Shown here one piece after another: positions 1-37,254 of a DNA stretch of 37,254 bases. Every line of letters starts with the position of its first letter. Position 1 is the first letter of the stretch. Source of the stretch: an uncultured Rikenella sp. (GTDB lineage Bacteria; Bacteroidota; Bacteroidia; Bacteroidales; Rikenellaceae); assembly GCF_947628055.1 (NCBI RefSeq), contig NZ_CANQYJ010000008.1:1-37254 (forward strand), written 5' to 3'. The notes under the pieces are model-generated. The model ran no database searches. It was not told where the DNA came from and was given only the letters and a program-made list of their open reading frames with translations. A program made the position numbers and the translations under genes.

Positions 1-1463
1 ACTAACAGCAGCGGCACCATCGTGATCAGCACCCCGTAGCCGATCCACTTATACCCTCCGCCGTCCACGATCGTCTCCACGAATCCCTCGCCCGCCCCCA
101 GGCCCACACCGGCCAGGAACAAGGCGATCCCCACTTCGCGCAGCATCAGGTTGGCACTCATCGTCGTGTAGGTCACCACCTTATACTGCGGCCCGAAACG
201 GCTGATAAGGATCGAGACGATCAGCGGCCCGCCCGCCAGGCCGAGTTTGAGCGGCTGCGGAATGCCCGGCAGCAGGATCGGAATGCTCCCTAACAGCACC
301 CCCAAGAAAATCCCGATGAAAATCGGAATCAGGTTCGGTTCCCGCAGCCGCCGCATCGAGTTCCCGAGCACCTTCGTAGCCTCGGCCACGCCGGTTTCCG
401 TCCCCACCACCGTCACGCGGTCGCCCATCTGCAAGTGGAGGTTCCGGTTGGCCACCAAGTCCACCCCCGCCCGGTTCACCCGCGTGATGTTGATCCCGTA
501 AGTGCTCCGCAGCCTGAGGTCGCCCAACCGTTTCCCGTTCAGCTCCGGCTTGGTGATCATCACCCGCCGCGAGATGAAATGGCTGTCGAGTTTCTCCCAT
601 TCCGAAAAATCCATGTCGATCTTGTGCCCGAGGAACGCCACCAGCGCCTCCTCGTCCTTATGCGCAGCGATCACGAAGAGCTTGTCGCCCAGCTGCAGCG
701 TCGTGTTGTTGCTGGCGATCTCCGTCCGTCCGTCCGCTCCGTGGCACACGCGCGAGATGACGAACGTGCGGTCGATCAGACCGGAAATGTCCCCCACGTT
801 CCTGCCCGCAATCACCGGATTTTCCAAAAGAATCGAAATCCGCTGCGCGCCGCTGTCGTCCTGGTCGCCGGCGTGGGCCGCTTCGACCTCCTTGTCCAAT
901 TTGATGCGGAAAAAGAAGCGGACGGCCATGATCGAAACGATGATCCCGATCACCCCCAGCGGATAAGCTACGGCATAGCCTAACGGAATCGACGGGTCGT
1001 TGATGCCGGTCATGTCGCTGTACGTTTGCTGGGCAGCCCCGAGGCCCGGCGTGTTGGTCACGGCGCCGGAGAGAATCCCCACCATCGTCGTGATCGGAAT
1101 CCCGGTGCCGACATGGAGCAGGTAGGTGATGACCACCCCCAGGAAGACGATAGCCGCGGCGAGCATATTGAGCGTCAGCCCCCCTTTTTTGAGCGACGAG
1201 AAGAAGCTCGGCCCCACCTGAAGTCCGATCGAATAGACGAAGAGAATCAGCCCGAATTCCTTGACGAAGTGCAATGTCGTCGGGTCGATCCGCATGCCGA
1301 AATGGCTCAGGGCGATCCCCACGAACAGAATCCAGGTGACGCCCAGCGAGATGCCGGCGATCTTGATCTTCCCGAGGGCGATCCCCGCAGCGACGGTCAG
1401 TGCGATCAGCAGGATCGAGTGGGCTACTCCGCTGCCGAGAAAGAGGTTTTCAATCCATTCCAT
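1..1463 (-). CDS. Putative transporter of the AspT/YidE/YbjL type with central TrkA-C (RCK_C) domains; C-terminus beyond window start
   Basis: Own translation of minus strand from ATG at 1463: MEWIENLFLGSGVAHSILLIALTVAAGIALGKIKIAG...; hydrophobic halves around two RCK_C-like segments (NTTLQLGDKLFVIAA..., NRNLHLQMGDRVTVVG). No stop before position 1, so absent from the ORF track. Confidence 0.85.
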   Translation of the reverse strand, partial: MEWIENLFLGSGVAHSILLIALTVAAGIALGKIKIAGISLGVTWILFVGIALSHFGMRIDPTTLHFVKEFGLILFVYSIGLQVGPSFFSSLKKGGLTLNMLAAAIVFLGVVITYLLHVGTGIPITTMVGILSGAVTNTPGLGAAQQTYSDMTGINDPSIPLGYAVAYPLGVIGIIVSIMAVRFFFRIKLDKEVEAAHAGDQDDSGAQRISILLENPVIAGRNVGDISGLIDRTFVISRVCHGADGRTEIASNNTTLQLGDKLFVIAAHKDEEALVAFLGHKIDMDFSEWEKLDSHFISRRVMITKPELNGKRLGDLRLRSTYGINITRVNRAGVDLVANRNLHLQMGDRVTVVGTETGVAEATKVLGNSMRRLREPNLIPIFIGIFLGVLLGSIPILLPGIPQPLKLGLAGGPLIVSILISRFGPQYKVVTYTTMSANLMLREVGIALFLAGVGLGAGEGFVETIVDGGGYKWIGYGVLITMVPLLL

Positions 1464-1581
1464 AGTTTCTTGAAAAGAGTAAAAACAGAGCGACAAAGGT
1501 ACTTTTTTATTTACTTTTTAAGAAATCTTAATAATGCCCCGTTTTTCCAAACAGGAGGCCGCGGTGCCGGCACAAAAAACA

Positions 1582-1617
1582 CTTTTCCCGCTTCCGCAGT
1601 GGCGGAAGCGGGAAAAG
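1582..1617 (-). terminator. Intrinsic terminator of the 1650-2399 gene
   Basis: 16-bp perfect inverted repeat cttttcccgcttccgc/gcggaagcgggaaaag, 4-nt loop, T-rich run on the minus-strand 3' side. Confidence 0.75.
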
Positions 1618-1649
1618 ATACGGCCCCCGACTGATTATACTACCTGCCG

Positions 1650-2399
1650 CTAATGCAGGTACTTGTCGTACCAGTTCACTTGCCGACCCGTACTGGTTCG
1701 CCCGTCCTTGAGCACTTTCCCCACCTTGAGCTTGATCCCTGCCGTCACAGCCCCCGTGAATCCGTACCCCCCTTCGACGAAGAAGCAGCACCTCCCTTTC
1801 CCCATTTCAACCCCCACCGGCGAAATCTGGTAAGCGAAGACCGCTTTGGCGGATTGATCCTGATCGACCGACACCCAGCGGTTCCCGAGCCCTATGCCTA
1901 TCCCCGCCCGGGTGTAAACCGAGAGCCAGTTGTTCCGCACCCAGTTGATGCGCAAGGTCGGCAAAATCGTGAACCAATCGTCCTTCTGCCCGGTTCTGGT
2001 CACTTCGCGGAACTCCTGCCGTCCGTTGTTGTGCGAGTAGACGAACGGGATATTGAGTTCCAGCCACGGATTGATCTCGTAGTTAAAGCCCACGCTGATC
2101 GCCCCCAGGCTGCCCGTAATATGCCCCGCCGGCACATTCTGTGCGCTCGGCGAATTGTTCTCCGTGAACGGAAAAATGCCGTTGGCGTAACTGTCGTAAG
2201 AGGTTACCGCCGAGTAGCCGTAGCCGAAAGTGATCGCAATGCGAGACTGTCTCTTTTCCTGGGGCTGCACATAGACCTTCCTGCCCGTGGAGTCCGTCAC
2301 GCGCGGCGTGAACGGCGTCACGGTACGCCCCCGCTGGGCGTATGCCCCTCCCGAAAGTATTATCCCGGCCAAAATGACTAACGTGGTTTGGAGTTTCAT
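1650..2399 (-). CDS. Outer-membrane beta-barrel-like protein, signal peptide
   Basis: MKLQTTLVILAGIILSGGAYAQ signal peptide; alternating amphipathic strands typical of OMP barrel proteins. Confidence 0.65.
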   Translation of the reverse strand: MKLQTTLVILAGIILSGGAYAQRGRTVTPFTPRVTDSTGRKVYVQPQEKRQSRIAITFGYGYSAVTSYDSYANGIFPFTENNSPSAQNVPAGHITGSLGAISVGFNYEINPWLELNIPFVYSHNNGRQEFREVTRTGQKDDWFTILPTLRINWVRNNWLSVYTRAGIGIGLGNRWVSVDQDQSAKAVFAYQISPVGVEMGKGRCCFFVEGGYGFTGAVTAGIKLKVGKVLKDGRTSTGRQVNWYDKYLH

Positions 2400-2443
2400 G
2401 ATTATCGGAATTTTTGAGTTAGTAGTCGCTGAATGGAATTTTC

Positions 2444-2463
2444 CAAAGTTAGTGCTAAATTTG
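2444..2463. promoter_or_regulatory. Divergent Bacteroidetes -7 boxes
   Basis: TAAATTTG (2456-2463, +) and CAAAGTTA (2444-2451, = TAACTTTG on -) match TAnnTTTG between divergent genes. Confidence 0.4.
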
Positions 2464-2515
2464 ACATTTCCCGCTTATTTTCGTAACATTGTCCATAGAA
2501 TCGCCTGGTTTTTGT

Positions 2516-3796
2516 ATGATCCGAACCGTATTTTCAGTTTTGTTCCTGTCGCTGTCCGTCTTTCCGGCGGCGGCGCAGAAGACCGTATTGACCTTGGAAG
2601 AATGCCGGCAGGCGGCGGTGACCCGCTCGCCGCTCACCGTGCGGCGGGAGCTGGCGGGGCTGAAACGGCAGGCGAAAGACCGGGCGGCCTCTTCGGCCTT
2701 GATCCCGCAGGTGGAGATCAACGCGCAGGGAAGCTACCAGAACGAGGTGCCGAAGTTCCCGGGCGATCTGCCGCTGCCGATAGCCATCGACCTGCCGAAG
2801 GATCAGTACCGGGCCACGGTGGATCTCAACCAAGTCATTTACGGAGGGAGCAGCGTGCGGAACGCCAAGCGGGTGAACGCTGCGACGGAAACGGCGGAGA
2901 AGGCGTCACTGGAGGTGCAGCTCGACCGCCTGCGCGACCGGATCAACGACATCTACCTCGGCATTTTGATGGCCGAGCGGCAATTGGAAGTGAACGCTTT
3001 GATGCGGAAAACCCTCGCGGCCGATATTGAAGCGGTGACCGCCCGGGTTGCGCACGGGACGGCGACGGGGGGCATGCTGGCGGCGCTGACGGCCCGGATG
3101 ATCGAGCTCAGTCAGCAGCGGGCCGAACTGGAAGGCACGCGGAGCAAGCTGGCGACGGCATTGACGGAGCTGACGGGCTTGCCGGTTGCGGAAAGCACGG
3201 TTCTGGAAATACCGGCGGTGCCGGATCGCTTGGAAACGGGCGAACCTTTCCTGCACCGGACGGAATTGAAACTTTACGCCGGACAGCGGGAGGTGTTGAA
3301 CATGCAGGACAAGTGGCTCAACAGCAAGTCCAACCCGAAGCTCTCGTTGTTTGCCAGCGGAGGATACGGGCGGCCGGGGTACAATTTTCTCGACCGCGAT
3401 TTCGCCCCGATGGCGATCGGAGGGTTGCGGCTCAACGTGCCGCTGACGGGCTGGGCGACGACGCAACGGGAGAAACGGGCCAACCGGATCGCCAGGGGGG
3501 ATATCGACCAACAGCAGCGCGACTTTGAACGGAACGTCACGATCCAGGCGGCGCAGTACGTGACGGACATCGAGAAACTGCGCGAAGTGACGGCGATGGA
3601 TCCGGAAATCGTAAAGGCCAGGACGGCAGTCAGGGAACGGGCGCTGGCGCAGCTCGAGAAGGGGATCATTACTGAGTCGGAGTACCTGACGGAGTTCAAC
3701 AACGAGGCGGCGGCGAGGGTCAATGCGGAGGTCAATGCGCTGCGGTTGGTGCAGGCGTGGATCGGCTACGACGCGGCACGGGGTGTTTACAGGTAG
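2516..3796 (+). CDS. TolC family outer membrane efflux protein
   Basis: MIRTVFSVLFLSLSVFPAAAQ signal peptide, then LTLEECRQAAVTRSPLTVRRE and coiled-coil repeats typical of OEP family. Confidence 0.88.
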   Translation: MIRTVFSVLFLSLSVFPAAAQKTVLTLEECRQAAVTRSPLTVRRELAGLKRQAKDRAASSALIPQVEINAQGSYQNEVPKFPGDLPLPIAIDLPKDQYRATVDLNQVIYGGSSVRNAKRVNAATETAEKASLEVQLDRLRDRINDIYLGILMAERQLEVNALMRKTLAADIEAVTARVAHGTATGGMLAALTARMIELSQQRAELEGTRSKLATALTELTGLPVAESTVLEIPAVPDRLETGEPFLHRTELKLYAGQREVLNMQDKWLNSKSNPKLSLFASGGYGRPGYNFLDRDFAPMAIGGLRLNVPLTGWATTQREKRANRIARGDIDQQQRDFERNVTIQAAQYVTDIEKLREVTAMDPEIVKARTAVRERALAQLEKGIITESEYLTEFNNEAAARVNAEVNALRLVQAWIGYDAARGVYR

Positions 3797-3817
3797 CAGG
3801 CTATCAATCGGGAATAT

Positions 3818-4717
3818 ATGAATCGATATTTTTCTACAGGCGCCGTAGCGGTGGGAGCGGCGTGCATCGCGGTTTCCTGCTCGCGAGGGCCGGTGCCGGA
3901 CGCTTACGGCAATTTCGAGGCGGTGGAGGTGGTCGTTTCGGCGGACTGCAACGGCAAATTGCTGGAATTCAATGTAGACGAGGGATACAAGCTCCACCGG
4001 GGCGAGATTGTCGGCTGGGTGGACACCGCGCAGCTGGTCTTGCAGCGCAACCAACTGCGGGCGGAGATCGCGGTGTTGCGCGCGCAGCTGCCGGAGACGG
4101 AGAAACAACTCGACGTGGTGCGCGAACAGCTGGCGAAAACCGAACATGAGCTGGCCCGGTTCCGGGCGCTGGCCGAGGCGGATGCTTCGACGGCCCAGCA
4201 GGTGGACAATCTGGCGTATGATGCCGATGTCCTCCGGAAGCAGCTGAGTGCGGAGGAGTCGAATCTCGATATTCAGACGCGCACGCTGCTGGCGCGCATG
4301 GAGCCGCTGCGGCAGCAGATTCTCCAGGTGCAGGACCGGATCGACAATGCTTATGTGGTCAATCCGGTGGCGGGGACGGTGCTGGCGAAGTATGCCGAGC
4401 AGCACGAACTGGCGGCGGTCGGCAAACCGCTTTACAAGGTGGCGAACCTGGATACCCTGATCCTGAGGGCTTACATCGGAGAGCCGCAGCTGGCTTCGGT
4501 ACGGCTCGGACAGCAGGTGCGGGTGAAGGTGGACAGCACGTATGCGGGGAATGCGGAATTTACCGGACGCATCGGCTGGATCGCGGACAAGGCGGAGTTC
4601 ACGCCGAAGGTGATCCAGACGCGGGATGAACGGGCCAATTTAGTCTATGCCTTGAAAATCTATGTGGCCAATCCGGGATCGCTCAAAATCGGAATGCCGG
4701 CCGAAGTCTACTTCTGA
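3818..4717 (+). CDS. HlyD-family periplasmic adaptor (membrane fusion) lipoprotein
   Basis: Lipobox AVSCSRG; lipoyl-like GNFEAVEVVVSADCNGKLLEFNVDEGYKLHRGEIVG, long coiled coil, C-terminal beta domain. Confidence 0.88.
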   Translation: MNRYFSTGAVAVGAACIAVSCSRGPVPDAYGNFEAVEVVVSADCNGKLLEFNVDEGYKLHRGEIVGWVDTAQLVLQRNQLRAEIAVLRAQLPETEKQLDVVREQLAKTEHELARFRALAEADASTAQQVDNLAYDADVLRKQLSAEESNLDIQTRTLLARMEPLRQQILQVQDRIDNAYVVNPVAGTVLAKYAEQHELAAVGKPLYKVANLDTLILRAYIGEPQLASVRLGQQVRVKVDSTYAGNAEFTGRIGWIADKAEFTPKVIQTRDERANLVYALKIYVANPGSLKIGMPAEVYF

Positions 4718-4859
4718 TCGGAAAGAACCGCCGGGTTTATAGGCGATCGCGATTGAGGCTTTATTAGCCCCTGTCCCGATATTTCGGCTCGCACGGGGGG
4801 CGCCCGGTCTCCGAACCCGTTTGCGGGAACCGAATAATCATACGCTAATTCGATACACT

Positions 4860-5714
4860 ATGGCAGAGGTATATATACGCCGGATCGAAATCAAAGGACT
4901 ATGGAACATCTGCGATCTGGCCTGGGAGCTTACTCCGGACGTCAACATACTGGCGGGGAGCAACGGGAGCGGGAAAAGCACCGTGCTGCGCTGCCTGAGC
5001 GACCTGTTCACGCTGGGAACGATCTCCACGGGGCACCGGTGCCGCATGCAGGCTATCGAAGTGGAGTTTACGGACGGGACATCGGTCAGTTCCGAGCAGC
5101 CGTTCGACCCGTCGATCTACAACGTTTCCGTAATCAGCACGTTCGACACGACATTGCAAGAGAGCGAGGCGATTTACAAACTCTCGGACGGCACCGTCGC
5201 CACCTATCTCGACTGGGAACTGTATAAATTGCAGAACCGCTACCTGACTTACCAGTTGGAAATAGGGAAACACGTGATCGGCGCTTTGCAGATGGGGAAA
5301 AGCACGGCCGATATACAGGCATTCACGGCCCGGAAGACCCTGTATCTCGACACGATCGACGCCCTGCTCGAAGCGACCGGCAAACGGGTGGATCGCGACA
5401 GCGACACCTTGCAATTCAAAACGAAATACGGAGCGACGATTCGGCCGGATCAACTTTCGTCGGGCGAGAAACAGATTCTGATTATCCTGACCCACGTGCT
5501 GATTCAGTCGGGGAGGAACTTCATCCTGATTATGGACGAGCCGGAAATCTCGCTGCATTTCGACTGGCAGCGCCGGTTGATCGAAGATATACGGCGGTTG
5601 AATCCGAATTTGCAACTGATCGTAGCGACCCATTCGCCGGCCGTGGTGATGAACGGCTGGACAGACCGGGTCTCGGAGATCGGCGACCTGGTTCGGCCGA
5701 TAAGCAAGGAATAA
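4860..5714 (+). CDS. AAA family ATPase (RecF/SMC-like, AAA_15/AAA_21 type)
   Basis: Walker A GSNGSGKST, signature LSSGEKQ, Walker B ILIMDEPEISLH, H-loop VATHSP; start at ATG 4860 (MAEVYIRRIEIKGLW). Confidence 0.85.
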   Translation: MAEVYIRRIEIKGLWNICDLAWELTPDVNILAGSNGSGKSTVLRCLSDLFTLGTISTGHRCRMQAIEVEFTDGTSVSSEQPFDPSIYNVSVISTFDTTLQESEAIYKLSDGTVATYLDWELYKLQNRYLTYQLEIGKHVIGALQMGKSTADIQAFTARKTLYLDTIDALLEATGKRVDRDSDTLQFKTKYGATIRPDQLSSGEKQILIILTHVLIQSGRNFILIMDEPEISLHFDWQRRLIEDIRRLNPNLQLIVATHSPAVVMNGWTDRVSEIGDLVRPISKE

Positions 5715-5898
5715 ATCCCGGCAAGGATATGCGATCTCTCCGAAACCGGGCAGAGGTCTTTGCGAATCGGCCATGCGGGTTCGGAGAACACAGGCCGGGA
5801 ATCGGGAAAAAGCGACCCACCGGCAGACAGAGGGCTGAAATCGGATATACTTACCTGTATTTTACATAAAATCTTCAGACCGTAAAGCGTCATCGACC

Positions 5899-6774
5899 AT
5901 GGAACAAGAGTCATCTCCCCGTCAATTTCTGATTCTCACCGACGAAGATCGTGTCGGGCGCAATAATTGCAACGGGATTGACCACAAGTCGCATTATAGG
6001 GCGAATCAAGGCATTCTCGGCTATGTGGACTTGGAAACGAACCGGGTGAAACGGATAAAGACGCACGTGTCGTGGCCTTTTGAAAAAAGAGACTGGAACC
6101 TCGACCGAACGGAATTCGAGGCCCGTCACCGCTCGTTGATTTTTGAACCGCTCACCGTCTATCGCATCGAGGCTCGGACTTACGATCGCTTGCCGTACGA
6201 AGACCCTGCTTGGGATCGCTTCCGGATGAAAGGTGAACGATTCGCCCTGATCCGGATTCTGGAGCACGATGTCGCGTGTCCCGAACTGGAAGCGATCCGC
6301 GAAAAGTATCTGCAACCCATCGTGTGGCAAGATGAAAAGCTCGGTGAATTTGTCTGGGATAGAACGCTCGAATGGTTCAGAGGGCGGGTCGAATGGATGG
6401 GAAAAACGGTCGGAGTGACTGTGGAGGCGAACGAACATCGACCGAAAAAATGGCCCGAATTGTTCGGCACTCTGGGGAAACTGGTGGACGAGCAGCAGGA
6501 GTGGGATGTCCGGATGCGCAGGGCGGCGGCGCGCTCTTTGACCAAAACGGCGAATGACTGGCTGCGGCAGGCTGTCGAAGATGAAGAGATCGACGAGGCG
6601 GATGCGGTGGAAATCACGCCCGAGGCGTTTGCTGAGCGGATCGCTGTGCACAGCGTCCATTTGGCGCGAGGCGGCAAGTTCGAGATCGAATATGAGGACG
6701 ACGACATGTTCTGCGGCCATATGATTGTGGCCACTTGCAATCTGAAAACAGGCGCCGCGCAGGCGACGTTTTGA
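5899..6774 (+). CDS. DUF2262-like domain protein
   Basis: C-terminal pattern WPELFGTLGKLVDEQQEWDVRMRRAAARSL...EDDDMFCGHMIV resembles DUF2262 proteins; assignment from memory. Confidence 0.6.
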   Translation: MEQESSPRQFLILTDEDRVGRNNCNGIDHKSHYRANQGILGYVDLETNRVKRIKTHVSWPFEKRDWNLDRTEFEARHRSLIFEPLTVYRIEARTYDRLPYEDPAWDRFRMKGERFALIRILEHDVACPELEAIREKYLQPIVWQDEKLGEFVWDRTLEWFRGRVEWMGKTVGVTVEANEHRPKKWPELFGTLGKLVDEQQEWDVRMRRAAARSLTKTANDWLRQAVEDEEIDEADAVEITPEAFAERIAVHSVHLARGGKFEIEYEDDDMFCGHMIVATCNLKTGAAQATF

Positions 6775-6818
6775 GGTGGTGCTGTCGGCGATTTCTCATC
6801 CGTGATGCCAATAAAGTC

Positions 6819-8116
6819 ATGAAAAAACGCTGTTCTCAGTCTGTATCGCCCTGTTGTCGTTAGGATTCATACCCGTCAGGGCACAGAAATACTCCAGCGC
6901 AGCTTTGCGGGCCGACCTCGACACTTTGTACCGGACGTTGCAGGAAGTGCATCCCGACCTGTTTGCCGTGGCCGGGCGACCGCGGCTCGACAGCATGGTC
7001 GCTGCGTTACATGCTCGGATTGGCCGGGCCGATTCACTATACGGACTGGAGTTCTATTCTTACTTACTGCCGTTTTTCGAGGCGATCGGCGACGGGCATA
7101 CTTCATTGATGCCTGTCGGGATTCCGGGCGATGCGGCTCCGTCACTACCGTTCGACGTGACGATTCCCGACGATTCGACTATCCGGGTACGGCGGAACTA
7201 TCGGCCCGACAGTCCGTTACCTGTCGGCACGCGGATCGACAGCCTTGACGGGCATAGTGCCCGGGAGGTGATCCGTCGGTTCTTGGTCTGGGCATCCGGT
7301 GAACGACTGCCTTTCCGACTGGCTTTGCAGGAATGGAATTTCCCGAAGTGCTATTATTGGTGGAACACATGGCGCAGAGACTATCGCATTCGGGGTACGA
7401 CGCCGGACGGGACGATACTTCGGGAGACGATCGAATCGATTCCATTCCGGACGAGATGGGCGGAGCAGAAGGCTGCACAGCGGGAGTGGCCCTACTCGTT
7501 GGAAATTCTGTCCGATACGACCGCTCTGCTGACGTTGCGGGCGATGGTCGGCGGTAAACAGAGCCAGGCATTTTTCGATTCGGTTTTTCAGGAACTCCGC
7601 GAACGACGCGTTCCGAATCTGATCGTCGATCTGCGCGAAAATAGTGGGGGAGCTACCTCAGGAGGAGATATGTTGTTACGATACTTGAGCGACCGACCGT
7701 TTATTCAGATTGAGAAGGGGGTGCAGCGCGGAGTACCGGATACACTGCGGAATTTGAAAAAATGGTGGCACAAACCGCACCGAGCGAGAAAACGTTATAC
7801 CGGGCAAGTGTGGATGTTGACCAGTCGTTATACTTTTTCTTCGGCAGCGAATTTATCATGGGCATTCAAGTATTTCGGCATGGGGACGGTCGTGGGCGAG
7901 GAGACCGGAGGTTTGTCGGTTGCGTTCGGGAATAAAAGAATTTTCGAGTTGTCGAATAGCGGAATTCAGTATGGGGTTTCAACCAGGCTGTTTTATGAGG
8001 TCGGGGCGACGGACGACGATGTGCACGGCACCCTGCCGGACTATCCTGTTCCGGCGGACGAAGCGTTGGACTATACCCTCCGCCTGATCCGGCAAGGCTC
8101 TTCGCGGGTGAAATAG
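6819..8116 (+). CDS. S41 family peptidase (tail-specific protease-like); start disrupted by apparent -1 in an A tract
   Basis: C-terminal catalytic region LIVDLRENSGGATSGGDMLLRYL...SRYTFSSAANLSWAFKYFGMGTVVGEETGG. Signal peptide (KTLFSVCIALLSLGFIPVRAQ) is out of frame with ATG 6819; ORF caller falls back on TTG 6854. Confidence 0.75.
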
Positions 8117-8147
8117 AGACCGGGTTCTTCCGGCAGTATAAAAAACA

Positions 8148-8177
8148 GGGGCGGTATTCAGTCATGAATACCACCCC
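8148..8177 (+). terminator. Hairpin downstream of S41 peptidase
   Basis: ggggcggtattca gtca tgaataccacccc; 8-bp perfect core plus GC clamp. Confidence 0.5.
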
Positions 8178-8217
8178 GGCTCGGTTTGTCGTCCAAAATA
8201 GGGAATACGACTCGGCT

Positions 8218-8271
8218 TACTCCCGTTCCAGCTGCAGCCAGATCAGCGCCGACGCCCCCAGCACCGCGGCC
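8218..8271 (-). pseudogene. Remnant of a ROK kinase 3' end
   Basis: Minus strand encodes ...AAVLGASALIWLQLERE*, paralogous to the C-terminus NAAVLGASALIWQQLERK* of the intact ROK gene; 24-bp identity (8238-8261 = 9915-9938). Confidence 0.7.
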
Positions 8272-8429
8272 GACCTGACTGCGGAATAATCAAGGATATA
8301 TTGTTCGGCAGTATTCCTCAAAGGAAGAGAAAGTAGATATTTCTATTGAAGTGTATATGAAAGGTTTTTGTGTTTTATGTTGTTTATTGTTTATCTTTAC
8401 TTTTGTATCGCTATTTAAACACAAACTGA

Positions 8430-8691
8430 AATAAAAACAAGAAAATCTCTTTGGCAATTTTTGGTCTCTTTCTTTTAGGGACTGGCATTTTTGCGGCTGT
8501 TCGTGCATCAAAAACAACTCCGCAGTATTCCGATTTGGTTTTGGCCAATATAGAAGCATTGGGGATTTCGAGTATTGATAAAGATCCGGATTCTCTTCAA
8601 TTGTTGTGCACCTTGGGATAACTTTTGCGGCACTATGGAAACCTCGCCTGGGGTTTATGTCGATGTGAAGGGTACCCCTTGCGACAATTAA
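8430..8691 (+). pseudogene. NVEALA-type small secreted peptide gene with lost ATG and an internal frameshift
   Basis: Frame from 8433: KNKKISLAIFGLFLLGTGIFAAVRASKTTPQYSDLVLANIEALGISSIDKDPDSL; then +1 frame from 8599: NCCAPWDNFCGTMETSPGVYVDVKGTPCDN*. LANIEAL resembles the NVEALA motif, with a Cys-rich tail. Confidence 0.6.
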
Positions 8692-8707
8692 TACAAAGAT
8701 TGGAAGA

Positions 8708-9785
8708 TGATCATAAAAAAGACAAAAGAGTTTGGTGGGCGTTAGGGACGCTGCTACTTTTCTCGTGCGGCAGGCCGGCAACTCGGCCGGAATCTGTCGA
8801 AGAGCTGTTCGCCGGGCTGGAAGTCTCCTGCTCCACCGAACGGATGGACTTCGACGAGCGGGAGGTCGTCGAACCGATTTATATCGCCAGTCTGGACAAC
8901 CTCCTGTTGATCGGGAATTTCTTTACCGAACCCCAGGTGACCGTCTATGACCTGGATTCGCAGCGATTGGCCGGCTCCTTCCTGCATAAAGGGCGGGCAA
9001 ACAACGAAGTGTTGGGGATGGACGGGTTGGATTGTTGCGATGGCCGGATATATGTTTATTCGGGCGGTGAGCGGAAACTGGTGATGACCGACAGCGCCGG
9101 TTGGCGGCAGAATCCCGTGGCCCTGGAAGTGCGGACAGTGAGCGAGATACCGGACGGGCACGGGTATGACCGGCATCCGATTTGCGGAGGCCGGTTCGTG
9201 TCGACGGGGTATCAGTTTTCCAATCCCGATTGTCAGTTCTTTTTGACTGACAGTTCATTGTGTCAGGTTAAGGGGTTCGATGTCTATCCGGAAGCGGCGG
9301 TGAATGCAGGATTGACCCCGGCGGAGATGGCGTTGGGGTATAATGGGAATGTGACGGTCTCGCCGGACGGCTCGCATTTTGTCGCCACGTCGAGACAGGG
9401 GGCGGTCTGGAAGTTTTTCGATTGCCGGCCGGATTCCGTACCGGTCAAGACGGCGGAATATCTGTTTGAAATTCCGGTGTTTTCGAGTGCCTCCTCGGGG
9501 GCTCATTCGACGGTGCGTTTCGACCCGGACAATGTGCAGGGGGTGTTGTCGGCGACGTCGGACGATCGTTATTTCTATCTGTTGTACAGCGATCGGAAAC
9601 CGTGGCGGGATTGGCCGCGGGAGTCGGACGTCGTCTATGTTTTCACGCACGACGGACAACCCGTGCGGAAGATTCGTTTGGATATTCCGGTAGGGTGGAT
9701 TGTGAGCGATGCGATAGGCTCAGGATTGTATCTGATCAGAGTCGTAGACGAAGGGTGCCAGATTCGGCGGACGGTGTGGAAATAA
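8708..9785 (+). CDS. TolB-like / 6-bladed beta-propeller lipoprotein; start region probably frameshifted
   Basis: VWWALGTLLLFSCGRPA lipobox; propeller-like repeats. ATG 8708 (MIIKKTK..) is out of frame with the lipoprotein signal by one base in an A tract. Confidence 0.65.
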
Positions 9786-9804
9786 GCGGCGGACGGACTG
9801 GATT

Positions 9805-9849
9805 TTGCGCAAAAGGCGGGGCTACAGCATAGCCCCGCCTTTTGCGCAA
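9805..9849. terminator. Bidirectional intrinsic terminator between convergent genes
   Basis: 20-bp perfect inverted repeat ttgcgcaaaaggcggggcta/tagccccgccttttgcgcaa, loop cagca. Confidence 0.85.
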
Positions 9850-9893
9850 TCTTTACCGGTCAGCGTTACAACGCCTGCGGGAAAAGGGATGAT

Positions 9894-10865
9894 TTACTTC
9901 CTCTCCAGTTGCTGCCAGATCAGCGCCGACGCCCCCAGTACCGCCGCATTCTTTCCGTCGATCCCCGACGGCAGCAGCTTCACCTTGTTTCTGAAGTTCG
10001 ACAGCATGTGCATCTCCATATACTTTTTGGTCGGCTCGAAAATATACTTGCCTGCCTTCGCCAACCCCCCGAACAGGAAAATCGCCTCCGGCGAAGTGAT
10101 CGTCACCGCATCCGCCAATGCCTGCCCCAGGATCATCCCCGTATATTCATACGCCTCGATCGCCAATCTGTCCCCATTGAGCGCCGCCTTCGTAATCATC
10201 TCCGCCGTCAAATCATTGTAGCTGATATTTCGGAACTCGCTGTCCTCGATATGATCCGCCAGCAGTTTGAACGCCGTCCGCTTGATGCCCGTAGCCGAGA
10301 CATAAGTCTCCAGGCACCCCTTCCTGCCGCATCCGCAGACCCGCGCACTCGCCGTCTTGTTGACAATCACATGCCCCAGTTCCCCCGCAAAGCTGTCATG
10401 CCCGTAGATCAGTTGTCCGTTCGCCACGAATCCGCTCCCCAGCCCCGTCCCTAAGGTCACCACGATAAAGTCCTTCATCCCCTTTGCCGCCCCGTAGACC
10501 ATCTCGCCGATCGCCGCCGCATTCGCGTCGTTGGTGATCAAGACCGGAATCGAAGGATAGTACCGCTTCATCTTTTCGACGAACGGGATCACCCCCTGCC
10601 AGATCAGATTGGCCGCATATTCGATCGTTCCGTTGTAGTAATTGGCATTCGGCGCCCCGATCCCGATCCCGATAATCTCGAACTCGCCGTCGAGGTTTTT
10701 CACCAAGCTCTGGATTCCGATATAAAGCTCTTCGAGGTATTGGTCGAAGTCCGGGTAATTCTTGGTAGGCACCACCCCTTCGCCGTACATATTCCCTTCG
10801 CGGTCCACTAATCCGTAGACCGAATTGGTACCCCCGATGTCGATCCCTACTGCTAATTGCTTCAT
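9894..10865 (-). CDS. ROK family sugar kinase / glucokinase-like
   Basis: MKQLAVGIDIGGTNSVYGLV (phosphate loop), GELGH, CGCGRKGCLETY ROK zinc motif. Confidence 0.92.
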   Translation of the reverse strand: MKQLAVGIDIGGTNSVYGLVDREGNMYGEGVVPTKNYPDFDQYLEELYIGIQSLVKNLDGEFEIIGIGIGAPNANYYNGTIEYAANLIWQGVIPFVEKMKRYYPSIPVLITNDANAAAIGEMVYGAAKGMKDFIVVTLGTGLGSGFVANGQLIYGHDSFAGELGHVIVNKTASARVCGCGRKGCLETYVSATGIKRTAFKLLADHIEDSEFRNISYNDLTAEMITKAALNGDRLAIEAYEYTGMILGQALADAVTITSPEAIFLFGGLAKAGKYIFEPTKKYMEMHMLSNFRNKVKLLPSGIDGKNAAVLGASALIWQQLERK

Positions 10866-10933
10866 GTTTTCTTTGGTTTAGGTGTTTGTTGTTTCGTAAC
10901 CCAAAGATAAGGATTTTTTCATGCAAAGCCGCG

Positions 10934-11317
10934 TCAGCGGTTTTCCGTGAGATTTTTTTTGAGCAACTGCATCAAGTCCTGATTGAGGCGGTTCGCCTCG
11001 TCGAGCTGTTTTTTCAGCAAGGCGATCAATTCGTTTTGCACGGCAGCCGCGTCCGGATTCGGTTCGGGACTTCCGGACGGTTCCGGGGCGGCCGAATCCG
11101 GGCGGAACATCTCCCCCTCGCCCTTCAGGAGCCAGCAGAGGTTTATATTGTCAAATGTAAATACTATTTTTTCTAACAGATCATACGAAGGCTTGGTCTT
11201 CCGCCCTTCGATGATGTTGAACGTCACCGCCGGATTCACATCCAGCTTTCTCGCAAAAGAATTGTTATTGAGCCCGAGTGCCTTGATTAGCAGGCTCAGT
11301 CTCTCGTTGATCGTCAT
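10934..11317 (-). CDS. XRE-type helix-turn-helix regulator with C-terminal coiled coil
   Basis: MTINERLSLLIKALGLNNNSFARKLDVNPAVTFNIIEGRKTKPSYDLLEKI = HTH_3-like. Confidence 0.85.
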   Translation of the reverse strand: MTINERLSLLIKALGLNNNSFARKLDVNPAVTFNIIEGRKTKPSYDLLEKIVFTFDNINLCWLLKGEGEMFRPDSAAPEPSGSPEPNPDAAAVQNELIALLKKQLDEANRLNQDLMQLLKKNLTENR

Positions 11318-11344
11318 ATAAACCGCGCCTCCGAAAGAGTTTTA

Positions 11345-11418
11345 TTTACATTTGATAAAATTTATTTGCTTTTTTAAGTTTTGGCGTTTACATTTGCAAA
11401 TAGATTCTGCTTTGCAAA
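11345..11418. promoter_or_regulatory. Divergent intergenic repeats: two TTTACATTTG plus palindromes ATTTGCAAAT and TTTGCAAA
   Basis: TTTACATTTG at 11345-11354 and 11387-11396, inverse copy at 11152-11161; ATTTGCAAAT at 11392-11401, TTTGCAAA at 11411-11418. Confidence 0.45.
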
Positions 11419-11529
11419 GTGATGTGCCGGGAGTATCTAAATCTTCAAAGATAACGAAAATCTTAGGAATGAGTTTGATATTACGCTGCATCGCTGGCTA
11501 TGGAAACAACCAAACAAAACATTTTAAGT

Positions 11530-13716
11530 ATGAGAAAAAAGAACTTTTATGCGGTGGCGCTGGCGATGGCAGCGGCCTGCACCGCTTTTGTCGGGTGTAA
11601 GGACTACGACTCCGACATCAAGAATCTGCAGACGCAGATCGATGCCAACGCGGACGCGATCGCGGCCCTGCAATCGGCCATTGCCAAGGGGACGACGATT
11701 ACGGAGGTGAAGACCGAAGCTGACGGCTACAAGATCACCTTCTCGGACGGCACTTCGATCAACCTGACCAACGGCAAGGATGGCAAAGATGGTCAAGACG
11801 GTCAGCAAGGGCCTGCCGGAGCACAGGGCCCTGCAGGGGCAGCCGGTCAGGACGGCCAGGACGGCCAGCAGGGGCTTACCGGGCCTCAGGGGCCGGTGGG
11901 AGAAGCCGGCAAGGACGCCCCGGTGCCGCAGCTGCGGGTGAACGAGGACAAAAACTGGGAAATGTCGGTAGACGGCGGAACGACGTGGGAAGAATTGAAA
12001 GACGCTGACGGCAATTCCATTGCCGATGCAAAAACGTATGTGGCCGACTACGTGAAGATCGACGACGACGGATACATCGTGATCGGCGACAAAACCACGG
12101 CTTTCAAGTACAATGCGGCAATCCCGTCCGTGACCGAACTCCCGGATGAAAAGATCGCCCTCATCACGGTTCCGGCCACGGCGACCGAATCGATGAAGAC
12201 CCTGCGCGTGCCGATGGAGGGTTATTTCGACAAGGCTTCCATTACGAGCATCGCTTCGATCTCGGGTAAAACGGAGTTAGTGATCTCGAAAACGACGGTG
12301 GGAACCGGCGGTGCGACGATCGGCGACAAAACCTATGCGGAGGGAGAGGTCGTTTACTCGTGCGCGGGGATTCCGGTGGTGCTGAATCCGGCGCAGGTGA
12401 ACGCTTCGGTCGTGCCGTTCACGTTCGTGGCCAGTGATCACGAGGGTTCGGTTACGCTGCCGATCGAATTGACGCTCACGGCGGGCAGTGCGGCGGATAT
12501 TTCGGCGACCAAAGCGGCTCCGGCCAGCGGTTTGTGGACGCTGACGGGCGTACCGACCGATCCTGAGTTCGCGGGATTCACGAATGTGGCGCTCTGCGCA
12601 GAGAACAGCAACGGCACCCACACCCTGTCGGCTTACGATTTTGAAATTACGGTAAATACCCTGTCCACGCCGGCGGATGCGAGCGGCGTACCCGCGACCG
12701 TGCCCGCGCTTACGGGAGCAACGGCTACGATCACGGCTGCCTCGAATATCGTCGACAGCTATGCGGCGTTCAAAGAGGGAACGGATCACGAGGGCTACGG
12801 GATTCGCCGCGCGGATGAGAGTGTGGCTGCCGACGCTCCGTATACCGGCGACTGGGAGGTGTATCAACTCCCGGGGGCTTTGAGCAAAGCGGCTACCCCG
12901 GAAAAGGCTTTGACGGTGGTGTACTCCTACCTTGGGGAGAACGGTGAGGCCGATTCAAAAGAAGTGACGGTGAATTTCTTTGCGTTGCTGCCCGAACCGG
13001 TCAGCACGGAGGTGTCTCTTGGTGAGGAGATGCAGAATGCAGATGCAAGTACGGCAACGGTGATCGAACTGACTCAGGATGCTTTGACCGCTGCTTTGTT
13101 CGGAGATGAGGCTGCGCAGGAAATGATCGACGCTTGGAAAGCGGGTGCTGCGAACTTCAAGGTGGCTTTAGGTGATCAGCTGGCGGGCGTGGGTTCCAAT
13201 AGCGCGGCGTTCAAGAGCTCCGGGAGCGATGCGGGGGCTGCTGTGGCGGATGCCGGAGCTTTCGATGCGGTGGAAATCTCGGTGGACAACCCGACTGCCG
13301 CAGGCGACTATACGGCGACGCTGACTTACGAAGATCCGGTCGGAACCGAAACTGCCGTAACGATCACCTTTACTTTGAGCTCGCCGGTGGCGGCGGTGGA
13401 AGGGCCGGCAAGTACGACGATCGCGAACGATGCCTTGACTGCGGAGGTGGAATTGACGGGTTTCACGGCCAAATCCGGCGACGATTCGGAAGTAACCGGA
13501 GGGATCGTGAAGATCGCGAGTGCGGTTTCGGCAGATGAATCGAAAGTAACTGTCGAAGTTCCGGATGGCGGTGCGAAAATCGTCTGCACCCGTGTAGACG
13601 CTGCTCCCGCGGCGGACGAGACGGTCGAAGTGACGGCTGCGGTAGTGGATCAATGGGGCGAGGAACATGATGGCGTGAAATTCACGGTGACGCTGGCGGC
13701 GGCCACAGGTATTTAA
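11530..13716 (+). CDS. Surface lipoprotein with collagen-like Gly-X-Y repeat and PL29-N-terminal/DUF4988-like region
   Basis: MRKKNFYAVALAMAAACTAFVGC lipobox; GKDGKDGQDGQQGPAGAQGPAGAAGQDGQDGQQGLTGPQGPVGEAGKD; VNEDKNWEMSVDGGTTWEEL. Confidence 0.85.
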   Translation: MRKKNFYAVALAMAAACTAFVGCKDYDSDIKNLQTQIDANADAIAALQSAIAKGTTITEVKTEADGYKITFSDGTSINLTNGKDGKDGQDGQQGPAGAQGPAGAAGQDGQDGQQGLTGPQGPVGEAGKDAPVPQLRVNEDKNWEMSVDGGTTWEELKDADGNSIADAKTYVADYVKIDDDGYIVIGDKTTAFKYNAAIPSVTELPDEKIALITVPATATESMKTLRVPMEGYFDKASITSIASISGKTELVISKTTVGTGGATIGDKTYAEGEVVYSCAGIPVVLNPAQVNASVVPFTFVASDHEGSVTLPIELTLTAGSAADISATKAAPASGLWTLTGVPTDPEFAGFTNVALCAENSNGTHTLSAYDFEITVNTLSTPADASGVPATVPALTGATATITAASNIVDSYAAFKEGTDHEGYGIRRADESVAADAPYTGDWEVYQLPGALSKAATPEKALTVVYSYLGENGEADSKEVTVNFFALLPEPVSTEVSLGEEMQNADASTATVIELTQDALTAALFGDEAAQEMIDAWKAGAANFKVALGDQLAGVGSNSAAFKSSGSDAGAAVADAGAFDAVEISVDNPTAAGDYTATLTYEDPVGTETAVTITFTLSSPVAAVEGPASTTIANDALTAEVELTGFTAKSGDDSEVTGGIVKIASAVSADESKVTVEVPDGGAKIVCTRVDAAPAADETVEVTAAVVDQWGEEHDGVKFTVTLAAATGI

Positions 13717-13781
13717 CCGGAAGTGATTCCGTGCGGCCGCCTGTCCGCGCATGTACATCATAACAGGCGGCTGCCGGTTGG

Positions 13782-13821
13782 GCGGGGCTGACTTTCTCGA
13801 AAGTCGGCCCCGCTTTCTTTT
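13782..13821 (+). terminator. Intrinsic terminator of surface protein gene
   Basis: gcggggctgactttctcgaaagtcggccccgc followed by tttcttttt. Confidence 0.8.
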
Positions 13822-13836
13822 TATGCAGCGCGATTC

Positions 13837-13918
13837 ATGCCTGAATGCGGCGGCATGAATACCCGAATGCAGAGGAGTGAATGCTCGAATATGCGGCGGT
13901 GTGCATGCCCGAATGGGG
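13837..13918. repeat. Degenerate 22-24 bp tandem repeat, about 3.5 copies
   Basis: atgcctgaatgcggcggcatga / atacccgaatgcagaggagtga / atgctcgaatatgcggcggtgtgc / atgcccgaatgggg. Confidence 0.55.
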
Positions 13919-14112
13919 AAAATATCGTATCTTCGTCTGAGATTAGCCGCTTGTTTGCCGAAACGAATGATTGCGTCTTGCCGGTTCCGGGGGGAACCTT
14001 TTCGGCTGGGGAAGCGGTGCCGCCGGGTGCTCCGACCGGGAGTTTGCTCAGCTTTAGGGGGTGGGCGCGAGGTCGAACTGAGGTGCAATAGAGCGGTCTA
14101 TTGCTCCCGGCC

Positions 14113-14410
14113 CAAGAGGATCGAAGACAAGGGTATCCGGCAGGCTCAAGAGATGCGAAACATCTCAAAAAGTTTGGCTGCGCCTTCCTCCTGGCGCCTC
14201 GGCCATTCGAGCAAGCTCGATGGCACTCAGCTGCTGCGTCGGTTTTCTGGTTCTCTTTGTTCACAACCGAGCAGCGTTCCGAGGGCAGAGACCGCTTGCG
14301 GGCTATGCCGAGGTAGCGCGAGGAAAACAAGCGTAGCGAAGTTAAAGAGAACAGTTCCCTCAAACCGGGTACGTACGATAAAACCTACAGTTAATAACGA
14401 GCCCGCAGGA
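14113..14410 (+). repeat. Composite intergenic repeat, copy A
   Basis: Shares gggtatccggcaggctcaagagatgcg...catctcaaaaagttt, a 'ggcgcctcggccattcgagcaagctcga' module and an 'agagaccgcttgcgggctatgccgaggtagcgcgagg' module with 27.5-27.8 kb, 24.0 kb and others. Confidence 0.85.
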
Positions 14411-14504
14411 GGTAGGCGGAGCCCCGTTTTGCGAAATCCAAACCGATTCCCAGCACGAGAAAGAAAATGCCAATTCGACCGAAGGCTAACGAACGAAAGA
14501 TCAA

Positions 14505-15071
14505 TTACGTATTTATGTCTTCGGTCGACACGTAACCGTGCATCAAAGCGTAAAGCGTCAAACCCGAGATGGTCTTGATTCCCAGCTTGGCCGCGATATT
14601 TTTGCGGTGAGTCAACACAGTGTTGAGGCTGATATTGAGCCGGTCGGCGATTTCTTTGTTGATAGCGCCGCTGACGACCAGCTGGAGCACTTGTACTTCG
14701 CGGGCTGACAACTCGTCAGAAGGCGTTTCCGCCGCCGAACGGACCGGAACAAGCACCTTTCCTATGTGATCGAGTAATTCTTCGAGCGTCCCGCCGGTCG
14801 CAATCACACGCGGGGTCTCCGTTCCCGGAAGCGCTGCGCTCCCATCCGGTACGAGAATCACGCACTGGCTCCGCCGGGGCAGAAAAAAATCCACATTCGC
14901 CGTAAACACAGCGCAGTCAGTAAAATAGACGTCGAAAAGTCCGTTCTCGCGCAACGTGTCGTCCGCCGTTCCGAACTGTTCCACTTCCACCGGGGCAAAA
15001 TATCGCTCCAACACGGCGGCCATCCCGGCTCGTTGCAGCAGATCGGGCAAAATAAGGGCTATCCGCGGCAT
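14505..15071 (-). CDS. LuxR-type response-regulator-like transcription factor with atypical receiver
   Basis: C-term ELSAREVQVLQLVVSGAINKEIADRLNISLNTVLTHRKNIAAKLGIKTISGLTLYALMHG = LuxR HTH; likely start MPRIALILPDLLQRAG at 15071. Confidence 0.85.
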   Translation of the reverse strand: MPRIALILPDLLQRAGMAAVLERYFAPVEVEQFGTADDTLRENGLFDVYFTDCAVFTANVDFFLPRRSQCVILVPDGSAALPGTETPRVIATGGTLEELLDHIGKVLVPVRSAAETPSDELSAREVQVLQLVVSGAINKEIADRLNISLNTVLTHRKNIAAKLGIKTISGLTLYALMHGYVSTEDINT

Positions 15072-15769
15072 AAGGCGTCGATAACAGGGGTCAATATTCG
15101 GTTGCGAATCCGGTTGTGCTGCCGAATGTCCCGCTCGATGCTTCCCACGGCGAAAATCACGGCATAGGCCAGATTGTCGTTGTATTCTCCGCTCAGGTGC
15201 CGCACCATGATGCTCCGCATGTCCCGCAGCTGGCTCACCGCCGGATCGTCGTCCGCCGTGTCCGGCGCCGTCGGTGCGATCCGATCTCTTCCCTCGACCT
15301 CGCCTGCGCTCAATGCCAGACAATAGGGAAACCATTTCCGGGTGTCGTAGTCGATCGAATCGGTCAGACTTTGTTTGAAGCCGGCGAAAAATTTGCCCAG
15401 CAGGGCGAGATTTCTGTTCTCCGCCCCGCCGCTGGCGATCAGCGAGCCCAGATGCCGTTCGATATTGGGCAATTGGTAATGCAGGTAGTAGGCGTTGGTC
15501 TTGCTCAGGTAGTCGACGAGTTGACTGACGTGGAATGACTTGAGTTTCTGTTCCGGGAAATATTCTTCAAAGAGGTAGGTGTTCATCAGCGTCAGCATAA
15601 AGCGGGCGTCGATCTGATGGTCGGCGCAGACGGCTGCCACGGATTTGTCTCCCAACCCCAGCCGGATGCCGAAGCGGCTGACGAGGGGGATCAGTGTCGG
15701 ATGCTGTTCCAGTGCCGCGCTCAGCGGCATATCGGGTGTCAATAGGGCCATGTCGGTAAAGGTAAACAT
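15059..15769 (-). CDS. Hemerythrin-like / RIC (ScdA/YtfE)-like protein
   Basis: GLGDKSVAAVCADHQID resembles ScdA_N; helix pattern YYLHYQLPNIERHL ... MVRHLSGEYNDN ... ERDIRQHNRIRNRILTP resembles hemerythrin-type metal-binding helices; overlaps the LuxR start by 13 bp. Confidence 0.6.
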   Translation of the reverse strand: MFTFTDMALLTPDMPLSAALEQHPTLIPLVSRFGIRLGLGDKSVAAVCADHQIDARFMLTLMNTYLFEEYFPEQKLKSFHVSQLVDYLSKTNAYYLHYQLPNIERHLGSLIASGGAENRNLALLGKFFAGFKQSLTDSIDYDTRKWFPYCLALSAGEVEGRDRIAPTAPDTADDDPAVSQLRDMRSIMVRHLSGEYNDNLAYAVIFAVGSIERDIRQHNRIRNRILTPVIDALCRG

Positions 15770-16121
15770 TTTTCGTCGGTTGGTGAATCTGATGGTGCTG
15801 TCTTTGGATTGATTTGGCCTTTTTTCTGTCTGTTCGGTGACAACCCTGGCGATGTGCGGGCCACTTTCAGCCTGTGTGGGCCGAGCGGCACCGCTGAAAC
15901 TAGCGATCCTGATGATCGTAGCGGCTAAAAATAATTGTACTATAATATTTATTTTCCGCGTCAACGGTCAGGCCGGAGCTACTCCGGCGGAGGCCTAGTG
16001 CCGAGCGACACTCGGCAGTGTCGATTGTTCACAAAGAGAGCGGATCTATACCAACACGTACAATAAATTTACAGTTTTATCAGAACCGGCAAAAGAGAGT
16101 AACTGCGAAAAGAATTATAGT

Positions 16122-16129
16122 TACATTTG
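16122..16129 (+). promoter_or_regulatory. -7 box TACATTTG upstream of DUF4837 gene
   Basis: TAnnTTTG consensus, 55 bp before ATG 16184. Confidence 0.4.
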
Positions 16130-16183
16130 TACGAAGCACCCGCAGAGGTGCCGCACTGACCCAACCTAAATATCGATACGACC

Positions 16184-17179
16184 ATGAAAAAAATCGCATT
16201 CACCCTTATTACAGCCTCCGCCCTGGCTCTCACAGCCTGCCATACCGGCGAGGTCAAGGTATCCTCGACGGGCAAGCCGTACGAGCTTTTCGTCGTGGCT
16301 CCGACAGCACTGTGGCAGGGGCCGGCGGGGGATACGGCCCGGGCGATCTTCGCCGACGAGGTGGAGATGATCAACCAGCCGGAACCCCGCTTCACCGTTT
16401 ACAGCGTGCCGCCGGCCAGCTACCGGGAGACGGTGAGCCGGCACCGGAATATTTTGATCCTCAAAACCGGTTCCCAATACCCGAAAGCGGACATGACAGC
16501 TTCATACGACGTCAATTCGGCGCCGCAGTTGGAGGTGACGGTGACGGCGCCGTCGGCGGATTCGATGGCGGCTTTCCTGAATACGTACCGCTCGGAGCTG
16601 GTCAAACTGTACGAGATCGCGGAGCGCGACCGTTTCGTGGCGCGGGCGGAGAAATACCGGGATGCGGAGATCGACGAGCTGATCCGGGAGAAGTTCGACT
16701 TCAAGATGAGTATCCCCAGAGGATACCGGGTACGGCTCGACACCACGAATTTCCTCTGGATCTCCTATGAGCTGCCGCTGGCGAGCGTCGGGTTTACGAT
16801 CTACACCTATCCGGCGGACACTTCGGCGGCCCGGAATGCGGCGGCCGGGAACATCATCGCGGCGCGCAATGCGGCAGTGATGCAGGTGCCGGGGCCTTCG
16901 GACGGGAGCTACATGACGACCAGCACGGCGGTGATGCCCGACCAGAAAAAGCTGACGGTGAACGGCCGCGAATGGAACCAGGTGCGGGGATTCTGGGATG
17001 TGGCCGGCGATTTCATGGGAGGGCCGTTCATCAATTACACGACCTACGAACCGGAGCGGCACCGCATGCTGGCGATCGACGGCTATGTCTATTCCCCGTC
17101 GCCGAACAACAACGTGCCGATGAGGGACTATGTCCGTCAGGTGGAGGCGATCTTCATGACGATCCGGATTCCGGAATAG
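16184..17179 (+). CDS. DUF4837 family lipoprotein
   Basis: MKKIAFTLITASALALTACHTGEVKVSSTGKPYELFVVAP; pattern remembered for DUF4837. Confidence 0.8.
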   Translation: MKKIAFTLITASALALTACHTGEVKVSSTGKPYELFVVAPTALWQGPAGDTARAIFADEVEMINQPEPRFTVYSVPPASYRETVSRHRNILILKTGSQYPKADMTASYDVNSAPQLEVTVTAPSADSMAAFLNTYRSELVKLYEIAERDRFVARAEKYRDAEIDELIREKFDFKMSIPRGYRVRLDTTNFLWISYELPLASVGFTIYTYPADTSAARNAAAGNIIAARNAAVMQVPGPSDGSYMTTSTAVMPDQKKLTVNGREWNQVRGFWDVAGDFMGGPFINYTTYEPERHRMLAIDGYVYSPSPNNNVPMRDYVRQVEAIFMTIRIPE

Positions 17180-17332
17180 AAGTCGCTTCGACAGGCCCTT
17201 AAACGACGATGGCCAGACGGTCTTCGCACCGGCAGACGGAAATTCGTGCGGAACCGCTTTCCCCCGGGAGTCGTATGCCGTCAGGGGCGAATATCGTTTT
17301 TACTTCGTACCTTTAAAATCCAAGCCAACCGG

Positions 17333-18502
17333 ATGCGCAAACTTTCGATCGGATACCACGGCAAGATGCTCTTCATCATCATCGGTTTCGCCATCGGCGT
17401 GACCTCGCTCGTCTATTCCAACTACTTAGTCGGAAACCTGCGCGACAAAGAACGCGACCAGATACACCTCTGGTCTTTCGCCGTCGGCGAGACCGTCAAA
17501 GCCGCCAGCAACGGCAACCGCCACCAGGCCGAAATACTGGGCCGCATCATCGACTTCTCCGAAGACATTCCCGTGATCGTCTGCGACGACAACCTGCGCG
17601 TGATTCAGTCCCGGCTGATCGCCCCTTCGGTGATGGCCGATCCCGACCGGCTGGCCGACAAACTCGAAAGCATGCGCTCCGGCGGGCGGGACCCCATCGA
17701 GATACCCACTGTGCAGGGAAGCATCGTACGCGTCTTTTACGACGAATCGCCGCTGCTCAAGGCCTTGCAATACTTTCCGTGGGTGCAGCTCAGCGTGTTC
17801 GCCGTATTCATCGGCTTCGCTTTCATCGCCTTCCGGTCGTCCAAGCACAGCGAACAGAACCGTGTCTGGATCGGAATGGCCAAAGAGACCGCACACCAGC
17901 TGGGGACGCCCACCAGCTCCCTGTTGGGCTGGCTCGAATACCTGCGCAGCCAGGAGAACGTGGAGCCGTTCGTGGTGGACGAAATGAACAAAGACCTGAC
18001 GCGGCTCTTGAAAGTGGTAGACCGTTTCTCGAAGATCGGCGCCACGACCAACCTCGCGCCGAGGAACATCTACGAACTGGTGGCCGGTGCGGTGGCCTAT
18101 TTCCAGACGCGGATTCCGAAAAACGTGACGCTGAATTTCGCACAGTGCACTTCCGAACCGATGCAGGGCATGGTCAACGACGCGCTGTTTGAATGGGTGG
18201 TGGAGAATCTGTTGAAAAATGCGCTGGACGCTTTGCAAGGGCGCGGAGCGATCATCGTCCAGCTCTCGGTGCGGGACGACAAATGGATCTGCATCGACGT
18301 GCGGGACACGGGCAAAGGAATGCCGAAAGCCAACTTCAAGCGCATCTTCCAGCCCGGATTCACCACCAAGACGCGCGGCTGGGGCCTCGGCCTGTCGCTC
18401 AGCAAGCGCATCATCGAAGAGTATCACCACGGCCGCATCTTCGTCCTCGACTCCGAGGTCGACAAAGGGACGACCATGCGGATCATGATCCGCAAGCTAT
18501 AA
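17333..18502 (+). CDS. Membrane sensor histidine kinase
   Basis: HisKA-like KETAHQLGTPTSSLLGWLEYL; HATPase NLLKNALDAL, DTGKGMPKANFKRIFQPGFTTKTRGWGLGLSLSKRIIEEYHHG. Confidence 0.9.
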   Translation: MRKLSIGYHGKMLFIIIGFAIGVTSLVYSNYLVGNLRDKERDQIHLWSFAVGETVKAASNGNRHQAEILGRIIDFSEDIPVIVCDDNLRVIQSRLIAPSVMADPDRLADKLESMRSGGRDPIEIPTVQGSIVRVFYDESPLLKALQYFPWVQLSVFAVFIGFAFIAFRSSKHSEQNRVWIGMAKETAHQLGTPTSSLLGWLEYLRSQENVEPFVVDEMNKDLTRLLKVVDRFSKIGATTNLAPRNIYELVAGAVAYFQTRIPKNVTLNFAQCTSEPMQGMVNDALFEWVVENLLKNALDALQGRGAIIVQLSVRDDKWICIDVRDTGKGMPKANFKRIFQPGFTTKTRGWGLGLSLSKRIIEEYHHGRIFVLDSEVDKGTTMRIMIRKL

Positions 18503-18527
18503 TAGGGGGATTCGGCGCAAAAGCCGG

Positions 18528-19568
18528 CTATTCCTGCGAGAGGGTCGAAAGCAGGCCGCAGGCGGCCAGTATATCTTCGCCGCGCGACGAACGCGTGGTA
18601 GTCGTGATTCCCGCCGCATTCAGCGCCCCGTTGAAGCGCTTCATCCGCTCCGGCGACACCCCGCGCAGCGGGCTGTCCGGAATCGCATGGAAACGGATCA
18701 GGTTGATCCGGCAGTCCAGCCCTTTCAGCAGCCGCACCAACCCTTCGACATGCCGCGGCGAATCGTTCACCCCCTCGAAAACGATATACTCGAAACTCAG
18801 CCGCCGCTGGTGCGCGAAATCGAACTTCCGCAAAGCCGCCACCACCTCCCGAACCGGATATTTGTTCTGCACCGGCATCAGCTCCCCCCGTTCCGCATCG
18901 AACGGATCGTGCAGGCTCACCGCCAGATGCACTTTCGTTTCCCTCAGCAGCCGCTCCATGGCCGGGATCACCCCGACCGTCGAGACCGTGATCCGCGTCG
19001 GGCTCCACCCCAAGCCCCACTCTGCCGTCAGGATTTCCACCGCCCGCAGCACCGGGCCGATATTGTCCATCGGCTCGCCCATCCCCATGAAAACGATATT
19101 GGTCAGCCGCTCCGACTCCGGGATCGCCAACACCTGATTGACGATCTCCCCGGCAGTCAGGTTATGCCGGAATCCCTGCCGCCCCGTCATGCAGAACCGG
19201 CAGCCCATCCGGCACCCCGCCTGCGACGAGACGCAGAGCGTCGCCCGCTCCCTGTCCGGAATATAGACCGATTCGATATACCGTCCGCCGAGGGTCGGGA
19301 ACAGATACTTCTTAGTCCCGTCCACAGAGACCTGCACATCGCACGGCTCGATCCGTCCGGCGACATACCCCAGCTCGCCCAACCGCTGCCGGGCGGCAGC
19401 CGACAAATTGGTCATCGCCGCCACGTCCGCCGTCCGCTTCTTATAGAGCCAGTCCGCCATCTGACGGGCGGCGAAAGGCTTGAGGCCCGCTTCGGCCGCC
19501 ACCGCCCGCAGCTCGTCCGGCGACATGCCTGAAAGCCACTTCGTTCCGTTAGTATCCATATGGGGCAA
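18528..19568 (-). CDS. rlmN: 23S rRNA (adenine2503-C2)-methyltransferase RlmN
   Basis: Radical SAM motif CRMGCRFCMTGRQGF, NIVFMGMGEPMDN, SLHDPFD. Confidence 0.95.
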   Translation of the reverse strand: MPHMDTNGTKWLSGMSPDELRAVAAEAGLKPFAARQMADWLYKKRTADVAAMTNLSAAARQRLGELGYVAGRIEPCDVQVSVDGTKKYLFPTLGGRYIESVYIPDRERATLCVSSQAGCRMGCRFCMTGRQGFRHNLTAGEIVNQVLAIPESERLTNIVFMGMGEPMDNIGPVLRAVEILTAEWGLGWSPTRITVSTVGVIPAMERLLRETKVHLAVSLHDPFDAERGELMPVQNKYPVREVVAALRKFDFAHQRRLSFEYIVFEGVNDSPRHVEGLVRLLKGLDCRINLIRFHAIPDSPLRGVSPERMKRFNGALNAAGITTTTRSSRGEDILAACGLLSTLSQE

Positions 19569-19643
19569 AGGTATGAAAAAACCGCCTTACGGGGTCGTCC
19601 GTAAAGCGGTCTGCCAGATAAAAAGCCCCGAAACAGAGGCCGG

Positions 19644-19718
<75 letters not shown>

Positions 19719-19938
19719 GCTTGCCGGACAAATGTAATAAAAATTCGCGATTATATACTTTATCGTACCCGCCATCCTTTGTCCCGATTTTCCGGCTCGC
19801 GCCGCCCCCCCGGCCGCGAGAAGCGGCCCCCGGCGCAGAGCCGAACTCGAAAAAGGAGAAAAGTATACAATCGCGTAAAAATTTTCATCCCTCCCCATAT
19901 CGTCCCGGGACAGTATTGCATTTGCTAAATAAAATACA

Positions 19939-19946
19939 TAGCTTTG
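19939..19946 (+). promoter_or_regulatory. -7 box TAGCTTTG upstream of tonB
   Basis: TAnnTTTG with a TTG about 19 bp upstream (19917). Confidence 0.4.
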
Positions 19947-19994
19947 TAACGGTAATCATATCCTCACGGTTAACGCATAAATCCTACTAACCAT

Positions 19995-20693
19995 ATGGAA
20001 CTCAAAAAATCGCCCAAAGCCGACCTGGAAAACAAGCGGAGCTATTTTCTGGAGATCGGGATCATCATCGCTTTGGCGGCATGTATCGCCATGTTCAGCT
20101 GGAGCCAGAAAGAACGGGTCATCGAAGTGGTCGAACAGCCTGTCGTGGCGGTCGAAACCGAGATGACGGAAGTCACGGTGCAGGAAGACAAACGTCCGCC
20201 GGCACCGATGAAAACGCAGGCCGTGGTGCTGTCCGACCTGCTCAATGTGGTCAAAAACGATGCGAAAATCGAGCAGACGATCAATATCCTCGACTTGGAT
20301 GTGACCCAGGACTTGGCGGTGGATGTCACCAAGTTCGGGGGAACCTACACGGGCGAGGAGGAAATCGAGGAAGATGTGCCGGTGTTGATCGCCGAAGAAA
20401 TGCCGAGTTTCCAGGGCGGGGATGTGAACACTTTCGCCAGATGGTGCGGCAAGAATCTCGTGTATCCGGCGGTGGCGCAGGACAACGGATCGCAGGGCAA
20501 GGTGACCGTGCAGTTCGTGGTGGAACGCGACGGCTCGATTACGCAGGTGAAAATCCTGCGCGGGGTGGACAAGTACTTGGATGAAGAGGCGATCCGCGTG
20601 GTGAAAAGCTCGCCGAGATGGAAACCGGGGACGAACCGGGGCAAACCGGTGCGGGTATACGTGCAGGTGCCCATCAATTTCGTGCTGGAATAA
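19995..20693 (+). CDS. tonB: Energy transducer TonB
   Basis: MELKKSPKADLENKRSYFLEIGIIIALAACIAMF N-term TM; C-term VTVQFVVERDGSITQVKILRGVDKYLDEEAIRVVKSSPRWKPG. Confidence 0.92.
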   Translation: MELKKSPKADLENKRSYFLEIGIIIALAACIAMFSWSQKERVIEVVEQPVVAVETEMTEVTVQEDKRPPAPMKTQAVVLSDLLNVVKNDAKIEQTINILDLDVTQDLAVDVTKFGGTYTGEEEIEEDVPVLIAEEMPSFQGGDVNTFARWCGKNLVYPAVAQDNGSQGKVTVQFVVERDGSITQVKILRGVDKYLDEEAIRVVKSSPRWKPGTNRGKPVRVYVQVPINFVLE

Positions 20694-20727
20694 ACGCATC
20701 GGATTATCCGGCTTGCACACGTATTGA

Positions 20728-20770
20728 AAAGGCGGTGCGGTTCCATCTGCTTATGAACCGCACCGCCTTT
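20728..20770. terminator. Bidirectional terminator between tonB and DUF4251 gene
   Basis: 16-bp perfect inverted repeat aaaggcggtgcggttc/gaaccgcaccgccttt. Confidence 0.8.
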
Positions 20771-20794
20771 CGTATTTATTGTGCAGAGAGAGAA

Positions 20795-21307
20795 TCAGTT
20801 GGAGCGTATCGTGCCGCTGTAAACCACCGTATTGCCCATGTTCGGCACCAGCGTCAGCGTGGCGAATCCGTTATCGATGTCGTAGTTCAGGTGGAACACA
20901 TACTTCACATTGCCCCATTCGGTCTGGAACACCAGCGTCCACTGCGAACCGGAGTTCATATCCTCCCAAAAACTGAACTGCACCGTATTGATGTCGATCC
21001 GTTGGGGGATCATGGTCACATTCTGCGCCGCCGATACATACGGCAGATTCACCTCCAAAAAGCCCGGATAGACCGACACGTAATTGTTCCACTGGTTCAG
21101 CGCCTGCTCAGGGCCCATAAACTCCGGCGTCATCTGCGAAGCCGAAAAAGTGAAGTTATGCGTTTTGAGCGCGTTGGTCAGCTGCTGCACCATCGCCTCC
21201 CGGCGTTGGGCGCGCTGCGCGTCGCGCACCTCTTTCTGGGTGTAATCCTGCGCCATCGCCGTAACGGCCAGCGGCACCATCAGCATAGACAAAAATAACT
21301 TTTTCAT
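20795..21307 (-). CDS. DUF4251 family protein
   Basis: MKKLFLSMLMVPLAVTAMAQDYTQKEVRDAQRAQRREAMVQQLTNALKTHNFTFSASQM...; pattern remembered for DUF4251. Confidence 0.75.
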   Translation of the reverse strand: MKKLFLSMLMVPLAVTAMAQDYTQKEVRDAQRAQRREAMVQQLTNALKTHNFTFSASQMTPEFMGPEQALNQWNNYVSVYPGFLEVNLPYVSAAQNVTMIPQRIDINTVQFSFWEDMNSGSQWTLVFQTEWGNVKYVFHLNYDIDNGFATLTLVPNMGNTVVYSGTIRSN

Positions 21308-21500
21308 AGTCTCGGAATTTAAATAAGGTTGGTAATACATCGGTTTATTTGCGAATAAAAGTCCGACAATTTCCATGCCAAAGAAAATTGCACCAAATTT
21401 GCTAAATTCCAGTTTACCTCGCTTTTCCGCGCAGAAACGGAAACGAACGGTTCGAACCATTTGCAAACCTGACATACCCGCCATACGAAAAACGAAGACG

Positions 21501-22964
21501 ATGCAGATAAACAGAAAGATCGCAATCCTCGGCGCCGGCATGGCCCTGCTGTCGGGAGGAATGGGCTCCGCCGCGGCACAGGGTCTCGCTTCGCCGCCCC
21601 CGGACAGCATCCGGTTCCTCACCTTACAGGAGGCCATCGAAATCAGCTACCGGCAAAATCCGGCCATGGAAGCGCAGCGTCTGGCGCGCGAAGCCGCCGT
21701 CGACCGCCGCAAGGCAGCCTGGGGGCTGAGAATGCCGCAGTTAGGGGTCACGGGGGCCTACACCTACATGTCGGAGGACATCAAAGCCTTCGACCTGAAT
21801 CCGGAGAAAAACGCGGCGCTGGAGCATATCGGCCAACTGCCCCTCCCCTTTCCTGTCCCGCCGGAGGTCATTCAGGCGGTCCAGGGGATCGACCTGAGCC
21901 TGACGCTCCAGAAGCAGCAGTTCGCAGTGGTGGGAGCTACGGCGGCCTTGCCGCTGTACACGGGCGGCAAGATCAACGCAGCGGTCAACGCAGCCAAAAT
22001 CAACATCGAAAAGAGCGACCAGGAGGCCCTGAAAGTGCAGACCGACCTGTTCGCGGAGGTGGTGGAGCGCTATTACGGCCTGCTGCTGGCCCACCACGTC
22101 CTGCGGGTGCGGGAAGAGGTGACGGCAGGGATGCGCAAGCACCTCAGCGATGCCGAGAAACTGGAGGCCAACGGCATGATCGCTCCGACCGAGAAGCTCT
22201 ACGCCGAGATGTATCTGGCCCAGGCGGAAGGCGAGCAGACCGCAGCGTCCCTACAGATCGGAACGGTCAACCGGGCTTTGGGCGCTTCGCTGGGCAGCAC
22301 GGCGGACTACCTGCCGGTCACGGCCCTGTTCATCGTCGACGAACTCCGGCCGCTCTCCTACTACCGGCAGAAAGTGGCCCAGAACAGCCCGATTCTGAAA
22401 CAGGTGGAGCTGACGCGGCGGCTGGCGAAGGAAGGAGTGCGGGCGGCCCGAGCCGCTTTTCTGCCGGAAATCGCCGCTGTGGGGGCCGTCAATGCGTGGG
22501 ACTGGCAGCTTACGGAGCTGGCGCCGCGCTGGATGGTCGGCGCGGGTGTCAAACTGCGCATCTTCGACGGCCTGAGCAGCGAATACAAACATGCGGCGGC
22601 CAAAAAGGAGGTGCGACAGGTGGAAGCGATGCAGATCAAGGCGGAAAACGATCTGATGACGCTGACCGAAAAACTCTATAACCAGCTGAAAAGCTCGGCG
22701 GCGGAGGTGCATGCCTTAGGTGCATCGGTGGCTTTCGCCGAATCGTATCTGGACGCCAAACTGAAGGCGTTCAGCGAAGGGATGGCTCCGTCGTCGGACG
22801 TGGTGGACGCCCGGCTGAACCTGGCCAAAGCCCGGGTGGAGCGACTGGCGGCGGCCTACGCATTCGACGTGGCGCTGGCGCAGCTGCTGGCCCTCGCAGG
22901 CGAGACGGAAACGCTCGGCAGCTACATGCTCCAACCCGATTTCCAGACCATTGGCAACCAATAA
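21501..22964 (+). CDS. TolC family outer membrane efflux protein
   Basis: MQINRKIAILGAGMALLSGGMGSAAAQ signal peptide; LTLQEAIEISYRQNPAMEAQRLAREAA. Confidence 0.9.
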   Translation: MQINRKIAILGAGMALLSGGMGSAAAQGLASPPPDSIRFLTLQEAIEISYRQNPAMEAQRLAREAAVDRRKAAWGLRMPQLGVTGAYTYMSEDIKAFDLNPEKNAALEHIGQLPLPFPVPPEVIQAVQGIDLSLTLQKQQFAVVGATAALPLYTGGKINAAVNAAKINIEKSDQEALKVQTDLFAEVVERYYGLLLAHHVLRVREEVTAGMRKHLSDAEKLEANGMIAPTEKLYAEMYLAQAEGEQTAASLQIGTVNRALGASLGSTADYLPVTALFIVDELRPLSYYRQKVAQNSPILKQVELTRRLAKEGVRAARAAFLPEIAAVGAVNAWDWQLTELAPRWMVGAGVKLRIFDGLSSEYKHAAAKKEVRQVEAMQIKAENDLMTLTEKLYNQLKSSAAEVHALGASVAFAESYLDAKLKAFSEGMAPSSDVVDARLNLAKARVERLAAAYAFDVALAQLLALAGETETLGSYMLQPDFQTIGNQ

Positions 22965-22976
22965 TACTTTACCGGA

Positions 22977-23957
22977 ATGAAATCGAAGGTATATACCATC
23001 ACGCTGATTATCATCGCCGTCATTACGGTGGTGGCTTTTATCGGCTGGTTCGTGCTCAAGCCTGCCCCCTACCTGATGCAGGGGACGGTGGAGGCCACCA
23101 GCTACAAAGTGTCGTCCAAAGTGCCGGGCCGGGTGGACAGCCTGACTGTCAAGCGGGGCGATACGGTTCGGAAAGGGCAATTCCTGTACGGCATCAGTTC
23201 GCCGGAGGTCTACGCCAAGCTGACGCAGGCGGAGGCCGCCAAATCGGCGGCTACGGCCATGCAGGACAAGGTCGACGCAGGGGCGCGGAAGCAGCAGATC
23301 CGGCAGGCTTACGAGATGTGGCAGCAATCGCTGGCCGGGTTGGAACTGGCGCAGAAGACTTACGACCGGGTGAAAAACCTGTATGACCAGGGGGTGGTGC
23401 CGGCGCAGAAGTTAGACGAAGCGCAGGCGGCGCTGAAAGCGATGAAGACTACTGCGGCGGCGGCCGAAGCGGGCTACAATATGGCGACCGAGGGGGCGCA
23501 GTGGGAGGAGAAGGCGGCGGCCAAGGCGCTGGTGGAACAGGCGGGAGGTGCGGTGAGCGAGGTAGAGTCTTATGTGACCGAAACGCGCCAATATGCGCCG
23601 GTGGACGGCGAGGTGTCGAGCGTGGTCTCGGAGAACGGCGAGTTAGTGGGCACGGGTTATCCGGTGGTGACGGTGGTCGATTTGTCGGACGCCTGGGTGG
23701 TGTTCAACATCAAGGAGACCTTGCTGCCTAAAATCCGGAGAGGAACGAAATTCGACGGTTATTTTCCGGCGCTGGACAAGACTTACGAACTGACGGTGGA
23801 TTATATCGCGGCGGAGGCTTCGTATGCGACCTGGGCGGCGACACGCACCAGCGGGGAGTTCGACGTGAAGACGTTCGAGGTGCATGCACGGCCGGCGGGA
23901 CGGATCGACGGTCTGCGGCCGGGAATGACCGTGACGGTGGACTACAACTCGTTTTAA
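22977..23957 (+). CDS. HlyD family efflux adaptor
   Basis: N-terminal TM; GTVEATSYKVSSKVPGRVDSLTVKRGDTVRKGQFLYGI; ...APVDGEVSSVVSENGELVGTGYPVVTVVDL. Confidence 0.92.
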   Translation: MKSKVYTITLIIIAVITVVAFIGWFVLKPAPYLMQGTVEATSYKVSSKVPGRVDSLTVKRGDTVRKGQFLYGISSPEVYAKLTQAEAAKSAATAMQDKVDAGARKQQIRQAYEMWQQSLAGLELAQKTYDRVKNLYDQGVVPAQKLDEAQAALKAMKTTAAAAEAGYNMATEGAQWEEKAAAKALVEQAGGAVSEVESYVTETRQYAPVDGEVSSVVSENGELVGTGYPVVTVVDLSDAWVVFNIKETLLPKIRRGTKFDGYFPALDKTYELTVDYIAAEASYATWAATRTSGEFDVKTFEVHARPAGRIDGLRPGMTVTVDYNSF

Positions 23958-23975
23958 ATGTTCGGTTATTATTTA

Positions 23976-24870
23976 CGCTCAAGCTGCGGCGGCATTTACT
24001 TTCTTGGGTGACCAAGAACCGAGCGACGTATCCGAGGGTAGAGACCGCTGGCGGGCTATGCCGAGGCAGTGCGAGGAAGACCGCAGGTCAAAGTAGAGAA
24101 AGAACCGACACAGCAGGCGAGTGCCATCGAGCTTGCTCGAATGGCCGAGGCGCCAGAAGGAAGGCGAAGCCAAAGTGCCTCCAGCCGGTTGCGCCTTGTC
24201 GAAGCCCGCGCACCCGCACGGGCTTCTCAAAGCAAAACGCGGCATTCCCGGGTCTGCCGTGTCTACCCGCAATTAAGGAAGACACTGATTCCAAAAGCGA
24301 CGCTTCCGGAGGTGCTTTCGCGTGCTCCTTATTACTTGCGATCGGGCCGGAGCCAGCGGGGCCGTTTAGGGTAATTACAGTCCGGTCGGTGTGCCCGGCG
24401 GCACCAGGTCTCCGCAGCCGGGGGCTCCGGCCTGTCATAGGGAGATCATGGCTGAAAAACCCTCTTGGATGCCGTTAAGCACAACGGCCCGCACGCTGAC
24501 GCGAGAAACTGTTTTCTCTGCATGCGAAAACACTTCCGGGAACGGATAGACACAGCAGACCCGGGAATGTCGTGTTTTGACTTGAGAAAGCCGGACTGAA
24601 TGACCGGCTTTCGACAAGGCGAAACCGATTCCCGGTGACTTCTTTGCTTCCTTTCTTGGTCACCCAAGAAAGGAAGGGCCCCCGCGGCCTGAGCGGGAGG
24701 AGAAGAAAAAACTCTACCCCCGGCGAGGGAACGCCCGTAGAACTTTCCGCCGGAGAGAAAGCCCGCCGGCCCGAGGCAATTATCAAAGAAAAAAGCCTCC
24801 GCGGCATGAGCGGTGAAGCGAAAGCCAAAAGCCCCACCCGGCATGAGGGTATTTCAGTTACTTTTTAAAG
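23976..24870. repeat. Composite intergenic repeat, copy D (about 0.9 kb, several modules)
   Basis: Matches 37.1 kb (ctttctt..gaccaagaaccgagc..), copy A modules in rearranged orientation (24018-24171), and an internal inverted pair (24191-24265 vs 24560-24622). Confidence 0.85.
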
Positions 24871-24886
24871 GAACTCTTATTATCGA

Positions 24887-26059
24887 ATGGGACGATTCAG
24901 CGACAGCGTAAAACGCGAGATCCGACGGTTCGGACAGAGCCGGATCCTGGTGACCGCGGCCATCATCATTCCGGTGACGATGACCGTGCTGTACGTGCTG
25001 ATGTTCCGGCAAGGAACAGTGCACGACCTGCCCGTGGCCGTGTACGACGGCGACCGCACCGAACTGTCGCGGCAGCTGGTCCGGATGGTCGACGCCACAC
25101 CGGCGGCCCAGGTGGCTCTGCACGTGGAGAGTATCGAACAGGGCCGGCAATCGATGGTGCAGGGGTTGACCAACGCCCTGATCGTCATTCCGGAAGGGCT
25201 TCAGGCCGATGTGTTGTCCGGTCAGGGGAGAGCGCAGGTCTCCGCACAGATCAGCGGGGCGAGAATTCTCAACTCCGGACTGCTCAAACGGGACATTACG
25301 ACCGTTTTCCAGGCCTTCAACATCGGCGTGGAGACCCAGCTGCTCGGCGCCAAAGGAATCCCGGCATCGCAAGGATATGCGATGGCCTATCCGATCGCTT
25401 TCGAGAAACATGTATTGTTCAATCCTTACGGCAGTTACGCCTACTACCTACTGCCGGGACTGCTGTTCCTGGCACTGATCATCACGGTCAGCACGGTGAC
25501 GGTCTACGCCGTGGGCAGCGAACTGAAAAACGGCACGGCAGCCGAATGGATCGCGACGGCGGGGGGAAGCATCACACGCGCATTGGCGGCCAAGCTGGCG
25601 CCGTATGTGCTGCTGTTCACCTTGCTCTCCCTCTTGATGAACACCCTGCTCTACCGATTCCTGGGAATGCCTTTCCACGGGCGGGAAGCGATCATACTGG
25701 TGCTGGGCAATCTGTTTGTGATATTAGCTTACATGGCTATCGGGGTGATCCTGGTGGCGGTCAGCGCCAATATGCGGTTCTCGTTGTCCGTGGCGGGAGG
25801 AGTGGCAACGGCTTCGCTGTCGTTCTGCGGGCTGACGTTCCCGCAGATCGGGATGTATCCGGCCATTGCGGCGCTGTCCAAGCTGTTCCCTTTCACCTAT
25901 TTTATCGACCTCTTCATCGAACAGAGTCTTCGCGGAGCCCCGCCGGCGCGGTCGCTGGGGGATCTGGCGGCTATGGGCGTATTCGTGCTGGCGATGGCGG
26001 CCTTAGTGCCGAGGCTCAAAAAGGTGGCGATGAATCCGCAGTATTACGGAAAAGATTGA
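24887..26059 (+). CDS. ABC-2 type transporter permease
   Basis: MGRFSDSVKREIRRF...; N-term TM, large extracytoplasmic domain, five C-term TMs; DLPVAVYDGDRTELSRQLVRMVDATPAAQV. Confidence 0.88.
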   Translation: MGRFSDSVKREIRRFGQSRILVTAAIIIPVTMTVLYVLMFRQGTVHDLPVAVYDGDRTELSRQLVRMVDATPAAQVALHVESIEQGRQSMVQGLTNALIVIPEGLQADVLSGQGRAQVSAQISGARILNSGLLKRDITTVFQAFNIGVETQLLGAKGIPASQGYAMAYPIAFEKHVLFNPYGSYAYYLLPGLLFLALIITVSTVTVYAVGSELKNGTAAEWIATAGGSITRALAAKLAPYVLLFTLLSLLMNTLLYRFLGMPFHGREAIILVLGNLFVILAYMAIGVILVAVSANMRFSLSVAGGVATASLSFCGLTFPQIGMYPAIAALSKLFPFTYFIDLFIEQSLRGAPPARSLGDLAAMGVFVLAMAALVPRLKKVAMNPQYYGKD

Positions 26060-26063
26060 GGGT

Positions 26064-27260
26064 ATGAAACGATTCTGGAACATAACGAAAACCGAATTCA
26101 TCTCCATCTTCAAAGACGGGGGGGCGATGCTGATCCTGTTCGGGGCGATGCTGATCTACGGCACTTTGTATCCGCTGATCTATGCGCCGCAGGTGGTGCG
26201 CAATTTTCCGGTAGCGGTGGTGGACCTGGACAACACGCCGCCGAGCCGGAAACTGGCACGGATGCTGGATGCTACGCCGGAAGCGGATGTATGGTACGAG
26301 GTGCAAAGTCTCGACGAGGCGAAGTGGCTGTTTCTCGACCGGAAAATCTACGGGGTGCTTTATATTCCCGAGGGGTACGAAAAACGGATGCTGGCAGGGG
26401 AGCAGAACGAGGTGAGCCTGTATGCCGACGGAGGTTATTTCCTGCTTTACAGCGATTTTCTGGGGGCGGTGGGGGAAGTTGTGGTCACGGCGGGGGCCGA
26501 GGTGCAAATCGGGACGCTGATGGCCGGAGGGCTGAACCGACAGCAGGCGGAGTGGCTGGCTATGCCGGTGGCATACGATGTCGATATGCTTTACAATCCT
26601 TACGGGGGATATGCGACGGCGATCCTGCCGGCGGTACTGATCCTGATCGCCCAGCAGCTTTTGCTGGTGGGGATTGGCATGGTGGGGGGAACGTGGTTCG
26701 AGAGGGGGACGTGGAGGCAGTTCCGGGATTATTCGGCCACACGGCTTGTTTTTGCCAAGGCGACGGCTTACTTGTTCCTGTATATTCCGCTGATGCTCTA
26801 TATGTTCAGTTTCCAGTACAAGTTCTTCGGTTATCCGATGAATGGGAATCACTGGGATCTGCTGCTGGTTTTCCTGCCTTACCTGCTGTCGGTGATTTTC
26901 TTGGGGCTGACGCTGGGCGCTTTGTTCCGCAAGCGGGAGAGTTCGATGATGCTGCTGATCGTGACGTCGGTCTTTTTCCTGATCGTCAGCGGCATTTCAT
27001 GGCCTCGCGAGGGTATGCCAGAATGGATCTATGCGTTGGGGCGTATGGTTCCGTCGAGTAGCGGGATAGATGCTTTGGTCCGGATCCGGACGATGGGTGG
27101 CACGCTGTCGGACGTGGCGCCGGAGGCGGTCACTTTGTGGATGCTGACGGGTGCCTACGGACTGACGGCGATATTGGCTACGATCAGGCGCACGCGGGCT
27201 TTGCAGGCTGTTGCGAAGGCGGAACGGGAGGATTGTTGCGGTGAACCGGCAAACCGGTAA
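26064..27260 (+). CDS. ABC-2 type transporter permease
   Basis: MKRFWNITKTEFISIFKDGGAMLILFGAMLIYGTLYPLIYAPQVVRNFPVAVVDLDNTPPSRKLARMLDATPEADV; same family as preceding gene. Confidence 0.88.
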   Translation: MKRFWNITKTEFISIFKDGGAMLILFGAMLIYGTLYPLIYAPQVVRNFPVAVVDLDNTPPSRKLARMLDATPEADVWYEVQSLDEAKWLFLDRKIYGVLYIPEGYEKRMLAGEQNEVSLYADGGYFLLYSDFLGAVGEVVVTAGAEVQIGTLMAGGLNRQQAEWLAMPVAYDVDMLYNPYGGYATAILPAVLILIAQQLLLVGIGMVGGTWFERGTWRQFRDYSATRLVFAKATAYLFLYIPLMLYMFSFQYKFFGYPMNGNHWDLLLVFLPYLLSVIFLGLTLGALFRKRESSMMLLIVTSVFFLIVSGISWPREGMPEWIYALGRMVPSSSGIDALVRIRTMGGTLSDVAPEAVTLWMLTGAYGLTAILATIRRTRALQAVAKAEREDCCGEPANR

Positions 27261-27284
27261 ATCGACCGTTTAATTGCCCTGTGC

Positions 27285-27825
27285 TGTCTGGAACCGTAGG
27301 CTTATTTAGCACCGTTCTGTACGGGACTGTCGCTTTCTTGAAAGAAAGCGACGCAAAGAACTTTTCAGATAGCTGCGCTACTCCTTACGCTCCGCAGTCC
27401 TTTTTCTTTGAATCCTATTTTTGTGTCGGGCTTTCTCAATGGGCGCGTTAATGATTGTATTACCTTATGCGCGCCGCATTGGAAAGTCCCGACACAAAAA
27501 AACATTCAAGAATCGGGTATCCGGCAGGCTCAAGAGATGCGTTAGCATCTCAAAAAGTTTGGCTTCGCCTTCCTCCTGGCGCCTCGACCATTCGAGCAAG
27601 CTCGACGGCGCTCGGTTGCTGCGTCGGTTTTCTGGTTCTCGCTAACTGCGCTGCGCTTGTTTTGCCTCCGGCTTCCTCGCGCTACCTCAGCAGAGACCGC
27701 TTGCGGGCTATGCCGAGGTAGCGCGAGGAAAACGAGCGGAGCGAAGTTAAAGAGAACAGTTCCCTCTTGGAACACGTACAGTAAAACCTACAATTAATTA
27801 TAGGCCCTTGCAAGCGATCTCCCTG
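27285..27825 (+). repeat. Composite intergenic repeat, copy B
   Basis: 36-bp block identical to copy C, about 30-bp-arm palindrome (27417-27500), copy A modules, and long hairpin 27635-27757. Confidence 0.88.
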
Positions 27826-28044
27826 ATGTCAAGCCGGAAGTCCGCTCGGCACTCGAGCCGGGCTGTACCTACCTAAACGGCCCGCCGAAAAAATGCCTGT
27901 AGACAAGGTTGGAAAGCCCGTCAATTCCCCAACCGTCCGCACCGACCGAAAACAGCCCCAACGGTTGCATGATCCATGCAGACAAAAATCCGCGAATCCC
28001 AAAACAAATAATTTTCGTAACTTGCCGATTCCATTACCCGCCCT

Positions 28045-29412
28045 ATGAAAGCACGCATTTTGTACGGCCTGCTCATCCCGATATTCCACGTTTCGGTTGC
28101 CCGGGCGACCGAAACGTGGAACATCGAACAGTGCATCCGCCACGCCGTGGAACACAATATACAAGTCAAACAGGGCCTCAACACAGTCGAAACGGCCCGC
28201 GTGGACAACACCCAGACCAAACTCAGCTACCTGCCCAACCTCAACGCCGGATTAGGATACAACGTCTCGTTCGGGCGGTCGCTCGACCCGACGACCTACA
28301 ACTACGTGTCGGGGCAGACCGTGCAGAACGCCAGCGGGAGCTTGTCGCTGAGCACCACCGTATTCGCCGGGATGCAGAAACTGCACGCCATGCGCCGCGC
28401 AGAATTCAGCCTCATGGCCTCGGTGCAGGACGTGGAACGGATCAAAGACGAGATCACCATCGCCGTGGCAGCGGCATACCTCCAGATACTCTATAACAAA
28501 GAACAAGTCGCCGTTTCCGAAGCCCAGATCGCTACGCTCCAGGAACAGATCGAACGGACATCGAAACTGGTCGAAGCAGGATCGCTGCCGATCGGCAGCC
28601 GGCTGGAGCTCGAGGCGCAACTGGCCTCGGAACGGTATAACCTGGTCAATTACAAAAACCAGCTTGCCAATTCTTTATTGACACTCACGCAGCTGCTGGA
28701 GCTGCGCGACGTGCCGGAATTCGACGTGGAAGTGCCGGACAGCGCGGCGCTGGCGGCTATGGATGCCCGCGGCCTGCGGGATGTGGGCGAGATTTACGAT
28801 GCGGCATTGACCCTGCCGCGGATCGAAGTGACCAAATGGCAGCGCAAGATCGCCGAACAGGACGTTTCGCTGGCCCGGGCGCGCTACTACCCGTCGCTGG
28901 GCTTCGGAGCGAGCTACGGCAGCAGTTGGTCGGACGCCCGCCAGAAACCGCAATTAGGGCCGGACGGCAAGCCGTACTACACGAAATACCCGTTTTTCGA
29001 CCAGTTAGGCGACAACGCGTCATCGGCTTTGCAATTCAATCTGTCGGTGCCGATCTTCGGGGGGCTGAATACGCGGAATGCGGTGCGCAAGACGAAGATC
29101 GCCCTGCGGAACGCCGATCTGAACGTGAAACTGGCCGAAGACCGGCTCTACAAAGAGATTCAGCAGGCATGGACGGATGCGCGGGGGGCTTTGGAACGGT
29201 ACAACTCTGCGCAAAGCAGCGTGGTGTCGAACGCCGAGTCGTTCCGCAACACGGAACAGAAGTTCAACGCAGGGGCGGCGACGGCGGTGGACTACAACGT
29301 GGCGAAAAACAACCTGCTGACGGCGCAGTCGCTGATGCTCCAGGCACGGTACGAATACATCTTCAAAATGAAGATTCTGGACTTCTACCGCGGGGTGGAA
29401 ATCACGCTGTGA
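28045..29412 (+). CDS. TolC family outer membrane efflux protein
   Basis: WNIEQCIRHAVEHNIQVKQGLNTVETARVDNTQTKLSYLPNLNAGLGYNVSFGRSLDPTTYNY; OEP repeats. Confidence 0.9.
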   Translation: MKARILYGLLIPIFHVSVARATETWNIEQCIRHAVEHNIQVKQGLNTVETARVDNTQTKLSYLPNLNAGLGYNVSFGRSLDPTTYNYVSGQTVQNASGSLSLSTTVFAGMQKLHAMRRAEFSLMASVQDVERIKDEITIAVAAAYLQILYNKEQVAVSEAQIATLQEQIERTSKLVEAGSLPIGSRLELEAQLASERYNLVNYKNQLANSLLTLTQLLELRDVPEFDVEVPDSAALAAMDARGLRDVGEIYDAALTLPRIEVTKWQRKIAEQDVSLARARYYPSLGFGASYGSSWSDARQKPQLGPDGKPYYTKYPFFDQLGDNASSALQFNLSVPIFGGLNTRNAVRKTKIALRNADLNVKLAEDRLYKEIQQAWTDARGALERYNSAQSSVVSNAESFRNTEQKFNAGAATAVDYNVAKNNLLTAQSLMLQARYEYIFKMKILDFYRGVEITL

Positions 29413-29601
29413 CGGCAGCGGCCGGGGACAGTCTCGTTCCGCCCGGGCTGTAATTGAATCGCAGGGGGCCGATTGTTCTATGTCCGGCGATCGCGCAAGC
29501 CGCGGCCGTCGGAAATTTATTGTACGGTCAACGTCCCGCCGGGGCGCTGTCCGGACAGACAGACCGCAATATCATGCACCAAAACGAATAAAAACAAATA
29601 T

Positions 29602-30591
29602 ATGGAAACAGTAGTCAGCGGCATCCGCTCGACCGGCAATCTGCACTTAGGCAACTATTTCGGCGCCCTGCGCAACTTTATCAAGATGCAGGACGCAGCG
29701 AACTGCTACTTCTTCATCGCCGATTACCACTCGCTCACCACCCATCCCGACCCTACGGCGCTTCACGGCAACGTGCGCGACATCCTGGCCGAATACCTCG
29801 CCGCCGGTCTCGATCCCGAGAAATCGGCCATCTTCATCCAGAGCGACCAGCCGCAGGTGGCCGAGCTCTACCTGCTGCTCAACATGCACGCCTACGTGGG
29901 CGAATTGGAGCGCACCGCATCGTTCAAGGAAAAAATGCGCAAACACTCGGATAATGTCAACGCCGGGCTGCTCACTTACCCGACTTTGATGGCGGCGGAC
30001 ATTCTGATCCATAAGGCCAATAAGGTGCCGGTCGGGAAAGACCAGGAACAGCACTTAGAGATAACCCGCAAGTTCGCGCGGCGGTTCAACACCAAGTACG
30101 GGGTCGATTATTTTCCGGAGGCGGAACCGTACAATTTCGGGTCGGAGTTGGTGAAAGTGCCGGGGCTCGACGGCAGCGGCAAGATGGGCAAAAGCGAAGG
30201 GAACGGGATCTATCTGATCGACAGCGACAAGGATATTCGCAAAAAGGTGATGAAAGCGGTTACGGACAGCGGCCCGACAGTACCGAACTCGGAAATGCCG
30301 GAAGTGATCCGCAACATCTTCACCCTGCTGGAGATCGTCTCGGCACCGGATACCGTTCAATACTTTAAAGACAAATATGCCGACTGCTCGATCCGCTACG
30401 GCGACCTCAAGAAACAGCTGGCCGAAGATATTATCGCGACGGTAGCGCCGATCCGGGAACGGATTTTCGAGATACAGTCCGATGAAGCCTATCTTTCCGA
30501 AGTCGCCCGCATGGGGGCTGAGAAAGCGCAGGAGGATGCCGCGAAAACGGTGGCCGAGGTGCGCGAGATTATGGGGATCAAGCGGTTCTGA
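29602..30591 (+). CDS. trpS: Tryptophanyl-tRNA synthetase
   Basis: METVVSGIRSTGNLHLGNYFGALRNFIKMQD; HIGH-like HLGN and KMGKS motifs. Confidence 0.95.
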   Translation: METVVSGIRSTGNLHLGNYFGALRNFIKMQDAANCYFFIADYHSLTTHPDPTALHGNVRDILAEYLAAGLDPEKSAIFIQSDQPQVAELYLLLNMHAYVGELERTASFKEKMRKHSDNVNAGLLTYPTLMAADILIHKANKVPVGKDQEQHLEITRKFARRFNTKYGVDYFPEAEPYNFGSELVKVPGLDGSGKMGKSEGNGIYLIDSDKDIRKKVMKAVTDSGPTVPNSEMPEVIRNIFTLLEIVSAPDTVQYFKDKYADCSIRYGDLKKQLAEDIIATVAPIRERIFEIQSDEAYLSEVARMGAEKAQEDAAKTVAEVREIMGIKRF

Positions 30592-30614
30592 GCTCAGTTT
30601 TCCGATCCCAAACA

Positions 30615-30656
30615 AACTGCGCCCGGCAGCAAAAAGGCCGGGCGCAGTTCTTTTTT
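30615..30656 (+). terminator. Intrinsic terminator of trpS
   Basis: aactgcgcccggc/gccgggcgcagtt 13-bp perfect stem followed by ctttttt. Confidence 0.85.
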
Positions 30657-30670
30657 AACACCAAAGCCGG

Positions 30671-32629
30671 TTATTCCCCGACAACCTTCAGCAGATCCTG
30701 GACAATATCGTCCCCGTGGTGATCCCAGTAATGCGGGTTGACCACTCGCCCGTCCGGGCCGACGATCATGTAGTGCGGAATGCCGTTGATCCGATACTTC
30801 GCAGCCAGGATATTCCATTCGTCCGGTGTCAGGCGTATCTGCCGGCCCGTAATCTTGTTCTTTTCGATAAAGTCGGCGGCGCTTTTCTCCGGCGACTGAT
30901 CTGTCGAGGTGATGTAGACGAAATCCACCGGTTTCCCTTCCAATTTCTCTTTTATTTTCCAGCTTTCCATCATCCCCTGCCGGCAAGGGCCGCAGCCCAA
31001 GCCCCAGAAATCGACATAGACCACCCGGCCCCGATGCGGTCGCAGCAGGCTGTCCAGCAGCCGCTCGCCCCGGTCGGCCGGTACGTAAGGCCCCTCCTCC
31101 TCCGCGCCGGCCTCCGCTTTCGGCACCGGCCGCAAGGCATCGTTCGCATCCAGCAGCGTCTCGATGATATACGGCGTCGAAAAATGCGCCAGCACTTGCG
31201 CCCACTGCCGGTTCGGAATAAAAAATTTGTTGCGGTCACTGAAATAGTTGTGCATCCTCCGCGCCGCGATCAGGTCGTTCAGGAACGGCATCGGCCGCCC
31301 CCAATATGCGTCTCCGGCGGCATATATGTGGTCGATCCTCTGCATTACATTGAGGATATAAAAGCTGGTAACGTATTTATCCAACTTTTTATTGACGGCC
31401 TGGATCGCCCGGGCCGTCGCCGCACTGTCGCCCGGCACGGTGTAGAGTTCCCGTTCCAGGCTGTCGAACCGCGACATATCTTCCGGCGCGATCTCGAAAC
31501 CGGCCCGGAGCAAGTCTCGGCATCCCATCCGTCTCGGCCGTTCCCAATAGACCCGGCAGAACTCCAGCCGGTTGATCAGCATATCGTAATTTTTCGTCCC
31601 CAACAGCCGGGGGTCTTCCATCGGCAGCCGGCGGAAAAAGTCGAAGAATGCCGTATCGACCGGATTTTTCTCTTCCCGGTACAAAGCATAGAGCCCCAGT
31701 GTTTCGTAGCCGATCACGTAGGGTGTCCATCGGGCCAGAAACGCCCCTTTGCGGCTGATTCCGTTTTCGGCGATATACTTCGCTGTCGCTGCGGAATCCC
31801 GGGCGATCCGCTCGCCGACCCAATTGCGGATGCTGTCGGGTGTGGTTCGTATTATGAACATCGGATCCTCGCGCTCAAGCGGCGCATACAGGCCGTGCAG
31901 GGCACTCATCTCGCGGTTCACGCGTCCGTTGGTCCCCATAAACCAGACACTCCCCTTGCCCGAAAAGTTATAGCCAACCATCAGTGTGTCGCCCGGCACT
32001 ATGTAGAGGTAGTCATAGAAAACCTGGGAAAGATTGATATCTGTCATCAGCGGGTGACTTACCGGGACCGTGACTTCAAAGGTTCCGTCCGCGGCAATGT
32101 CCCCCACCACAGGAAAGTCTTCAAACATGAAGGTGTTGGAGGTGTAGATTTTGATCGTCCGCGGCATCGTCTCCGGCTTATAACCGTCCAGATAGCCGCG
32201 CACGACAGCGACTCCGTTGTGCAGGATGCTGTCTCCGCCCGGGTAGTCGATATCTTCGGCCGCCGGAATCCGATAGCTCGGGTCTGCAATCTGGCGACGG
32301 CTGTACGGGGTGAGTTTCTTCGGCGACAAACCGATCATCGCGGTGCTGTCTTTTGCATTCCACCGGGCATACAAGGTGGCCACCCGTTCTCCGCCGCGCT
32401 CCCGCAGCCGGATGGTGGTCACGGCGCCTTTGGTGCTAATCCCGTCGTAGTCCCAGAATGCGTTTTGCCAGATGGCAACGGCCGGGTGCAGCCCGTAGAC
32501 CCACTGCTGGCCGCCGTCGACGGTGTTCCAATTGCCTTGCAATGCGGCGGGGAGTTGCTGCGGAGCCGATGCACTCCGGGCCGTAACGGACACAAGAAGT
32601 GCCAGACAGCCTAAAAGAAGAGATTTCAT
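30671..32629 (-). CDS. TlpA-like thioredoxin-fold protein, secreted
   Basis: C-term VVYVDFWGLGCGPCRQGMMESWKIKEKL...YRINGIPHYMIVGPDGRVVNPHYWDHHG; signal peptide MKSLLLGCLALLVSVTARSA. Confidence 0.88.
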   Translation of the reverse strand: MKSLLLGCLALLVSVTARSASAPQQLPAALQGNWNTVDGGQQWVYGLHPAVAIWQNAFWDYDGISTKGAVTTIRLRERGGERVATLYARWNAKDSTAMIGLSPKKLTPYSRRQIADPSYRIPAAEDIDYPGGDSILHNGVAVVRGYLDGYKPETMPRTIKIYTSNTFMFEDFPVVGDIAADGTFEVTVPVSHPLMTDINLSQVFYDYLYIVPGDTLMVGYNFSGKGSVWFMGTNGRVNREMSALHGLYAPLEREDPMFIIRTTPDSIRNWVGERIARDSAATAKYIAENGISRKGAFLARWTPYVIGYETLGLYALYREEKNPVDTAFFDFFRRLPMEDPRLLGTKNYDMLINRLEFCRVYWERPRRMGCRDLLRAGFEIAPEDMSRFDSLERELYTVPGDSAATARAIQAVNKKLDKYVTSFYILNVMQRIDHIYAAGDAYWGRPMPFLNDLIAARRMHNYFSDRNKFFIPNRQWAQVLAHFSTPYIIETLLDANDALRPVPKAEAGAEEEGPYVPADRGERLLDSLLRPHRGRVVYVDFWGLGCGPCRQGMMESWKIKEKLEGKPVDFVYITSTDQSPEKSAADFIEKNKITGRQIRLTPDEWNILAAKYRINGIPHYMIVGPDGRVVNPHYWDHHGDDIVQDLLKVVGE

Positions 32630-32698
32630 GGCTTTTCAGAGTGTGGGTTTAGATTACCTGAAAGGTAGTGAATATTTTCTGAATAACGGAATGTTCTG

Positions 32699-33328
32699 TT
32701 ATATCTTCGGTCTTTTCCAGAAAAGGTAGGTTTTGTTCTCTGTCCCCTCGCGCAGCCGTCTGATATTTTTGCGGTGCGTAATCAGCAGTACGGCAGCGAC
32801 TGCAATCCCGAAAATGATTTTGTATGGCGAGTGGAACCCGTCGATGATCAGGATATAGACTGGGAAAAGTATGCCGCCGGTGATCGAGCCTAACGAAACG
32901 TAGTGTGTCGCCGCCAGCACGATCATGAATGTGGCGAGGCCCATCAACATCGGCACGGGGGCTATGCCGAGCATGCAGCCTGCCAAGGTGGCAACACCTT
33001 TGCCGCCTTTGAATCCGGCGAAAATGGGGAAGATATGTCCCAGTATGGCTGCTGCGGTCAGGCCGATTTTCATGAAAAAGAAGGGGTCTCCTTCCAGTCC
33101 GGTGATGTGGGCTAACATCACGGCGCCGTATCCTTTTGCTGCGTCGATGATGAATACGGGCAGGGCTGCCCGCCGCCCCAGCACGCGTAGGGTGTTGGTC
33201 GCTCCGGCATTGTGGCTGCCGTATTCGCGCACGTCGGTGCTGTAAAACCATTTGCCGATCCATACGGCGCTGGGTATGGATCCGAGCAGATAACTGACTA
33301 TTATCAGTATGCCAATCGTTAGCGTCAT
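32699..33328 (-). CDS. plsY: Acyl-phosphate glycerol-3-phosphate acyltransferase PlsY
   Basis: YLLGSIPSAVWIGKWFYSTDVREYGSHNAGATNTLRVLG; GFKGGKGVATL. Confidence 0.93.
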   Translation of the reverse strand: MTLTIGILIIVSYLLGSIPSAVWIGKWFYSTDVREYGSHNAGATNTLRVLGRRAALPVFIIDAAKGYGAVMLAHITGLEGDPFFFMKIGLTAAAILGHIFPIFAGFKGGKGVATLAGCMLGIAPVPMLMGLATFMIVLAATHYVSLGSITGGILFPVYILIIDGFHSPYKIIFGIAVAAVLLITHRKNIRRLREGTENKTYLFWKRPKI

Positions 33329-33380
33329 GCCCTATAACCCGTTTGATGTCTGTTTATTCGTTCATTTATTCACTACCCTT

Positions 33381-33657
33381 GTGTTTGAGGGTACTGTTCT
33401 CTTTGTGAACAAAGAGAACCAGAAAAACTTTCTGAGATGCTTGCGCATCTCTTGAGCCTGCCGGGTACCCTTGTTTTCGATTTGTCGGGGTGCGGGGAAT
33501 CGGGCCGACATCATAAGGTTCAGTACCTAATCGGCCCGATTCCCGCGCCCCGAACCAAACTCAATGCAAGAGGACTGCGGAGCGTAAGGAGTAGCGCAGC
33601 TATCTGAAAGTCTTTTGGGTACCTTTTCTTCAGAAAAGGTACGGTTCCCTCCAATAA
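33381..33657 (-). repeat. Composite intergenic repeat, copy C
   Basis: 36-bp identity with copy B (33571-33606), 23-24-bp-arm palindrome (33485-33553), terminal hairpins 33396-33419 and 33619-33642. Confidence 0.88.
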
Positions 33658-33725
33658 GGCAAAGAATAAACGAACGAATAACAGACACAAAATTAGGAAA
33701 ATGGGAGGGAATCGCAAAAAATACT

Positions 33726-33733
33726 TAAATTTG
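33726..33733 (+). promoter_or_regulatory. -7 box TAAATTTG upstream of FtsX-like permease
   Basis: TAnnTTTG consensus, 25 bp before ATG 33758. Confidence 0.4.
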
Positions 33734-33757
33734 GCAGTCGCCGTTGTGCCCTCATAT

Positions 33758-35005
33758 ATGTTTAAGAAATCACTATTCACCCTCGGCCAGATTTACCGGA
33801 GTTGGCAGACGGCCATCGAAAGCGTCGTGATCAACAAGCTCCGCACCGGGCTCTCCCTGTCCGGCATCACCATCGGCATTTTCGCCATCATCACCGTCTT
33901 CACCCTCGTCGACTCGATGGAGATCAAAATCCGCGACAACGTCAACTCGCTCGGCAGCAACACCCTCTACATCGGCAAATGGCCCTGGGACGGCGGCGGC
34001 CAGTGGTGGAAATACTACAACCGGCCCCAGGTAAGCCTCAGCGAATACCACGAACTGCGCACCCTGCTTCCCCAAGCCCAAGCCATCGCTTTCGCCACCA
34101 CTTTCACACGCACCGTCAAAAACGGCTCCAACTACGTCGACAACACCTCCGTAATCGGAGCCACCTACGAATACGACCGGATGCGCAAGAGCGACATCGG
34201 CAGCGGACGCTACTTCACCCCGTATGAATCCGAACACGGCTCCCGGGTAGTCATTATCGGCCACATCGTAGCCGAAAAACTCTTTCCCGGCGAAAATCCC
34301 ATAGGCAAGGATATCCGGATTGGAGGCACCCGGCTGACGGTGATCGGCGTATTCGACAAAGCCGGGGACGACATGATGGGGATGAGCATGGACGCCAATG
34401 TGCTGATTCCGCTGGCCCTGGCCCGTAATTTCGTGAACCTGCACTGGGCCGGCACCGAGATGATCGTCAAAGGGCCCGACGGAGGCGACGTGCAGGAACT
34501 CAAGGCGGAAGTCGGAGCCATTATGCGCCGCCTCAGGCGGCTCAGCCCGCAGACCGAGGACAATTTCGCCGTCAACGAAATGAGCATTCTGAGCAATCAG
34601 CTGGACTCCATGTTCCGGCAGATCAACTTCGCCGGAGGCATTATCGGTCTGTTTTCGATCCTGGTCGGCGGCTTCGGCGTAGCGAACATCATGTTCGTCT
34701 CCGTCCGGGAACGAACCACCCAGATCGGCATTCAGAAAGCATTGGGGGCGAGGCCTTATTTCATTTTATTCCAATTTGTTTTCGAGGCGGTGATCCTCTC
34801 GGTTGCAGGAGGGGCCATCGGGTTGCTGCTGATCTTCTTCGGCGTACTGATCGTCAACAGTGTCAGCGACTTCACCGTGGTGCTGACTTTCGGCAATATC
34901 GTACTGGGGTTAGCTATTTCGTCGGCGGTAGGAGCCGTGGCAGGATTTTTCCCGGCATGGAGCGCAGCCCGCATGGAGCCGGTCAAAGCCATTTATCACA
35001 CCTGA
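33758..35005 (+). CDS. MacB/FtsX-like ABC transporter permease
   Basis: AIESVVINKLRTGLSLSGITIGIFAIITVFTLVDSM; FSILVGGFGVANIMFVSVRERTTQIGIQKALGARPYFILFQFVFEAVILS. Confidence 0.92.
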   Translation: MFKKSLFTLGQIYRSWQTAIESVVINKLRTGLSLSGITIGIFAIITVFTLVDSMEIKIRDNVNSLGSNTLYIGKWPWDGGGQWWKYYNRPQVSLSEYHELRTLLPQAQAIAFATTFTRTVKNGSNYVDNTSVIGATYEYDRMRKSDIGSGRYFTPYESEHGSRVVIIGHIVAEKLFPGENPIGKDIRIGGTRLTVIGVFDKAGDDMMGMSMDANVLIPLALARNFVNLHWAGTEMIVKGPDGGDVQELKAEVGAIMRRLRRLSPQTEDNFAVNEMSILSNQLDSMFRQINFAGGIIGLFSILVGGFGVANIMFVSVRERTTQIGIQKALGARPYFILFQFVFEAVILSVAGGAIGLLLIFFGVLIVNSVSDFTVVLTFGNIVLGLAISSAVGAVAGFFPAWSAARMEPVKAIYHT

Positions 35006-35164
35006 TTCCGGAGGCGAAGCAGTCGGCTGCACTGCATCTCCGCTTGTGCGGATTGCGAACATTCGCCGGCAAACGAAAAATAGGGCCGGACGATGTCGAT
35101 TGTACCATCCATTTTCATGCGTTCGCAAATGTTCCGGAAATATCGTCTGCTGTTTCCCTCTGTC

Positions 35165-35280
35165 GGGCCGGCGGTGCCGCCGGGCACGCGAGCCGGGTCG
35201 TAACTTTCAGACTGCGGGCTCGTTATTAACTGTAGGTTTATTTTTAGCCTTTGCAAGCGACCTCCCCGTATCAGGATAGA
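35165..35280. repeat. Fragment F of the intergenic repeat family
   Basis: ctgcgggctcgttattaactgtaggttt (35212-35239) is the reverse complement of copy A (28 bp); gcctttgcaagcgacctccc matches 27803-27823 with two substitutions. Confidence 0.7.
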
Positions 35281-35331
35281 AGCTTTTCCGGACGAGAGAA
35301 TGGAGACTCGACAGCAAGCATCATCTTCGTG

Positions 35332-35871
35332 CTACGGAATGAATTGTTTCATCTCGGCGACGAATCCGCGGAACCAATCGACATCGTCATCATCGACCGG
35401 GAAAAAGCCACCAGGCAGGTCAGACCAGGGAACGACCGCTACGGAAGCCAGCTCGTTGTCCCGGATATGCAAGGTGTCGTTAGTGATGGCCTGCTGCCAG
35501 TCGTCGCTGTTGGCCAAGGCCAGCTGGGCGGCAATCTCCGTCCGTACTTGCTCGAGGGTCACGCCTGCGGGAAGCAGGAAAAAATGGCAACTCGCATTTT
35601 GCGGATTAGTAAAAGAGACCGTCGGTTCGGCAGGCAGTGTAAAGCCAGTTTCCTCCAGAAATTCACGCCGGGCGCCTGCTATACGTGCCTCTTTCGGAGA
35701 CCGCCCCGCTTGGTCTTGCGGACTCAGGCCTCCGCCTGGGAAGCAGCATTTCTTCGGCCCGTGAACAATCGCTCCCCCGGAACCTTTTCCCTGAAAAAAA
35801 TTGCTGTGAGCATTTTTGGTGAACACGAGTACCGATGTACCGTCGTAAACAGTTGCATAAACTTGTGGCAT
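35332..35871 (-). CDS. NUDIX hydrolase domain protein
   Basis: Nudix-like GGGLSP...GARREFLEETGF. Confidence 0.85.
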   Translation of the reverse strand: MPQVYATVYDGTSVLVFTKNAHSNFFQGKGSGGAIVHGPKKCCFPGGGLSPQDQAGRSPKEARIAGARREFLEETGFTLPAEPTVSFTNPQNASCHFFLLPAGVTLEQVRTEIAAQLALANSDDWQQAITNDTLHIRDNELASVAVVPWSDLPGGFFPVDDDDVDWFRGFVAEMKQFIP

Positions 35872-35905
35872 GGTGGTTGATTTTTAACGGTTTGTACAAA
35901 ACGGA

Positions 35906-36316
35906 TTACAGATGCAGAATTTGGTTTCGGTTGGCCCCTTTTCGGTAGGAGATGTGCACCCACCGGTAGTGCGCCTCGTCGATCAGCTGGTCGAAAGCGA
36001 TCTTTTCCGCTTTCTGCATCTCGACGATCTTGTCGAACAACATCCGGTTCTTTCGGGGTTCTCCGGCGTTCAGGTCGGCGGCTTCGCCTTTCAAGTGTTG
36101 TGAGGTCGGAACTCCGCCCACGGCAGCGTTCAGCGCCGGACAGCGGTAGCCGCTGTTCACTGCGATGGCCTGGCCCCAACCCTCGCGGACGGGGTCGAGC
36201 AAGTCTTCGATCAGCATGCGGAGCCTCTCGCGGATCTCGGGCGAAGGGGTATTGTCGATCCCCCGAGACCGGGCGGTTGACGACGCGCAGAGTTCTTCGA
36301 CCGTGAAATATTTCAT
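35906..36316 (-). CDS. Peptidase M15A-like D-Ala-D-Ala carboxypeptidase / endolysin-like
   Basis: NSGYRCPALNAAVGGVPTSQHLKGEAADL ... RWVHISY zinc ligands. Confidence 0.88.
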   Translation of the reverse strand: MKYFTVEELCASSTARSRGIDNTPSPEIRERLRMLIEDLLDPVREGWGQAIAVNSGYRCPALNAAVGGVPTSQHLKGEAADLNAGEPRKNRMLFDKIVEMQKAEKIAFDQLIDEAHYRWVHISYRKGANRNQILHL

Positions 36317-36339
36317 GACAATAGGTTTTTAGTGTGGGT

Positions 36340-36696
36340 TTACTTCTTCTTGGTTTCCGGAACAAACAGGATGATTGCCGTTTCGGAATTCTCATACAGG
36401 ATATGCGATGACTCTTTCCCCGGCCCGTCGTCTTTAAAGCGGAATGTTTTTTCGGCATATCGGAACCGGCCGTCAGGATCGGGAACGGTTCCGGTAGCCA
36501 GCTCGATCAGTTGCAGCGCTTCGTCGAATGTCGCTTCAATGGTGACCGGTTTTGATTTTTCCGTAGCTTCCTCCAAAGTTGTCCGAAGGGTTTCGACAGT
36601 TTTCTTGTCGATCGTCCGGCTGTGAGCCGGTGTACCGCAGTTCAGGCAGAGAATCCCTGTAACGAGCAGCATCAGGTGTGAAATCAAGGTTTTCAT
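36340..36696 (-). CDS. Small hypothetical secreted/lipoprotein
   Basis: MKTLISHLMLLVTGILCLNCGTPA signal with lipobox-like Cys; good ORF between neighbours. Confidence 0.6.
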   Translation of the reverse strand: MKTLISHLMLLVTGILCLNCGTPAHSRTIDKKTVETLRTTLEEATEKSKPVTIEATFDEALQLIELATGTVPDPDGRFRYAEKTFRFKDDGPGKESSHILYENSETAIILFVPETKKK

Positions 36697-36717
36697 TGGT
36701 GTCGCGGGGTTTAAGTG

Positions 36718-36948
36718 TCAAAGGTTTACGTGACTTTTTTTGTCTAAGTTCCGCCAGGCGGCCTGCACTTTCTGCAATTCGTTCAAGGCCTGCGCGGATT
36801 CGCGGCGCATCAGGGAGAGCTTCCGGCCGCAGTTGGAACAGGTGAAATTTCCTGACGGGCCGAGCAGGTCGGAAATCGTAACGGGAATCAGGGTGCCGCA
36901 GTCCGGACACGGGATTCCGGTCTTGCGGTCGATGGGCAGTGTGTTCAT
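36718..36948 (-). CDS. Small zinc-ribbon protein
   Basis: CPDCGTLIPV...FTCSNCGRKLSL double CxxC. Confidence 0.7.
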   Translation of the reverse strand: MNTLPIDRKTGIPCPDCGTLIPVTISDLLGPSGNFTCSNCGRKLSLMRRESAQALNELQKVQAAWRNLDKKSHVNL

Positions 36949-37129
36949 AATTCGTTGTTTTCAGGTGTATGGTAATAGTATGTCTATCTGCCAAAGAATG
37001 GCCAAGCTGCTGCGGGAGGTGTATAATTACCGTAATTTTATGGCCTCGAGCCGGGTGTCGCTCCGCTTGGGGTGGCTCCGGGGCGTCATCGGGAGATTAC
37101 GGCCGAACCCCACCGCACAAGGCCACCCG

Positions 37130-37254
37130 CTTCGCGGAATGACATTTTTTTCTTTGCCGCTCATGCCGCGGAGGCACTTTCTTTCTTGTGCGACCAAGAA
37201 CCGAGCAGCGTACCGAGAGCAGAGACCGCTTGCGGGCTATGCCGAGGCAGCGCG
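37130..37254 (+). repeat. Intergenic repeat copy E, truncated by window end
   Basis: ctttcttgtgcgaccaagaaccgagcagcgtaccgagagcagagaccgcttgcgggctatgccgaggcagcgcg matches 23998-24075 and 14266-14325. Confidence 0.8.

Follow-up and report, generated by a model that had tools for sequence, protein, structure and literature searches.

The usual explanation for miniature hairpin elements in bacteria is a RAYT/Y1 enzyme; the hairpin of a REPIN has a tetranucleotide foot of the GTAG/GTGG type, and the ERIC sequences of enterobacteria comprise a short variant and longer ones, into which ~70 bp are inserted at fixed internal places. REP, REPIN and BIME sequences, which are associated with RAYTs (Y1 transposases), are high-copy, non-autonomous intergenic hairpins that form mosaics with inverted neighbours and are presumed to move by single-strand folding (PMC3116915, PMC2817692). 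MITE-like units of enterobacteria have TA ends and a TA duplication (PMC2759123). Very small elements are found in organelles: the double-hairpin elements of Allomyces mitochondria (Paquin et al. 2000, as cited in PMC2800124) and the repetitive hairpin-forming elements of sponge organelle genomes, which vary in frequency among close relatives, show no clear flanking duplication and have an unknown mechanism (PMC2800124). The Mpi and Tsr systems of Bacteroidales, as outlined in PMC4747536, are invertons, short segments bounded by inverted repeats (IRs) that invert.

The window, i.e. the whole stretch of 37,254 nucleotides of an uncultured Rikenella sp. that was analysed, contains between plsY (− strand) and an ABC-type permease gene (+ strand) a complete IR-bounded repeat of ~336 bp without inserted modules, copy C (33347–33687, − strand). 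The first-pass annotation had given it as 33396–33473, which covers hairpin H2 and stem S2 only. The left IR TGTCTGTTTATTCGTTCATTTATTC (33347–33371, + strand) and the right IR GAATAAACGAACGAATAACAGACA (33664–33687, − strand) were assigned from the sequence. Between them lie the terminal hairpin H2 GTTCTCTTTGTTCACAAAGAGAAC (33396–33419, − strand), in which the empty site of module R was placed at 33402/33403 by comparison with occupied copies; the empty site of module M (33420–33431, − strand), with the junction at 33426/33427 reading CCAGAAAA^ACTTT on the + strand; stem S2 (GAGATGC...GCATCTC; 33432–33451, − strand); a central GC-rich hairpin (33484–33560); and the terminal hairpin H1 GTACCTTTTCTTCAGAAAAGGTAC (33619–33642, + strand). 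The core hairpin sequence had 3 matches in the window and 0 were expected from shuffles.

Searching with a 281-base query from copy C gave ~40 places in the same genome with 81–95% identity over most of its length (40 of 242 preliminary candidates scored). Aligned copies share the plan IR, hairpin H1, stem S1, central GC-rich hairpin, stem S2, hairpin H2, IR, and are called carriers below. The sequences of the central hairpin and of H1 and H2 vary among carriers while self-complementarity is kept, as seen in the central arms of L022, L027 and L029 compared with the rest. The IR cores fall into four classes (CGAAC, CCTAC, CGATC and CGGAC), and the class was equal at both ends of the element in 44 of 47 cases (maximum of 32 in 10,000 shuffles). 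In 437 kb of sequence from the same genome (the window and 20 stretches not selected for the repeat) 49 carrier ends were counted; scaled up to 2.4 Mb, this number corresponds to slightly more than a hundred copies (~100–150). Of 15 paired carrier elements, none lay inside an ORF, and the flanking genes had all orientations. Element lengths were quantised, with 28 at 326–347 bp, 10 at 402–441 bp, 11 at 479–589 bp and 2 above 700 bp; copy C belongs to the class that comprises 28 of the 51 copies with paired ends. Several contigs of this genome (L139, L142, L146, L148 and L153) start within ~100 bases of a carrier end, indicating that the assembly was broken by the repeat.

Other repeats were seen in the window. 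A perfect inverted match of 28 bp, which includes an IR and 13 flanking bases, links 14381–14408 and 35212–35239, 20.8 kb apart, and may be left over from a recombination event that joined two distant IRs. Long imperfect inverted repeats occur within the intergenic region 23950–24886 (24219–24269 with 24543–24593, and 24186–24225 with 24588–24627), and a 54-nt direct repeat, 87% identical, is located at 8217–8270 and 9894–9947, overlapping the end of the ORF at 9894.

Read as the reverse complement and with slashes for junctions, copy C is CATCTCAGAAAGTTT/TTCTGGTTCTCTTTGTTCACAA/AGAGAACAGT and copy A (14120–14400) is CATCTCAAAAAGTTT/M/TTCTGGTTCTCTTTGTTCACAA/R/AAAGAGAACAGT; in copy C GAAAGTTT abuts TTCTGG and the hairpin GTTCTCTTTGTTCACAAAGAGAAC is intact. 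This alignment bore out the first-pass view of copy C as an 'empty' form that lacks M and R at exact sites, and R of copy A indeed sits inside the hairpin, in its 3' arm. The proposed sizes of ~69 bp and ~78 bp were refined: M is 67 bp (14176–14242, − strand) plus TT and R is 77 bp (14267–14343, + strand) plus AA, with AA on both of its flanks. Breakpoints were likewise fixed as supposed, and agreed across more than 30 M copies and across the R copies compared in H2-type hairpins, with the junctions AAAGTTT/GGCT...GTCGG(TT)/TTCTGG for M and (A)CAA or AGAA/CCGA...AGTT/AA for R. Hairpins of the H1 type carry the R insert at the equivalent position. Two hairpin types carry an R of exactly 77 bp (TTCACAA/77/AAAGAGAAC and TTCAGAA/77/AAAAGGTAC), and their empty forms are 79 bp shorter, so that occupation adds to the empty site either 77 bp and AA or a 79-bp unit ending in AA. 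The apparent target duplication would thus be 2 bp at most, given AA on both sides of the insert and one AA in the empty site, and is indistinguishable from a unit that ends in AA. Longer inserts of 147–163 bp consist of a module within a module at GGAGGAA^CCGAG.

Of the 74 S2 sites sampled in this genome, 36 were empty; M alone, next to an intact H2, was present at 8, an R-type insert alone at 7 and both inserts at 21, and the remaining 2 sites were rearranged or cut. These counts are not unbiased frequencies because the sample was partly gathered with M and R queries. The module-free form, as in copy C, was the commonest state in this sample. The palindrome of H2 is unbroken only in copies that lack R, which makes the empty state the likely ancestral one. 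Since R interrupts the palindromic H2 and the same module is found after AA in unrelated carriers, insertion rather than loss was likely the first step. Of the nested insertion or excision originally proposed to explain the modular structure, insertion and nesting were retained and precise excision was not, as recombination among copies can also spread presence and absence.

M and R had been described as two modules, which did not hold: they are one family in opposite orientations. The reverse complement of M reads (AA)CCGACGC...GGCGAAGCC(AA) and aligned to two R types with z-scores of 4.8 and 3.3 relative to dinucleotide shuffles, whereas the forward sequence of M did not (−0.7 and −0.3). A single covariance model, for which 24 diverse modules were used, detected both in copy A, M on the − strand (14187–14242, 74 bits, E 1.9e-13) and R on the + strand (14267–14323, 53 bits, E 3.9e-9); the shuffle test is the more independent evidence, since the model was trained on both types. 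Unrelated origins of M and R were ruled out on these two results. The model found five more modules in the window: M of copy B, with breakpoints as in copy A (27561–27627, − strand); the R-type insert of copy B, a larger, fully palindromic variant (27641–27748, + strand); a module in another hairpin repeat, after ACCAAGAA (24019–24076, + strand), and an M-type module in the same intergenic region (24105–24170, + strand); and a module after ACCAAGAA that is truncated by the contig end (37201–37254, + strand). At gathering thresholds, Rfam matched only a tRNA in the whole window and no family matched the module, so that a known RNA family was ruled out.

The module starts with CCGA, is 67–79 bp long and consists of an imperfect hairpin of 57 nt and a variable tail. 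Among 140 distinct modules with an intact start, collected genus-wide, the preceding dinucleotide was AA in 127 and AG in 9. In some module types only, the tail is a mini-hairpin with a GAA loop beside the 57-nt hairpin. As the tail differs among module types, the far boundary is less well defined. Terminal inverted repeats were not found, the ends CCGA... and ...AGTT or ...AAGCC not being inverted copies of each other. Modules were inserted in the arm of H hairpins, at the adjacent CCAGAAAA site, in other modules, in a CCAAGAA hairpin family and in a GC-rich CCGGAGCC hairpin family; 23 of them were present in the 437 kb of unselected sequence. A second GC-rich intergenic hairpin family with modules (CCGGAGCCACCCCCGGCG...CGCTGGCTCCGG) was seen at L273 5150–6070, L262 2805–2965 and L324 9850–9920.

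The explanation that we consider probable is a miniature, structure-dependent mobile module nested in invertible repeats, variants of which spread by recombination. Copy C would then be an unoccupied carrier, an intergenic hairpin repeat between two IRs, and M and R would be two insertions, in opposite orientations, of one hairpin module that inserts beside AA, mostly in or next to another hairpin. The module would be non-autonomous, probably travelling in the form of a folded single strand and relying on an enzyme provided in trans. Occupied and empty forms would subsequently spread or vanish among the ~100–150 copies by recombination (gene conversion), whichever way an individual copy may have changed, and whole carriers would be inverted at their IRs.

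Related genomes, mostly draft metagenome assemblies, were compared at orthologous places, in particular those of the sister species G003 and G006 (~119 kb of alignment, flanks ~95% identical). Between plsY and the permease gene, both species, whose contigs match the MAG loci L091 (G003) and L095 (G006), have an IR-bounded segment different from copy C, in opposite orientations; at the same place, no IR-bounded element was present in Millionella (L093) and in Ca. Rikenella faecigallinarum (L094). Four clean inversions of orthologous carriers, a feature missed in the first-pass annotation, were found between the two species, at the plsY site (L091 1129–1373/L176), at the orthologue of window 23950–24886 (L192 1668–1969), at L296 5550–5851 and at L328 5311–5538. 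The carrier thus behaves as an inverton at the species level, with both orientations at one locus between species, and its inversion at IRs of ~15–25 bp points to a site-specific recombinase. Empty sites, previously predicted for homologous loci, are present among paralogous copies in the genome of the window and also at an orthologous locus in a sister species (L324 9850–9920 vs G006 C5), where one clean occupied/empty pair was obtained: CCCCCGGCG/CAGG/GCTGCAACC in G003 and CCCCCGGCG/ACCCGACGCTGCC...GAAGTTAACG/GCTGCAAC in G006. A module was present in G003, G006 or both at 12 orthologous places, of which 3 were shared and 9 differed; at most differing sites the whole interior had changed rather than the module only. 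Orthologous carriers with the same IRs and gene flanks and wholly different interiors were found at L324 3015–3455, L262 880–1215 and L292 180–600.

These swapped interiors suggest that recombination between copies probably also spreads the present states, and the same exchange between species that are ~95% identical, together with the many similar copies, in which shared blocks of homology flank the M and R sites on either side, would suit a history in which the module entered the carrier long ago, in one event or a few, and all states seen now result from ectopic gene conversion, with no ongoing mobility. We regard this history as unlikely, though it is the most serious competitor: the module also occupies other modules and unrelated carriers, with AA preceding it in almost every case, and the one orthologous presence/absence pair concerns a different carrier, so that several insertion events are needed.

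The hairpin of the module covaries strongly. In the structure obtained with RNAalifold, 94.7% of the cells were paired and both sides changed in 9 of 11 pairs; the covariation score was 0.502 vs 0.175 in shuffles (0/500 as high), and pairing dropped to 28–51% when one side was slid. G-U cells were few (4), for which reason a DNA hairpin fits at least as well as an RNA hairpin. The covariation could partly stem from template switching between hairpin arms. Taken further, M and R would be by-products of replication through hairpins (template switching, quasi-palindrome correction) and no mobile unit would exist; the rarity of G-U cells agrees with this, as do the joint changes of arms with complementarity kept in the H1/H2 variants, the central hairpin and the palindromic R-type insert of copy B. 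However, template switching duplicates sequence from nearby, whereas the 57-nt unit with its conserved CCGA start and AA flank recurs in unrelated places across the genus, which renders a purely replicative origin very improbable.

The module is common in Rikenellaceae, where 60 genomes out of 150 and 10 genera out of 22 were positive, and nearly absent from the rest of the order; under a stricter limit, one of 295 genomes drawn from the order was positive besides the window's own. Similar DNA was absent from phage and plasmid collections at blastn sensitivity and the exact 19-base junction was absent from viral contigs, and a phage or plasmid origin was ruled out on this basis. The Y1 transposase (PF01797) gave no match in 8/8 genomes of the genus (five of them drafts <95% complete) and a positive control in E. 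coli and others, so that a RAYT/REP origin was ruled out for the genus genomes searched. IS110 transposase (PF02371) gave no match in the same number of genus genomes (8/8, five drafts <95% complete), by which an IS110-type insertion was ruled out likewise. No core-site motif of an integron-like attC cassette was recognised by eye.

Serine recombinase genes are present in all eight genomes of the genus, and the genome of the window has nine tyrosine recombinase matches; both kinds are candidates for the carrier inversion. These enzymes could also serve a circular module that is inserted and excised like a cassette by a serine recombinase or a similar enzyme at an AA core, and a shared 2-bp core would produce just such an occupied site, the empty site plus module plus one AA. 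We give this mechanism little credence, less than replication alone: attachment-site symmetry around the AA was not recognised, IS110 was undetected, and the serine recombinase matches in the window's own genome are one gene split over two frames (G000 C129:1638–2068), uninterrupted in relatives, and one weaker match. Short-read misjoins of repeat copies could mimic module gain, loss and inversion, as several contigs start or finish inside carriers and most compared genomes are drafts, but this artefact is hardly credible given that the M-H2-R arrangement also occurs in a two-contig genome (G001), that the inverted sites are flanked by collinear genes on single contigs and that quantised lengths are hard to produce by misassembly.

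The relatives share a conserved promoter of the Bacteroidota type upstream of plsY (TTTG, 19 bases, TAnnTTTG; window 33328–33760; L091, L093, L094 and L095). Copy C, lying between this promoter and the plsY start codon, would be part of the plsY mRNA leader, which carrier inversion or module gain would alter. More tentatively, and as a possibility rather than an expectation, Rikenellaceae may possess a two-level system, in which a single-strand hairpin module with a mover that is neither Y1 nor IS110 resides in more than 100 invertible carriers, and these flip and swap interiors so rapidly that species ~95% identical to each other already differ, which would reshape the leaders and intergenic regions of numerous genes. 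An abundant, structured and nested module family that varies between sister species, with no RAYT/Y1 found, makes the search for another mover tractable. The carrier and module family also breaks short-read assemblies of Rikenellaceae and is relevant to inverton calling from metagenomes.

The module resembles REP, REPIN and BIME sequences as a high-copy extragenic palindromic unit in mosaic arrangement. It differs from them in that its genus has no Y1_Tnp match (8 genomes), in its CCGA start after AA, in its covarying 57-nt hairpin with a tail and in its nesting within a larger invertible repeat. Without the RAYT that defines them it was not filed as a REPIN, and in place of a GTAG/GTGG-type foot it starts with CCGA, after AA in 127/140. 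With the Allomyces and sponge elements it shares the small hairpin, an occupancy that varies between relatives (9/12 places, G003 vs G006) and a duplication of at most AA; unlike these, it resides in a bacterial chromosome, where any duplication is limited to the 2-bp AA and a single carrier offers two favoured slots. Classical MITEs differ from it by their terminal inverted repeats. The carrier, for its part, is a short IR-bounded segment seen in both orientations (between species), like the Bacteroidales invertons, and its IR core CGTWCG (CGTTCG, CGTACG) resembles what we take to be the Mpi core consensus, a lead only; in contrast to these invertons it has more than 100 related copies per genome and an interior packed with hairpins, and no invertible promoter was identified in it. 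ERIC, finally, is also a palindromic intergenic repeat, whereas the modules described here are inserted repeatedly, in carriers unrelated to one another, and the carrier itself inverts.
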